DNA of 56,000 nucleotides from Bacteroidota bacterium (GTDB taxonomy: Bacteria > Bacteroidota > Bacteroidia > Chitinophagales > Saprospiraceae): contig CAUJEY010000020.1 of the NCBI GenBank assembly GCA_963169325.1, forward strand, positions 1-56,000, written 5' to 3'. This document shows, in pieces, positions 1 to 56,000 of this stretch. The first letter of the stretch is position 1. Each line of letters opens with the position of its first letter. A program made the translations under genes and the position numbers. The notes under the pieces are model-generated. The model worked only from the letters and a program-made list of their open reading frames with translations, made no database searches and was not told where the DNA came from.

Positions 1-233
1 CCGGTAACGAGCTCTATGTAAAATACAAAACCGATCCCGGCAAATTAGTCATTCGCCTTACAGATATATCCGGCAAGTTGCTAAAGGAGGTTTCGGTAAA
101 GGACTATGACGGCGCGGAAGCGGTAACGCAACTAAGCAATATTTTTGAAAAAAGCGCCGTCAAAAGCAGCATTATCGTGAGCCTGTTTCGGGATGGGAAG
201 GTAATCGGAACGACGACCGTGGTGGCGCCGTAG
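1..233 (+). CDS. C-terminal fragment of a secreted protein (T9SS type A-like tail)
   Basis: An open frame enters from the left edge (first full codon at base 3) and ends at TAG 231-233, giving 76 residues. The tail contains LTDISGKLLKE, then about 40 residues later GKVIGTTTVV. This resembles the Bacteroidota type A secretion-tail pattern (hydrophobic-x-D-x-x-G, then dG-x-x-x-x-x-K/T-x-VV), in which a beta-sandwich at the C-terminus directs export by the type IX secretion system. The match is loose and the rest of the protein lies outside the window, so only a C-terminal domain of a probable exported protein can be claimed. Confidence 0.5.
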   Translation, partial: GNELYVKYKTDPGKLVIRLTDISGKLLKEVSVKDYDGAEAVTQLSNIFEKSAVKSSIIVSLFRDGKVIGTTTVVAP

Positions 234-295
234 GATTCTATACAAGTTTTTTGAACCACTTTAGCGCGTTAAAAAGAGCGCGGGCTGCGTATAAA

Positions 296-458
296 TCCCG
301 GAATCTTCCCTATCCCCTTTTTCCCCCACCGCTTGTCATCCTGGAAGGAACCGTCCAATCTAAGGTGGGGGGCGTAGAGTGCTGCACTCGTAGATTGGAC
401 GGTTCCTTTCAGGATGACAAACGGTGGGGGAGAAAAGGGGGATAGGGAAGATTCCGGG
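296..458. repeat. Long near-perfect palindrome (element 1)
   Basis: Left arm 296-362 and right arm 391-458 are reverse complements with only scattered single-base differences; the 28-base loop includes GCGTAGAGTGC. It fills most of the 350-base gap between the first two genes. It would fold into a very long hairpin in RNA or single-stranded DNA. No coding frame of credible composition lies in it. Confidence 0.85.
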
Positions 459-584
459 ATTATGCATAGTCCGCACTCGGCGGTATAGAGATTATACGTC
501 GGAACAGTGTGTAAAACGTAACCACTCTAAAGATTTTAAATCGGCTCCACCGCAACAAGTTTACCTTGCTGCGCAAAAACGCAG

Positions 585-3383
585 ATGCATCCGCGCGCTT
601 ACTACTTACTTCTCTGGTTAACCCTCCAAGGGCTACCCACAGCGCTGCCTGCCCAAAACCTGGACCAATACGATGCCCGCCTGGATTATTTTGAATCGAC
701 TGGACAGCAAGACAGTTTTTTGTACTACGCCGGCGAAAAAGCCCGGCTGGCCCGGCAAGCGGATAATTTGGCACTTTGGGCCTGGATTCTGGTGGAAACC
801 CACGATTTAGCATCCGACGACCCGAATGACGCCCTGAAATACCTCGACAAGGCCCTGATACAACAATGGCGCGCGCCGGCCGATTCCGCAGCATGCGAGC
901 CGTTTATGTATATCCAGGCATACCGAGGGTACTATCTCTCCAGCACTGGACGAATCTGGCAGGCCGTACAGGCCTACGAAAAGGCCCGGGCCTGGTATGA
1001 GCGTTACCACTATGACGATCCCGATTTCGAAGTGGTGGAAATGGTGTACAAACCCCTTGGCAACCATTATACCCGCCTCGGCGACAATGAAAAAGCCCTG
1101 GCTGTGTTTCAAAAAGCCCTGACGGCATTACCGCCTGAGGATGTTGCCGGAAATGCCGGTTTGTTAAACAATATCGGTATCGCACAGTGGAATCGCGGCG
1201 AACTACAGGCTTCTGAAAAAAGTTACAAACTTGGTTTGGCATTGCCCGGACTGCCGGCGCAACTCCGCGCGCTGTTGCACACCGGAATTGCCCGCACCGA
1301 GTTGGATGAAAGCCGGCATACCCTGGCCTGCCAAAACGCAGAAGCGGCACTCCGGCTATTGCAAAAAGTACCGGTGGCAGACAAAGGCGCACAGGAATAT
1401 CGTATTTATGCCTACCTCACGGCCGGAATGGCGCTGACCCGCACCGGTCAATATGCCGGCGCCGACCGTTACCTGAAGCGGGCCGCGACAGATGCCCGAA
1501 GCATATTCGGCGCACATTCCCGCGAAGCGGGTAAAATAGAAATCGCACTGGCTGCTTTAAACCGGGCGCGGGGTCATTTGCCTGAAGCATTGACGGCCGC
1601 AAACCGCGCCCTGTCTGCCGTATTGCCCGGCTTTCGCCCGCGCCGGCCCGAAGAGAACCCTGCTGCGACGCTTTTTTACGAAGAAAATTCCATTTTTGAA
1701 GCCCTCGAAGAGAAAGCAGTTGTGGCCGAAGCGCTGTACCGGCAAAAGGGCGAACTGATGTGGCTGACCATGGCACTCGAATGCCACGACCTGGCCTGGC
1801 AGGCCGAAGCGCTGCTGCGCCAGGTGTATCAATACCGCTCTTCCAAACTGGAACTTCAACAGACATCGCGCACCCGGGAAGAGGCAGCAATGAACATCGC
1901 CCGAACCCTGTTTGAAAAAACCGGACAGGCGATCTACCGCGAAAAAGCGTTTGCCCTGGCCGAACGCAGCAAAGCGGCCCTCCTGCTTGAAGCCCTGCAG
2001 GACAACCTCATCCGGCAGCGGCTGGCTGGCAGCGACACGCGGTTCAGTCAAATTACCGCCCTGCAGCAAAGCGCGGCGTATTTCGAACGCCAGTTGCTGT
2101 TGCACCCCGGTAGTGTGCAGGCGCCGCAATGGCGCAGTGAAAACGACGCCATCAGGGGGCAAATCGCCGCACTGGAACGTGCCATTTACCAGGCCTACCC
2201 CACCCTGGCCGGCGCCGGCGCCCCAGGAGATATTTTTTTAAATACATTTAAAATTACTGAAGGGGAAATTTTGACTGAGTACTTCGTGAGCCGTAACTGG
2301 TTAGATGTCTTTGTATTGTCGGGAAGCGTGGTCATTGCCTGGCATCGTGTACCCAACGACGCTGACTTACAGAGCCTGAGTAGCCGCTTTTTAACCTTTT
2401 TTGAAAATGCCGGCGCTATCATTGCCGACCCGGCGGGATATTTGGAAACGGCGTATGCGCTTTGGCAAAAGATCATTCCCGCAGAAACGGCTTCGGCGCA
2501 GCGACTGACCATCGTGCCCGACGGTTTTTTAAATTTTATCCCGTTTGAAGCCCTGGTGACGGCATTACCGGAAGGCGCTCCTTCCCTGCGCACGGCAGCC
2601 TACCTGATTCGCCGGCAGGAAATCCGGTACGCCTGGTCGCTGGCCACACTCCGGCAACAGGAGGCGTTAATATCGAAAGCCCCCAAATTTCTACTTGGCG
2701 TTGCGCCGCTGTTTGAAGGCGGTGAACGCGGGCTGGCGCCCCTGGCAGCCGGCAAGGCCGAATGGCAAACCTTGCCTGCCGGCAAAATTCAGACGCTCCT
2801 CGGCCCATTGGCAGATACGGCGCATTTTATAACCGCAGCCGGCCAGTACCGGATACTCCACCTGAGTACGCACGCCCGGGCCGACCTTCGGGAGAACCGA
2901 CCGCCGCTGATCGAACTGTACGATGCCGCATTGTTGCTGCCCGATATTTACGCCTTGCCGCTTCAGGCCGATTTAGTAATTCTGAGCGCCTGCCAAACCG
3001 GGCTCGGCGTTGAGCAAAAAGGCGAGGGCGTGATGAGCCTGGCCCGCGCTTTCGCTCAAGGCGGCGCCGCTTGTATTTTATCGAGCCTGTGGTCGGTAAA
3101 TGATCGTAGCACGGTGCGGTTGTTTCAGGATTTTTACCACGAAACCGCCGAAGGGCAACCGGTGGCGGCGGCCTTGCGCAGGGCTAAACTGAATTACATC
3201 GACGATAAAAGCATAGCGGCTACCGGGCAATCGCCATATTTCTGGGCAGGTATGGTAGCGGTGGGATCGAACCGGGAAATAAATATGCCGCATGGTTTTG
3301 CCTGGGGAATATTTGGTTGGTTGGGTTTGGTGGTGAGCGTGATAGTTGGGCTTGCCTATTTTATGGCGAGACGGCGTAGGTAG
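585..3383 (+). CDS. TPR-CHAT domain protein with C-terminal membrane anchor
   Basis: 932 residues. An N-terminal signal peptide (residues 1-23, ending ALPAQ) is followed by a helical TPR-rich region (about 30-480), a linker, and a CHAT caspase-like peptidase domain (about 600-895). The catalytic dyad is visible: His763 in LHLSTHAR and Cys803 in LSACQTG, followed by the usual GEGVMSLARAF and SLWSVND segments. A single hydrophobic segment with a terminal RRRR (904-932) should anchor the protein, which would place the TPR and CHAT parts in the periplasm or outside. CHAT domains of this type are cysteine proteases often activated through their TPR region; the substrate is unknown. The gene stands alone, convergent with the next. 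The start at 585 is the first ATG and gives a proper signal peptide. Confidence 0.9.
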   Translation: MHPRAYYLLLWLTLQGLPTALPAQNLDQYDARLDYFESTGQQDSFLYYAGEKARLARQADNLALWAWILVETHDLASDDPNDALKYLDKALIQQWRAPADSAACEPFMYIQAYRGYYLSSTGRIWQAVQAYEKARAWYERYHYDDPDFEVVEMVYKPLGNHYTRLGDNEKALAVFQKALTALPPEDVAGNAGLLNNIGIAQWNRGELQASEKSYKLGLALPGLPAQLRALLHTGIARTELDESRHTLACQNAEAALRLLQKVPVADKGAQEYRIYAYLTAGMALTRTGQYAGADRYLKRAATDARSIFGAHSREAGKIEIALAALNRARGHLPEALTAANRALSAVLPGFRPRRPEENPAATLFYEENSIFEALEEKAVVAEALYRQKGELMWLTMALECHDLAWQAEALLRQVYQYRSSKLELQQTSRTREEAAMNIARTLFEKTGQAIYREKAFALAERSKAALLLEALQDNLIRQRLAGSDTRFSQITALQQSAAYFERQLLLHPGSVQAPQWRSENDAIRGQIAALERAIYQAYPTLAGAGAPGDIFLNTFKITEGEILTEYFVSRNWLDVFVLSGSVVIAWHRVPNDADLQSLSSRFLTFFENAGAIIADPAGYLETAYALWQKIIPAETASAQRLTIVPDGFLNFIPFEALVTALPEGAPSLRTAAYLIRRQEIRYAWSLATLRQQEALISKAPKFLLGVAPLFEGGERGLAPLAAGKAEWQTLPAGKIQTLLGPLADTAHFITAAGQYRILHLSTHARADLRENRPPLIELYDAALLLPDIYALPLQADLVILSACQTGLGVEQKGEGVMSLARAFAQGGAACILSSLWSVNDRSTVRLFQDFYHETAEGQPVAAALRRAKLNYIDDKSIAATGQSPYFWAGMVAVGSNREINMPHGFAWGIFGWLGLVVSVIVGLAYFMARRRR

Positions 3384-3531
3384 GTCTGCGTTTTATGCTT
3401 AGGAACGGTGTCACAATAAAGGTATAATTTCAGGCTAAAGATTTTGGCCCCAGATTTTCTGTTTTTAGGGGAATAGCAGAATTGCCCGAAAAACCAGTCA
3501 ACCAATAACCACTCAACCAATAACCACTCAA

Positions 3532-5802
3532 CTACTTCGCCGGCGCACACATCGGCATCACGGAGCCGTCCTGTTTTTTAAATACAATGGGATCCAGGCT
3601 AAGTTGTTCGTAGCCCGTTTGCCCTTCCTTTATTTTGAGAAACTGGTTGGGCTGCACATTTTTAAATGTTTGTACGGTATTGCTAACGGGCCAAACGACC
3701 GTGATTTCATCGATCACGGTAGATTTCCCGATCCCGATTTCCCGCCGGAGCGGCGAGCAACCGAAGCTGGCGCCCGAGTTCACTTCCCGGTAAACGATAC
3801 GTGGCACACCGTTTTCGCGGAAAGCGATGGTTACTTTGGCGCCGATAGCGGCGCGGTTGGTTTGTACCCCTTCTAATTTCAGGCAGATCCAGTTGTTAGT
3901 ACTTTGATCCGGATTGAGGTATAATGAACTGGGGTAAGCGTCGCCGCGGAAAGCGCCGCCCATTTCAGCATAAATATCCTGGTCGCCGTCATTGTCCAGG
4001 TCGGCGAAGGCAACCCCGTGTCCTTTTTGGAGGTTGCCGACGCGGGCATTGACGGTAACATCGGCGAATTTTTTTCCGCCCAGGTTTTTATACATCTTAT
4101 TGGGAATCAGGGAGCGGTAGTTGGGATTGCCGGTACCGAAATACAAATCAAGCCAGCCGTCGTTGTCGATATCACCAAAATTAGCGCCCATGGCAAAAAT
4201 CGTCCCGCTGAAGCCCATTGTTTTGGTGACATCCGCAAAGGTGCCGTCGCCATTATTCCGGTACAGGTATAACTTTCCGGTGATGTCATTGGATGGGCGC
4301 AGCGCTTCTTTTGCCGCCTGGTACGATAGCTGTTGTTCAAATTCATAATTGCATAAAAACAGATCAAGCCAGCCGTCATTGTCGAAATCAAAAAATCCGG
4401 TGGGGAATGTTTTAGCAGTCTCTTTCCCGTGATCAGGCAGTCCGGATGCTACTTCAAAGGCCACTGTATTACCTCTCGTCCCCCTGTTTCGAAGTAGAAT
4501 TTGTTGCGCGTCGAGGGTGGAAATAATAATATCCGGCCAGCCGTCATTATCGTAATCGCCGGAGGCGACTCCTTTGACAAAGGCTGTAATGTGGAGTACG
4601 CCGGGGAGGGCCATGTTGGTGAAGGAGCCGTTTTTATTGTTGAGATACAGTTCGCAGGGATGCGGATTGTCCGGATTGGTCGTTTCGTTACCGATAAACA
4701 CGTCGAGCCAGCCGTCGCGGTTAAAGTCGTTCCAGGTAGCCGTTTGGGTGGGGTGAAATGACAAGATACCCGCTTCAACCGTTACGTCGGTAAAAGTGCC
4801 GTCGCCGTTGTTCCGCACCAGCGAGTTGGGCTGTTTGCCGAACCCATCCTGCCCCTGCCAGGCGCCGCGCAACACAAAAATATCGAGAAAACCGTCGTTG
4901 TTGTAATCGGTACTTGTGAGGTTCAAACCGCCGGTAAGACTATTCAGGTTCGATTCGCGGGAACGATCCGTAAAAGTGCCATCGCCGTTGTTGCGAAAAA
5001 AATGCATCGGGTCGTCGAGCCCCCATGCCGACGTCACGATATCCAGGTCGCCGTCGTTGTCAAAGTCGTCTGTGATAACGCCGCCGGAGCGGTCGTTGGT
5101 ACCGATATTCAGTTCGGGTGCTATGTCTACAAACGGCTTTACCGGGTATGGTTCTCGTTTATCGAGATTAGGAATGAGCCATTTTGCCGGCACTTTGGCC
5201 GGGTATTCACCCAAAGTCATGTACGCTATATTGAGCAACCACCGCGAATTCAGATCATTGGGGTCTTCCGCTAACATCGTTTCATATACCGCCACCGCTT
5301 TTTTTGCGCCTGATTTATCCTGGTGAATGCCGTTTCCCCTGATAGGCATGATACAGGCATCCGATGAGTGCCGTTGCAAACAATTGTTGCGTTCGGCCAA
5401 ACGCATGCAGGCGACCCCGAGTCCCGAGCGCAGTTTGTTTCGCACGACCGTATCCGCGGTCTGATTCAATAAGGATTCAAAATCGGCAACCGACCGGCTT
5501 TCATCACCGTATTCCAGCAAGGTTACGGCCCGGATATACTGCATATTTAACCGTTGGAACGTATCATTGGTGTTTTTAATCATCGAATCGCAAAAGGCAA
5601 TACGCCTCGCGGATGCATACAAATTGTCGGCATTGTCCAATTGCCGGTCCGTTTCCGCGAGGATGTCGATCATTTTTTGATGAGAACCGGAATTGGCGGA
5701 TTCCATTGACTGGTTCTCCGAAACATTTCCGCATGATCCGGCAAAGAGCAGTGGGACTAAAACCGCTAAAGCAGACAAAATCAGGTTGATTACAAATTTC
5801 AT
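3532..5802 (-). CDS. VCBS/FG-GAP repeat lipoprotein with ASPIC/UnbV domain (CRTAC1-like)
   Basis: 756 residues. The lipoprotein signal ends LLFAGSC, with the acylated Cys at residue 24. A short TPR-like helical part (about 40-210) is followed by a run of FG-GAP/VCBS beta-propeller repeats (about 225-630) with many calcium-type DxDxDGxxD loops, for example DFDNDGDLD and DYDNDGWPD. The ASPIC/UnbV domain (about 655-730) contains GAKVTI and WPVSNTVQTF. Such proteins are surface-exposed in Bacteroidota and are presumed to bind ligands or carbohydrate; no enzymatic role is known. The 5' leader carries a GC-rich hairpin (5820-5837) downstream of a TAATTTTG box. Confidence 0.88.
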   Translation of the reverse strand: MKFVINLILSALAVLVPLLFAGSCGNVSENQSMESANSGSHQKMIDILAETDRQLDNADNLYASARRIAFCDSMIKNTNDTFQRLNMQYIRAVTLLEYGDESRSVADFESLLNQTADTVVRNKLRSGLGVACMRLAERNNCLQRHSSDACIMPIRGNGIHQDKSGAKKAVAVYETMLAEDPNDLNSRWLLNIAYMTLGEYPAKVPAKWLIPNLDKREPYPVKPFVDIAPELNIGTNDRSGGVITDDFDNDGDLDIVTSAWGLDDPMHFFRNNGDGTFTDRSRESNLNSLTGGLNLTSTDYNNDGFLDIFVLRGAWQGQDGFGKQPNSLVRNNGDGTFTDVTVEAGILSFHPTQTATWNDFNRDGWLDVFIGNETTNPDNPHPCELYLNNKNGSFTNMALPGVLHITAFVKGVASGDYDNDGWPDIIISTLDAQQILLRNRGTRGNTVAFEVASGLPDHGKETAKTFPTGFFDFDNDGWLDLFLCNYEFEQQLSYQAAKEALRPSNDITGKLYLYRNNGDGTFADVTKTMGFSGTIFAMGANFGDIDNDGWLDLYFGTGNPNYRSLIPNKMYKNLGGKKFADVTVNARVGNLQKGHGVAFADLDNDGDQDIYAEMGGAFRGDAYPSSLYLNPDQSTNNWICLKLEGVQTNRAAIGAKVTIAFRENGVPRIVYREVNSGASFGCSPLRREIGIGKSTVIDEITVVWPVSNTVQTFKNVQPNQFLKIKEGQTGYEQLSLDPIVFKKQDGSVMPMCAPAK

Positions 5803-5861
5803 AAGAAATTATATTATTTGCCGGGGCAAAGCCCCGCGAACATCAAAATAAAACAGCGCCG

Positions 5862-5869
5862 CAAAATTA
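5862..5869 (-). promoter_or_regulatory. Putative -7 box of the VCBS gene
   Basis: TAATTTTG read on the minus strand fits the Bacteroidota -7 consensus TAnnTTTG and lies about 60 bases before the start at 5802. No clear -33 element was seen. Confidence 0.4.
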
Positions 5870-5921
5870 AGCTATCCGCTTTTGAAGGCGCCGAAAGTTT
5901 CGCCCACCCGATTTTTCCATC

Positions 5922-5929
5922 TACTTTTG
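5922..5929 (+). promoter_or_regulatory. Putative -7 box of the arginine deiminase gene
   Basis: TACTTTTG fits TAnnTTTG, with AGTTTC about 20 bases upstream as a possible -33 element. It lies 45 bases before the ATG at 5975, which supports that start over an upstream in-frame ATG at 5882. It forms a divergent pair with the box at 5862-5869. Confidence 0.5.
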
Positions 5930-5974
5930 CCCACTCTTTTTTTGCCCAACCAACAACAAATCATTACTACCCGC

Positions 5975-7243
5975 ATGGACGCTAACAGCCGGATTTATGT
6001 CGATTCCGAAATCGGCCGCCTCAAAAAAGTCATCGTACACCGCCCCGACGAGGGCATTGCGCGCATTACGCCCAAACGCGCCGGCGAACTGTTGTTCGAC
6101 GACATCGTCCACCTGCCCAATATGCAGGACGAGCATGATATTTTCATCAACGTGTTGAAGGCCTTTCTGGGCAAGGAAAACGTGCTCGAAGTACGCGACT
6201 TGTTAGCCGAAAGTACCCGCGAAGAGGAAAGTAAATACGAGGTCATCAACAAAATCACCGATTTCGAGGAGTTACCCTACTCGTTCATTCCGCGTCTTGC
6301 CGGGCTTTCGCCGGAACAGTTGGCCGACACGCTCATCACCGGCTACCTGGAACCGGAAGACCGCATCCTGTTCGACCCCATCCCCAACCTGATCTTCACC
6401 CGCGACATCGCCGTCACGGTCAAAGATTTCGTCATGATTACCAAGGCCAATAAAACGGCCCGCTTCCGCGAAAACTTCCTCACCCGCCTCATCTTCAGCA
6501 GTCACCCGGTATTCCGCCGGCTCAAAGCCGATGGCAAAACCATCAACCTGAACCGGGTAGACAAATTTCCGCCTTCCAAAAAAGGCGAAACCATCAGCAT
6601 TGAAGGCGGAGATGTGATGATTCTGAACAAAGACTACCTCCTGATCGGCTGCTCCGAGCGCACCAACAACTACGCCTTTCAGTTGATAAAAAATCACCTT
6701 TTCGACCGTGGTATCATCAAAAACGTGGTACAGGTGAATATCCCTGCCGAGCGCACCTACATGCACATCGACACGATATTCACCCAAATCAGCCAAAACC
6801 ACATGGTGGGTTACAAACCCATCGTACAAGACGGGCTCGGCTCTTATGTGGATGTACATCGTTCCTCCGGTGAAGAAATTGAATACCCCAGCCTGAAGGA
6901 CTTCCTGTTGGCCGAAGTAAATCCCAACATGGAATTTATCTGGGCCGGCCGCGGCGAAAGCCCCTACCAGGAACGCGAACAATGGACCGACGGCTGCAAC
7001 CTCGTGGCCCTCAAACCCGGCGTGGCCGTCACCTACGACCGCAACCCGATCACAGAAAAAGCATTTAAAGATTTTGGATACAAGGTAATCGGCGCCGAAA
7101 AACTGCTGCGCGACATCGACAACGGCAAGATTTCGCCGGATAAGGTGGAAAATACGATTATCACTATTCCGTCCAACGAATTGTCCCGCGCGCGGGGCGG
7201 GTCGCATTGTATGACATGTCCGATTGAGCGGGAGGAGATTTGA
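5975..7243 (+). CDS. arcA: Arginine deiminase
   Basis: 422 residues from ATG 5975; a longer frame from 5882 would start upstream of the promoter box and adds a low-complexity leader. The enzyme hydrolyses L-arginine to citrulline and ammonia. The family landmarks are in order: FTRDIAV, then EGGDV, MHIDTIF carrying the catalytic His, and C-terminal GGSHCMTCP with the nucleophilic Cys at 412. Length matches cytosolic deiminases (about 400-420). No ornithine carbamoyltransferase, carbamate kinase or antiporter gene is next to it, so it is not in an arc operon here. It could feed nitrogen or citrulline metabolism or acid tolerance; that role is inference. Confidence 0.9.
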   Translation: MDANSRIYVDSEIGRLKKVIVHRPDEGIARITPKRAGELLFDDIVHLPNMQDEHDIFINVLKAFLGKENVLEVRDLLAESTREEESKYEVINKITDFEELPYSFIPRLAGLSPEQLADTLITGYLEPEDRILFDPIPNLIFTRDIAVTVKDFVMITKANKTARFRENFLTRLIFSSHPVFRRLKADGKTINLNRVDKFPPSKKGETISIEGGDVMILNKDYLLIGCSERTNNYAFQLIKNHLFDRGIIKNVVQVNIPAERTYMHIDTIFTQISQNHMVGYKPIVQDGLGSYVDVHRSSGEEIEYPSLKDFLLAEVNPNMEFIWAGRGESPYQEREQWTDGCNLVALKPGVAVTYDRNPITEKAFKDFGYKVIGAEKLLRDIDNGKISPDKVENTIITIPSNELSRARGGSHCMTCPIEREEI

Positions 7244-7288
7244 GGGGGAATAAACCGGCCGGATATCCCGGCAGCAGTGCCTTATAAA

Positions 7289-7334
7289 AAAGGGGGGTAA
7301 CAGAAGTTTTTTACAAACTTCCATTACCCCCCTT
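7289..7334. terminator. Bidirectional hairpin terminator between convergent genes
   Basis: The left arm AAGGGGGGTAA-x-GAAGTT pairs with AACTTC-x-TTACCCCCCTT across a short loop. T-rich sequence follows on the plus strand and poly-T on the minus strand (AAAAAA at 7286-7291). It sits between the convergent stops of the deiminase (7243) and the susE-like gene (7363) and should end both transcripts. Confidence 0.75.
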
Positions 7335-7362
7335 CACATTTTTTATTTCCCAAAACTACGGT

Positions 7363-9195
7363 TTACTCAAACTTATACTCCCCGGTATTCACGTTAAACG
7401 TCACGTTGTACGTGCCTGCCGTGGTGGGAATATTCGATCCGTCCTGCGTACCCGTGCCGGCCGGGAACGCGTCGGCGCCCCAGTTGTATTTCCAGTCGTG
7501 GTTGCCGCGAAACTTGGCGCCACCGCCGGTCAGGGTGATCGTCAGTTTCTGAACGGCATAGTCCGCCGCATCCGCAGCCATATCGGTATCGGCGCCCCAG
7601 CCACCCGGCGTGGATTCGCCGATAATGCCGACCGTGGTCTGCTGGAAGCTGTATTCGCCGGTTTTCGAATTGAACTTAATCAGATACAGACCTGCGGGAA
7701 CCGGAATATTGGCTCCACCCGGTGTGCCGATACCCAGCGGGAAATCAATTGCACCCCAGTTCACATCCCAGCTGTTGTTGGCGCGGAATTTGGCTTCGCC
7801 ACCTTTGAGGCCGAGAATAATTTCGAAAGTGCCGTCGCCGTTGTTGCGCAGCGGTGTTTCGGTATCCCAACCGCCCGGTGTGGCAGAGCCTATAATACCG
7901 ATGTTTTGGAAGCCGGCATCCACCTCAAAGTTGTACGCGCCGGTACCGGGGTTGAACGTCACTTTATAACGGCCGGCCGGAACCGGGATATTCGGACCGT
8001 TTTGAGTGCCGATACCGGAGGGGAAGTCGCCGGCGCCCCAGTTGGTATCCCAGCTGTTGTTGGCGCGGAATTTGGCTTCACCGGCCACCAAATCCAGGGT
8101 AACCTCAAAGTTTCCGTTACCCTTATCCGTCATTTGCGTTTCCGTATCCCAACCGCCCGGCGTGGCAGAGCCGATAATACCGATGGTCGGGTATCTCAGA
8201 AATTCAAACGTGTAGAGCAGGGATTTGTCGTTGAACGTCACCTTATAGAACGCTTCACCGGCGGCGTTGGCAAAAGAAATGTTTTTACCAAACTCATCGG
8301 CGCGGCCGTCCGGTTCGTCGTCGCCCCAGTTGCGGCCCATAAAGGATGGGTATTCGGCGAATTTGAACAAGGCGCCCGGTTTGATCAGGATTTCGTCCAG
8401 CACCCAGGTATTATTCGACACCAGGTTAAAACCATAGTCCTCGCCCTGGAAGTTGTTGAAAGATCCCAGGAGGTACAATCCGCTGACATTGCTGGCATAA
8501 GTGAGGGCCGTCGAGAAATTATATGCGCCTGTGCCGGGATTGAACGTCACTTTCCAGGTGCCGGCAGGTACGGGAATATTAGCGCCATCCTGTGTGCCGA
8601 TACCGCTTGGGAACGAAGCAGCACCCCAGTTAACCGCCCAGTCGTTGTCGGCGCGGAATTTTGCTTCGCCGGCCACAAAGGTCATCACGATTTCAAAATT
8701 GCCGTCTCCAACATGCAACATATCCGTATCGGAATTCCAGCCGGTAGGCGTAGCGGAACCGATAATACCCACGCTGGGCAGTTTGAATACCTCGAATGCC
8801 GTGGTTCTTACCTGGGTTTTGCCCTTGGTATCAGTGACGGAGATTTCGATTTTATACTGTCCGAGCGGAAGCGTGGCGGCATTGAACGTGCTGCCTGCGA
8901 TCACGATAGAATCGGAGGTGCCGGAAAGCGTTTCAGTCGAAGTGGCCAGCGTTGCACCGGCAGCATCCAGCAGTTTGACCGACGCAGACGCCAGTGGCGA
9001 AACCGAACCGGAAATAAATTTGACGACGACATTGAAATCGGCCTGATTCACTTTGGTGCCGTCGCCCGGGGTAACACTGGCGATGCCCGGCGGGAAATCG
9101 GTCAGTGCAGCAATATCAAGTTCTTCCTTTTTACAGGAAAAGACGAGCGCCACCATAAAAAGCAGCAGCGTTGTCAGTTTAAATATATGTTTCAT
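7363..9195 (-). CDS. SusE-like outer-surface lipoprotein with five glycan-binding-type repeats
   Basis: 610 residues. The lipoprotein signal ends VFSC (Cys21), followed by a SusE-type N-terminal beta-sandwich (about 27-130). Five domains of about 90 residues follow. Four begin GIIGSATPxGW or close variants and contain AKFRxNxxWxxNWG and IPVPAG motifs; the second (about 232-325, LYLLGSFNNF) is divergent. These are the SusE/SusF-type carbohydrate-binding modules that hold polysaccharide at the cell surface. The gene is the last of the susC-susD-susE operon, 87 bases after susD. The closely similar copies suggest internal duplication. The ligand cannot be told from sequence. Confidence 0.85.
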   Translation of the reverse strand: MKHIFKLTTLLLFMVALVFSCKKEELDIAALTDFPPGIASVTPGDGTKVNQADFNVVVKFISGSVSPLASASVKLLDAAGATLATSTETLSGTSDSIVIAGSTFNAATLPLGQYKIEISVTDTKGKTQVRTTAFEVFKLPSVGIIGSATPTGWNSDTDMLHVGDGNFEIVMTFVAGEAKFRADNDWAVNWGAASFPSGIGTQDGANIPVPAGTWKVTFNPGTGAYNFSTALTYASNVSGLYLLGSFNNFQGEDYGFNLVSNNTWVLDEILIKPGALFKFAEYPSFMGRNWGDDEPDGRADEFGKNISFANAAGEAFYKVTFNDKSLLYTFEFLRYPTIGIIGSATPGGWDTETQMTDKGNGNFEVTLDLVAGEAKFRANNSWDTNWGAGDFPSGIGTQNGPNIPVPAGRYKVTFNPGTGAYNFEVDAGFQNIGIIGSATPGGWDTETPLRNNGDGTFEIILGLKGGEAKFRANNSWDVNWGAIDFPLGIGTPGGANIPVPAGLYLIKFNSKTGEYSFQQTTVGIIGESTPGGWGADTDMAADAADYAVQKLTITLTGGGAKFRGNHDWKYNWGADAFPAGTGTQDGSNIPTTAGTYNVTFNVNTGEYKFE

Positions 9196-9282
9196 TGTAT
9201 TGATTTTGAATAGTAATTTTAATAAATATTACTTTTTGTTATTCACCGGGTGACTTCAAGTCAGCCGGTGAATTGCGGACAA

Positions 9283-10908
9283 TCAATATCCCGGATTCTG
9301 GCGCAATTTCGGGTTGGCCAGAATTTCGCCGGTGGGAATCGGCAGTACATTGCGATAAGAATCGGTCGTTTTACCTTCTTTTACGCCACCTTTCCAGGGC
9401 CACACGCCGCTGTCGGTGAACTTGCCGTAACGAATCAGGTCGGTCCGGCGTGTACCTTCAAAGTACAGTTCGCGGCCGCGTTCGTCGAGGATGAAGTCTA
9501 CCGTCAGTTGATTGGCAGCGATGTTGCCGGTGGTGTTACCGTAGGCACGTTCGCGCAGTTGGTTGATATAACCCAATGCGGTGCCGGCATCGCCGCCGCT
9601 TCCGCCGCGCAGTACGGCTTCGGCATACATCAGGTAGGCATCGGCCAAGCGGAACATGGGGTAGTCGGTGTCGGGGTGATCCAGGTCGCTGCCGCGCACG
9701 CCGTCGGAGGAGACGTTGACAAATTTGCGCACCGCATAACCATCGTTAAACGAGGTGATTGCGTTGATGTCCTTGTTTTGGCCGGTCGTGTAAAAATGCG
9801 CCCGGCGGTCGATATTGCCGATAGCATCCGGGAACAGATCAACAAGTGCGCCGGTGGTGCGCAGGCCGAACCAGCCGCCGTTCACCCCGTAAACCCGGGT
9901 TGCTTCGTCTTTGCCCGGATATTCAGCGCCGGTTTGGTCGTTGATATTATCCACCATGCTGCCACCCAGCGGCGCATGCACGAGATAGGTCATACCACCC
10001 CAGGTTTGGGTGCTCAGGCCGTCGAATGGAATCGCAAAAATGATTTCTCTCGACTGGCTGTTGTCGGTCATAAACAGGTGGCGGTAGTTGTCTTGCAGGC
10101 TGTAAACGCCCGAGTCAATCACTTTTTTACAGGCAGCCACGCAATCCGAATACCGGTCGTTACCCGTGTACGTCTTCGCATTCAGGTACAGTTTGGCTTG
10201 CAACATCCACAAAGCGGCGCGGTCGGCGCGGCCGTAGTCGTTTTCACCGGCAGCCACCATGTCGCCTTCAATATCATTGAGTTCATTTTCAATAAATTGA
10301 AATACTTCGGCGCGAGTGACCTGGGCAGGCGATTCAGAACCGATACCGGACGTTTCGGTATAAAACGGAATGTCGCCGAACAAATCGATCCCGTGCCAGT
10401 AGCTCAGGGCGCGCAGAAAACGCGCTTCTGCCCGGTAGGTATGGATCGCCTCGTGGGTGGCTTCGCTCACGCCCCGGGCGTCTAATTTGTCGTCGGTGGT
10501 TTCCCGCAAAAACTCATTGGCCATCGAGACCTGGAAGAAAATGCGGTAGTAGATGGCGCGCCCGAACTGGTTGGCGGAGGTCCAGGTATGGTTGTGCAGG
10601 TCGGGCAAACCTTCGTCGCCCCAGCCGATGACGGCTTCATCCGTGGTCAGTTCCTGCCACTGCCAGTACTGGCGCAGGTAGTTGGAAAAGCCTTCGTCGA
10701 GGCTGGAGATGTCGGCTGCGCCGGCGGGGCCCTGTTGTCCGGTTACGGCCAGGCCGGCGTACACGCGGGCGATAAACGCCTTGTATGCCGATTCGTCCTG
10801 GAATAACACCGGTGGGGTGGTCGTGCTTTTAGGCTCCAAATCGAGTTTGGTGCAGGCGCCGAAAGCGACAAGGCTAAAGGTTAATACGATATAATTTATC
10901 CTTTTCAT
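9283..10908 (-). CDS. susD: SusD/RagB-family nutrient-binding lipoprotein
   Basis: 541 residues. The lipoprotein signal ends AFGAC (Cys19). The SusD N-terminal TPR-like fold (about 25-240) includes YRAEARFLRALSYW and DLFGDIPFYTE, the usual family signature. The C-terminal part carries YPMFRLADAYLMYAEA and INQLRERAYG. SusD proteins form the lid of SusC channels and bind oligosaccharide or peptide ligands at the outer membrane. The gene starts 38 bases after the susC stop, so it is co-transcribed. Confidence 0.93.
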   Translation of the reverse strand: MKRINYIVLTFSLVAFGACTKLDLEPKSTTTPPVLFQDESAYKAFIARVYAGLAVTGQQGPAGAADISSLDEGFSNYLRQYWQWQELTTDEAVIGWGDEGLPDLHNHTWTSANQFGRAIYYRIFFQVSMANEFLRETTDDKLDARGVSEATHEAIHTYRAEARFLRALSYWHGIDLFGDIPFYTETSGIGSESPAQVTRAEVFQFIENELNDIEGDMVAAGENDYGRADRAALWMLQAKLYLNAKTYTGNDRYSDCVAACKKVIDSGVYSLQDNYRHLFMTDNSQSREIIFAIPFDGLSTQTWGGMTYLVHAPLGGSMVDNINDQTGAEYPGKDEATRVYGVNGGWFGLRTTGALVDLFPDAIGNIDRRAHFYTTGQNKDINAITSFNDGYAVRKFVNVSSDGVRGSDLDHPDTDYPMFRLADAYLMYAEAVLRGGSGGDAGTALGYINQLRERAYGNTTGNIAANQLTVDFILDERGRELYFEGTRRTDLIRYGKFTDSGVWPWKGGVKEGKTTDSYRNVLPIPTGEILANPKLRQNPGY

Positions 10909-10946
10909 CTTATGAAATGGTTTGTTGCTTAGATAAAAATTTAACT

Positions 10947-13900
10947 TTAAAGTCCCAGGCTAAGCCCGAAAATATAGGCCCTGGAGCGAGGATAAGGGTT
11001 ATTGTCCAATCCCGAACCGACTTCGGGGTCCAGGCCGCTGTATTTCGTCCACACAAAAGGGTTTTGAGCCGTGACATAAAGCCGGAGCGTTGAGGTTCCC
11101 GGCATTTTCGGCAGGGTGTACCCCAGCGTAACGTTATCCATACGCAGGAAGGAAGCCTTCTCCACATAAAAATCGGAGAAATACTGCGGCGCGTTGAACC
11201 GCGACACCAAAGCCGAGGTGTGCAAATTGTTCAGCCAAATATCGCCCCGTTCGTTCACGCGGTTGAAATAGCCGCCGTTGGAAGCATTATTGTTGTACAC
11301 GTAGTTGCCCACGCTGCCGCGCATGGTCATGCCCAGGTCGAAACCTTTGAAGGTCAGCGAGGTGGAAATGCCGAGCAGGATATCCGGCGCCGGCTTTTCG
11401 AACGGCCGTTTGTCGTCGTCGTTCACCGTGCCGTCGCCGTTGACGTCGGCATACATGTCGGCCAGGTTGATGGCGCCGTCGTCGTTGTGGTCCACACCGT
11501 CGGTCAGGGGCTTGCCACTGGGGTCGTACAGTTGTTCGTACACGAAGTAGGTATTGATCGGTTGGCCGACCTGCAGAATTTGCACGAAGTTGCCCACACC
11601 ACCGGAAATCCGGCCGGTGAGTACGCCCTCGTCGCTTACCTGGTCGATTGCGAGCACCTTGTTGCTGTTGCGGGCTGCATTAAATCCGATGTTCCAGGAC
11701 AGGTTTCTGTTGTTGACGACATAACCGTCCAGGGTAAGTTCAATGCCCTTGTTCTCCAGTTCGCCGATGTTGGTGAGCACGCGGTCGGTCAGGTTGGTAC
11801 CGGCCGGGATGTTTACCGTGAACAGGAGGTCGTTGGTTTTTTTGTAGTAGTATTCGAGCGTACCGTTAATACGGCCGTTGAGGAATCCGAAATCGAGTCC
11901 GGCGTTGTACGACGACGTTTCTTCCCATTTCAGGTTCGGGTCGTAGCCGTTGGGGCGCACGGTGGTGACGAATACCGGTTCGCCGTTTTCGAAACCGAAT
12001 TGGTAGCGGGACCTGGCATCGCCATAAGAATACGTGGGCAGGAAGCCAAAATCCGGAATCGCCTGGTTGCCGGTGACCCCGTATCCGAGGCGCACTTTCA
12101 GGTCGGAAAACACGTTGCCCATTCCTTGCGCGAAATCCTCCTGCAGTACGCGCCAGGCGATAGCGGCAGAGGGGAAGGTACCCCAGCGGTTGTTGGGGCC
12201 GAAGCGGGTGGAACCGTCGCGGCGCAGGGTAAAGGTGACGAGGTATTTGTCCATGAAAGCGTAGTTGGCGCGACCGAAGAAAGAGATCAGGCGGTTGTTC
12301 ACCTCGCTGGTATTGGCTTCAAAATCTTCGGCGGGCGTGGCGCTGTTCAGGCCGAACACATCGCTGGTCAGGTTGTAGGCGCGGAAGAACGGATAGGTGG
12401 CCAGGAAATCCTGGTACGAATAACCGGCCGTCAGGTCGATGCGGTGATTTTCGCCTAATTCTCTTTTGAAGTTCAGGTAAAAATCGAGCAGCGGATTGGT
12501 GCGGGTAAAGTTTTCCACCCGGAGTTCGCCGGCGTAGTTCGTCACCGGGGGCGCGACATACGTGGTGGGTTGGAAACGTTTGCGTTCGCCGCTTTGAATG
12601 TCGTAGCCGAGAATCAGTTTAGCGCTGAGGCCCTTGATAAAATCGTCCATTTTGTACTCGGCGTCTATGCTGGCGATGTTCCGGAACAGTTTGCCGTAGT
12701 CCTGGTTTTGCTGGTAAGCCGACACCGGGTTGCGGGGCGAGCCCGAAGCGTTGTACTCAAAAAATCCGCCGAAGGCCGTGTTGGCGCGGTCGTACACCGG
12801 TTGGGTGGGATCGAAAGTCCAGGCGCCGAAGATTTGTCCGGGATCGAACCGGTCTTTGGTTTGGGAGCCTTTGAGGCCCACATTGATGTTCAGCCGGTTG
12901 TCGAACAGCGAGTGGCCGTAGTTCAGCGAATAGCTGGTGCGTTCCGTTTCGGAGCTGCGCAGCACGCCTTCCAGTTTTTGGTACCCTGCCGAAACCCGGT
13001 AGTTGACGTTTTCGGCGCCGCCGGAGAAACTGACCGAATGGTTTTGGCCGGTAGCCGTCTGGGTGATTTCGTCGAACCAGTTGGTGTTGTTGTCACCGAG
13101 TTTTTCCAAACGGTTGGGGGCCACGTAGGTGACCACGTTGCGGAAAGCGGTAGCGTCGAGAATGGGCGCTTCTTCTGCAAAAGAAGAAGTGGTGTAATAA
13201 CCGTCGTAGGTGAGACGGCCGGCCGTGCCTTTTTTCCCTTTTTTCGTGGTGATCATGATCACGCCGTTGGCGCCCCGCGACCCGTAAATAGCGGTGGCGG
13301 AAGCGTCTTTCAGCACGGTGATGGTTTCAATGTCGCCGGGGTTGAGGAAGTTGAGCGGGTTGCGGCCGTTTGAAAATCCGCCCGGGTTATGCGCCACGTT
13401 GTCGATCGGCACCCCGTCGATGACGAAGAGCGGTTCGTTGCTGGCGTTCACCGAGGTGCCGCCGCGTACGCGAATAGTCGCTTGTCCGCCCGGCTCTCCG
13501 CTGTTGGAGCTGATCTGGACGCCGGCTACTTTACCGGCTACCAGTTGTTCCGGCGAAACGATGGCGCCGCGGTTGAAGTTTTTCTCCGTCACGGCATTCA
13601 CCGAGCCGGTGGCATCTTCCTTTTTCACTGATCCATAACCGATCACAACGGTTTCTTCCAACACTAAACCGGGCCGGAGCGCGACGTCCATAACGTTGGA
13701 AGCGCCGATGGTCAGGATTTGGGAGGAATATCCGGTATAGGTTACTTCCAGTTGGGTAGCGCCTTCCGGAATAGCCAGGCGGTACTTTCCTTCTACATCA
13801 GTGACCGCGCCGGAGGTGGTGCCTTTAGCGCGCACACTTGCTCCGATGAGCGGTTCGCCGTTCTCCCCATCGGAGATAACGCCGCTGATTTGCCTTTGGC

Positions 13901-13973
13901 TAAAAGCAAGGCTACTGCCCAAAAGCAGGCACCAGACCAAGGCAATAAATGATTTGTGTTTGTGGTACTTCAT
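10947..13973 (-). CDS. susC: SusC/RagA-family TonB-dependent outer-membrane transporter
   Basis: 1008 residues from ATG 13973; an upstream in-frame start at 14048 adds no signal-like sequence, while the chosen one gives MKYHKHKSFIALVWCLLLG. A carboxypeptidase-regulatory-like domain follows (ISGVISDGENGEPLIGASV), then the SusC box VVIGYGSVKKEDATGSV, a plug domain (about 110-230) with IRVRGGTSVNASNEPLFVIDGVP, and a beta-barrel to the end. It imports glycan fragments across the outer membrane using TonB energy. It is the first gene of the operon. No SusR, sigma/anti-sigma pair or glycoside hydrolase is adjacent, so substrate and regulation are open. Confidence 0.95.
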   Translation of the reverse strand: MKYHKHKSFIALVWCLLLGSSLAFSQRQISGVISDGENGEPLIGASVRAKGTTSGAVTDVEGKYRLAIPEGATQLEVTYTGYSSQILTIGASNVMDVALRPGLVLEETVVIGYGSVKKEDATGSVNAVTEKNFNRGAIVSPEQLVAGKVAGVQISSNSGEPGGQATIRVRGGTSVNASNEPLFVIDGVPIDNVAHNPGGFSNGRNPLNFLNPGDIETITVLKDASATAIYGSRGANGVIMITTKKGKKGTAGRLTYDGYYTTSSFAEEAPILDATAFRNVVTYVAPNRLEKLGDNNTNWFDEITQTATGQNHSVSFSGGAENVNYRVSAGYQKLEGVLRSSETERTSYSLNYGHSLFDNRLNINVGLKGSQTKDRFDPGQIFGAWTFDPTQPVYDRANTAFGGFFEYNASGSPRNPVSAYQQNQDYGKLFRNIASIDAEYKMDDFIKGLSAKLILGYDIQSGERKRFQPTTYVAPPVTNYAGELRVENFTRTNPLLDFYLNFKRELGENHRIDLTAGYSYQDFLATYPFFRAYNLTSDVFGLNSATPAEDFEANTSEVNNRLISFFGRANYAFMDKYLVTFTLRRDGSTRFGPNNRWGTFPSAAIAWRVLQEDFAQGMGNVFSDLKVRLGYGVTGNQAIPDFGFLPTYSYGDARSRYQFGFENGEPVFVTTVRPNGYDPNLKWEETSSYNAGLDFGFLNGRINGTLEYYYKKTNDLLFTVNIPAGTNLTDRVLTNIGELENKGIELTLDGYVVNNRNLSWNIGFNAARNSNKVLAIDQVSDEGVLTGRISGGVGNFVQILQVGQPINTYFVYEQLYDPSGKPLTDGVDHNDDGAINLADMYADVNGDGTVNDDDKRPFEKPAPDILLGISTSLTFKGFDLGMTMRGSVGNYVYNNNASNGGYFNRVNERGDIWLNNLHTSALVSRFNAPQYFSDFYVEKASFLRMDNVTLGYTLPKMPGTSTLRLYVTAQNPFVWTKYSGLDPEVGSGLDNNPYPRSRAYIFGLSLGL

Positions 13974-14273
13974 ACGAATTGAATTAGGTTGGTGATTTTC
14001 AAATGCCGGTTCAGGCTTTCTGAATCTTTTTTGGTGAACAGAATGCAATGATTAACTTGACAATTGACTTGTCAAACAGGACATGAAAACAGGGAAGGGC
14101 GTTTTTGCAAAAAAAACGATAAAAATTTGGCAATACGTCGTTAAGGCCGAAGAAAGTCGCAAAGTGGTGGTGACGACTTTTCCGGTGCAATTATAGCAGA
14201 AAAGCAATTAAAAAATAATGCGTGCGGTCATTTGTGCTAATTTTTTACAGGGTCGCCGTGTTAACTTTGCCTC
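13974..14273. promoter_or_regulatory. Divergent regulatory region with a TTGACAA-N5-TTGTCAA palindrome
   Basis: This 300-base gap separates susC (minus) from the repeat-protein gene (plus). At 14057-14075 there is an exact inverted repeat, TTGACAA and TTGTCAA with a five-base spacer, 84 bases before the susC start; it could be an operator. The rest is AT-rich. No exact TAnnTTTG box was found on the minus strand. Confidence 0.3.
14262..14269 (+). promoter_or_regulatory. -7-type box directly before the start codon
   Basis: TAACTTTG matches the Bacteroidota -7 consensus and ends only four bases before ATG 14274. If used, the transcript would be leaderless or nearly so. There is no good -33 match at the usual spacing. 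Confidence 0.35.
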
Positions 14274-17200
14274 ATGAGAAATATAGCCCTCTTTTCCCTG
14301 CTTATCCTGCTCCACCAAAACCTTCGTTCCCAGCCTGCCTGTGTTTTAAACGTCTGCTGCTGCGGCGCCCCGGAAGAAGTCGGTATCCCAAACGGCGGCT
14401 TCGAAGATCCGCCTATTGCCCCACTCAATGGTCGAATCACGTTTTTTGCGGGAGAAACGTATAGTACCTGGTCGGTACTCGGCGGATCTATCGACTTACT
14501 GGGTCCCAATTATTCCAACTATACGGCGGGTAATCCAAATGGGGCAAGCCAGTTTATCGACCTGAACGGATTCACGGCAGGTACGATTGCCACTACCCTG
14601 ACGGGACTGATGCCGGGCAGTGTGTACACTATTGTGCTATGGTACGCCATAAACCCCGGCGGATCTAGTGCCAATTGCATCATACAGGTAGCCGGCGGCG
14701 CCTGGCTGAACGCCAACTGGACCGCGACCAACTATGGCAACGATATCTGGCTGGAAAGATGTTTTACGTTTACCGCCCAGGCGGCCTCGGCAGAACTTCG
14801 GTTCATCGGCTCCAGTCCCATGCCGACGGCCGGCATGCTGTTAGATAACATGACGATGTGGAAAAAATGCCCCATGGATAATGAGCCGCCTATGGTTGCC
14901 GTGCCGCCCGACTCGCCCCTGAACGTGGAATGCAGCGACCCGGTGCCTCCCGCCGACCCGGTATTTACCGACATCTGTTCGAACAGCGTCACCGTTCAAC
15001 TGGCCGAACAAACCATCCCCCAAACCTGCTTTTATAATATACAACGTACCTGGACGGCCGACGATGGCTGCGGCAACACCAGAACAGTAACTCAACTGAT
15101 ACAGGTGCGGGACACACAGGCGCCGGAATTTACAACGCCCCCGGCCGATTTTATACTGCCTTGCGGCGAGGATTATGCCCCGGCCTTTTTCTCCTGGCTG
15201 GCCGATCATGGCGGCGGTGCGGCCGCCGACAATTGCGACACGGATGTCACCTGGAGCCATACTTACCAGCAAGGCCCGAACGGCTTGTGCCGGGCCACGC
15301 CGGTGACCTTTACGGTTCGGGACGATTGCGGCAACGTCACGACCGCAGTGGCCAATTTTATCATCGAAGATACCGAACCGCCTGCAATGCTCCTGGAAGC
15401 GCAAAATGACACCGTGTTGTGTTCCAATTCGGCCAACGCGCAGCGGATCACCTGGCTGCTTACCCGGGGCGGGGCGCTGGCGACTGACCCCTGCGGCCCC
15501 GTCACCTGGACCAACAACTATTCGGGCCCTCCAGGCGCGCCGGTGCTCGAAGTGACGTTCACCGCAACCGACGGATGTATGAACAGCGTTTCTACAACGG
15601 CTTTTTTCTATCAACCCGAAATTACGGACACCGTTTACCAAACCGCCCTGACCTGCGACCCGCAACAAGCCGGCATGGATACTACCCTGTTGGTGCAGGG
15701 CAACTGCGAATTTTTTACCATTACGACCACCACTTTTGTGCCGGGCGATACGCTGTATCTGACCAACGCAGTTTGTGATTCCGCCCTGGTTGGCAGCGAT
15801 ACCCTGTACCTGACCAACCTGGCTGGCTGCGATAGTATTATCATCACCAACACCAGCCTGCTGCCTTCCGATACGACACTGCTGAGCAGCGCCAGTTGCG
15901 ATACAACACAAGCAGGCGTTTTTACCCAAACCCTAAGCAACCTGTATGGCTGCGACAGTTTGGTGATTACGACCATTACCTTCCTGCCACCCGATACGAC
16001 CCTGCTGCTCGGCGCCAGTTGCGATACGGCACAAACGGGTGTTTTCACGCAAACCTTTGGCAATCAATTCGGTTGCGACAGCCTGGTGATCACCACGATT
16101 ACCTTTTTGCCGCCCGATACGACCCAGTTGAGCGGCGCCAGTTGCGATGCGGCACAAACGGGTGTTTTCACCCAAACCCTGAGCAATCAATTCGGTTGCG
16201 ATAGCCTGGTAATCACCACGATTACCTTTTTGCCGCCTGACACGACCCTGCTGACAGGTACTAGTTGCGATGCGGCACAAACGGGTATTTTTACCCAAAC
16301 CTTTGGCAATCAATTCGGCTGCGACAGCCTGGTGATCACTACAATTACCTTCCTGCCGCCCGATACGACCCTGCTGACAGGTACTAGTTGCGACATGGCA
16401 CAAACGGGTGTTTTTACCCAAACCTTTGGCAATCAGTTTGGCTGCGACAGTCTGGTGATCACCACGATTACTTTGTTGCCAAATGACACGACGCTGTTGT
16501 CGGGCACGAGTTGCGACCCGGCACAAACGGGAACTTTTATCCAAAACTGGAGCAATCAATACGGCTGCGACAGTACGGTCATCACGACGGTCAGTTTGTT
16601 GCCCTCGGATGCCGTCGCCCTGACGGCATTTACCTGTGATCCGGCCGCGGCAGGTGTTTTTGTTCAAAACCTGAGTAATCAATTTGGTTGCGACAGTGTG
16701 GTGACGCAAACCGTCACCCTGATTCCAAAGGACACCACCCTGCTATTCGATGCCAGCTGCAACCCGGCCGGCGTTGGGGTATTTGTTCAAAATTTATTGA
16801 ACCAAAACGGCTGTGATAGTACCGTGATCACGACGGTTGTGTTTTCGCAAAGCGATACCACTTTGTTAAACGCCTCCTCCTGCGACCCGGCAGCCACGGG
16901 TATTTTTACCCAAAAACTGGTGACGCCGGAAGGCTGCGACAGCGTGGTGATTACAACGGTCAGTTTATTGCCTTCTGATGCCGTCAACCTGTCGGCCGCT
17001 ACCTGCGATCCGGCCGCGGCAGGCGTTTTTATTCAAAATCTGACCAACCGGTTCGGCTGCGACAGCATCGTGACCCAAACCGTGGCTTTGCTTCCGAGGG
17101 ATACGACCCTGTTGTTCGACGCCAGTTGTAATCCTGCCAACGTTGGGGTTTTTACTCAAAATTTTGTCAATCAATACGGTTGCGATAGTACAGTGATCAC

Positions 17201-18725
17201 TACTGTTGCCTTTGCGCAAAGCGATACGACTTATTTGAATGATAATACCTGCGACCCGGCGGCGGCCGGTGTTTTTGCCGAAACGTTGGTGACGCCGGAG
17301 GGCTGCGACAGCGTAATCGTCACCGCGGTCAGTTTGTTGCCTTCCGATACCGTCAACCTGGCGGCCTCTACTTGTGATCCGGCTTTGGCGGGCGTTTTTA
17401 CACAAACCCTGAGCAATCAGTTCGGCTGCGACAGCATCGTGTTTACCGAAGTCGTGTTACTCCCTGCTAATACCGTCAACCTGACAGTATCAACTTGCGA
17501 TCCGGCGATGGCAGGCGTTTTTATTCAAAATCTGGACAATCAATACGGTTGCGACAGCATCGTAACGGAAACGGTGGTTTTGCTGCCCACCGATACCACC
17601 CTGCTTATGCAGACCACCTGCGACCCGGCCCAAACGGGCAGCGCCGTACTCGTGTTAAACAACCAGTTCGGCTGCGACAGCGTGGTAATTACCCTGACGA
17701 GCCTCACGCCTTTGCCGCAGGCATCCGTAACAGGGTCCGATTTCGGCGGCTTTGGCGTTTCCTGCGCAGGCGAAACCGACGGCAGCGCAAGTGTTTCGGC
17801 GAGCGGCGCAGGCCCGTTTCTGTTCATCTGGTCGAATGGCGAATCCGGGCAGGAAATAACGTTCCTCCCCGCGGGCAATTACACCGTAACGATAACCGAC
17901 GCAAACGGCTGCACCAGCACCGCCGGCGTCACGCTCGACGCGCCGGCCCCGCTGCAACTGACCGTTAGCACCTCGGACCCGGATTGTATCGGATCGCAGG
18001 CCGGCCGTATCCAGATTGCCACCGGTGGTGGCGTGTCGCCTTACCGTTATTCCATAGACGGTGCACTTTTCCAAACCGCGCCGGTGTTCGGCAACCTGGC
18101 GCCGGGCAACTACGTCATCACGGCCACAGACGCCAACGGCTGTACACAACTGGAAACGGCGACAATACATGCGCCCTCGCAAGTTCAGGTGAGCCTGGGC
18201 GACGATATCACCATCGAAATGGGTGACCAGGTGACGCTGCAGGCCGTTGTGAGTATCCCGGCCGACGCGCTGGCGTCGGTGGTTTGGTCTATCAGCGATT
18301 CATCGGCTTGCCCGCAGTGTTTGAGTCAAATCGTTCTGCCGCTTGTTTCAGGTATATATGTTATCCGGGTGGCGGCCAACAATGGCTGCGCCGATGCCGA
18401 TACCGTTCGGGTGCTCGTAGACCGGGGCAGAAAAATCTATGTTCCCAATGCTTTTTCGCCCAATGACGATGGCGTCAACGACATTTTGATGATTTTCAGC
18501 AAACCTGGGGCGGTGCGCCAGGTGAAATCCTTCCAAGTGTTCGACCGCTGGGGAGAGGCCGTGTTCCGGCAGGAAAATTTTCAGCCGAATGATTCGGGAT
18601 ACGGATGGAACGGCGTTTTTCGTGGCCAGGCTATGAGTCCCGGCGTTTATGTGTGGGTGGCGGAAATTGAGTTTGTGGACGGGGTGACGGAGGTGTTTGG
18701 CGGGGATGCGACGGTGGTGCGTTGA
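14274..18725 (+). CDS. Giant surface protein: 17 two-Cys repeats, SprB-type repeats, T9SS type B tail
   Basis: 1483 residues with a signal peptide (MRNIALFSLLILLHQNLRSQ). Residues about 38-200 form a galactose-binding-like/DUF642-like beta-sandwich (GGFEDPPIAPLNGRITF through MLLDNMTMW). About 205-450 holds HYR-like Cys-rich domains. Residues 452-1147 contain 17 tandem repeats (the first 40, the others 41 residues), each with Cys at positions 10 and 28. Two SprB-type modules follow (ISCAGETDGSA, GNYTVTITDANGC). The final 95 residues start VPNAFSPNDDGVNDIL, the gliding-motility-associated C-terminal domain that acts as a type B secretion signal. It is probably displayed or released at the surface as an adhesin or filament. 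A shorter paralogue follows in tandem. Confidence 0.88.
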   Translation: MRNIALFSLLILLHQNLRSQPACVLNVCCCGAPEEVGIPNGGFEDPPIAPLNGRITFFAGETYSTWSVLGGSIDLLGPNYSNYTAGNPNGASQFIDLNGFTAGTIATTLTGLMPGSVYTIVLWYAINPGGSSANCIIQVAGGAWLNANWTATNYGNDIWLERCFTFTAQAASAELRFIGSSPMPTAGMLLDNMTMWKKCPMDNEPPMVAVPPDSPLNVECSDPVPPADPVFTDICSNSVTVQLAEQTIPQTCFYNIQRTWTADDGCGNTRTVTQLIQVRDTQAPEFTTPPADFILPCGEDYAPAFFSWLADHGGGAAADNCDTDVTWSHTYQQGPNGLCRATPVTFTVRDDCGNVTTAVANFIIEDTEPPAMLLEAQNDTVLCSNSANAQRITWLLTRGGALATDPCGPVTWTNNYSGPPGAPVLEVTFTATDGCMNSVSTTAFFYQPEITDTVYQTALTCDPQQAGMDTTLLVQGNCEFFTITTTTFVPGDTLYLTNAVCDSALVGSDTLYLTNLAGCDSIIITNTSLLPSDTTLLSSASCDTTQAGVFTQTLSNLYGCDSLVITTITFLPPDTTLLLGASCDTAQTGVFTQTFGNQFGCDSLVITTITFLPPDTTQLSGASCDAAQTGVFTQTLSNQFGCDSLVITTITFLPPDTTLLTGTSCDAAQTGIFTQTFGNQFGCDSLVITTITFLPPDTTLLTGTSCDMAQTGVFTQTFGNQFGCDSLVITTITLLPNDTTLLSGTSCDPAQTGTFIQNWSNQYGCDSTVITTVSLLPSDAVALTAFTCDPAAAGVFVQNLSNQFGCDSVVTQTVTLIPKDTTLLFDASCNPAGVGVFVQNLLNQNGCDSTVITTVVFSQSDTTLLNASSCDPAATGIFTQKLVTPEGCDSVVITTVSLLPSDAVNLSAATCDPAAAGVFIQNLTNRFGCDSIVTQTVALLPRDTTLLFDASCNPANVGVFTQNFVNQYGCDSTVITTVAFAQSDTTYLNDNTCDPAAAGVFAETLVTPEGCDSVIVTAVSLLPSDTVNLAASTCDPALAGVFTQTLSNQFGCDSIVFTEVVLLPANTVNLTVSTCDPAMAGVFIQNLDNQYGCDSIVTETVVLLPTDTTLLMQTTCDPAQTGSAVLVLNNQFGCDSVVITLTSLTPLPQASVTGSDFGGFGVSCAGETDGSASVSASGAGPFLFIWSNGESGQEITFLPAGNYTVTITDANGCTSTAGVTLDAPAPLQLTVSTSDPDCIGSQAGRIQIATGGGVSPYRYSIDGALFQTAPVFGNLAPGNYVITATDANGCTQLETATIHAPSQVQVSLGDDITIEMGDQVTLQAVVSIPADALASVVWSISDSSACPQCLSQIVLPLVSGIYVIRVAANNGCADADTVRVLVDRGRKIYVPNAFSPNDDGVNDILMIFSKPGAVRQVKSFQVFDRWGEAVFRQENFQPNDSGYGWNGVFRGQAMSPGVYVWVAEIEFVDGVTEVFGGDATVVR
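15627..17714 (+). repeat. Tandem array of 17 copies of a 123-bp coding repeat
   Basis: The consensus unit begins DTTLL-x4-CDPA-x-GVF and continues TQ-x2-NQ-x-GCDS. The first unit is 40 codons and the other 16 are 41. Units 4-7 are nearly identical, which points to recent expansion. Units 9-11 and 12-14 match as triplets (the third unit of each has VTPEGCDS), so a 369-bp higher-order period was also duplicated. Confidence 0.95.
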
Positions 18726-18784
18726 AAAAGGGGTTTTTGGATGATGATTTTTCTCCCCTCCCGCGCTTGTCATTCCGAAGTGAA

Positions 18785-18839
18785 CCGTCCGCTCTACATC
18801 GGGAAAAACGAGCGTGGATGCCCGACGTAGAGCCGACGG
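18785..18839. repeat. Small inverted repeat between the tandem surface-protein genes
   Basis: CGTCCGCTCTACATCGGG pairs with CCCGACGTAGAGCCGACG across 17 bases with two mismatches. Upstream sequence (TTGTCAT-x-C, ACCGTCC) matches pieces of palindromic element 1 at 334-356, so it looks like a degenerate relative. It may also end transcription after the first gene. Confidence 0.55.
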
Positions 18840-18875
18840 CATGTACTATTCCCAACATACCTAAACTCCACTCCT

Positions 18876-20741
18876 ATGCAAAATGTATACCTTTTGTTTT
18901 TTCTTTTTTTACTGCAACAGAACCTGATTGCCCAACCCGTTTGTGTTTTAACCACCTGCGGCAGCACTGCCCCTACGGAAGTGAGCCTTCCCGGTGGCGA
19001 TTTCGAGGATGCTCCGGTTGCACCGCTTGACGGCCGTATCACGTTTTATGCCGGAGAAACGTACAGCAACTGGTCCGTGTTAGCCGGCTCCATCGACTTG
19101 TTAGGGCCGGATTATGCCGATTTCACCGACGGGAATCCCAAGGGCGCAAGCCAGTTTATCGACCTGAACGGCTTCGAGCCTGCCACCATAGCCACAACAT
19201 TATCCGGGCTCATTCCAGGCAATATGTACACCATCGAACTATGGTATGCTAAAAACTATGGGGCAAGCAGTGCCAGTTGCAATTTATTGGTTGCTAACGG
19301 CGCCTGGCTGAATGCCGGCTGGACGGCGACCAATGACGGCGGCGATATCTGGCTGGAAAAATGTTTTACGTTCACGGCCCAAGCCGGCACGGCTGAACTC
19401 CGCCTGATCGGCTCCAGCACTTTTACAACGGCCGGAATGTTGCTCGATAATATAACGTTGTGGAGGTGCCCCACAGGAAGTCCGGATACTACGCTCCTGT
19501 CTGATGTGACCTGCGATCCGGCAAAAGCAGGCGTTTTTGTACAAAATCTAACCAACATGGCAGGCTACGACAGTATTGTGATTAATACGATCAACCTCTT
19601 ACCGACAGATACGCTTATTCAGACTTTTACTACCTGCGACCCAACCCAAACGGGCGTTACCGTTGATGTTTTAAGTAATCAATTTGGCTGCGACAGTATT
19701 GTGCTTATGGTGACCGGCCTCTTGCAATTGTCCCTGACCCTGGATATTTCCAATTTTAACGGCTTTGCCATATCCTGTTCCGGCAGCACCGACGGCAGCG
19801 CCCGCATCGTACCGGTCAGCGGTACTCCGCCCTTCTCGTATGCCTGGTCCAATGGCAGTCAGAATCCGGAAATAACAGGCGTTTCTGCCGGAAATTATCT
19901 GGTGACCGTAACGGATAACAAGGGTTGTTCCGGTACGGCCATAGCGGTGCTGGATGAACCGGACCCATTGTTGGTGACGACTACGGTCGTCGGTATCGGC
20001 TGTTCCGGCGCAAGCGGCGGCTCCATTCGTATCGGAGTGACCGGCGGCGCAACACCTTACCGGTTTTCTTTGGATAACATGAATTTTCAAGCGACCAATA
20101 TTTTCAGGGATTTGCCGGAAGGCACGTATACCGCCACTACGATGGATGCCAATGGCTGTTCCTATTCGGAAATCTGTTGGATAGAAACACTGGTACCGGT
20201 AGAGGTGTCTCTGGGCGCGGATATCACTGTCGAATTGGGCGATCAAACGCTCCTGCAGGCTGTTGTCAGTGTGTCGGCAGATGATCTGGCATCCGTCTTG
20301 TGGTCGATAAGCGATTCTATGTCCTGCCCGCAGTGTCTGGATCAATTGATCGTACCACTTGTCACGGGTGCTTATTCGGTCCGGGTGGCGGCCAACAATG
20401 GTTGTACCGATGCTGATACCGTTCTTGTGGTCGTAGACCGGAGTAGAAAAATCTATGTTCCCAACGCTTTTTCGCCCAATGACGACGGCTTCAACGACAT
20501 TTTGATGATTTTCAGCAAACCCGGGGCGGTGCGCCAGGTGAAATCCTTCCAGATTTTCGACCGCTGGGGAGAGGCGGTGTTCCGGCGGGAAAATTTTCAG
20601 CCGAATGATCCCGGATACGGATGGAACGGCGTTTATCGCGGCAAGGCGATGAGTCCCGGCGTTTATGTGTGGGTGGCGGAAATTGAGTTTGTAGACGGGG
20701 TGACGGAGGTTTTTAGTGGGGATGCGACGGTGGTGCGGTGA
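18876..20741 (+). CDS. Paralogous surface protein: 2 two-Cys repeats, SprB-type repeats, T9SS type B tail
   Basis: 621 residues; signal peptide MQNVYLLFFLFLLQQNLIAQ. It has the same N-terminal beta-sandwich as its upstream neighbour (GGDFEDAPVAPLDGRITF to MLLDNITLW, about 35-200). Only two of the 41-residue repeats follow (about 205-286), then SprB-type modules and the same 95-residue type B secretion domain, almost identical at the DNA level to that of the neighbour. The HYR-like section is missing. In its first repeat the second Cys is replaced by Tyr (GYDS for GCDS), which leaves an unpaired Cys if the repeats are disulfide-bonded. It arose by tandem duplication; the two probably share an export route and location. 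Confidence 0.87.
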   Translation: MQNVYLLFFLFLLQQNLIAQPVCVLTTCGSTAPTEVSLPGGDFEDAPVAPLDGRITFYAGETYSNWSVLAGSIDLLGPDYADFTDGNPKGASQFIDLNGFEPATIATTLSGLIPGNMYTIELWYAKNYGASSASCNLLVANGAWLNAGWTATNDGGDIWLEKCFTFTAQAGTAELRLIGSSTFTTAGMLLDNITLWRCPTGSPDTTLLSDVTCDPAKAGVFVQNLTNMAGYDSIVINTINLLPTDTLIQTFTTCDPTQTGVTVDVLSNQFGCDSIVLMVTGLLQLSLTLDISNFNGFAISCSGSTDGSARIVPVSGTPPFSYAWSNGSQNPEITGVSAGNYLVTVTDNKGCSGTAIAVLDEPDPLLVTTTVVGIGCSGASGGSIRIGVTGGATPYRFSLDNMNFQATNIFRDLPEGTYTATTMDANGCSYSEICWIETLVPVEVSLGADITVELGDQTLLQAVVSVSADDLASVLWSISDSMSCPQCLDQLIVPLVTGAYSVRVAANNGCTDADTVLVVVDRSRKIYVPNAFSPNDDGFNDILMIFSKPGAVRQVKSFQIFDRWGEAVFRRENFQPNDPGYGWNGVYRGKAMSPGVYVWVAEIEFVDGVTEVFSGDATVVR

Positions 20742-20763
20742 AAAAGTTAGAACAAAAAACCTG

Positions 20764-20771
20764 TATGTTTG
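20764..20771 (+). promoter_or_regulatory. Putative -7 box of the AspT-family gene
   Basis: TATGTTTG fits TAnnTTTG and lies 28 bases before the ATG at 20800. No strong -33 element was seen. Confidence 0.4.
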
Positions 20772-20799
20772 ACCCATAAAACCCGCCATCACACCCACC

Positions 20800-22443
20800 A
20801 TGCAACACACCGGCAACACCGAAGAAGCGCTTTTTTACCTCTTTTTGGCCGCCGCCCTGGGGTCTTTTCTCGGCAACTTCAAGTGGCGCGGCAACAGCCT
20901 GGGCGTGGCGGCTATTCTGTTTGTCGGCCTGGCCATCGGCGCGGCCCGGCCAGAGGTGCGTATCCCCGATGTCATCAAACTGCTCGGCCTTGCTATTTTT
21001 GTATACAGCATCGGCCTGAGTTCCGGGCCGGCATTTTTCCACTCGTTTCGGAACCGGGGCGCCACGAATCTGATCCTCGCGGTATCGGTGTTGAGTTTGC
21101 TCTCGGTGTGTATCGGGGCCTTGTCGTTTGCCTTTGGGTTCGATGCGTCGGGCGCGGCAGGCATGCTGGCGGGTATCACGACGAATACGCCGGCGCTGGC
21201 GGGATTGCTCGATGCCATACAAGCCAGTCCGGGCCCCGAAAGCGATATCATGTCGAACAACGCGGTGGTGGGCTATTCCATCTCTTATCCGATGGGTGTG
21301 CTGGGGCTGATGATCGCAGTAGCCCTGATGCGCCGTTTGTTGCGCGTGGACTACGCTGCCGAAGCCACCGCGCTGGGGCGGGAGTTCCCCACCGGCCAGC
21401 CGATTATCAATCAAACGGTATCAATCACCAAAGCCGAAGCGACCGGCATAACGTTGCGCGAACTAAAAAAACGACACCACTTACAGGTCATATTCGGGCG
21501 CTTGCGCCGCAACGGCGTCGATTCGTTATGCCACTGGGAAACCACTTTCGAACCCGGCGATCTGGTGGTCATTACCGGAGAAACGGAGGAAGTGACGCAC
21601 ACCGGCGCTTTGCTCGGCGAACTGGTTACCAGTACGGATTTAGCCGACGATCATTCCGTATTCGACCTCCGGCGCATGTTTGTCTCCAACCCCAAAGTGG
21701 CAGGCAAAACCATCGCCGCACTCAACCTGACCGAAACATACCCCGTGGTGCTCACCCGCATCCGGCACGGCGACACCGATATGCTGGTGCGTTCCGACAC
21801 CGTGCTCGAACTCGGCGACCGCATCCGCGTGCTGGCGCGCCAGGAGGATATGAAACATCTCGAAAAAATCTTCGGCGACTCCTACGAACAACTCAGCCAT
21901 ATCGACCTGCTTTCTTTCGGCCTGGGCATGGGTTTGGGCATGCTCATCGGCTCCATCGAAATGACCCTGCCCGGCGGTATTCTGTTCAGCCTCGGTTTTG
22001 CCGGCGGCCCCCTGCTGGCAGGCCTCCTGCTCTCGTATCTGCGCCGCTCGGGCCCTATTCTCTGGACCCTACCCTACTCCGCCAACCTTACGCTGCGCCA
22101 AATCGGGCTCATTCTGATGCTGGCCGCCATCGGGATCAATTCCGGCGCTGCTTTTTTGTCCACCATGCTCAGCCCGGTGGGCCCGCTCATGTTTTTATCA
22201 TCAGCCATCGTCAGCATATTTGGCAGTATTCTGATTTTATGGGCCGGCTACAAACTGTTTCACATTCCATACATCCTGCTCAGCGGCATGATCAGCCACC
22301 ATCCGGCCAATCTGGATTTTGCCAACAACCAGGCCGGCAATAAAATACCTACCTACGGCTACGCGCTGGTGTATCCGTTGTTGCTGATTGGCAAAATCGT
22401 GTTTGTGCAAATGTTGTGGCAGTTGCTCAAAGTATTGGGGTAA
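20800..22443 (+). CDS. AspT/YidE-family transporter with two TrkA-C domains
   Basis: 547 residues. Two blocks of about five membrane helices (about 10-175 and 375-547) flank two soluble TrkA-C (RCK-C) domains: about 200-285, with ITLRELKKRHHLQVIFGRLRR, and about 290-370, with VAGKTIAALNLTETYPVVLTRI. This architecture is that of the aspartate:alanine exchanger family (AspT, YidE, YbjL). Both halves carry the family signature with GITTNTPALAGL and GLILMLAAIGINSG. Family members exchange amino or carboxylic acids, and the substrate here is not predictable. The membrane halves look internally duplicated, as is usual in the family. Confidence 0.88.
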   Translation: MQHTGNTEEALFYLFLAAALGSFLGNFKWRGNSLGVAAILFVGLAIGAARPEVRIPDVIKLLGLAIFVYSIGLSSGPAFFHSFRNRGATNLILAVSVLSLLSVCIGALSFAFGFDASGAAGMLAGITTNTPALAGLLDAIQASPGPESDIMSNNAVVGYSISYPMGVLGLMIAVALMRRLLRVDYAAEATALGREFPTGQPIINQTVSITKAEATGITLRELKKRHHLQVIFGRLRRNGVDSLCHWETTFEPGDLVVITGETEEVTHTGALLGELVTSTDLADDHSVFDLRRMFVSNPKVAGKTIAALNLTETYPVVLTRIRHGDTDMLVRSDTVLELGDRIRVLARQEDMKHLEKIFGDSYEQLSHIDLLSFGLGMGLGMLIGSIEMTLPGGILFSLGFAGGPLLAGLLLSYLRRSGPILWTLPYSANLTLRQIGLILMLAAIGINSGAAFLSTMLSPVGPLMFLSSAIVSIFGSILILWAGYKLFHIPYILLSGMISHHPANLDFANNQAGNKIPTYGYALVYPLLLIGKIVFVQMLWQLLKVLG

Positions 22444-22514
22444 AGGGTTATTGCCACCATTTTAAATGTCTCAACGTCTAATGTTGTCATTCTTTCACAT
22501 TAATGACTTGAGTC

Positions 22515-23135
22515 ATGAAAAAACAAATGATTGCTATCGCCCTGGCCGTGGGCGCCATCCTGCTGTCCCAATGCAGGCAGGAAACATCGAGCCAAACCAA
22601 TTCCACAGGCCATACGCCGCAAACGCAAGCCTACGCCGGCTTCGAAAGCCAGGTAAAATGGGGTGAGCACCTGATTACCGTTTCGGCCTGTCACGATTGT
22701 CACACCCCTAAAATCATTACGGCCGAAGGGATGATGTTGCTCGACAGTTCCCGGCTGCTTTCCGGCCATCCGTCCGGTATGCCGGCGCCACAGGTGGATC
22801 GCGCCGAACTGGAGCGCAAGGGGCAGACGACCACCGATATGCTAACTGCCTGGGTAGGCCCCTGGGGTGTTTCCTACGCCGCCAACCTCAGCTCCGACGA
22901 CACCGGTACGGGCACCTGGTCGGAAGCGCAGTTTATGACCGCGATTCGCAAAGGCAAATTTAAAGGTCTGGAAGGCTCCCGTACCTTGTTGCCGCCCATG
23001 CCCTGGGAGGTGTATCGCTACATGACCGACGACGAACTGAAAGCCATTTTTGCCTACCTGAAATCGACGAAGCCGGTCCGGAATGTAGTGCCCGCCCCGG
23101 AACCGCCGGTGTCGGCGTCGATTTCCAGCAAGTAA
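22515..23135 (+). CDS. Monohaem c-type cytochrome lipoprotein
   Basis: 206 residues. The lipoprotein signal ends LLSQC (Cys20). One haem-binding motif CHDCH lies at 59-63 (SACHDCHTPK). The C-terminal helix MTDDELKAIFAYLKS is the usual end of a class I cytochrome c domain; MPWEVY just before it may supply the axial Met. It would carry electrons at the periplasmic face of the outer membrane or the surface. No oxidase or dehydrogenase gene is adjacent, so its partner is unknown. Confidence 0.8.
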   Translation: MKKQMIAIALAVGAILLSQCRQETSSQTNSTGHTPQTQAYAGFESQVKWGEHLITVSACHDCHTPKIITAEGMMLLDSSRLLSGHPSGMPAPQVDRAELERKGQTTTDMLTAWVGPWGVSYAANLSSDDTGTGTWSEAQFMTAIRKGKFKGLEGSRTLLPPMPWEVYRYMTDDELKAIFAYLKSTKPVRNVVPAPEPPVSASISSK

Positions 23136-23877
23136 CTGATGTTACGCAGGCCGGCCCAGCGGGCCGCAATCTTTGTAGAAATTTCCGGTATGACATTGGC
23201 CCGGTCCAGCGGACCGGTAACTGAGTTCTAATGCGCCCAAAATAGCGGCCCGCTGGGCCGCTCGAAAGCCAAGGGCATGCAAAATACAACAAAGATCTCG
23301 GCCCGCTGGGCCGGCCTGCCTGGGTGCAACCGGCATTTGTCCCCCTCAAGTCAGGCATAATCGCCCAAAATTGTTTGATTGAACTATATTTTTTGCATAA
23401 AATGCAATAATGGATTTGTCATGCTGAGCGTAGCGAAGCATCCGGGGCCGAAGGCCAAGATATTTTGAATAAAAAACCTTCGGGCTACGCCCTCGGATGC
23501 TTCGCTGTGCTCAGCATGACACCGTTTTACGTTGAATTATATGATTTTAAAACAATAAGGGCACATTTGACTTGGTATTTAGGGGGACAGGTGCCGTTTG
23601 CACCCGCCTGCGTAACATCAGTAAGCAATTTTTTTTGCATACGATTTTACGGCCCTACACTTTGTGTCTTTGTGACTTTGTGTGACACTTTATTTCACAC
23701 AAAGCCACAAAGACACAAAGCGTAGAGCCGTTTTTTATTGGTCGGAGAATATGTTAAAATGTCGGGAATGGAAATCAATTTTGACAAAAAGGATTAGATT
23801 GCGACTCATCTTAATATCCGTTCCTGCTTTCCCGGAACTACTCCGGAAACGGGATTAATCTCTTAAATCGATTTCCA
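23136..23877. repeat. Intergenic block of nested palindromic elements
   Basis: This 742-base gap has no convincing gene. The outer inverted repeat is 23136-23151 with 23606-23621 (CTGATGTTACGCAGGC), continued by 23322-23346 with 23581-23605. Its left arm is split by a second element whose ends (23146-23166 and 23299-23319) are a perfect 21-bp inverted repeat rich in GGCCC. The centre holds a third palindrome (23418-23520, ends GTCATGCTGAG/CTCAGCATGAC). A fourth (23650-23730, built of TTTGTGTCTTTGTG) follows. Each is a potential long hairpin. Confidence 0.85.
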
Positions 23878-26800
23878 ATGAAAACAACACTGTACCGGTT
23901 TATTTTATCGGGTTGGGTGGCCGTTCTGTTACTGGCCGTATCCTGTAAGCCGCAAAAACTAATCCCCTTCGAACCGGTCGACCTGCACCGCGCCGGCAAA
24001 GACCTGATCGGCGACCGCTTTACCCTGCGACGAGGTTATCCGGACACCTTGCTTTTAGGCGGGTTCACCATCGTGGTGGAAAAATACACCGAAACGGCCC
24101 AGTGGAACGCCAAATTGCAGCGTTTCACCGGCCTGACGGGCTACGGGCGGGTGAAATTCAGTTGTCAGACCCATCACTTCCCCTGGAGCCCGATATGGGC
24201 CGGCGCTTTATTCAAACCTGTCAAGGTTGTCATTGTCGATTCCGTGCAGAGCGCCCAAACTCAAATTTCTGTGCGTGATGCGAAAGTGCTTGGCCTTGCC
24301 AACAAACCGGGCGAAACCATCGAATTGCAATTGCCGGTCGTCGGCGCGCAGGTCGTCGATCTGGGCGCTTACCTGAACGACTTGTTTCCCAACAAACAAC
24401 CCGACGGCATCCGGGTAGCGTTTGATGACCTCACGGTGCAAATGAGCGGCATCCGGCCAAAAACCGGCACCGTGCTTGTCGGCGTGGCCACCTATCCTAC
24501 CCTACCGCCGATACCGGAACCGCCGGTCCGGCTGCCGGTATCCGCCGGTTTTACCCTGGAAATCGACACGTTCACCATCAATCAGGTCGGCGCCATCGCC
24601 GGGGCCAGGCTGGTACTGCCATCCTCCCTGACCGCCGGGGCCGAATGCCGTGCCGCGACGCTGAACCTCGGCGAAATACTCCTCTCACAAAAATGTGAAT
24701 TTTATAAGGAATTGCCTGATTCCATCTATGCATTCGGCGTGGGGCGCACGACGATGTATGCTGCGGGCCGCGGTTATGTGGCCGATTTTTCCGCTACCAA
24801 AACTTACGGGCCTTCCGGCAAACCCAACGCCTGGAAAGGCGTCTACCTTTTTGCAGGGGAATCGGCCGGCACGCCATCGGGTGTGGTTTCCAACATCGGA
24901 TACCTGCAAGCGCGGTACACCTTTCCGAACGGTTTAGTGGAAAGCGACGGCTTGTGGGCTACCTTTAGTTGCGCGCGGCCCTACCGCTATCGCACGGTAC
25001 AACCCGCCGGCTATACCATGAATTTTGAGGGCGCACAACTCACGGTGCAACGCAGCGGCGTGTTAAACGGCGCTTTAAACGGTGTAAAAGCGGTGCTGCC
25101 GGAAAGTGGCGTGCGGGATAAAAACGGCCTGCCCGTGACCGTATCGTTCGTTAGCCTGGCCGTAAACGACCAGCTCGACCTGCGCGGCGGCGCGTCTTTT
25201 CCACCGGACGGCAGCCTGTATTGGGGCGACTTGTTATCTGCCCAGCCGATGCTGGCTTTTGGTATTGAAAAGGCAGGCGCCCGCGTGATTCTGGCTTTTT
25301 CGGCCCAGGCCAAACAGCCGTTTTTCCCGATCACCCCATCGGGCAAATATTTCGACGAAACGGTGCGCTGGGACAGTCTGCAAGGGGCTACCTTCCTTTT
25401 CAGCACCGAATATATGCTGGCTATAAATGCCCGGAACGTCCCCGCAACCTGGAAGCCCATGCCGCCTGCCATGGCCCCGCATCTGAAACTACAGATGATC
25501 GGAAAAGGACAGGATGCCTGGCTCAACGTGGTGACCGAAGGGGTGCATTGCAAACTGGAATCGGATATTTACCAGCCGAACGACACCAAACTGGGCGACC
25601 CCAATGATGCACTATACGTTGGTAAAACGCCATTTTCCATTCTTTTTGCCAAAGACAACAAAAAAGGCAGCATCCGCCTGCGCTGCGTGGAAAGTGCGGT
25701 GTTCGACTGCGATATGCGCGGGCAGGTAGACCTGGCAGAGCCGTCGAAGACCCGGTTGGATTTTAAAGAAATGTGTTTCACCTCCACGGCGCAAAACGCC
25801 GGCGGAAAAGTCGACCTGAGCGGTGGCGGCGCTAAACTGGATTACTGGGGTTTGGATCTGGTGCCCAAACCCGGATTTTCTTCGTCCGGTTTGGTGAGCG
25901 TACGCACCGGCCAGATCATACTCAGCGCAGCCGGTTTGAAAGAACAGCGGCATTTCGCCGAGCCGTTTTATCTCACCTGGGGCGAACTGCTGGCCAACGG
26001 CGAAGTAGGACGTATGTTTTTCGACTATAATTCGGCCGGGCAAAAGTTCGATGGCTTCCATTTTGTCACTTCGGGCGTGGCTTTGTCGCATTTCGATCCG
26101 GCGCAAAAAGCATTTCTTCGCGTGGGCGGCATGGCGCATTTTCCATTTTTCGGCGGCGACTATCTACACATCCGGGATATTTTCGATCCCGGCCAGCCGG
26201 CCGCGCCTTTTAATTCGAGGGTGATCGAACTCAGCAACGAAACCCTTACCGGCTTTTCTCCGACCGATTTCTCCATCGCCGGCAACTGGGGCGGCGGCAA
26301 GGCCCGTTTCGCCTTTGATATCGCCTACGATGCTATTGCCCAAAACGGCTTTACCGGCGCCGGACCGAGTACGCTCAGTTATCTGCTGGGCGGCGATGTC
26401 GGCTCCACTCTGGTGATGAATGATCGCGGCGCCTGTATTCGCATCGGCTCCAACCTGCTGGATCAACGAAGTCTGGCGCTTGGGCCCGTAGCCAATATTT
26501 CAAACATTACGCGCATCTGGGGTTGCGCCTGCATCGTGGGCGACCAGATCACCAACATAACCGTAGGCGGCGAAGTGACCAATGCCGCCAACGTCAGTAT
26601 CGCAGCCCGCGTGGGCTCCACGTTGCAGGCCGTGCTGCAGGTGACGCCGACAACCTCCAAAATCACTATGGACGGCGAAGCCTATATGTCATTGGGCGCT
26701 GCTGCGGACCTGCTTGTGAACGGCCATATCCAGTTGTCCATGGACTATGCCAATGCTATCCTGGAAGGCGAAGTGGCAGGGCAATTCCGCGCTGCGGAAG

Positions 26801-27363
26801 GCGCCCTGGTGGTTGGGTCCTCCATTGAGGGGCAAGGCGAGGCGAACTGGCATATCGGTCCGGATTACCAATCCATACAAGGTATGCTGGCGCTGAAAAT
26901 TATGGGTATCGGCGGTGGTTCCGGCCTCGGTGCGGGCTTTTATGCCGGCATCAATGCGCCGAAGGCCAAAGCCTGGGTGTTGATCGGCAGCAACCCGCGG
27001 TATAAATTGAATATGAACTTGTTGCCCAATAACCTCACCGGGGTGTACGGCTATGTACACCTCAGCCAAAGTGTAAACCTCTATGTCGTTTCCGGCGGGT
27101 ATGAACTGTATGTGGGCCTGGGCGCATTTTTATCGCCCCTGCCAACGGTAATCGGCAATCTGGGCGGGCGTATTCACGGCGAAATCCTCGGCGGTTTGGT
27201 GTCGGCAGGCGCCGGATTCAACATGCAGCTGGCGGTAGGGCCTCCCTGTGGCTTAGGCTTTCAGGGCACGGTCAGCCTCGACGCCTGCGTGCTGTGGGTT
27301 TTCTGCGGAGGCGTCGATTTGACGGTTGGACTGAATGGCTGTGACGGGTTTTATATTGAATGA
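23878..27363 (+). CDS. Large lipoprotein of unknown function, first gene of a three-gene set
   Basis: 1161 residues. The lipoprotein signal ends LLAVSC (Cys23). I do not recognise a family. The sequence is beta-rich with few charged helices. It has Gly/Ala-rich stretches towards the C-terminus (about 900-1161, such as GIGGGSGLGAGFYAG and GGLVSAGAGFN) and scattered Cys pairs near the end (GCAC, and several in the last 40 residues). The middle has repeated F/Y-rich strand patterns typical of stacked beta-sandwich or solenoid proteins. It is followed on the same strand by a fibronectin-III protein and a putative secreted cysteine peptidase, suggesting one surface system. It could be a scaffold or adhesin; this is inference. 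Confidence 0.75.
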   Translation: MKTTLYRFILSGWVAVLLLAVSCKPQKLIPFEPVDLHRAGKDLIGDRFTLRRGYPDTLLLGGFTIVVEKYTETAQWNAKLQRFTGLTGYGRVKFSCQTHHFPWSPIWAGALFKPVKVVIVDSVQSAQTQISVRDAKVLGLANKPGETIELQLPVVGAQVVDLGAYLNDLFPNKQPDGIRVAFDDLTVQMSGIRPKTGTVLVGVATYPTLPPIPEPPVRLPVSAGFTLEIDTFTINQVGAIAGARLVLPSSLTAGAECRAATLNLGEILLSQKCEFYKELPDSIYAFGVGRTTMYAAGRGYVADFSATKTYGPSGKPNAWKGVYLFAGESAGTPSGVVSNIGYLQARYTFPNGLVESDGLWATFSCARPYRYRTVQPAGYTMNFEGAQLTVQRSGVLNGALNGVKAVLPESGVRDKNGLPVTVSFVSLAVNDQLDLRGGASFPPDGSLYWGDLLSAQPMLAFGIEKAGARVILAFSAQAKQPFFPITPSGKYFDETVRWDSLQGATFLFSTEYMLAINARNVPATWKPMPPAMAPHLKLQMIGKGQDAWLNVVTEGVHCKLESDIYQPNDTKLGDPNDALYVGKTPFSILFAKDNKKGSIRLRCVESAVFDCDMRGQVDLAEPSKTRLDFKEMCFTSTAQNAGGKVDLSGGGAKLDYWGLDLVPKPGFSSSGLVSVRTGQIILSAAGLKEQRHFAEPFYLTWGELLANGEVGRMFFDYNSAGQKFDGFHFVTSGVALSHFDPAQKAFLRVGGMAHFPFFGGDYLHIRDIFDPGQPAAPFNSRVIELSNETLTGFSPTDFSIAGNWGGGKARFAFDIAYDAIAQNGFTGAGPSTLSYLLGGDVGSTLVMNDRGACIRIGSNLLDQRSLALGPVANISNITRIWGCACIVGDQITNITVGGEVTNAANVSIAARVGSTLQAVLQVTPTTSKITMDGEAYMSLGAAADLLVNGHIQLSMDYANAILEGEVAGQFRAAEGALVVGSSIEGQGEANWHIGPDYQSIQGMLALKIMGIGGGSGLGAGFYAGINAPKAKAWVLIGSNPRYKLNMNLLPNNLTGVYGYVHLSQSVNLYVVSGGYELYVGLGAFLSPLPTVIGNLGGRIHGEILGGLVSAGAGFNMQLAVGPPCGLGFQGTVSLDACVLWVFCGGVDLTVGLNGCDGFYIE

Positions 27364-27380
27364 ATTCAGGGAATGGCCGG

Positions 27381-27429
27381 TTTTTGAGGTGTCGTCTGCG
27401 AGGTACGAGCAGGCGACATCTCAAAAAAA
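27381..27429 (+). other. Hairpin between the first and second genes of the set
   Basis: TTTTTGAGGTGTCG-x-CTGC pairs with GCAGG-CGACATCTCAAAAA around nine bases. There is no T-tract after it on the plus strand, so it looks more like an RNA stability or attenuation hairpin than a strong terminator. The downstream gene starts 33 bases later. Confidence 0.45.
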
Positions 27430-27461
27430 GGTCGCATCAAAACTGTCTAAATTATCAAATC

Positions 27462-29966
27462 ATGTATACGAATAAATATAAATTCAACATATTCCATCTT
27501 CTTCTCCCTGCCTTTATCCTGGCCGCTTCCGCCCTTCACGCGCAAAACGCCATTGCCGTCAGCAGCAATCCCGGTCCCGGCCTCCGCATTGCCCTCCGTT
27601 GGGAGCCGGCGGCCGGCGCCACGGGTTACCGGCTGTATCGTAGCACGACGGCCGGCAATTATCCAGGTACGGCATTGGCTACGGTACAGCAGGCCACGAA
27701 TTGCGTGGCGATTCGCTCGCTGCTCATCACCACGCCCGATTCGGCGGACTGGAAATTGGTGCAGCAGGCGCTTGCGGATTCCACGGTCTTATTCAATCCC
27801 TGCAATATCGGTTCGCTGACCGTGGGTGCTGAAAAACACAACCGCCTGTTGCTGGTCGCCCGGAACAATCTGGCCGTAGCCAAAATGATGGGTATTGCTT
27901 TTGAAGACAACACGGTCGTCTCAGGTACCACGTATTATTACCGGATCAGGGCCCTGAATGCCGCCGGCGCCGAATTTGCGACAGTAGCCACCGATCTTTC
28001 CGTCGTGGCGGGCCTCTTTGTTCCGCTGCCGGCGCCTGCCGGACTGGTTTTGGAACCAGGCGATGCCACGGTTTTGGCTCGCTGGAATTCTGTGGCCGGA
28101 GCCGCCGGTTACCTCGTTCAGCGTTCCCCGATGCCCGTCGGATTTTTCCTTCGGGTGAATGAAAACACCCTCACTGCGCGAGTAAGCCATCATCTCAATG
28201 GCGATACCCTCATACCGAATTCGGAAGGTTTCGTGGACGTGCAACGCTGGGACAGTCTGACGGGCGAACCAACGACACACCTTGTCAACGGGGTCAATGT
28301 TTCCGGGCCGTTCAATGCCCGGAACTACTATTACCGCGTTTGCGCCGTCGACCTCTTCAGTCGCGCCGGGGCCTTTTCGGCAGTTGCCGGGCCGGTAATG
28401 CCGCAAGACTCTACGCCACCGGCAGTGCCGCGTGATATCCTGGTCACGGCGGACGATGTAACCGGACACGTAAATATTCGTTGGGAGCGCGTGCGTTTTG
28501 ATGAAATGGGGCGCCGGGATTCGGTAAGCGCTTACCGCGTTTACCGCTACGCTTCCGCCGACAATCCCAATACGACCTCATCGGTATTGCTGGGAACGGT
28601 ATCGGCGCCGGTCAATAACATCCGAACCAAAGACACGACCGACCAGGACCCGACACTGCGCTCCGCTTTTGGCGACAAAACCTGGTGGTATCGCGTAAAA
28701 TCGGTGGACCTGGCCGGTAATGAAAGTCAATATTCCGCGGCGTTTTCCGCGACGGTCAAAGATGTGACGGCGCCTGACCTGGTGAAGGGTTTGACCGCTG
28801 CGGGCCAGGAACAGTCGATCGACCTGACCTGGATGTTGAATAACGAGCCCGACATGGCCGGTTACGCCGTGTACCGGAGCCTGTGTCATCGCGGCGCCTG
28901 GGTGGACTGTAATAAAGCAAAGGACTGCCCGGAAAGGCATGATTTAATCAAATACCTGCAAGGCAAGGCAGATGAACTCACGCCGGAAGAACGCGAAAGA
29001 CTATACACGATAGCCAAAACCATGGAATGCCCCTGCAGCGGCGATTTTGTGTACCTCGGCGAGATCACGCAGGATTCGGCGAAAGTCGCGCTCGACGCCG
29101 GCCATATTATGTTCAGCGACCGGACGGTTCCGGCTGGCTCGCCGCTTTGTTATGCCTACTGGGTAAAAGCCGTGGACGGCTCGGGCAACCGCAGCGGTGC
29201 TTTTCCGATTCCTTCCGCAGCCGAACAGGCCGGGATCGTGTGTGAGCGCCTGCGCGACCGCACGCCGCCGGAGCCGGCCTTGTTGTCGGGTCTGTTTGCC
29301 CGCGACGGCGCCATCCGCGTGGAATGGATGGGCCCGCCGACGCAGGATATTCGCGCGTATCACGTTTACCGGGCAGAAGCGCCTAACGCCGTGGATGAAC
29401 CGGTGCTAAACGATTATAAATGGGTGGGCGGCATGACCGTGGAATATCCGCCTGCATCGCCCGTGGTACTCACCGAACCCTACAAGCCGCCGGCCCTGCC
29501 GGAATGCGGCCTGATCCCGGTGCAAACCAATGAATGGATGAGTCAGGGCAATTTCACCGACACCGGCGTAGATCCCAAAAAGACCTACTGGTATAAAGTA
29601 GTCGGCATCGACTACGACGGCAATGAGGGGCCAACCGACCGCGCCGCACCGATCAGCACGTTTACTTTTAACCGCAAACAGGCCGCTGCACCGGTATTCG
29701 ATGCCCTGGTACCGCAGACCGATCCTTGCGGCCTGGTGTTGCAGTGGTCGCCGGTATTCGACCCGGGCCAACAGGAAGGTTTTTTGGTGTATCGCAGCAC
29801 CTCGGCGGCGGGACCTTTTACGCCGGTTTGTTTAGCGCCGGTACAAGGCAATACATTTCAGGATGTGCAAGTCGTGAAAGGGCAAACCTACTGGTATCGC
29901 CTGGCCATTTTGATGAAAAACGGGCGGATGTCGCTGCTTTCGGGGGTGATGGCGGGGACGCCGTGA
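27462..29966 (+). CDS. Secreted fibronectin type III repeat protein
   Basis: 834 residues from ATG 27462, which gives a signal peptide ending ASALHAQ; an upstream in-frame start at 27360 would run through the intergenic hairpin. It contains about six fibronectin-III-like domains, each with a W-x-P/V-x-x-A-x-G-Y-x-V/L-Y/Q-R-S core and a Y-Y-R/Y-R-V strand (for example GYRLYRS, GYAVYRS, TYYYRIRAL, WWYRVKSVD). Two domains carry large insertions: one with paired Cys near residue 85-115, and one Cys-rich segment (about 485-540, CHRGAWVDC through ECPCSGDF). Fibronectin-III domains mediate protein or glycan binding on secreted proteins. It is the middle gene of the set. Confidence 0.8.
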   Translation: MYTNKYKFNIFHLLLPAFILAASALHAQNAIAVSSNPGPGLRIALRWEPAAGATGYRLYRSTTAGNYPGTALATVQQATNCVAIRSLLITTPDSADWKLVQQALADSTVLFNPCNIGSLTVGAEKHNRLLLVARNNLAVAKMMGIAFEDNTVVSGTTYYYRIRALNAAGAEFATVATDLSVVAGLFVPLPAPAGLVLEPGDATVLARWNSVAGAAGYLVQRSPMPVGFFLRVNENTLTARVSHHLNGDTLIPNSEGFVDVQRWDSLTGEPTTHLVNGVNVSGPFNARNYYYRVCAVDLFSRAGAFSAVAGPVMPQDSTPPAVPRDILVTADDVTGHVNIRWERVRFDEMGRRDSVSAYRVYRYASADNPNTTSSVLLGTVSAPVNNIRTKDTTDQDPTLRSAFGDKTWWYRVKSVDLAGNESQYSAAFSATVKDVTAPDLVKGLTAAGQEQSIDLTWMLNNEPDMAGYAVYRSLCHRGAWVDCNKAKDCPERHDLIKYLQGKADELTPEERERLYTIAKTMECPCSGDFVYLGEITQDSAKVALDAGHIMFSDRTVPAGSPLCYAYWVKAVDGSGNRSGAFPIPSAAEQAGIVCERLRDRTPPEPALLSGLFARDGAIRVEWMGPPTQDIRAYHVYRAEAPNAVDEPVLNDYKWVGGMTVEYPPASPVVLTEPYKPPALPECGLIPVQTNEWMSQGNFTDTGVDPKKTYWYKVVGIDYDGNEGPTDRAAPISTFTFNRKQAAAPVFDALVPQTDPCGLVLQWSPVFDPGQQEGFLVYRSTSAAGPFTPVCLAPVQGNTFQDVQVVKGQTYWYRLAILMKNGRMSLLSGVMAGTP

Positions 29967-30030
29967 GGGTGGTGTGATGTCTTACTATATTTCAGATGAA
30001 CCTGAACATTCATTTTTACAAAAACCGATT

Positions 30031-31323
30031 ATGAAAAATAAACAAATTTTAAACCTAATCACCGGGTTATTCCTATCCACCACCGCCCTGGCTCAAGACC
30101 CGCTCTGGGTGCGCGACAACACCTGGTATTTTGATAATTTCGTCCAGGCGGAAGTCGGCTGGGATGTGTTTCGCGAAACTTTTGTCGGCGTTGCGCCGGC
30201 GCCTTCGGGGGATTTTGACCTGTTGTTATTTGAAACCATTTATAAACAGAAACTTTTCGAAACCGGGCACTGCTTCGGCATCGACCTGCTGGCGATGGTG
30301 ATGCTGAAAAACGGCGGACACCTGGGTTATTGCCACCCGCCGTACATCTATGCGGCCGAATCGCCCAGCCCGGCTGATAGCACCGTAGGCCCTTCCGACC
30401 AGACCTTGCGGCGCGCCATACAGATCATGCACGGCCACCAGATCACCCACCGGTTTCTGTTGTTCCTGCTCGACGTGATTGCTCAAAATCAGCAGCGCAA
30501 TGGCAATTATGCCTATCAGCAATATATTTATTATACAGCGAAGGACGACCCTTGTATAATCAGTATTACAAAAGATGTTTCGCCGGCCGACGGGGGGCAT
30601 GTGATCGTGCCGTTTTTTGCTGAAGACCTTGGCGGAGGCGCCAAACGCCTGTACGTGTATGATCCCAACCGTTCGTATTACGAAGCAGGCACGGACGGCC
30701 ATGATTATTACCACAACCGGCAAAATTTCGTCGATATTTCCGCCTCTGGGAACTGGTCGTATACTATGGCTGACGGCGAGGTATGGACAGGCAATCCGGG
30801 CAGCGGCGGCAATTGTATGGTTATTCCGATTTCAGTAGCCGGCAAAAAAGACCGGCTCCCGCAGTCGTTGTTTGCCGAAGGCGCCTATGCCCTGAACTCT
30901 ATTTTTATTTTTGGAAATAACACCCAACTCCGCCAACTCACCCTGCCTGAATCGGGTCTGCAATGGCTCGATGAACAAGGTAGGGACCTCGAACCCGACC
31001 CGGCATGCCGCATGGCGAATGTGTTGCCGTTTATTCCACAAACCGGCGGCCGGCCCGATACCACGGCCAATCAACTGTATTTTATCCAGGGAAACGAACC
31101 TGTTGAAATTACCCTGGAAGCCGGCACGGAAGACGGCTACCACATCGGTATCATGGGTGCGCAGGCTTACTTAGAGGTGACTTCGCCAGGAATCGGGACG
31201 GACCGTTTGCGGATTGAAGGGATAGATACGGCTGCGCCAAAATGTACGTGGACGCCGGGAGGAGCGGTTGACCGGGAACGCCGGGTGACGGTGCGCGTGC
31301 GTGAGCCGGTGGAATGCCCGTGA
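30031..31323 (+). CDS. Secreted protein with papain-like Cys-His-Asp pattern (putative cysteine peptidase)
   Basis: 430 residues; signal peptide MKNKQILNLITGLFLSTTALAQ. Residues 80-213 carry a set of motifs in the order expected of a papain-fold (clan CA) peptidase: Cys81 in GHCFGID at the start of a helix, His190 in GGHVIVPFF at a beta strand, and Asp211/Asn213 in LYVYDPNRS. The remaining C-terminal part (about 270-430) is beta-rich, without a recognisable family. No family was matched with certainty. ATG 30031 is preferred to 29974 because it starts directly at the signal peptide. It is the last gene of the set, 64 bases after the fibronectin-III gene, and could process its two neighbours or an external target; both ideas are inference. 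Confidence 0.65.
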   Translation: MKNKQILNLITGLFLSTTALAQDPLWVRDNTWYFDNFVQAEVGWDVFRETFVGVAPAPSGDFDLLLFETIYKQKLFETGHCFGIDLLAMVMLKNGGHLGYCHPPYIYAAESPSPADSTVGPSDQTLRRAIQIMHGHQITHRFLLFLLDVIAQNQQRNGNYAYQQYIYYTAKDDPCIISITKDVSPADGGHVIVPFFAEDLGGGAKRLYVYDPNRSYYEAGTDGHDYYHNRQNFVDISASGNWSYTMADGEVWTGNPGSGGNCMVIPISVAGKKDRLPQSLFAEGAYALNSIFIFGNNTQLRQLTLPESGLQWLDEQGRDLEPDPACRMANVLPFIPQTGGRPDTTANQLYFIQGNEPVEITLEAGTEDGYHIGIMGAQAYLEVTSPGIGTDRLRIEGIDTAAPKCTWTPGGAVDRERRVTVRVREPVECP

Positions 31324-31343
31324 ACACGGAATACAATGGTGTG

Positions 31344-31539
31344 CCGTAGATTGTACGATTTCACCACGGAGGCACGGAGAATATCGAATGTCGAACAAGG
31401 AATATCGAATGTCGAAGTTGCGTAGAGTACACCGCATCACGGAACGCACTACGGGTATTTCGACATTCGATATTCCTTGTTCGACATTCGATATTCTCCG
31501 TGTCTCCGTGCCTCCGTGGTAAAATCGTACAATCTACGG
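31344..31539. repeat. Long near-perfect palindrome (element with internal duplication)
   Basis: Left arm 31344-31416 and right arm 31459-31539 are almost exactly complementary. Each arm ends with CCGTAGATTGTACGATTT, and within each arm a 20-base segment (AATATCGAATGTCGAA and flanks) occurs twice. The loop holds GCGTAGAGTAC, similar to the loop of element 1. It occupies most of the 322-base gap before the rhamnosidase gene. Confidence 0.9.
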
Positions 31540-31605
31540 GCAAGTTTCCGGAATACCCGGGCCATAACTTTCGTTATTTAGCGCACCGAAATGGAACTTG
31601 TTTTT

Positions 31606-31613
31606 TACGTTTG
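31606..31613 (+). promoter_or_regulatory. Putative -7 box of the rhamnosidase gene
   Basis: TACGTTTG fits TAnnTTTG and lies 32 bases before ATG 31646. It falls inside the longer in-frame extension from 31598, so it argues for the 31646 start. Confidence 0.45.
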
Positions 31614-31645
31614 TCCGTCCGATCCACCTTCGTAAAACATCTTCC

Positions 31646-34384
31646 ATGAAAAATTTGCTCTGCGCGCTCGCCTTGCTATTTGCCATTTCCGCTCAAGCCC
31701 AAACCCTCAACGTAACAGCCCTTACCTGCGAATTTCAAACCAACCCCGTCGGTATCGACGTCGCTCAACCGCGGCTGAGTTGGAAATTGACGGCTCCGGG
31801 CCGCAATACCCTGCAAACCGCTTACGCCCTGCGCGTGGCCACAGCGGCAGATTTTTCAGTCAAAACGTTGGTATGGGAATCCGGCAAGGTTAAATCTGCC
31901 GAATCGGTGTTGCAGGCCTATGCCGGCCCTGCACTCCAATCGGGCCGGCGCTACTACTGGCAGGTACAGGTTTGGGACAACCAGGGCCGCATGTCCGCTT
32001 GGAGCCCCGTCGCTTTTTGGGAAACGGGACTGCTTTCCGCTGCCGACTGGAGGGCAAAATGGATCGAACCCGACACCGCGAAAAAACGTTATGCGCCCGC
32101 ACCCATGCTGCGCAAGGAATTTACCCTGAAGAAAAAAATCGCCAGTGCGCGGGCGTACGTAACCTCTCATGGCTTCTACGAACTTCAACTGAACGGCCAA
32201 AAGGTAGGCGACCAGGTGCTTACCCCCGGCTGGACCGTGTATGGCAAACGCCTGCAATACCAGGTATACGACGTGACTAACCTGCTGAAACCCGGCGAAA
32301 ACGCGGTCGGCGCCCTGCTTGGCGACGGCTGGTACCGCGGCACCCTGGGCTGGGTGTTTCAATGGGCTTTTTATGGTCCCCGGCTCGGTCTGCTCTGCCA
32401 GATTCATGTGCGCTACGCCAACGGAACAGAGGAATGGATCGTCTCCGACGGTACCTGGAAAACGTATCTGGACGGCCCCATCCGCATGAACGACATCTAT
32501 AACGGCGAAAGTTATGACGCCCGCCGCGAGATGCCGGGCTGGTCCCAGCCGGGCTTCTCCGACACCCAATGGCAGCCCGTACAGGTGGCCGAATTTCCGA
32601 TGGACAACCTGACGGCCTCCAACGGGCTGCCGGTGCGAAAAATTCAGGTACTGCCGGCGCAGCGCATTTTCCGTACGCCCAAAGGCGAATTGGTGGTCGA
32701 TTTCGGTCAAAATATGGTGGGCTGGGTGCGCTTGAACCTGCGCGGCCCGGCCGGTACGGTGGTTACGGTACGCCACGCCGAGGTGCTGGACAAGGCGGGC
32801 AATTTCTACACCGACAACCTGCGAAAGGCCGACTGCAAGTTGGAATACACCATGAAAGGAAGTGGCGCCGAAGTATACGAGCCGCGTTTCACGTTTATGG
32901 GCTTCCGGTATGTGTCGGTGGAAGGTTTGTCCGGCAACCTGGCGCCCGGCGATATTACCGGCGTGGTCGTACACTCCGACATGCCACCCACCGGCCGTTT
33001 CGAATGCTCCAACCCGCTCATCAACCAATTGCAGCACAATATTCAGTGGGGCCAGAAAGGCAATTTCGTGGACGTGCCCACCGACTGCCCGCAACGCGAC
33101 GAGCGCCTCGGCTGGACGGGCGATGCGCAGGCTTTTTGCCGCACCGCCGCTTACAACATGGGCGTGGCGCCGTTTTTCACCAAATGGGCCGCCGATATCG
33201 CTGCCGACCAGCGCCCCAGCGGCGCTGTTCCCTGGGTGATCCCAGATGTACTTAATAAACCGGAAAGCGAAACCGTGGGCGTCAGCGCCGGCTGGAGCGA
33301 TGTGGCCACGATCCTGCCCTGGACGATGTACCAGGTGTACGGCGACAAACGCCTGCTCGAAACCCAGTACCCCAGTATGAAAGCCTGGGTGGAGTTCCAG
33401 CACGCACAGTCCGGCGACTCCTGTATCTGGAAAAACGGCAGCGTGTTCGGCGACTGGTTGTTTTACCGTCCGGCGCCACACGATGCCAGCACGCCCGACG
33501 GTCACACCGACCGCGATATGATTGCCACCATGTTTTTTGCCCATTCCACGCACCTGCTGCAACAGGCCGCCGAGGTGCTGGGCAAAACGGATGACGCTGT
33601 TTTTTATAAAGTGTTATTTGAAAAAATAAAATCGGCTTTCCTGCGCGAGTATGCCACGTCGGCGGGCCGCCTCGTGTCGCATTCCCAAACGGCTTACGTG
33701 CTGGCACTTGAGTTCGACCTGCTGCCGCCCGAACTGCGTCCGGCTGCCGTCCAATACCTGACCGCCGACATCCGCAACCGCAAAAACCACCTGGCTACCG
33801 GCTTTCTCGGCACTCCCTATCTATGCCATGTGCTCTCTTCCAACGGGCATGCCGACCTGGCTTACGAACTGCTGCTGCAAGAGACCTATCCCTCCTGGCT
33901 GTACCCGGTAAAAATGGGCGCTACCACCATCTGGGAACGCTGGGACGGCATCAAAACAGACAGCACGTTCCAGGACCCCGGCATGAATTCTTTCAACCAT
34001 TACGCCTACGGCGCGATCGGCGACTGGATGTACCGCGTGGTGGCCGGCCTGGAAATCGGCGCGCCTGGATACAAACACATCCGGATTCAGCCGCAGCCGA
34101 ATAGCAAATTATTTTATGCAAAAGCCTCGTATGAGAGCCTGTACGGTACTATTACTTCCGGCTGGGAGCAACAGGGCAATACGCTCCTGGTTGCTGTGAC
34201 CATTCCGCCGAATACGACGGCTACGATCCTATTGCCTGGCGCCAAGTTGAACGAGGTGAAAGAAGGTGGGCAGCCGCTGCATGCAAGCGGTTTGTTCAAA
34301 GCCAGGCAAGATGGCAGCGGCGTAGTGGTGGAGGTTGGCGCGGGAGTGTATCAGTTTGCTTATGCTTATTCCGGCTTGAGGTGA
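31646..34384 (+). CDS. GH78 alpha-L-rhamnosidase
   Basis: 912 residues; signal peptide MKNLLCALALLFAISAQAQ. The order of domains is that of bacterial GH78 enzymes: N-terminal fibronectin-like domain (about 25-145), two beta-sandwich rhamnosidase N domains (about 145-460), the (alpha/alpha)6 catalytic barrel (about 460-800) and a C-terminal beta domain. The hallmark DCPQRDERLGWTGDAQAF is present, with acidic residues Asp485/Glu486 in the active-site motif. It removes terminal alpha-L-rhamnose from plant or microbial glycans, in the periplasm or outside. No transporter of its own is adjacent. Confidence 0.93.
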   Translation: MKNLLCALALLFAISAQAQTLNVTALTCEFQTNPVGIDVAQPRLSWKLTAPGRNTLQTAYALRVATAADFSVKTLVWESGKVKSAESVLQAYAGPALQSGRRYYWQVQVWDNQGRMSAWSPVAFWETGLLSAADWRAKWIEPDTAKKRYAPAPMLRKEFTLKKKIASARAYVTSHGFYELQLNGQKVGDQVLTPGWTVYGKRLQYQVYDVTNLLKPGENAVGALLGDGWYRGTLGWVFQWAFYGPRLGLLCQIHVRYANGTEEWIVSDGTWKTYLDGPIRMNDIYNGESYDARREMPGWSQPGFSDTQWQPVQVAEFPMDNLTASNGLPVRKIQVLPAQRIFRTPKGELVVDFGQNMVGWVRLNLRGPAGTVVTVRHAEVLDKAGNFYTDNLRKADCKLEYTMKGSGAEVYEPRFTFMGFRYVSVEGLSGNLAPGDITGVVVHSDMPPTGRFECSNPLINQLQHNIQWGQKGNFVDVPTDCPQRDERLGWTGDAQAFCRTAAYNMGVAPFFTKWAADIAADQRPSGAVPWVIPDVLNKPESETVGVSAGWSDVATILPWTMYQVYGDKRLLETQYPSMKAWVEFQHAQSGDSCIWKNGSVFGDWLFYRPAPHDASTPDGHTDRDMIATMFFAHSTHLLQQAAEVLGKTDDAVFYKVLFEKIKSAFLREYATSAGRLVSHSQTAYVLALEFDLLPPELRPAAVQYLTADIRNRKNHLATGFLGTPYLCHVLSSNGHADLAYELLLQETYPSWLYPVKMGATTIWERWDGIKTDSTFQDPGMNSFNHYAYGAIGDWMYRVVAGLEIGAPGYKHIRIQPQPNSKLFYAKASYESLYGTITSGWEQQGNTLLVAVTIPPNTTATILLPGAKLNEVKEGGQPLHASGLFKARQDGSGVVVEVGAGVYQFAYAYSGLR

Positions 34385-34442
34385 AGCACCGGCTGCACAC
34401 TGCTGACATTTTTAAACACATAGACATTGTCTACGCACTTAA

Positions 34443-34988
34443 TCAAGCCGTTTCTCTAAAAAAAGAAAAAAAGGTTTTTCCATACTTGCGCAGATCCATC
34501 AGGTGCGGGTGATTGGAAAAATCGTGGTGCGGATCGTGTTCCATGACAAATATGCCGTTCGGGAGCAGCAGTTTTTTTTCAAAAATCAGGTCGGGAATGA
34601 CATCGATCGTCGGGAGGGGATAGGGCGGACCGGCAAAAATATAGTCGTATTGTTCTTTGGTGGAATCGATGAAACGAAACACGTCCATCTGAAAAATTTT
34701 CAGGCCGGACTCAATTTTGAGTTGTTCGGCCGTTTTGCGCACAAACTGAACGCAGCCCGGAAATTTGTCCACATAAGTGACGTCGGTGCAGCCCCGGGAA
34801 ATAAACTCATAGCTGTGGCTGCCTGTGCCGCCGAAGAGATCGAGCACTTTTATATCTTCGAAATCAAGGAGGTTATTGAGAATATTGAACAGCGCTTCTT
34901 TGGCGTAGTCCATGGTGGGCCGGGTGGGCCATTTATCGGCGGGCGGGTCGAAGCGGCGGCCTCTGTATTTTCCTGATATAATGCGCAC
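34443..34988 (-). CDS. rsmD: 16S rRNA (guanine966-N2)-methyltransferase RsmD
   Basis: 181 residues. It starts MRIISGKYRGRRF, the conserved RsmD opening. SAM-binding motif I is VLDLFGGTGSHSYEFISRG; motif IV is AGPPY, as often seen in Bacteroidota versions in place of DPPF/Y. It methylates G966 of 16S rRNA during 30S assembly. It lies downstream of a DUF3822 gene in the same direction, the usual Bacteroidota pairing. Confidence 0.9.
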   Translation of the reverse strand: MRIISGKYRGRRFDPPADKWPTRPTMDYAKEALFNILNNLLDFEDIKVLDLFGGTGSHSYEFISRGCTDVTYVDKFPGCVQFVRKTAEQLKIESGLKIFQMDVFRFIDSTKEQYDYIFAGPPYPLPTIDVIPDLIFEKKLLLPNGIFVMEHDPHHDFSNHPHLMDLRKYGKTFFSFFRETA

Positions 34989-35092
34989 AGTACGGGAGTG
35001 ATGAATGATGAGTGATGAATGATGAATCTCAGACTGGTTGTTTTACAGCAATAAGAGCATCAGTTCAACATGATTTATTCAACCTGTTTTGT

Positions 35093-35941
35093 TTACAAAT
35101 TTTTCAAACAAAACAGGTCGTAGTAGCAATGGCCCGGCAAGGCTGGGCGGTCGGTCGGCAAGTGATAAAATGCGGGCAATTCGGCAAACCGGATATCGCG
35201 CACAAAGCGGTACAACAAGCGGTAAAGTTCCGAATCTTCCAGCAGATTTCCGGCCACAATTAAGGGCGTATCCTGCGCGCTCAACCGGAACTGATCGTAC
35301 AACATCAGCACATAGTACAACAGATCGGAAGAAGCCGAAAAGGCAAAGGAATTGTAAAAAAGCAGATTTTGGCGTTCAAAAACAGCCATTTGGGCCACCT
35401 GATTCCGGAAATTGACGAACAAACGGTGCTCTTCGTTTGCGGCTGTTAGCCGGGCGTTGCGCAGCAAGGGCACGGCGAGATGCCGGTTGCGGCTGCGCGG
35501 AAAAAATTCCGTACACAATTTGGCTAATCCCGGCTCGGTGGCATACACCAGATAGGCGTCGAACTCCGGAAGTTCGTCGTAGGCGTAGATATAGTCCGCC
35601 GGATTTAGCAATAGTTTGAAATAGCCTGACAGCGCGCCGTGCTGAAACAAACGACGGGGAACTAATGTGGCATTCCGGTGAAAAAGCGCGCAGTGGATTT
35701 GCCCAAAGGGCAGGCCGAATAACGTTTCCTGTTGCAACAGGCCGCGCAATTGCCACTCGATTTGGTTAAAAGAGGTTTCTTCCCCGGCCAACATCCGGGA
35801 TTGGAAGGCCATCATGGCGCCCGAAGCGTCGGCTGCCAGCAGACTGACGCTGTCGGCGCCAAACACGACGTTTAGCGCACACTGTGGCGCAGTGTCGGTG
35901 TTTAACCGGTTATCAATGAAATCAAGGGTGTGTGTATCCAT
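35093..35941 (-). CDS. DUF3822 family protein
   Basis: 282 residues from ATG 35941; a TTG at 35992 in the same frame would overlap the bactofilin stop. The sequence resembles the Bacteroidota-specific DUF3822 family, usually encoded just before rsmD: an N-terminal half, a central YAYDELPEFDAYLVY segment and a C-terminal NLLFYNSFAFSASSDLLYYVL stretch, consistent with an actin-like ATPase-type fold reported for related proteins. Function is unknown. No signal peptide or membrane segment; cytosolic. Confidence 0.72.
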   Translation of the reverse strand: MDTHTLDFIDNRLNTDTAPQCALNVVFGADSVSLLAADASGAMMAFQSRMLAGEETSFNQIEWQLRGLLQQETLFGLPFGQIHCALFHRNATLVPRRLFQHGALSGYFKLLLNPADYIYAYDELPEFDAYLVYATEPGLAKLCTEFFPRSRNRHLAVPLLRNARLTAANEEHRLFVNFRNQVAQMAVFERQNLLFYNSFAFSASSDLLYYVLMLYDQFRLSAQDTPLIVAGNLLEDSELYRLLYRFVRDIRFAELPAFYHLPTDRPALPGHCYYDLFCLKNL

Positions 35942-35988
35942 GCCGCTTACGGGGGAGGTACCGTGTTTTGCCCCGTAAAGATGCGAAA

Positions 35989-36402
35989 TCAATTTTTAGC
36001 AGCAACTCCCTGTTCGCCTATTTTACATGAACCGTTGTAACGGGCGCCTTCTTCCACGATCATCGTCCGGGCGGTAATATTTCCTTCTATGACGGCAGAA
36101 TCCAACAAATGCAGGGCTTCCTTTACAAAAACATCCCCTTTGATCCGGCCTTTAATCGCAGCATCCCGGGCGTGAATATTGCCCTGTACGTAGCTGCCTT
36201 CGCCTAAAACCAACCGTTTGTCCACCTTTACTTCCCCGTGTATGGAGCCGTCGAGGCGCACATTGTCGGTGCAGCCGAACTTGCCTTCAATCACCGTTCC
36301 TTTGGCAATTACGGTGGTTTGGGTACCTTCTTTATCCGTGCCGTTGGTCAACATCGAGGGCGCCGCGGCATTTTTTTTGTCTTTTGTAGAAGATGAAAAC
36401 AT
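35989..36402 (-). CDS. Bactofilin
   Basis: 137 residues from ATG 36402. A short polar N-terminus (to about 25) is followed by the bactofilin core of hexapeptide-like beta-helix rungs: VIAKGTVIEGKFGCTDNVRLDGSIHGEV, then VDKRLVLGEGSYVQGNIHARDAAIKGRIKGDV. Bactofilins polymerise without nucleotide into membrane-associated filaments that localise cell-wall and polarity factors. It ends about 48 bases before the DUF3822 gene and probably shares its transcript. Confidence 0.92.
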   Translation of the reverse strand: MFSSSTKDKKNAAAPSMLTNGTDKEGTQTTVIAKGTVIEGKFGCTDNVRLDGSIHGEVKVDKRLVLGEGSYVQGNIHARDAAIKGRIKGDVFVKEALHLLDSAVIEGNITARTMIVEEGARYNGSCKIGEQGVAAKN

Positions 36403-36462
36403 AAATGGAATTGAAATGATTGAGTGAATTCGGAGAAGTCTTATCAGGTCATTGAGCGTCAT

Positions 36463-36545
36463 TGGGCGTCATTTGGGTTATGGGTTGTCATTAGTTATTA
36501 GTCATTGGTCGTCATTGGTCATTAGCCATTGGGGTCATTAGGGAT
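36463..36545. repeat. Low-complexity GTCATTGG-type repeats
   Basis: GTCATTGG/GTCATTAG and their variants recur about eight times upstream of the bactofilin gene. The same word occurs at 39693-39726. No gene is visible in this 290-base gap besides the tsaD promoter box. Confidence 0.6.
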
Positions 36546-36638
36546 ATAAAAAATCAGTTTGGCATTCAGAATAAAGAATCGTGCCAAACTACTGTTTTTC
36601 AGGGAGTCAATTTCAAAATTTCACGACAGCAAAAGTCG

Positions 36639-36646
36639 TATTTTTG
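36639..36646 (+). promoter_or_regulatory. Putative -7 box of tsaD
   Basis: TATTTTTG fits TAnnTTTG and lies 49 bases before ATG 36696; no clear -33 element. Confidence 0.4.
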
Positions 36647-36695
36647 CGGCAAAAAGGAAGTTTAATACATTTTTTTTGCTGAACGACAGCACTTT

Positions 36696-37697
36696 ATGCA
36701 AATAACTATTTTAGCCATCGAATCCTCCTGCGACGACACTTCCGCAGCCGTAGTCCGCGACGGCCGCGTGTTGTCCAATTGTGTGGCCAACCAGGAGGTT
36801 CACCAGTTGTACGGCGGCGTGGTGCCGGAAGTGGCGTCCCGTGCACACCAGGCGAATATTATCCCGGTGGTCGATTTGGCGCTAAAAAAGGCCGGGATCG
36901 ATAAAAAGGAAATTACCGCGGTGGCGTTTACCCGCGGACCGGGACTCATGGGTTCGCTGTTAGTCGGCACTTCTTTTGCCAAAGCGTTCGCGCTGGCGCT
37001 GGATATTCCACTGATCGAAGTAAATCACATGCAGGCGCACGTACTCGCACACTTTGCGGAAGACCCCAAGCCGGACTTTCCGTTTTTGTGTCTGACGGTG
37101 AGCGGCGGACACACCCAAATCATTCGGGTGCGGGATTTTCATGATATGGAAATTCTCGGTGAAACGCTGGACGATGCAGCCGGCGAAGCCTTCGATAAAT
37201 CTGGAAAGTTGCTGGGACTGGGATATCCCGCCGGACCGCTTATTGACCAATATGCCCGGCAGGGCCAGGCCCGTTTTGAATTTCCGGAGCCGGCAGTCTC
37301 CGGATTAAATTTCAGTTTTAGCGGTTTAAAAACAGCCATTTTATACTTTCTGCGCGATCAGATGGCGAAAAACCCGCAATTTATCGAAGAGAACCTCGCC
37401 GACATCTGCGCTTCCATCCAGCACAGCATCGTCACTATTCTATTAAAAAAATTGCGCAAAGCCGCCCGGCAAACGGACATCCGGGAAATAGCCGTGGCCG
37501 GTGGTGTCAGTGCCAACTCCGGCCTGCGCGAAGCCCTCGAAGTGATGGGGCAAAAAGAAGGTTGGCACACTTACATACCGCGTTTTGAATATTGTACCGA
37601 TAACGCGGCGATGATCGGCGTGACGGCCTATTACAAATATTTGCGCGGCGAGTTTTGCGGCCAGGATGTAGCGCCTTACGTCCGGGGAATGCATTAA
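36696..37697 (+). CDS. tsaD: tRNA N6-adenosine threonylcarbamoyltransferase TsaD
   Basis: 333 residues. The Kae1/TsaD signature set is complete: ILAIESSCDDTSAAVV at the N-terminus, GGVVPEVASRAH, the metal-binding HMQAH (His111, His115), SGGHTQ, and C-terminal GGVSANSGLR with CTDNAAMI. It transfers the threonylcarbamoyl group to A37 of ANN-decoding tRNAs and is essential in most bacteria. Length is normal (about 330-340). It stands alone on the plus strand. Confidence 0.96.
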   Translation: MQITILAIESSCDDTSAAVVRDGRVLSNCVANQEVHQLYGGVVPEVASRAHQANIIPVVDLALKKAGIDKKEITAVAFTRGPGLMGSLLVGTSFAKAFALALDIPLIEVNHMQAHVLAHFAEDPKPDFPFLCLTVSGGHTQIIRVRDFHDMEILGETLDDAAGEAFDKSGKLLGLGYPAGPLIDQYARQGQARFEFPEPAVSGLNFSFSGLKTAILYFLRDQMAKNPQFIEENLADICASIQHSIVTILLKKLRKAARQTDIREIAVAGGVSANSGLREALEVMGQKEGWHTYIPRFEYCTDNAAMIGVTAYYKYLRGEFCGQDVAPYVRGMH

Positions 37698-37752
37698 AAA
37701 CCTTCTAACCATCTAACCAGAAACCATCAAACCTTCCAACCAGCAACCCCTA

Positions 37753-39657
37753 TTAGGTTAAACGCGAGAACCGTTTGGTGGAATTCGGAAAATCAATACC
37801 CATCAAAAACTGAACAAAAGCCCACATAAACAATCCCCAACCGACGGATGTCCAGGTCAATCCCGGATTCAACGGCGGCCAGGTGGTCGGAATCGTTGAA
37901 ACGATGATCCCGGCCAGCACGGAAACCGTGGCAGCCCACTGATACAGGCGCAGCCCGGCAAAAACCGGGGTTTGCGGCTCTCCCCGGTACGCCTCTTCCA
38001 CAAAACGACCCAAGCCGTTCAGCAGCAGGTACATGGCAAAAATAAAAGCAGGTTGCGCGCCGCCGTTCCAAAGCCGCAGCAAAAACCCGCCTGCCAACGC
38101 CAGCCAGAGCAAGGAATACAAAGGTGTCGGGTGTAGGGCTTTACCTTTCAGGTGCGATAAAAAACAAACGCGCGATCGCGGATGAAAGTAGCGGATTCCA
38201 AGCCGTTCGTGGGTTGGAGCGCCGTGGCAGCAGCCGTTGACCAGACAACGCAGCCGGCCTATACCTTGCATCCAGGGCATAAATACCGCAAACAAAGCGA
38301 GCATCACCCAAACATCAAGCCCCATCCAATACAAAACAAATACCGCGACCGGTATGCCGGCCAGCGCACCATAGTACCCGAACGGCCGTTTGAGTTTGTC
38401 GGAACCTTCAACGAACTGTCCCCATAAGCCCGCGCACACCACACCGAGCATACCAAAGACAACTGTCCCGGCCACATATTCATCACCGGCCAGCATACCG
38501 CCCATCATCATCCCGAGAAAGGCTGCAAAACCAACGTAAAAACCGTGATTGATTACCCGTACCGGCCCGAAATGCCATTCCCGCCAGGAATTAGCCACCA
38601 TTTCAGCCTGCTCGCGTAAATATTCCCAAATGACCGGGTAATACAATCCGAGCAGCAGGGCCGCTACGCCGGCAAAAATATTGTCCAACGGATCGATCGC
38701 ATTGGCCATCAAGCCGAGCGTCAGTATGGCTGCGGCACCGAAAATAAACGTTTGAAAACGCGGAAATGCGTTGCGATATAATTCGGCGGCCAGCCAGAGC
38801 CAAAACCAGGATATAGAAAAAACAGCGCCGATTTGGAAAGGCTCCAGCAGGGACCCGGTCAGCCAATGCGCCGACCCCACAGCAGGTATTATGGCCGACA
38901 GGTATAAAATCGTGGCGCCACTCACCAGACCGCTGAGATAAAACAGCCGCAATTGTTGCCTTGTCCTGGCGGCTAATGGCGATAAAATCACCCACAAGAA
39001 GCCCAGAAAAGCCAGTGCGGAGGCCCAGGTCAGCGGAAGCAAATTTAAGGGTGCCAGAAATTGCCACTCCAGGCGTCCTGTCCCCAGGGTAGCCCATCCG
39101 GTCAGGCTGTGCAAACACCACGCCGGCAGCAAAACGACCACATACACCGACAGGCGGTGGTACCAGGCCGGGGCACTCGTTTCATTTGGCGGAACGCCGA
39201 AACGAAACCGCCGGACGGCATCGGGGAAACGATGGCGTAAATCCGGGTTTTCATACCCCCAAACCAGCGCAACGCAACCCGCCGCAGCAACAGGGCTCGC
39301 CAACCAAAGTCCCGCTGCCGACCCGGCATACAGGGATACACCCAAACAGATCAACACAAAACCGGTATAAATCGGGTGCGGCAAATAGCGAAATACACCT
39401 TCCTGCACGAACCGCGGCGGCGGGAATGCGTTCATGGGCAGGCCGCCGCCGATGGTCCATAGCGCATACATACCCGCCAGCAACAACCACCCGCCCAACA
39501 AAAGCAGAGCCACACCGCCGAACGTGGAATGTACCGCAGGGAGCGACACGGACGGCTCCATGCGCAAGGTCCACCACCATAAAAAAGCCGGCAGCACAAC
39601 CATGAAGATCAGGCTATACCCGATTTTACCGGCGAGATTGGATTTAAGTGCTTCCAT
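37753..39657 (-). CDS. Fusion of an isoprenylcysteine methyltransferase-like domain and an Lgt-like domain
   Basis: 634 residues and about 14 hydrophobic segments. Residues about 15-165 look like a PEMT/ICMT-type membrane methyltransferase (FVQEGVFRYLPHPIYTGFVLICLG, then a terminal YENPDLRHRFPDAVRRF resembling the E-x-x-L-x-x-x-F motif). A run of membrane helices follows, and about 370-630 resembles prolipoprotein diacylglyceryl transferase: GRLRCLVNGCCHG for the GR-x-GN-F-x-NG signature and HPTPLYS for the conserved H-P-x-x-L-Y. A normal separate lgt is not seen here. The fused form may modify a lipid or lipoprotein; which substrate is unknown. No gene lies downstream on its strand; it ends convergently with tsaD. 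Confidence 0.72.
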   Translation of the reverse strand: MEALKSNLAGKIGYSLIFMVVLPAFLWWWTLRMEPSVSLPAVHSTFGGVALLLLGGWLLLAGMYALWTIGGGLPMNAFPPPRFVQEGVFRYLPHPIYTGFVLICLGVSLYAGSAAGLWLASPVAAAGCVALVWGYENPDLRHRFPDAVRRFRFGVPPNETSAPAWYHRLSVYVVVLLPAWCLHSLTGWATLGTGRLEWQFLAPLNLLPLTWASALAFLGFLWVILSPLAARTRQQLRLFYLSGLVSGATILYLSAIIPAVGSAHWLTGSLLEPFQIGAVFSISWFWLWLAAELYRNAFPRFQTFIFGAAAILTLGLMANAIDPLDNIFAGVAALLLGLYYPVIWEYLREQAEMVANSWREWHFGPVRVINHGFYVGFAAFLGMMMGGMLAGDEYVAGTVVFGMLGVVCAGLWGQFVEGSDKLKRPFGYYGALAGIPVAVFVLYWMGLDVWVMLALFAVFMPWMQGIGRLRCLVNGCCHGAPTHERLGIRYFHPRSRVCFLSHLKGKALHPTPLYSLLWLALAGGFLLRLWNGGAQPAFIFAMYLLLNGLGRFVEEAYRGEPQTPVFAGLRLYQWAATVSVLAGIIVSTIPTTWPPLNPGLTWTSVGWGLFMWAFVQFLMGIDFPNSTKRFSRLT

Positions 39658-39736
39658 GGGAACTGAATTTCAGGTTAGGAGGTAACTAATTGGTCATTTC
39701 GTCATTGGTCATTTCGTCATTGGTCACCATCGCAGG

Positions 39737-40543
39737 TTAGAAGGTAACCAACTCGTGTATCACCCGCCCGTAGCGCTCCGGCTGACCGGCGATATGCAGC
39801 GTGCCATCGCTCAGCCACTTGGTTTCCCGCGCCTTTAAAAACCGAAGGGGCGCCACGCGGTCGATACCCGGCAGGTAAGCGCTCAAAGATTGCAACAAGG
39901 CGCTAATTTTTTCCTGCTCTTCTATTACAACCGGTCGATCCAGACGTAGTTGCAAATCATGGTCCGGCGAATAGATCATACTTTCATCCACTGTTCCGCC
40001 CGCCATGGCCTGGCCATGGGCAAAAATCCACCGGCGGTCGAGGTCACCTTTCCAGTCTATCCATACCACGGGCATTTCGGGGTGGGCAAATCGCCCCCAA
40101 CGCAGTTCCCGCAAGCCCAGTTGCCAGGGCGGGAAAGTCATTTCAAGACATTCCACATAGCCCAGGCCGACAATTGGCGGCTCGGTTCCCAGTTCAATAT
40201 GGCAATGACTCGCCGGTTGATAACAATGCCAGTCCAAAAATCCCTCCGGCCCCTCGTACAATCGTTTCCCGATTGCAGGCGCAGCAGCAGTCCATTGGCC
40301 GGAAAACCGGAAACCCTTGTCAGCCCAGCGGATAACGGTTTCACCTATAACCGGTTCGGCCACATGCCGAAACCGGCTGCCGGTGTCGCAATCTCCCGCC
40401 TTTTTCAAAAACAAATAACTCGCGTAAGGCACCCGCACGCCATGCCAGGTCAGCATTGCCGAATAGGCTATAATTGCCCGACCTTCGGCATCAACACCGT
40501 CGAAATACCATTTTTTCAAGTGAAATGAGGATTTTTCCGGCAT
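39737..40543 (-). CDS. Lipocalin-like (AttH/CrtC-type) protein of unknown function
   Basis: 268 residues; no signal peptide. The pattern of short beta strands and motifs HLKKWYFDGVD near the N-terminus, GLGYVECLEMTFPPW in the middle and WIDWKGDLDRRWIFAHG resembles carotenoid 1,2-hydratase/AttH-type or tocopherol-cyclase-like double-lipocalin proteins, but the match is by eye and weak. It lies just upstream of the ICMT-Lgt fusion on the same strand, about 80 bases apart, so the two may be co-transcribed and act on lipids. That link is inference. Confidence 0.5.
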   Translation of the reverse strand: MPEKSSFHLKKWYFDGVDAEGRAIIAYSAMLTWHGVRVPYASYLFLKKAGDCDTGSRFRHVAEPVIGETVIRWADKGFRFSGQWTAAAPAIGKRLYEGPEGFLDWHCYQPASHCHIELGTEPPIVGLGYVECLEMTFPPWQLGLRELRWGRFAHPEMPVVWIDWKGDLDRRWIFAHGQAMAGGTVDESMIYSPDHDLQLRLDRPVVIEEQEKISALLQSLSAYLPGIDRVAPLRFLKARETKWLSDGTLHIAGQPERYGRVIHELVTF

Positions 40544-41229
40544 GTGCAGGTATTAAATTAGTTGGCAAATATTTTCCATCAGCACCGGTTTCAAAATGTT
40601 TGAAATCAGCCGGGAGGGTGATGTAAAGTAATTGATGACACGATGCTAAGTACATTGTAAATTAAATTGCTTGGGGTTTCGTCCTACCTGTTCAACCCCT
40701 CCCCCATCCTCCCGACTAAAGTACGGGACAGGCTCTCCCCCGAAGGGCTCCCGATTACCCACAAGTTGATTGAAATTTTTGCAATACATTTTTTCAAAAT
40801 CCGGCAAGAGAAATATACTTCGCAATCCCGAAGGGATTATATGTTTATAGCATAATCGTACAACTGTTAGCGCAATCCCGAAGGGATTATATGTTGTTAC
40901 GTTGTGCCAAACATATAATCCCTTCGGGATTTCAAAACATATTTCGCCAAGTAGCTATAAACATATAATCCCTTCGGGATTTTTATAATTGGCAAACAGG
41001 CTAAAACGTATTTAAAAAATATTAATCAACTTGTGGGTAATCGGGAGCCCCGAAGGGGAGGGGGGCTTGCACTAAGTTAGTTTATTGATTTTGTATTACG
41101 AAAACGCTAAAAAACAGGAAATCAAGCCCCCCTCCCCTTCGGGGGAGAGCCTGTCCCGTACTTTAGTCGGGAGGATGGGGGTGGGGTTGAACAGGCGGCG
41201 CAATACCAACAAACTACGCTTGCAATGTA
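40544..41229. repeat. Intergenic block of concentric palindromes with four copies of a 22-bp motif
   Basis: The outer arms are 40688-40748 and 41136-41194 (CCTCCCGACTAAAGTACGGG core). The next pair is 40745-40771 with 41024-41050 (CCCGATTACCCACAAGTTG). A separate palindrome has arms 41048-41069 and 41123-41144. The innermost part holds AATCCCGAAGGGATTATATG-type units at 40824-40845 and 40874-40895, and the same unit inverted at 40910-40931 and 40960-40981. No coding sequence is credible here. Confidence 0.85.
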
Positions 41230-42258
41230 CTACCGTATAAACACCACTTCCCCCGGCGCTATGCCCGCGGCAAACGCGCCCACTTTTTCCCCCGACGGTT
41301 TATACATAACTACTTCACCGGCGGAGTTGAAATCTTTCGCATCGGCGCAGAACAGGTTTCCGGTAGCCGGGTCGCAACCCAGGCCATAAGCCGCCTGGTC
41401 GAACAGTTTGCGAAAGCCGGTGGCCGTTACTTCATAAATAGCGCCGCCACCGGTGAAATACAAGGTGTTGCGATCCGGCGCCGATACCAGGTCATCGGAA
41501 AAGACGGGAACAACCCGGTCGTTTTCAACCGCCGGAGCGACCGGCCGGTTGTCGAGAAAACCCGCCGGACTGGGGTCTAAATAATCGCCCTTGCACAGAA
41601 TGAACAGGTTGGCATTAGAGCCGATTTCAGCCATACAAGCCGGATTTTTTCCGCCCACCGTAAAATGCTGGAACGGACTGGCGGAAATATTGGAACACGT
41701 GGAATCCGTGCCGAATCCGCCGCTGTTTGCCACCAGCACAGCGCCCGCAGCGGTTTTAAAAAACTTTTCCGGACCCTTCCCGGCCGCTGTGGTGGAAATG
41801 ATCTGTTTCGTAGTCAGGTCGATGGTCGCGATGGAGCCCGTCAAGCCGTCGGCGCCCCATTGGCTGACGAGTGCCCGCTCGTTATCCAGCGGAAAGAAAA
41901 AACGCGGCAGTTCAAATCCCTCGATAACGCCCTCCAGCACGAAGGTAACGGCATTGACGACCACGATTTTATTCGCCCCGTTTACCACGATGTAGGCTTT
42001 GCCGTTGTGCAGGGTCAGCGATTGTACAAAGGCGCCCAAAACGGCGCCGTTGTTGGCCTGACCGAAAACATCCTGCACCGTTTCGCCGGTTTCCGGGTTG
42101 TGCCAGGTAATGGCGCCCGTGCCTCCGAAAGGCCCTTCGTTCACCACGAATACCCCTTCGGTGTAATGACCGGTAGTGGCCGGCATGTCGTCTTTTTTGC
42201 AGGAAACCAGCCAGAACAGGCCGGCCAGAAAAAGCATGGAAAATTGTTTGACTTTCAT
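41230..42258 (-). CDS. BtuG-like surface beta-propeller lipoprotein (probable cobalamin binding)
   Basis: 342 residues. The lipoprotein signal ends WLVSC (Cys20), followed by KKDD, an export-to-surface type acidic stretch. The rest is made of YncE/DUF5074-like propeller blades, for example NGKAYIVVNGANKIVVVNA and GSIATIDLTTKQIIST. BtuG proteins of Bacteroidota are surface propeller lipoproteins that capture vitamin B12 and pass it to BtuB. The assignment rests on this fold plus the cobalamin riboswitch directly upstream on the same strand. No btuB follows; the gene stands alone here. If the riboswitch works as usual, the gene is shut off by cobalamin. Confidence 0.72.
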   Translation of the reverse strand: MKVKQFSMLFLAGLFWLVSCKKDDMPATTGHYTEGVFVVNEGPFGGTGAITWHNPETGETVQDVFGQANNGAVLGAFVQSLTLHNGKAYIVVNGANKIVVVNAVTFVLEGVIEGFELPRFFFPLDNERALVSQWGADGLTGSIATIDLTTKQIISTTAAGKGPEKFFKTAAGAVLVANSGGFGTDSTCSNISASPFQHFTVGGKNPACMAEIGSNANLFILCKGDYLDPSPAGFLDNRPVAPAVENDRVVPVFSDDLVSAPDRNTLYFTGGGAIYEVTATGFRKLFDQAAYGLGCDPATGNLFCADAKDFNSAGEVVMYKPSGEKVGAFAAGIAPGEVVFIR

Positions 42259-42306
42259 TTTTTAAAAATTAAAACGTTGAAAATGAAAGGCAAACGGGGG
42301 AAGGGA

Positions 42307-42380
42307 CTTACGACTAACGACTGACGACTGACGATTTGCCGCTTGCGACAAGTCGCAAGTCGTAAGTCGTTAGTTGTAAC
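42307..42380 (-). other. Hairpin-rich stretch between riboswitch and BtuG-like gene
   Basis: CTTGCGAC-aa-GTCGCAAG (42342-42359) is a perfect small hairpin. It is surrounded by CTTACGACTAACGACT (42308-42323) and an imperfect complement at about 42364-42379. The words CGACT, TAACGACT and TGACGACT recur in both orientations. It lies in the leader, so it could serve as the expression platform, or it may be an inserted repetitive element. Confidence 0.5.
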
Positions 42381-42429
42381 TCATAAGTCGAATGCCTTGC
42401 TTTCGCCCGAAGCCTGGTGACATACGTGG

Positions 42430-42640
42430 CTCGGGCAGGTCTTCTGGCTTGTTTCCGGCCGAGGCGCCTTCCCATCTCCGCTAGAGGCGGAAAAAGTGGC
42501 GTATTGCCTGGCCGTTTATTCCGGAAAACAAAAAGGCCTCCGAAACAACGAAACTTACAGCAGCGGGGACTGCCCCGGATTTACACCGGAGTTCCCTCTT
42601 CGCATCTTGCCTGGAAAAATTTTCCTTATGACACGATACT
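42430..42640 (-). promoter_or_regulatory. Cobalamin (AdoCbl-type) riboswitch
   Basis: Read on the minus strand, the conserved parts come in order: GGGAACTCCGGTGTAAATCC, then the GGGGCAGTCCCCGC core with CTGTAAG, later GCCACT, a small stem and TGGGAAGGC, and finally AGCCAGAAGACCTGCC, the B12 box. It ends about 170 bases before the start of the BtuG-like lipoprotein gene. It binds cobalamin and controls that gene. Confidence 0.93.
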
Positions 42641-42721
42641 TAATCCTTCCGGCCAAACAGCCGGTACGGAACCTGAACCGGGGGCGAAGGTACGGATTGT
42701 AATAGGAATGCAGGACGGGTA

Positions 42722-43267
42722 TTATCCCAACAGGCGCTGGGCCTGCAAAACATGCCGCCGGGCATGCGTGACTAAATATTCCAGCAGGTTGGCAACGGAA
42801 TACTTCCCAATCCAGCTGTGCTTTTTTGGGACGGAGGCCCGGTTGATATCCACACTGCGGGCAGACTGGACGATACGCAACAGACGTTCGGCGTTGATAA
42901 TAAAGGACTTAATCATCTCCGGCCCAATGGACTGCTGACGGAAATTGTACAATTTGGCGGCTTTATATTGCTTTGTATTGGCGGGATCGGCCCGGCGTAT
43001 AGCACGGCGGCCTCGCCCGGAGTAACGAATATCATAACCGGGTCCCCACCGGCGGGCTTTGGCTTTGTGAATAGCCCGTTCGAGGCCCGGGATGTAGTCT
43101 TCGGCATAACGGTTGAGGTGCGCAAAACACTCCAAAATATTCCAGGCTTCCGGGTCGGGACGCCGTTGGAGCGTTACCGGATCGAGGTTTGCAAACTGTG
43201 CGCGCGCTTCTTCTAAAAGCTTACGCAAATCGGTTTCTAAGCGGTCAAGCAGGTCTTGTTGCGACAT
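42722..43267 (-). CDS. DinB-like family protein
   Basis: 181 residues, all-helical. The DinB-type four-helix pattern is seen: PDPEAWNILECFAHLNRYAEDYIPGLERAI with one of the metal-ligand His, then GKYSVANLLEYLVTHARRHVLQAQRLL with the second His cluster. Family members bind a metal at three His and are often thiol transferases or stress proteins; substrate unknown. It lies just upstream of the riboswitch on the same strand and ends about 80 bases before it. Confidence 0.8.
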   Translation of the reverse strand: MSQQDLLDRLETDLRKLLEEARAQFANLDPVTLQRRPDPEAWNILECFAHLNRYAEDYIPGLERAIHKAKARRWGPGYDIRYSGRGRRAIRRADPANTKQYKAAKLYNFRQQSIGPEMIKSFIINAERLLRIVQSARSVDINRASVPKKHSWIGKYSVANLLEYLVTHARRHVLQAQRLLG

Positions 43268-43296
43268 GGACGATTATAAAGATGGACAAACGCCGG

Positions 43297-43304
43297 CAAA
43301 GGTA
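43297..43304 (-). promoter_or_regulatory. Putative -7 box of the DinB gene
   Basis: TACCTTTG on the minus strand fits TAnnTTTG, 29 bases before ATG 43267. Confidence 0.4.
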
Positions 43305-43384
43305 CGCGATCTTTGTGCATATTTTGCTTTTCGGTTTCTTACGAACACCGTTCATGCTGAAGGAACCGGGGTTTGCTACGTGAT

Positions 43385-43510
43385 CTAAATCCGTGAAAAT
43401 CCGCGCACAAAGTCCGCGTCCTCCGTGTTCTCATCCTGCACGCGCGGCCCTCGCAGGAGGATGGGAACACGGTGGACGCGGACTTTGTGCGCGGATTTTC
43501 ACGGATTTTG
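43385..43510. repeat. Long near-perfect palindrome (GTCCGCGTCCTCCGTG type)
   Basis: Arms 43385-43439 and 43453-43510 pair along almost their whole length, with a 13-base GC-rich loop. It sits in the 321-base divergent gap between DinB and rimO. No gene within. Confidence 0.88.
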
Positions 43511-43588
43511 ACCGCGTAGCGTTCTTTTTTACCGATCTTTGCGCCCCTCTAAAATTCCGCAATCCGCAATCCGTATTCCGCAATTGAT

Positions 43589-44902
43589 ATGAAGGTTAGA
43601 ACCATACGTAAGGATAAAATTAACGTCGTCACGCTCGGCTGCTCCAAAAACCTGGTAGACAGCGAGAACCTGATTACGCAGTTGCGTGGCAACGACTATG
43701 AAGTAACCCACGAGCGCGACGACGCCAGGGCGAATATCGTTATTATCAATACCTGCGGTTTTATCGATCTGGCCAAACAGGAAAGTATCGATACCATCGT
43801 GGAGCACGCCGCACTGAAAACCGCCGGCCATATTGAAAAACTATATGTTACCGGTTGTCTGTCGCAGCGCTACAAGGACGACCTGGAAAAAGAAATCCCC
43901 GAGGTAGACGCCTATTTCGGCACCCTGGAAATGCCGGCGTTGCTGGCCCGCCTCGACGCCGATTATAAATACGAACTGCTGGGCGAACGCCAGATCACTA
44001 CCCTCCCCCACTACGCTTACCTGAAAATTTCGGAAGGCTGCAACCGGACCTGCTCCTTTTGCGCCATTCCGCTCATGCGCGGCCAACATATCAGCCGTCC
44101 GGTAGAAGAGTTAGTGCTCGAAGCGCGCAACCTGGCGCGCCGGGGGGTAAAAGAGCTCATGCTGATTGCCCAGGAACTGACCTATTACGGCCTCGATTTG
44201 TACAAAAATCGCGAACTGCCGCGCCTGCTGCATGCCCTGGCCGATGTGGACGGCATCGAATGGATCCGGCTGCACTATGCCTATCCCAGCAAATTTCCGC
44301 TGGAAATACTCGACGTGATGGCTGAAAGGCCGGAAATCTGCAACTACCTCGATATGCCCCTCCAACACGCCAGCGACCCTGTGCTGGCCGCCATGCGCCG
44401 GCAAATCACCCGCGATGAAACACGTTTGCTGCTGGATCAAATTCGTGAAAAAGTGCCCGGCATTGCCCTGCGTACTACCTTTTTAGTCGGGCACCCCGGC
44501 GAAACGGAGGCCGATTTCGAAACGCTGCTGGATTTTGTGGAAGAACAGCAGTTCGAGCGCGTGGGCGTTTTTCAATACTCGCACGAAGAAAGCACCCGCG
44601 CCTACGATGCGCCCGACGACGTGCCGGCAGAGGTAAAAGAGGAACGCGCCGGCCGGCTCATGGAGGCCCAGCAGGCTATTTCGCTGCGCAAAAACGAGGA
44701 AAAAATTGGCCGCGTGTTTAAAACGCTTTTCGACCGGAAAGAGGGCAAATATTTTGTCGGCCGCACCGAAGCCGACTCCCCGGACGTGGACAACGAAGTA
44801 CTGGTGTTAGCCAAAAATCAATACGTCCGCATTGGGGATTTTGCCCCGGTGCTGATCACCGGGGCCGAGGATTTCGATTTATTCGGAACTGTTGTAAAAT
44901 AA
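43589..44902 (+). CDS. rimO: Ribosomal protein S12 methylthiotransferase RimO
   Basis: 437 residues. The UPF0004 domain (about 10-125) carries the three Cys of the auxiliary iron-sulfur cluster (LGCSKN, NTCGF, TGCLSQR). The radical-SAM domain (about 138-370) has CNRTCSFC with Cys151, Cys155 and Cys158. A TRAM domain closes the protein. The S12-specific GCSKNLVDSE opening separates RimO from MiaB. It adds a methylthio group to the conserved Asp of ribosomal protein S12. Confidence 0.95.
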   Translation: MKVRTIRKDKINVVTLGCSKNLVDSENLITQLRGNDYEVTHERDDARANIVIINTCGFIDLAKQESIDTIVEHAALKTAGHIEKLYVTGCLSQRYKDDLEKEIPEVDAYFGTLEMPALLARLDADYKYELLGERQITTLPHYAYLKISEGCNRTCSFCAIPLMRGQHISRPVEELVLEARNLARRGVKELMLIAQELTYYGLDLYKNRELPRLLHALADVDGIEWIRLHYAYPSKFPLEILDVMAERPEICNYLDMPLQHASDPVLAAMRRQITRDETRLLLDQIREKVPGIALRTTFLVGHPGETEADFETLLDFVEEQQFERVGVFQYSHEESTRAYDAPDDVPAEVKEERAGRLMEAQQAISLRKNEEKIGRVFKTLFDRKEGKYFVGRTEADSPDVDNEVLVLAKNQYVRIGDFAPVLITGAEDFDLFGTVVK

Positions 44903-44910
44903 TGGATTGA

Positions 44911-46299
44911 TTACCCGTTGTATTGATCCGGTTGCCCAAGCAGGGCGCGCCATTTTTGAAACAATGGCGTCCGGACGGCATACACCACCATGAATCCGGC
45001 CAGGAGAGCCAGCCAAACCAGACGGCCCTGATAACGGGATACTGCGGTAGAAAAGGTGCTGCACACAAAGGCATTGATAAGCAAAACGGCGGCACTAAAT
45101 AACAGAAACCGGCGCAAATGTTCCGGCACCCGCGTTTTCCACCAGTCATTTGTCATGACCAGTACCAGCAGCAATAAAAACCCAAAAAACAGATATTGCT
45201 GCCGCGTATTGATGCCTTTGAAATCGAGATAATAGTCCCGGTGGTTCTGGTGGCCGTATTTGTAATTATTCATTTCCTGCGGAAAATGCCGTTGAACGGC
45301 GCCGAAAGGTGGCGTATTGACGCCCCATTTTTCTGTATCCTCCGCCCGGAAATAGAAGAATTGCGTCAGCGTTCCGTTTGCCGCATGAATCACATAGTCC
45401 TTAAAAAACCGGGGCGTAGTGAGAATGCCCCAAATAACGGCACGGTACTCGTCCCGGTGCGCCATCCAGCCACCGTCTTTGTGGGCCGGGCTTTCGCCGC
45501 TCCACAAAAAATCATCGGGTAGAGAATCTTTAAAGGCACAAATAGGATAGTTTTTACCCGCCGGGCAAGCCTGGTCGAGGTAAGGTTTTACAAGGCCCAT
45601 TTCGTGTAGCCGGGCCATGGTAAACACATGGGCAGCCTGATGCGTCACAAATTTTCCGCCGTAAATGTAATGCACCGACATTACCCCAAGCCACCCGGCC
45701 GCCACCAACGCGCCGACGGTCAGGCTACGCCTAAACGGTATAACCGCCCGAAAACGGGGAGAAAGACTGGCCAGAAACAACAATGCCGTCAGCAGCAGCC
45801 CTTCCAACAGGTGCGAGTTGTGCATTACCAAAGCCGTCCAGCCCAACAAGGCGATCCCGATACGCCGCTGCTTCGACAACCTGACCAGCAACAATAAGCC
45901 TACACTGGCAAAAAAGATGGGTGTAAATAAGTCGGGCATAATATACGACACATACAACGAGCTGTTGGTGCAGGCCGTTAGCGCCAAAATAATGCCCACA
46001 AAGAGTGCCGGATTTACCGCCGGTAAAAAATGCCGGAGCACCAGATATACGGTCAGACTCGTCAGAACCCCCTGGGCATACATCACCCAGAACAAGCTCT
46101 CCATCATGCTGCTGTGGCGGATAAACAACCCGTAAGTCAGCGGCCGGTCGGTGACCACTTCACCGGAGAAACCGGTAAAAACATAAGTGCCCGTGTCGGG
46201 ATAAACAAAGGGATACCCGTTGTACAGCCCCCAGAAAGACAATATAATCCCGCCGGCAACAATCCACCCTGCCCATTTTAATTGATTGGAATATTTCAT
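44911..46299 (-). CDS. Multispanning membrane protein, possibly GT-C-type
   Basis: 462 residues from ATG 46299; an upstream extension to 46443 would translate the simple repeats (RNLLTRNLLTRNLQT) and is rejected. About ten membrane helices. The first loop has NGYPFVYPDTGTY, a D-containing motif after the first helix that recalls GT-C glycosyltransferases, but no family is recognised with confidence. A large soluble loop lies at about 225-385 (HQAAHVFTMARLHEMG, WVNT, NHRDYYLDFKGI). It ends eight bases from the convergent rimO stop. Confidence 0.6.
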   Translation of the reverse strand: MKYSNQLKWAGWIVAGGIILSFWGLYNGYPFVYPDTGTYVFTGFSGEVVTDRPLTYGLFIRHSSMMESLFWVMYAQGVLTSLTVYLVLRHFLPAVNPALFVGIILALTACTNSSLYVSYIMPDLFTPIFFASVGLLLLVRLSKQRRIGIALLGWTALVMHNSHLLEGLLLTALLFLASLSPRFRAVIPFRRSLTVGALVAAGWLGVMSVHYIYGGKFVTHQAAHVFTMARLHEMGLVKPYLDQACPAGKNYPICAFKDSLPDDFLWSGESPAHKDGGWMAHRDEYRAVIWGILTTPRFFKDYVIHAANGTLTQFFYFRAEDTEKWGVNTPPFGAVQRHFPQEMNNYKYGHQNHRDYYLDFKGINTRQQYLFFGFLLLLVLVMTNDWWKTRVPEHLRRFLLFSAAVLLINAFVCSTFSTAVSRYQGRLVWLALLAGFMVVYAVRTPLFQKWRALLGQPDQYNG

Positions 46300-46315
46300 G
46301 GGAAATAGGAATAAA

Positions 46316-46620
46316 AAAGGTTTCTGGTTGAAATGGAGGTTTGAAGGTTGGAGGGTTTGAAGGTTCCTGGTTTGAAGGTTCCTGGTTAGAAGGTTCCTGG
46401 TTAGAAGGTTCCTGGTTAGAGCCAATCCCTCAAATCCCATCAATTACCAACAACCTTCCAACCAGAAACCCTCCAACCCTCAAACCAGGAACCTTCTAAC
46501 CCTCAAACCTTCAAACCAGAAACCCTCCAACCCTCAAACCAGGAACCTTCTAACCCTCAAACCTTCAAACCAGAAACCCTCCAACCTTCCAACCAGAAAC
46601 CCTCTAACCTTCAAACCCTT
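46316..46620. repeat. Simple-sequence tandem and inverted repeats
   Basis: The left part has several copies of AAGGTTCCTGGTT in one direction. The right part (46459-46617) has the reverse words in a 54-base tandem period (AACCAGAAACCCTCCAACC and variants), about two and a half copies. Similar words occur at 37702-37748. The whole makes an imperfect long hairpin and fills the gap between two genes. Confidence 0.8.
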
Positions 46621-46621
46621 A

Positions 46622-46999
46622 CTACGTCATCCACATTGCCCGCACCAGCAACAGCGCCATCAACAACCCGATCAGAATAGCCATAACGGTCAAAATCCGG
46701 TTGTCCTGAAGTCTGTTTCCCGGTTCTTCCGAATCGATCGCCGCTTCTGCCAACAGGATACGCGCCTGCTCTGCATCCTGGGGACGCACGTGCAGCCGGA
46801 CCAATATTTGCAGATGCGGTAACACGGATTGTGAGGTAGCATTTGCCAGAAAACAAGGGATACCTTCCGAGCGCAAGCGCGCCGCCGCTACATCGGCCTC
46901 CATCGGCGAGTAAAACTTGGCTACTACCTCTCCGGAGTTTTCCTCGAAGTATTGATTTTGATCGAAATCAAAATTGTCTAAAATGTCATTGCGCTGCAT
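46622..46999 (-). CDS. DUF2007-type signal-transducing-like protein with C-terminal membrane helix
   Basis: 125 residues. The N-terminal half matches the DUF2007 pattern: VVAKFYSPMEADVAAARLRSEGIPCFLAN followed by QILVRLHVRPQDAEQARILL. One membrane helix (about 102-121, VMAILIGLLMALLLVRAMW) closes the protein. Members are small and of unknown role, sometimes called putative signal-transducing proteins. A TATTTTTG box ends four bases before its ATG. Confidence 0.75.
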   Translation of the reverse strand: MQRNDILDNFDFDQNQYFEENSGEVVAKFYSPMEADVAAARLRSEGIPCFLANATSQSVLPHLQILVRLHVRPQDAEQARILLAEAAIDSEEPGNRLQDNRILTVMAILIGLLMALLLVRAMWMT

Positions 47000-47003
47000 T
47001 CAG

Positions 47004-47011
47004 CAAAAATA
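47004..47011 (-). promoter_or_regulatory. -7-type box next to the DUF2007 start codon
   Basis: TATTTTTG on the minus strand, ending four bases before ATG 46999; same geometry as at 14262-14269. A transcript from it would be leaderless. Confidence 0.35.
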
Positions 47012-47142
47012 GGCAGAACATTCCGGGGGTAATCTGCCTTTTTTGGCACTTCTAAATATTTTTTTTCCGTTTGCTTCCAGCGGCCCTACTTTCGCAGGGT
47101 AACTTCTCCACATTATTAACACATTCAAACTTGACAAATTCT

Positions 47143-47526
47143 ATGAAACTCCCCTTGGCAGTAAGCCTTCTACTCCTGATCGCAGCCCTTGGCTGGACCG
47201 GCTGCGATGACAAAAAAGAAGTCAACTGGCTGGATCAGGCCAATTGCACCGGCATCGATGCAGCTACAAACACCTATGATCTTTCCATAAAGACCGTATT
47301 AGACGCTTCCTGTGCGCTCAGTGGATGCCACGATGCCGCCACCGCTTCGAACGGCGTAAATCTCTCCACCTACCTCGGCGCTAAATCGGCCTTCGAAGAA
47401 GGCAATGCCCTTTGCGCCATCAACCACGGCGACGATTGTTTCCAAATGCCCAAAGGCGGTTCCAAACTCCCGCAAGCAACGATCAATGTTTTGGCTTGCT
47501 GGGCGAAAAACGGGTACAAACAATAA
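47143..47526 (+). CDS. Small lipoprotein with CX4CH cytochrome-like motif
   Basis: 127 residues from ATG 47143; lipoprotein signal ends LGWTGC (Cys21). The motif ASCALSGCHDA has Cys-x4-Cys-His in place of the usual Cys-x2-Cys-His, as in some Bacteroidota cytochrome-like proteins annotated as haem-binding. A Met (CFQMPKGGSKL) lies about 50 residues later and could be the second axial ligand. Two more Cys are present (ALCAI, LACWAKNG). Whether it truly binds haem is open. A near -7 match TACTTTCG lies at about 47087. Confidence 0.65.
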   Translation: MKLPLAVSLLLLIAALGWTGCDDKKEVNWLDQANCTGIDAATNTYDLSIKTVLDASCALSGCHDAATASNGVNLSTYLGAKSAFEEGNALCAINHGDDCFQMPKGGSKLPQATINVLACWAKNGYKQ

Positions 47527-47619
47527 GAGTTTTGGGGGGGAGGAAGCGTAGCCGGCAGGTTAATACGCACACTGCCGGCTATGCCCCCTCCCCCAAAACA
47601 ATAAAACAAACAACATCTC

Positions 47620-49584
47620 ATGCTTCGGCCCGTCCTCCTCGCCCTAACCCTGTTTTGTTTCGCCGCTCCCCTATCCGCCCAACTTAAACTCGCCCGCCTG
47701 TTCGGCGATCATATCGTGTTGCAACGCGATAAACCCATTCGCATCTGGGGCGAAAACAAACCCGGCGAACCCGTTGAGGTAGAAATAAACGGCCGTCGTT
47801 CGGCGACTGTAACCGGCCCCGACGGCCGATGGATGGCCGAATTGCCGGCACTCCCGGCAGGCGGGCCGCACACCATAACGATAAAAAGCCGGGCTGAAAC
47901 CCGCACCGTGTCGGATGTGCTGATCGGAGAAGTCTGGCTTTGTTCCGGGCAATCCAACATGGAATGGCGTGTGCGGCAGGCCGACAACGCCGGGGCCGAA
48001 ATCGCGACGGCAAATTTTCCGCAAATCCGACACTTTGAAGTGCCGCACGACATGGCGTTCGTACCGCAAAAAGATCTGACAAACGGCGCCTGGCAAGTGT
48101 GCTCCCCCGAAACTGCCGGTGAGTTTACGGCCGTCGGATACTACTTTGCCCGCGAACTAAACCAAAAACTGAACGTACCCATCGGGCTGATTCACGCCTC
48201 CTGGGGCGGCTCGCAGGTGGAAAGCTGGATCAGTGAAGCCGCCATGGCCAACTCAGCCGTACTGAACTATTATCCCCAAATAATGGCCCGAAGCTGGGAA
48301 GAAGACGCCCGGCGCTGGGAAGAAAAACTGATCAAAAAGGTCTTCGGCAGACCGGACTATCCCATCAATTCCATCAACGAAGCGGAATACCTGAACGAGC
48401 AGTACGATTTTTCCAACTGGCTGAAAGTCAACCCAAACGGGCAGTGGGACTGGCAGGGGGTATGGGCGTTTCGCGGGGATAGTTACATTCAGCGGGCGAT
48501 TGATATTCCGGCAGAATACGTCGGCCAATCCACCCGGATCGACTTTGGCCATAACACCGGCGACCTTACTTTTTATATCAATGGAAAACGCGTCTTCGAG
48601 GGCTATCACAAAAACGGCGTTTCCATCGACCTGCCACCCGGCGCCTGGCGGGCAGGCAAAAATTCCTTACTCATCAAACTCAGCCCCATGCGCGAGCCGG
48701 AGTGGTTTGGTATGGGCTTTATGGGCGCCGGAAAAGATTTTCAAATCCAACTCGACGAAAAAAACAGCCTGCCCCTGCTGGATGTCCGCTGGAACATGAT
48801 GCCATCCTGGAAAAGCCAACGCCGTTATATCCCCTGGATGAACAACGAGGGCACCATCCTGTACAATGCCATGATCGCGCCCCTGATCCCCTACCCGATC
48901 GCAGGCGCTTTGTGGTACCAGGGCGAATCGAATGCCGGCAGGGCCTGGCAATACCGGCAGTCGTTTCCGCTGATGATTCAAAACTGGCGCCAGGACTGGA
49001 ACGACGAGTTTCCGTTCCTTTTTGTCCAGCTGTCCAGTTTCGGCCCCAATCAAAGCAGCAACGAAGGCAGCGTTTGGGCTGAACTTCGCGAAGCGCAAAC
49101 CCTCACCCTGCAATTGCCCAAAACCGGCATGGCCGTCAGCACCGATATCGGCAACCCCGACGATATTCACCCGACCAACAAACAGGATGTCGGCCGGCGC
49201 CTGGCACTCCATGCCCTGCACATGGTATACGGACAGGACGTGACCCACCGAGGCCCCTATTTTAAAAAAGCTGTTTTTGCCTCCGGCAAAGCCGAAATTA
49301 CAATGGACGACAGCGGAGGAGCATTGGTGGTAAAAGACAAATACGGCTACCTGAAAGGGTTTGAAATTGCCGGAGCTGATAAAAAATTTTACTACGCCGG
49401 CGCCACCGTTGAAGGGGATAAAATCGTGGTGCGTCACCCGAAAGTGCCCGATCCGAAAGCCGTGCGCTACGGCTGGGCCGACGCACCGGTAGATTGCAAT
49501 TTGTTCAACGCCGCCGGGCTGCCCGCCGAGCCGTTCCGGACGGATGATTGGGAGATGGTGACGAAGGCGGCGCGGTTTGAGTAA
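47620..49584 (+). CDS. Sialate O-acetylesterase-type SGNH esterase
   Basis: 654 residues; signal peptide MLRPVLLALTLFCFAAPLSA. The SASA-family features are clear: LFGDHIVLQRDKPIRIWG at the N-terminus, nucleophile Ser112 in CSGQSNMEW, IGLIHASWGGSQVESW, WYQGESNA, and Asp515-x-His517 in DDIHPTNK. A beta-sandwich domain is inserted (about 255-375). It removes acetyl groups from acetylated sugars such as sialic acid or plant xylan. It lies 65 bases before the GH16 gene on the same strand, so the two may work together on a glycan. Confidence 0.92.
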   Translation: MLRPVLLALTLFCFAAPLSAQLKLARLFGDHIVLQRDKPIRIWGENKPGEPVEVEINGRRSATVTGPDGRWMAELPALPAGGPHTITIKSRAETRTVSDVLIGEVWLCSGQSNMEWRVRQADNAGAEIATANFPQIRHFEVPHDMAFVPQKDLTNGAWQVCSPETAGEFTAVGYYFARELNQKLNVPIGLIHASWGGSQVESWISEAAMANSAVLNYYPQIMARSWEEDARRWEEKLIKKVFGRPDYPINSINEAEYLNEQYDFSNWLKVNPNGQWDWQGVWAFRGDSYIQRAIDIPAEYVGQSTRIDFGHNTGDLTFYINGKRVFEGYHKNGVSIDLPPGAWRAGKNSLLIKLSPMREPEWFGMGFMGAGKDFQIQLDEKNSLPLLDVRWNMMPSWKSQRRYIPWMNNEGTILYNAMIAPLIPYPIAGALWYQGESNAGRAWQYRQSFPLMIQNWRQDWNDEFPFLFVQLSSFGPNQSSNEGSVWAELREAQTLTLQLPKTGMAVSTDIGNPDDIHPTNKQDVGRRLALHALHMVYGQDVTHRGPYFKKAVFASGKAEITMDDSGGALVVKDKYGYLKGFEIAGADKKFYYAGATVEGDKIVVRHPKVPDPKAVRYGWADAPVDCNLFNAAGLPAEPFRTDDWEMVTKAARFE

Positions 49585-49648
49585 AAATTGTACTTCCCTT
49601 CAATCCCTGAGAAGGCTACATGGCGCAACCTTACGATTTATCCTGAAC

Positions 49649-50479
49649 ATGAAAGAGCAATCTCTATCGCTTTTAGCCCTTTTGGGGGCAATCGTGCTGC
49701 TTGCCGGTTGTTCCGGCGCCAAATCCGCTTCCGCCGGACAAACGAAAATGCGCCTCGTGTGGTCGGATGAATTCAACCGCCCCGGTCTGCCCGATTCCAC
49801 GAAATGGGGCTACGATGCCGGCGACGGCTGCCCGAATATCTGCGGCTGGGGCAACAACGAATTGCAGTACTACACCGTCAATCGCGCCGAAAACGCCTGG
49901 GTGGAAAACGGTTTTCTGGTGATTGAAGCCCGGCGGGAAAAAATGGGAACCCGCGAATATTCCTCCGCCCGGATGGTGAGCAAACACAAAGGCGACTGGA
50001 CATACGGCCGCATCACCGCCCGCGCAAAATTGCCGAAAGGCCTGGGCGTGTGGCCGGCTATCTGGATGCTTCCAACCGACTGGGTTTATGGCGGCTGGCC
50101 GGCCAGCGGCGAGATCGACATCATGGAAAACGTGGGCTACATGCCCGACAGCGTTTTCGGCTCCGTGCATACCAAACGGCTTAACCACTCCATCGGAACA
50201 CAGGTTACCGCCGGGCTACTTTCCACAACGCTGAGCAGCGGTTTTCACGAGTACGGGATTGAATGGGATGCCGAAAAGATTGATTTCTTTTTTGACGGCC
50301 GGAAATACCTGACCTTTCAGAACAAACACGAAGGACCGGACACCTGGCCGTTCGACCGCAATTTTCACCTGCTCCTGAATATCGCCGTCGGCGGAAACTG
50401 GGGCGGAAAAATGGGTGTGGACCCGAACATTTGGCCACAAAAAATGCTGATTGACTATGTGCGGGTGTATCAGAAATGA
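49649..50479 (+). CDS. GH16 endo-beta-1,3(4)-glucanase lipoprotein
   Basis: 276 residues from ATG 49649 (lipoprotein signal ending LLAGC, Cys21); a start at 49577 would overlap the upstream gene. The GH16 jelly roll is complete: LVWSDEFNRPGLPDSTKW at the N-terminus, then the catalytic GEIDIMENVG with Glu155 as nucleophile, Asp157, and Glu160 as acid/base, and a closing MLIDYVRVYQK. The extra Met inside E-I-D-I-M-E is typical of laminarinases and lichenases. It cleaves beta-1,3 or mixed-linkage glucans at the cell surface. Confidence 0.93.
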   Translation: MKEQSLSLLALLGAIVLLAGCSGAKSASAGQTKMRLVWSDEFNRPGLPDSTKWGYDAGDGCPNICGWGNNELQYYTVNRAENAWVENGFLVIEARREKMGTREYSSARMVSKHKGDWTYGRITARAKLPKGLGVWPAIWMLPTDWVYGGWPASGEIDIMENVGYMPDSVFGSVHTKRLNHSIGTQVTAGLLSTTLSSGFHEYGIEWDAEKIDFFFDGRKYLTFQNKHEGPDTWPFDRNFHLLLNIAVGGNWGGKMGVDPNIWPQKMLIDYVRVYQK

Positions 50480-50481
50480 TT

Positions 50482-51384
50482 TCAACGTGTCCCCCGTGGT
50501 GAAAAGGGGGTGTAGTTCAGCCCTCTGGTTACGCGAAGCAAAAGCTCGGCGGTCCCGAGGTCTGTCGCATAGCCCTCCTTGCTCCGTTTCGTTGCAGCGC
50601 ATCGCTTTTGCTCACCCGAAAGCCGGAGGACGCCCATCTGACTGCAAGGCCAAAGCGAGGCGAAAGCGAGGCGAAAGCCGAGGTAGGCGTCCCGGTTGGC
50701 CCGCGAGCTGTAGCGGCGATAGGCAGCACGGCAAAAATGCGCGTCAAGAATCCAACCACCGCCGCGATACACGTGATTATATCCCCGTTTCGGGCGGTCT
50801 ATCCAGGCTGTGCCGTCATCTGGAGCGCCTTTATAATCGTCATGCCAATCATCTTCGCACCATTCCCACACGTTACCGCTCATATCGTGTATACCCAATT
50901 GGTTCGGGTATTTCAGCCCGACGGGCTTCGTCTCTTTTCCGCTATTGTTTTTGAACCAGCCCACGTCTTTCAACCGGTCGCTGCCCGCGTACTTGTAGCC
51001 TTCCGCGAGGTATTTGCCGCCACGCGCGGCGTACTCCCACTCCGCTTCCGTGGGCAGGCGGTAGAAATACCCCGGCGGGCGACTGGATTCAGTCATTTCA
51101 TTCAACTTTTTGACGAATGACTGCGCGTCGTCCCACGACACCTGCTCCACAGGAAGATCGTCGCCTTTAAAATCGGACGGGTTTTCGCCGTTCATCACCG
51201 CTTTCCACAGGGCTTGGGTTACCGGGTATTTCCCGATGTAAAAATCGGAGACAGTCACTTTGTGTACGGGGCGGCAGGCTTCCCAGAGGTCGCCGTGCTC
51301 GTCGCCCATGTTGAAGGTACCGCCTTCGACGGGGAGCATCCAAAATTCGCAGTTGTTGACGATTTGTTTGAGCGATTCAATCAT
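50482..51384 (-). CDS. FGE/C-type-lectin-fold protein, copy 1, with frameshifted C-terminus
   Basis: 300 residues. It matches the FGE-sulfatase domain family: WMLPVEGGTFNMGDEHGD, HKVTVSDFYIGKYPVTQ, LPTEAEWEYAARGG, GIHDMSGNVWEWCEDDWH, RGGGW and LGFRLA. The paired catalytic Cys of true formylglycine-generating enzymes are not both present (one Cys in FCRAAYRR), so it is probably a binding protein. It is nearly identical to copies 2 and 3 except for the segment between RPKRG and LGFRLA. An 11-bp tandem duplication (50652-50673) shifts the frame right after LGFRLA. Without it, the protein would end at 50612 like the other copies; with it, translation runs on through about 40 residues encoded by the conserved sequence beyond the old stop, and then by unrelated sequence. 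Confidence 0.85.
   Translation of the reverse strand: MIESLKQIVNNCEFWMLPVEGGTFNMGDEHGDLWEACRPVHKVTVSDFYIGKYPVTQALWKAVMNGENPSDFKGDDLPVEQVSWDDAQSFVKKLNEMTESSRPPGYFYRLPTEAEWEYAARGGKYLAEGYKYAGSDRLKDVGWFKNNSGKETKPVGLKYPNQLGIHDMSGNVWEWCEDDWHDDYKGAPDDGTAWIDRPKRGYNHVYRGGGWILDAHFCRAAYRRYSSRANRDAYLGFRLAFASLWPCSQMGVLRLSGEQKRCAATKRSKEGYATDLGTAELLLRVTRGLNYTPFSPRGTR
50577..50614 (-). repeat. Conserved 3' flank of FGE copy 1
   Basis: GAGCAAAAGCGATGCGCTGC followed by AACGAAACGGAGCAAGG directly follows the ancestral stop position. The same stretch follows the stops of copies 2 and 3. It is non-coding there and so needs another explanation for its conservation, such as recent duplication or a retrohoming anchor. 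Confidence 0.8.
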
Positions 51385-51522
51385 ATTTTTTTCCTCTAAA
51401 AGTCAAAAAGTGAAGTTGTGTGTCTCTCGGCCCCGACCCCGGGAGGGTACTAAAACCGCCGCTGCGCACTACTACTTCACTCCGCTCTCTATTCTCGAGG
51501 CTTCGGGACAGACTGTCCTTCC
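51385..51522. other. Spacer between FGE copies 1 and 2
   Basis: The spacer before copy 1 starts with a CTTTTAGAG/GAAAAAAAT leader like that of copy 2. No gene, template-like sequence or terminator was seen in it. Confidence 0.5.
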
Positions 51523-51559
51523 CTTGCTCCGTTTCGTTGCAGCGCATCGCTTTTGCTCA
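51523..51559 (-). repeat. Conserved 3' flank of FGE copy 2
   Basis: The same stretch of about 37 bases as at 50577-50614 begins at the stop of copy 2. After it the sequences of the three copies diverge abruptly. Confidence 0.8.
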
Positions 51560-52318
51560 CAGGAAAGCCGAAGGACGCCCATCTGACTGCAGAGCCAAAG
51601 CGAGGCGAAAGCCGAGATAGTCGACCCGGTAGCCCGGCGAGTTGAGGTCGCGAAGGGCGGCGCGGCAATACCGCGCGCCGTAGAGCCAACCGCCGCCGCG
51701 ATTCACGCGAGGCGAGCCCCGCTTCGGGCGATCCACCCAGGCAGTACCATCATCCGGCGCGCTTTTGTAATCGCCATGCCAATCGTCTTCGCACCATTCC
51801 CCTACGTTACCGCTCATATCGTGTATACCCAACTGGTTCGGGTATTTCAGCCCGACGGGCTTCGTTACTTCTCCGCTGTTGTCATTAAACCAGCCCACGT
51901 CTTTCAGCCGGTCACTGCCCGCGTACTTGTACCCTTCCGAGAGGTATTTGCCGCCGCGAGCGGCGTACTCCCACTCCGCTTCGGTCGGCAGGAAGTAGAA
52001 ATAACCCGGCGGGCGGCTGGATGTAGTCATTTCATTCAATTTTTTGACGAATGACTGCGCATCGTCCCACGACACCTGCTCCACCGGAAGATCGTCGCCC
52101 TGAAAACGGGACGGATTTTCGCCATTCATCACCGCTTTCCACAGGGCTTGGGTCACCGGGTATTTCCCGATGTAAAAATCAGAGACGGTCACTTTGTGTA
52201 CGGGGCGGCAGGCTTCAGTGAGGTCGCCGTGCTCGTCGCCCATGTTGAAGGCGCCGCCTTCGACGGGGAGCATCCAAAATTCGTGGCCGTTGACGATTTG
52301 TTTGAACGGGTCGGTCAT
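51557..52318 (-). CDS. FGE/C-type-lectin-fold protein, copy 2
   Basis: 253 residues from ATG 52318 (MTDPFKQIVNGHEFWMLPVEGG), matching the start of copy 1; a start at 52339 in the same frame is less likely. It has the same domain as copy 1 with about 94% DNA identity in a stretch compared by eye near the 5' end. The variable segment (about 51618-51716) reads SPRV-N-RGGGW-LYGARY-CRAA-LRDLNSPGY before RVDYLGFRLA. The protein ends QSDGRPSAFL. It lies 165 bases after copy 3, with a leader of the same type as copy 1. Confidence 0.88.
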   Translation of the reverse strand: MTDPFKQIVNGHEFWMLPVEGGAFNMGDEHGDLTEACRPVHKVTVSDFYIGKYPVTQALWKAVMNGENPSRFQGDDLPVEQVSWDDAQSFVKKLNEMTTSSRPPGYFYFLPTEAEWEYAARGGKYLSEGYKYAGSDRLKDVGWFNDNSGEVTKPVGLKYPNQLGIHDMSGNVGEWCEDDWHGDYKSAPDDGTAWVDRPKRGSPRVNRGGGWLYGARYCRAALRDLNSPGYRVDYLGFRLALALQSDGRPSAFL

Positions 52319-52448
52319 ATTTTTTTCTCTAAAAGTCAAAAAATTGAAATTCGCCTTAAAACTGTGGAGCCCAGCCCCATTCTTCCCTTGCTCCGCACCG
52401 CTACTCCACTTCGCCGTCGGTTCCCGAAAATATCAGGACAGGCTGCCC
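52319..52448. other. Spacer between FGE copies 2 and 3
   Basis: Part of it resembles the spacer before copy 1 (leader CTTTTAGAGAAAAAAATATG). No gene, terminator hairpin or template-repeat candidate was seen. Confidence 0.5.
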
Positions 52449-52486
52449 CCTTGCTCCGTTTCGTTGCAGCGCAGCGCTTTTGCTCA
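52449..52486 (-). repeat. Conserved 3' flank of FGE copy 3
   Basis: The same stretch as after copies 1 and 2 (one base differs: GCGCTGCGCTGC for GCGATGCGCTGC), directly after the stop codon. Confidence 0.8.
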
Positions 52487-53248
52487 CAGAAAAGCCGAAG
52501 GACGCCCAGCTGACTGCAGGGCCAAAGCGAGGCGGAAGCCGAGATAGTCGACCCGGCCGGCCGGTTGCCAGTCGGCGCGACGGGCGGCGCGACAATTAAG
52601 CGCCGTATTGATCCAACTGCCGCCGCGACGCACGCGAAACGCGCCCCGTTTCGGGCGATCCACCCAAGCGGTACCATCATCCGGCGCGTTTTTGTAATCG
52701 CTATGCCAATCGTCTTCGCACCACTCCCACACGTTGCCGCTCATATCATGTATGCCCAATTGGTTCGGGTATTTCTGTCCGCCAGGCTTCGTCTCTTTTC
52801 CACTGTTGTCTTCGAACCAACCTACGTCTTTTAGCCGGTCGCTGCCCGCGTACTTGTACCCTTCCGCGAGGTATTTGCCGCCACGCGCGGCGTATTCCCA
52901 TTCCGCTTCCGTGGGCAGGCGGTAGAAATAACCCGGCGGGCGGCTTGATTCGGTCATTTTATTCAATTTTTTGACGAATGACTGCGCGTCGTCCCACGAC
53001 ACCTGCTCCACCGGAAGATCGTCGCCCTGAAAATCGGACGGGTTTTGGCCGTGTATTACCGCTTTCCACAAGGCTTGCGTTACGGGGTATTTCCCGAGGT
53101 AAAAATCCGAGACGGTTACTTTGTGGACGGGGCGGCAGGCTTCCCAGAGGTCACCGTGCTCATCGCCCATGTTGAAGGTGCCGCCTTCGACGGGGAGCAT
53201 GTCGAAAGGGGTGGGCAGGTTGGGGAGTGCTTGGGTGTGGATTTGCAT
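52484..53248 (-). CDS. FGE/C-type-lectin-fold protein, copy 3
   Basis: 254 residues from ATG 53248, which starts 14 bases after the stop of the GTPase gene and so belongs to its operon; the N-terminus (MQIHTQALPNLPTPFD) differs from copies 1 and 2, then MLPVEGGTFNMGDEHGD runs as in them. The variable segment (about 52545-52645) reads AFRV-R-RGGSW-INTALN-CRAA-RRADWQPAG before RVDYLGFRLA. About 15 of 33 residues there differ from copy 2, in contrast to the highly conserved remainder. It lacks the catalytic Cys pair of true FGE enzymes. Confidence 0.88.
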   Translation of the reverse strand: MQIHTQALPNLPTPFDMLPVEGGTFNMGDEHGDLWEACRPVHKVTVSDFYLGKYPVTQALWKAVIHGQNPSDFQGDDLPVEQVSWDDAQSFVKKLNKMTESSRPPGYFYRLPTEAEWEYAARGGKYLAEGYKYAGSDRLKDVGWFEDNSGKETKPGGQKYPNQLGIHDMSGNVWEWCEDDWHSDYKNAPDDGTAWVDRPKRGAFRVRRGGSWINTALNCRAARRADWQPAGRVDYLGFRLALALQSAGRPSAFL

Positions 53249-53261
53249 GGTGAAGTAGATA

Positions 53262-55733
53262 CTACTTGGTGAACGCCTCGATTGTTTTTCCAATTCCTTC
53301 CACCACGGCCAGCCAGGCCGAATCGCGATCTGGCCAGGCGGTTACGGGTTGCGCTTTAAACGGCAGTCCGCTCAATTTGCCGAAAGGCATGGATTGCCAG
53401 CTACAGGCACGCAATAAGACCGGAATAACCACTGCTTCGTTCCGCTCATGCCGATCCATGGCGGTTTTGATTTCCACGCTTTGAATGTAAGGCGTTGCCA
53501 GAAAGTCTGCGCTAACTAATAATACAATGATATCAGATTCGGCCAGTTCATTTCGGATTTTGTTATCCCATTCTTCTCCCGGGAGAATATCTGCATCGTT
53601 CCAGGGTTGAATTTTTTCGTTCAGGCGTAATGCCGATAAATGGTTGAGCAATTGCTTGAGCAGTTCGTGGTCATTCTTGGAATAGGAGAAAAATATTTTT
53701 TTGGGTTGTCCGACCAGGTTTTTTTCTCCGCCTAAGGAGTGTTCCGTTGGGAAAACACCGTCAAGCAATTGGCGCACAGATATGTCTTGTGTACTTTTCG
53801 GGCATTCGATGGTCGATTTTTTTCGACCTGTCAGGTCGGCGATGTCGAATTCGTGGGGCGCCCCGGCTTTCACGCAGGTCCCGCAGGGACAAGGGATTTT
53901 TTCAAAAACCTTGAGCGCTGGAAAGGAGCGGAGGTGGATTCTATCGAGTTCCTTCCGGATATCACGCAGGACGTTTTTGCTGTCTTCCGTGCGTTCACCC
54001 TGTACTTCGATTTTGACGAGTTTCCGCCCGTCGTTGGGGTCTTCCGATTCAAAAATTTGGGCGCGGCAGCCGTCTTTTTCCAATATGACGCCTTTTGCCC
54101 ACACGATTTTCCGCCCTTCGCGGGCTTCTATGTCCTCGTGCAGCCGGACAATAAGCCGCCCGATGATACCATTGGGCATGAAAGGATACTGATAGGTGTA
54201 ACGAAGTGCAGATTTTTCCGCCGCCCATTCGTATTCGCCCGGGCGTTGTTCGGGCAGCAGTTGTGGCGCGATATACATGTCGCGGCCCTGTTCGGTGGCC
54301 TTGAAGCAGACTTCGAAGCTGTCTTTCAGCATGAGGTTCAGGAGTTTGCCCTGTTCGGCATCATTAAACTTGCAGGACGTCCACACATCGCGCAGCATTT
54401 TATTGTCGAAACGCCCTTGATTTTTCAAAACCTCTTCGTGGCGCATGATTTCATAAACGGCATTAGCCGCCCATTGCGGATTCAACACGACAAAGTCAGC
54501 CAGTGTGGGATCTTCGTGGAAGTGCAAAATAATGCCGAGGTCGTGGAGCCATTGGCTCAAATCGGCGCGGTTTTGCCGTTTAGTGACGGATTTTTTTGTA
54601 CAAATGTCTTCAAATTCTTTCGAATCGATGTGGTTTTGGGTTTTACTCAGGCGGTTCAGTTCGAGCCGAACTTCATTCCAGTTGGCCGGAAATTTCAAGG
54701 GCAGATGGGGAAGTTTGTGGCAAAGAATATCCTGAATGGTGCTGCGCAGCGCATCGAAGCGACCGTCCTTTTTACCAAAATCCACCTCACGTTTGATGAG
54801 TTCCAGTTTCGGGAAGTCGTCGCGGGCGCTTTCCGGGTCGTACGGCGGTCGCGCTATAGGGTTGCCTTTTTCATTGAGCACTACGAGCACAGGTAAACGG
54901 TCCGCGGCATTTTCCTCACAACCGAGCAGGCTGATAATTTTGAGCCAGTAGGGAAAATTGGCCACCTGCCGCCGCCCATCGGCTAAGAGCACGTAAAAGG
55001 AACGACGGGTCAGGAAAAACTGGTGGGTCATATACTGAATATCCTGCCCGCCGAAGTCCCAGAGGTTGACTAAAAACGTGTCGTCCGGCCGGTCGAGGTG
55101 TTGAAAATGCCAACCTTCCCGGATTTGTATTCCAATAGTTGATTTTTGCTTTAGGTCGGGCACGGGGTGGTTGGGGTCTTGCAGGAGATTCCAGAGCGTG
55201 GTTTTGCCCGTTTCGCCCTCTCCTACAATGAGCATTTTTACCTCGAAAACTTCGCTTGTGCCCTGTTGGACGAGTTCGCGCAGGAAGCGCAGCACAGCGG
55301 CTTTGCCCTGCTTCAATATTTCCGGCCCGGGGTTTTCGAGCGGATTCTCTTCTAAATCCAATTCCGCCAGCGCGTCCATGCCGTCCGGCAGTAAAAATTC
55401 CCGGAGTTTGTTTTCGGCGAGATGCAGGTTTTCCAATTTTCGCAAGCCCTTGCCGTCCGGGAATGGGAATGTCGTCAGCCCGTTCTCGCTCAGGTTCAGA
55501 ACCCGCAAGTGTTCGGCCAAGCCCGGCAATTCAAGTATTTTTTGCCATTTCGCATCGGTCAGGCCGGTTTTGGCGAGGTTCAGCCCGATGATATTGCCGG
55601 CCGGGTCGAGGGCATATTTCGGAAAATTCTCTTTGAACGGCATTACGGCAGCCGGCAGGCCACCGTCGCGGTCGGGCGCCGGGTGGAGTTTCTGGTCTGT
55701 TATTTTTTCGATTTTTTTGACGAGTTCAGGCAT
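53262..55733 (-). CDS. LRR-Roc-COR GTPase with C-terminal TIR domain
   Basis: 823 residues from ATG 55733; an in-frame extension to 55820 would read through a palindromic repeat. Leucine-rich repeats (about 46-135) are followed by a Roc GTPase with P-loop GEGETGKT at 171-178, LWDFGGQD as the switch motif and VVLNEKGNP in the place of N/TKxD. A COR domain (about 340-640) includes NPQWAANAVYEIM. The TIR domain (about 675-823) begins KKIFFSYSKNDHELL, with WNDADILPGEEWDNKIRNEL and a Glu at about 754 (QSVEIKTAM) in the place of the NADase catalytic Glu. A Cys-rich CPCGTC stretch lies before the TIR. It should be a GTPase-controlled TIR effector; the three FGE genes downstream share its transcript. 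Confidence 0.92.
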   Translation of the reverse strand: MPELVKKIEKITDQKLHPAPDRDGGLPAAVMPFKENFPKYALDPAGNIIGLNLAKTGLTDAKWQKILELPGLAEHLRVLNLSENGLTTFPFPDGKGLRKLENLHLAENKLREFLLPDGMDALAELDLEENPLENPGPEILKQGKAAVLRFLRELVQQGTSEVFEVKMLIVGEGETGKTTLWNLLQDPNHPVPDLKQKSTIGIQIREGWHFQHLDRPDDTFLVNLWDFGGQDIQYMTHQFFLTRRSFYVLLADGRRQVANFPYWLKIISLLGCEENAADRLPVLVVLNEKGNPIARPPYDPESARDDFPKLELIKREVDFGKKDGRFDALRSTIQDILCHKLPHLPLKFPANWNEVRLELNRLSKTQNHIDSKEFEDICTKKSVTKRQNRADLSQWLHDLGIILHFHEDPTLADFVVLNPQWAANAVYEIMRHEEVLKNQGRFDNKMLRDVWTSCKFNDAEQGKLLNLMLKDSFEVCFKATEQGRDMYIAPQLLPEQRPGEYEWAAEKSALRYTYQYPFMPNGIIGRLIVRLHEDIEAREGRKIVWAKGVILEKDGCRAQIFESEDPNDGRKLVKIEVQGERTEDSKNVLRDIRKELDRIHLRSFPALKVFEKIPCPCGTCVKAGAPHEFDIADLTGRKKSTIECPKSTQDISVRQLLDGVFPTEHSLGGEKNLVGQPKKIFFSYSKNDHELLKQLLNHLSALRLNEKIQPWNDADILPGEEWDNKIRNELAESDIIVLLVSADFLATPYIQSVEIKTAMDRHERNEAVVIPVLLRACSWQSMPFGKLSGLPFKAQPVTAWPDRDSAWLAVVEGIGKTIEAFTK

Positions 55734-55765
55734 GGCGTTTTCAGATTGAAGGATTGTTGGCAAAA

Positions 55766-55872
55766 ATAAAATTATTTCACACAAAGGCACAAAGGCGCAA
55801 AGCGTAGAGTGTTCTTTCACGCAAAATGTACTCTACGCTTTGTGTCTTTGTGCCTTTGTGTGAAATAAAATT
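55766..55872. repeat. Long palindrome (TTTGTGTCTTTGTG type) upstream of the GTPase operon
   Basis: Arms 55768-55810 and 55829-55872 are close complements ending in GCGTAGAGT and ACTCTACGC. It is built from the same words as the palindrome at 23650-23730. It sits in the 5' leader or promoter region of the operon. Confidence 0.88.
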
Positions 55873-56000
55873 CGTCCAGTAGGATGACTTTCGCCCCCAT
55901 GCGCATCAGGTTTGAGATTTAACAATATGTAAAAGTCGTTTTACTTTTCTTTGCTGCCGTATTTTGGTTTTTTACCTAATTATCAATTTTTTAAATACGA
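55873..56000. other. AT-rich right edge, no gene seen
   Basis: No open frame of useful length or exact TAnnTTTG box for the minus-strand operon was found. TTTTACTTTTCTTTG and TATTTTGG resemble -7 boxes on the plus strand and may belong to a gene beyond the edge. Confidence 0.3.

Follow-up and report, generated by a model that had tools for sequence, protein, structure and literature searches.

The question raised by this locus is whether three tandem genes of a Saprospiraceae genome owe their differences to a diversity-generating retroelement (DGR), as a sequence-only reading had proposed, and whether such an element still acts on them. The genes lie within the window, that is, the whole stretch of 56,000 nucleotides that was analysed. 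All three are complete open reading frames on the minus strand, and each codes for one FGE-sulfatase domain (PF03781). The first in the array, c3 (52484-53248; E = 2e-52), and the second, c2 (51557-52318; E = 1e-48), begin with ATG; c1 (50482-51384; E = 2e-51) is the third. Just 13 bp separate c3 from the stop codon of an LRR-Roc-COR-TIR gene (53262-55820, minus strand), and the four genes apparently form one operon with the latter as its first member. Its domains were assigned with profiles: COR-A (4e-39), COR-B (2e-26), Roc (6e-16) and TIR_2 (3e-15), while the LRR matches are weak and mostly under the cut-off. The succession of Roc and COR identifies the product as a member of the Roco protein family, and its TIR region matches the PADLOC ThsB TIR model (7e-43). 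The likelier start of this gene is an in-frame ATG at 55733.

The description of the three copies as nearly identical except for a hypervariable C-terminal segment is borne out by pairwise comparison. Amino acid identity is 89-93% in the body of the proteins (187 codons compared) and 53-58% in a segment of 38 codons (50671-50784 in c1, 51605-51718 in c2 and 52532-52645 in c3, minus strand). Just after the segment of c1, the stretch 50650-50682 (minus strand) contains an 11-bp tandem duplication that changes the reading frame of the last ~60 residues.

The assignment of these proteins to the FGE/C-type-lectin fold also holds. Their best solved relative by sequence is TvpA (2y3c), a DGR variable protein, which comes ahead of every FGE entry (E = 6e-32). 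TvpA is also the best fold match (E = 4e-17, TM 0.74) of the predicted c2 structure, a model with a mean pLDDT of 71.7 and values below 50 in much of the variable segment. Since the Pfam family is named FGE-sulfatase and the genome under study has 30 such domain matches, the trio might be taken for conventional formylglycine-generating enzymes, or relatives of these, whose C-terminus is under little constraint. Formylglycine-generating enzymes have two active-site cysteines near the C-terminus. The second is kept in the trio, whereas the first position is occupied by Y in c2 (according to the alignment to 5nxl), L in c1 and N in c3, so that none of the three has the pair. In addition, enzyme-specific NCBIfam models score far below their cut-offs, and a DGR variable protein is the closest match by both sequence and fold. 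The trio proteins probably lack FGE activity, and we regard the ordinary-enzyme explanation as very improbable.

DGRs occur in the same genus. With the RT of genome G034 as the query, a DGR reverse transcriptase (RT) was detected at E ≤ 1e-30 in 17 of 42 same-genus genomes, and the genome under study gave no such match. The same-genus elements have an RT with IGNLxSQ, a template repeat and adenine-directed differences, and several adjoin homologs of the trio genes; the general motif IGxxxSQ is present in all 16 relatives' RTs that were checked and in the BPP-1 RT. Template/variable-repeat pairs were found at 10 of 13 loci, with a shorter scan window at 9 of 12, and also in G061. The differences of these homologs from the template fall almost only at template adenines, a high share that is partly imposed because the scans admitted at most two non-A mismatches by design. 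Within that limit no pair was found at L107, L110 and L118 of the 13 loci or at L110, L118 and L140 of the 12. L107 is the place of L185, where the shorter scan gave a pair, and L140 is the contig of L242, cut off before the template.

The gene neighborhood is shared as well. A Roco gene, a DGR RT and an FGE target are neighbors at L163, L168, L185, L194, L227, L242 and L105. At L165 the order is RT end, template, Roco-TIR and FGE, which is the order of the window plus RT and template; the nearest Roco-TIR relative identified (69%) comes from a locus with the order FGE, RT, template and Roco-TIR. Of the matches to the template core elsewhere in the genus, some were examined, mainly ones at DGR or Roco loci. 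An inverted repeat with 39-bp arms (55772-55868) is located upstream of the Roco-TIR gene of the window, near the position of the template repeat at L163 and L165. It has partial copies at other places in the genome.

The relatives' templates align codon for codon with the variable segment of the trio, which made it possible to classify its columns. The template/target table comprised 19 rows; with L112 and L185 left out because their extracted sequences were out of frame or stopped early, 17 rows yielded 14 distinct templates, none of them from the genome under study (templates of L131, L132, L135, L165 and L276 are outside the table). Among columns at codon positions 1 and 2 with A in most of these templates, 26 of 32 vary among c1, c2 and c3, compared with 6 of 42 at the other position-1/2 columns and 14 of 37 third positions of the segment. 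In the body (185 codons), 20, 9 and 58 columns are variable at positions 1, 2 and 3, respectively. This contrast is far beyond chance. Variable columns are likewise concentrated on template-A columns within the segment (26/32 versus 20/82 elsewhere; odds ratio 13, p = 3e-8), although exposure confounds this result, the template-A columns being the ones that are exposed in the fold. The template-A columns have diverged four- to sixfold as much (K 1.3-1.9) as the third positions of the segment, and the remaining position-1/2 columns of the segment are near the body level. Six template-A columns are invariant (codon 12, position 2; codons 32, 33 and 35, position 1; codon 34, positions 1 and 2). 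Codons 32-34 read VDY in both c2 and c3, implying common descent of that part.

As for the proposed template of AAY codons, the variable bases are concentrated on relatives' template adenines. Changes off template adenines are TGG-CAA in c3 and several in codons 2, 4, 27 and 28; the CAA codon and several third-base differences are unexplained by one AAY template. The TGG of c3, also counted against a template at first, is no such evidence because the template of a relative (L103) carries TGG at the same codon. The third base does not change in 9 of 17 variable codons (counted by eye); this was rejected as proof of AAY templates, being expected at such silent divergence.

The sequence-only reading had proposed a search of the genome for a DGR RT and an adenine-matching template, and had counted the lack of both against itself. 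Neither was found in the assembly. Searches of the assembly with Brt and the G034 RT as queries revealed no DGR RT. The four RTs that are present all have a QG/MG..SP motif and none has IGxxxSQ; two exceed the group II cut-off and two are best matched, below cut-off, by retron-type models. An RT on contig C344 was rejected as a candidate, as it is retron-like and adjoins a Cas2 gene. A pattern of the variable segment with up to three mismatches matched the three copies only, and the template-core pattern with one mismatch matched c3 alone. A C154 match of the first DNA search proved to be a TIR-FGE fusion gene and was rejected as a template. The assembly branches at the contig end upstream of the Roco-TIR gene, where the final 141 bp recur unchanged at the start of both C203 and C9. 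Neither in C203 (first 14,000 of 27,117 bases) nor in C9 (whole) was an RT, a template or an FGE gene seen, so the idea that the Roco gene is directly preceded by an RT concealed by the break was rejected for both continuations as far as they were read.

Nevertheless, the species might still have an RT and a template that act on the trio in trans and have fallen into assembly gaps, given that the assembly consists of 349 contigs and is 96.7% complete. Remote DGR targets have been published for Treponema denticola. Moreover, G031 and G061 have no DGR RT at E ≤ 1e-30 in their assemblies and yet contain overwritten or adenine-only variable repeats, so that an RT-less assembly is no proof of inactivity. 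For G031, three one-mismatch matches to the template core were rejected as a template of its array: two have no relation to it, and the third belongs to a different FGE gene, which shows 35-36 non-adenine mismatches. The G024 template on C12 was likewise rejected as the source of the G024 array because of 16-17 non-adenine mismatches, and no other template for that array was found. What counts against activity in trans, besides the template-core pattern that matches c3 alone and the two contig continuations, is the state of silent sites. Copying from one template would erase third-position differences. In the trio segment 14 of 37 third positions differ, compared with 3 of 37 in the sister array of G031 (p = 0.005) and 2 of 37 in the live array of L105 (p = 0.001). 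The silent sites of the trio segment show no recent overwriting. We consider ongoing diversification in trans to be quite unlikely.

The same silent sites bear on the opposite possibility, namely that no DGR was ever involved and that diversifying selection on an exposed ligand face, acting on point mutations, drove the copies apart. Third positions are as diverged in the segment as in the body (14/37 versus 58/185), so silent, non-adenine sites have not been homogenised. This is expected if all differences post-date the duplications, and it means that the A-column differences are not datable to a DGR phase after them. An FGE gene pair of the same genome (L034/L035) shows the pattern of the trio without a known DGR (body 84%, segment 53%); however, such own-genome pairs were rejected as a negative control, since they may be former targets themselves. 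Selection would have to drive replacement four to six times as fast as third positions change, across ~16 codons, and leave the other position-1/2 columns near background. It would also have to be reconciled with the sister arrays of G031 and G024, which bear the overwriting signature of many A-column changes and very few at third positions. In the FGE tree, where deep support is weak, these arrays group with the trio (support 0.99); the node next to this clade has poor support (0.60) and unites DGR targets with other sequences. Divergence by selection alone appears unlikely.

Accordingly, the proposal that the three genes are retroelement targets stands as to family and mechanism class, TvpA being the best match and same-genus homologs being DGR targets, and finds no support as to present-day targeting. 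In our judgment the trio probably consists of genes that a DGR once targeted and that now form a frozen array of sensors within a Roco-TIR operon. An ancestral DGR RT would have written copies of the template repeat, randomly altered at adenines, into the ligand face of the lectins, and DGR activity, not selection alone, would have made the segment differences. The locus would since have lost both RT and template, and so, to judge by the assembly, would the genome as a whole. Three different binding faces would have been retained in the array, now under ordinary drift and selection; the order of duplication and RT loss is what we infer. Synteny suggests that each lectin may be a ligand sensor, probably for invader molecules, paired with the LRR-Roc-COR-TIR protein, whose TIR domain could by analogy serve as the effector through NAD+ cleavage or signalling. 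The operon would then have an immune function.

A broader interpretation is more tentative, and we would not go beyond calling it possible. It holds that Saprospiraceae and some other bacteria have a Roco-TIR defence module with DGR-diversified lectin sensors. Here, the retroelement would have been lost after making a set of binding faces, fixing anticipatory DGR diversity as a heritable tandem repertoire, a passage from adaptive sensor to innate receptors. If true, one module would unite DGR-diversified FGS sensors with LRR-Roc-COR-TIR conflict proteins, which have so far been published as two ideas. One family would then offer a series that begins with loci possessing RT and template (L105, L163), continues with fresh-looking variation with no RT found (G061, G031) and ends with the frozen array of the window. 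Such a series would make testable what bacteria gain from this diversity and what remains after retroelement loss.

Orphan DGR targets and Roco-TIR conflict proteins have each been published already. No text joining DGRs with Roco-TIR was found in the literature searched, a limited collection of main texts, in part as excerpts, with few subscription papers. AP-GTPase (Roc)-COR conflict proteins have an N-terminal LRR and variable C-terminal effectors, with FGS among the fused effectors, and a filamentous Bacteroidetes species has several copies per genome, according to the available sections of Kaur et al. 2021 (PMC8195603). The first gene of our operon shares this architecture, with LRR, Roc, COR and a TIR effector. 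The lectins here, in contrast, are separate genes whose copies in relatives are DGR targets, and section 15 of that paper mentions neither DGRs nor separate FGS genes for this class. In NTPase-FGS and ternary conflict systems, FGS are proposed as sensors of invaders, with DGRs nearby or at other places in the genome as the source of their diversity (Kaur et al. 2020, PMC7159879; Kaur et al. 2021, PMC8195603). The trio resembles them in having FGS-type proteins as candidate DGR-diversified sensors; it differs in that their FGS are fused to STAND NTPases or vWA components, whereas this operon has no MoxR or vWA gene. In multicellular bacteria, DGR-diversified antigen-sensor systems (Dore et al. 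2024, PMC10907252) have CLec/FGE targets, often several, beside NTPase and effector domains such as TIR. Our locus similarly has several CLec/FGE genes beside a TIR effector, but with Roco in place of STAND, MoxR, KAP and other P-loop NTPases; the text of that paper does not contain the terms Roco, GTPase or leucine-rich. T. denticola isolates, as PMC4891356 describes, have orphan targets without RT and template, whose differences from the templates of other strains lie mostly at adenines and which are called remnants. The trio resembles these orphans in that no RT or template was found with it and that its variation is concentrated at the adenines of templates from other genomes, and is set apart by its tandem array of three, its Saprospiraceae-type genome and its measured silent drift. 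Finally, like TvpA of T. denticola, the trio proteins combine the C-type-lectin/FGE fold with a C-terminal variable segment in a conserved RGGxW..C..R..GFRLA frame, with AAY-type template columns in relatives; unlike DGR variable proteins of this kind, they come with no RT or template found, with silent sites that have drifted and within an operon with a Roco-TIR gene.

The minus strand carries, in order, an LRR-Roc-COR-TIR gene (Roco-TIR; 53262-55820; Roc 6e-16, COR-A 4e-39, COR-B 2e-26, TIR_2 3e-15), a gap of 13 bp and three FGE-sulfatase-domain genes, c3 (52484-53248), c2 (51557-52318) and c1 (50482-51384), with spacers of 165 and 172 bp. Both PADLOC matches lie in the TIR part of the Roco-TIR gene, the better one being ThsB (7e-43). 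Similarity between the copies runs on for about 36 bp beyond the stop codons of c2 and c3; the tail of c1 is altered by an 11-bp tandem duplication immediately past its variable segment. Upstream of the Roco-TIR gene lies an inverted repeat with 39-bp arms (55772-55868), partial copies of which occur on many further contigs of the genome (G000). The top PDB match of the lectins is TvpA (2y3c), at 6e-32 by sequence and 4e-17 by fold (model mean pLDDT 71.7, the segment being poorly modeled).

The sequence-only reading had described a hypervariable C-terminal stretch in otherwise near-identical copies, and this description holds: amino acid identity among c1-c3 is 89-93% in the body versus 53-58% in the 38-codon segment. 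Pairwise third-position differences amount to 0.19-0.24 for body codons and 0.18-0.32 for segment codons. At conserved residues, synonymous changes number 31/172 (c1-c2), 41/173 (c1-c3) and 38/167 (c2-c3) in the body, and 5/20, 8/20 and 2/22, respectively, in the segment.

We compared the segment with templates of diversity-generating retroelements (DGRs) from relatives, 14 distinct ones of which align with c1-c3 codon for codon across all 38 codons. Columns with adenine in these templates are variable in the trio in 26 of 32 cases, as opposed to 20 of 82 other columns (p 3e-8), and 14 of those 20 are third positions; six template-A columns are constant. Within the segment, A columns reach a divergence K of 1.3-1.9, against 0.2-0.4 for third positions and 0.08-0.16 for the remaining first and second positions. 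In the trio, the A columns hold A 32, T 23, G 22 and C 19; the corresponding counts for relatives' variable repeats are A 194, T 125, G 119 and C 74. This pattern is the footprint expected of adenine mutagenesis; however, these columns are also those that the fold exposes.

The machinery itself was sought in the G000 assembly (349 contigs, 8.07 Mb, 96.7% complete). An RVT_1 search returned four reverse transcriptases (RTs), two above the group II cut-off and two resembling retron-type models below their cut-offs; none of the four has the IGxxxSQ motif. Brt of BPP-1 as query (E<=1e-8) matched the pair of group II RTs (2e-11 and 3e-10) and nothing else. One retron-like RT (336 aa; L004, G000:C344:1405-5004) stands immediately after a Cas2 gene. 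Even when up to three mismatches were allowed, the template pattern matched only the three copies; the template-core pattern W-N-N-x-x-x-N-C-R with one mismatch matched a single place, within c3. The window is the entire contig C20, and the same 141 bp that close it also open C203 and C9, an arrangement we interpret as an assembly-graph branch. Neither an RT nor a template nor an FGE gene was found in the first 14,000 of 27,117 bases of C203 or in all 4,296 of C9; the first gene of C203 encodes an ABC transporter. Of the proposal that the three genes are retroelement targets, the placement of variable columns on template adenines stood, albeit on columns that are also fold-exposed, while the expected DGR-type RT and adenine-matching template did not turn up in G000.

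Across the genus, DGR RTs are present in 17 of 42 genomes (G034 RT as query, E<=1e-30). Template/variable-repeat pairs were detected in 10 of 13 loci (L103, L105, L106, L109, L111-L116) and, with a shorter scan window, in 9 of 12 (L163, L168, L185, L194, L227, L242, L131, L132, L135). Mismatches fall at template A in 17/17 cases in L103, 19/20, 15/15 and 14/15 in L105, 20/21 and 18/20 in L111, 15/15 in L163, 13/14 in L185, 17/17 in L194, 16/18 in L132 and 18/18 in L242, the scan itself permitting at most two non-A mismatches, which bears on all these shares. L105 (G034) is ordered FGE, FGE, RT, template, Roco, FGE, one template serving all three targets. In L112 (G009:C1:1501000-1516000), the variable repeat of a DGR target (about 8672-8761) seems offset by one base from its template, so that the reading frame changes within it.

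Among the best 80 of 550 Roco loci, at least seven have a DGR RT by phmmer (L163, L168, L170, L185, L194, L227, L242), at least 11 an FGE match (that of L176 weak, 1e-6) and 68 showed neither, the RT and FGE counts being lower bounds because many loci are short contigs. In L165, an RT end and a template were additionally found by tblastn. L163, the closest Roco-TIR among the matches listed (69%), has the order FGE, RT, template, Roco-TIR.

Silent sites bear on how recently, if at all, the trio was overwritten. Variable third positions number 2/37 in the live array L105, 3/37 in a three-copy array of G031, 1/37 in a G024 pair and 14/37 in the trio, whose body has 58/185 (p 0.45 versus segment). 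Because the segment's third positions are as varied as the body's, no common template has overwritten the trio since about the time of the duplications. A tree of the bodies unites c1-c3 (0.98), with the G031 array next to join (0.83) and the G024 copies after it (0.99); the node beyond is weak (0.60), with DGR targets mixed with others. The G031 locus (L099, G031:C22:1-10973) combines a Roco-TIR gene with three FGE genes downstream of it and, upstream, a GH25 gene as well as a palindrome; its array shows a DGR-like overwriting signature, and neither RT nor template was found in G031. L276 (G061:C113:10000-22012) is ordered FGE, HRDC-domain gene (2e-16), template, Roco-TIR, FGE; within the repeat its two targets differ from the template at adenines only (16 and 19 differences), and no DGR RT was found in G061 at E<=1e-30. 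An RT-less assembly is therefore no proof of inactivity, and the distinguishing mark of the window is its silent drift.

G000 has 30 FGE domain matches, four of them (L027, L031, L032, L041) in a single 1355-aa open frame at about 15249-19199 of C134. The pair L034/L035 (contigs C130 and C34) is 84% identical in the body and 53% in the C-terminal segment, with a segment third-position difference of 0.26. These two genes may be ex-targets as well, or may indicate that faces of this kind change quickly even where no DGR acts; as a control, the pair cuts both ways.

Most likely, the lectins would bind ligands through the variable face and then act on the Roco-TIR protein, with its TIR as effector; its GTPase would set a threshold. 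The operon layout and the repeated co-occurrence of Roco, FGE and DGR genes are the observed part of this scheme. In the literature searched, no publication was found that connects DGR lectins to a Roco-TIR gene, and none at all on DGRs in Saprospiraceae. The Roco-TIR class itself is already published: Kaur et al. 2021 (PMC8195603) assign LRR-AP-GTPase-COR proteins, whose effectors include TIR and FGS, to conflict systems, and interpret DGR-associated FGS-NTPase systems as invader sensors. Ternary systems (Kaur et al. 2020, PMC7159879) and STAND and MoxR systems (Dore et al. 2024, PMC10907252) have likewise been linked to FGS domains and DGRs. According to PMC4891356, T. denticola isolates without RT and template still carry target genes.
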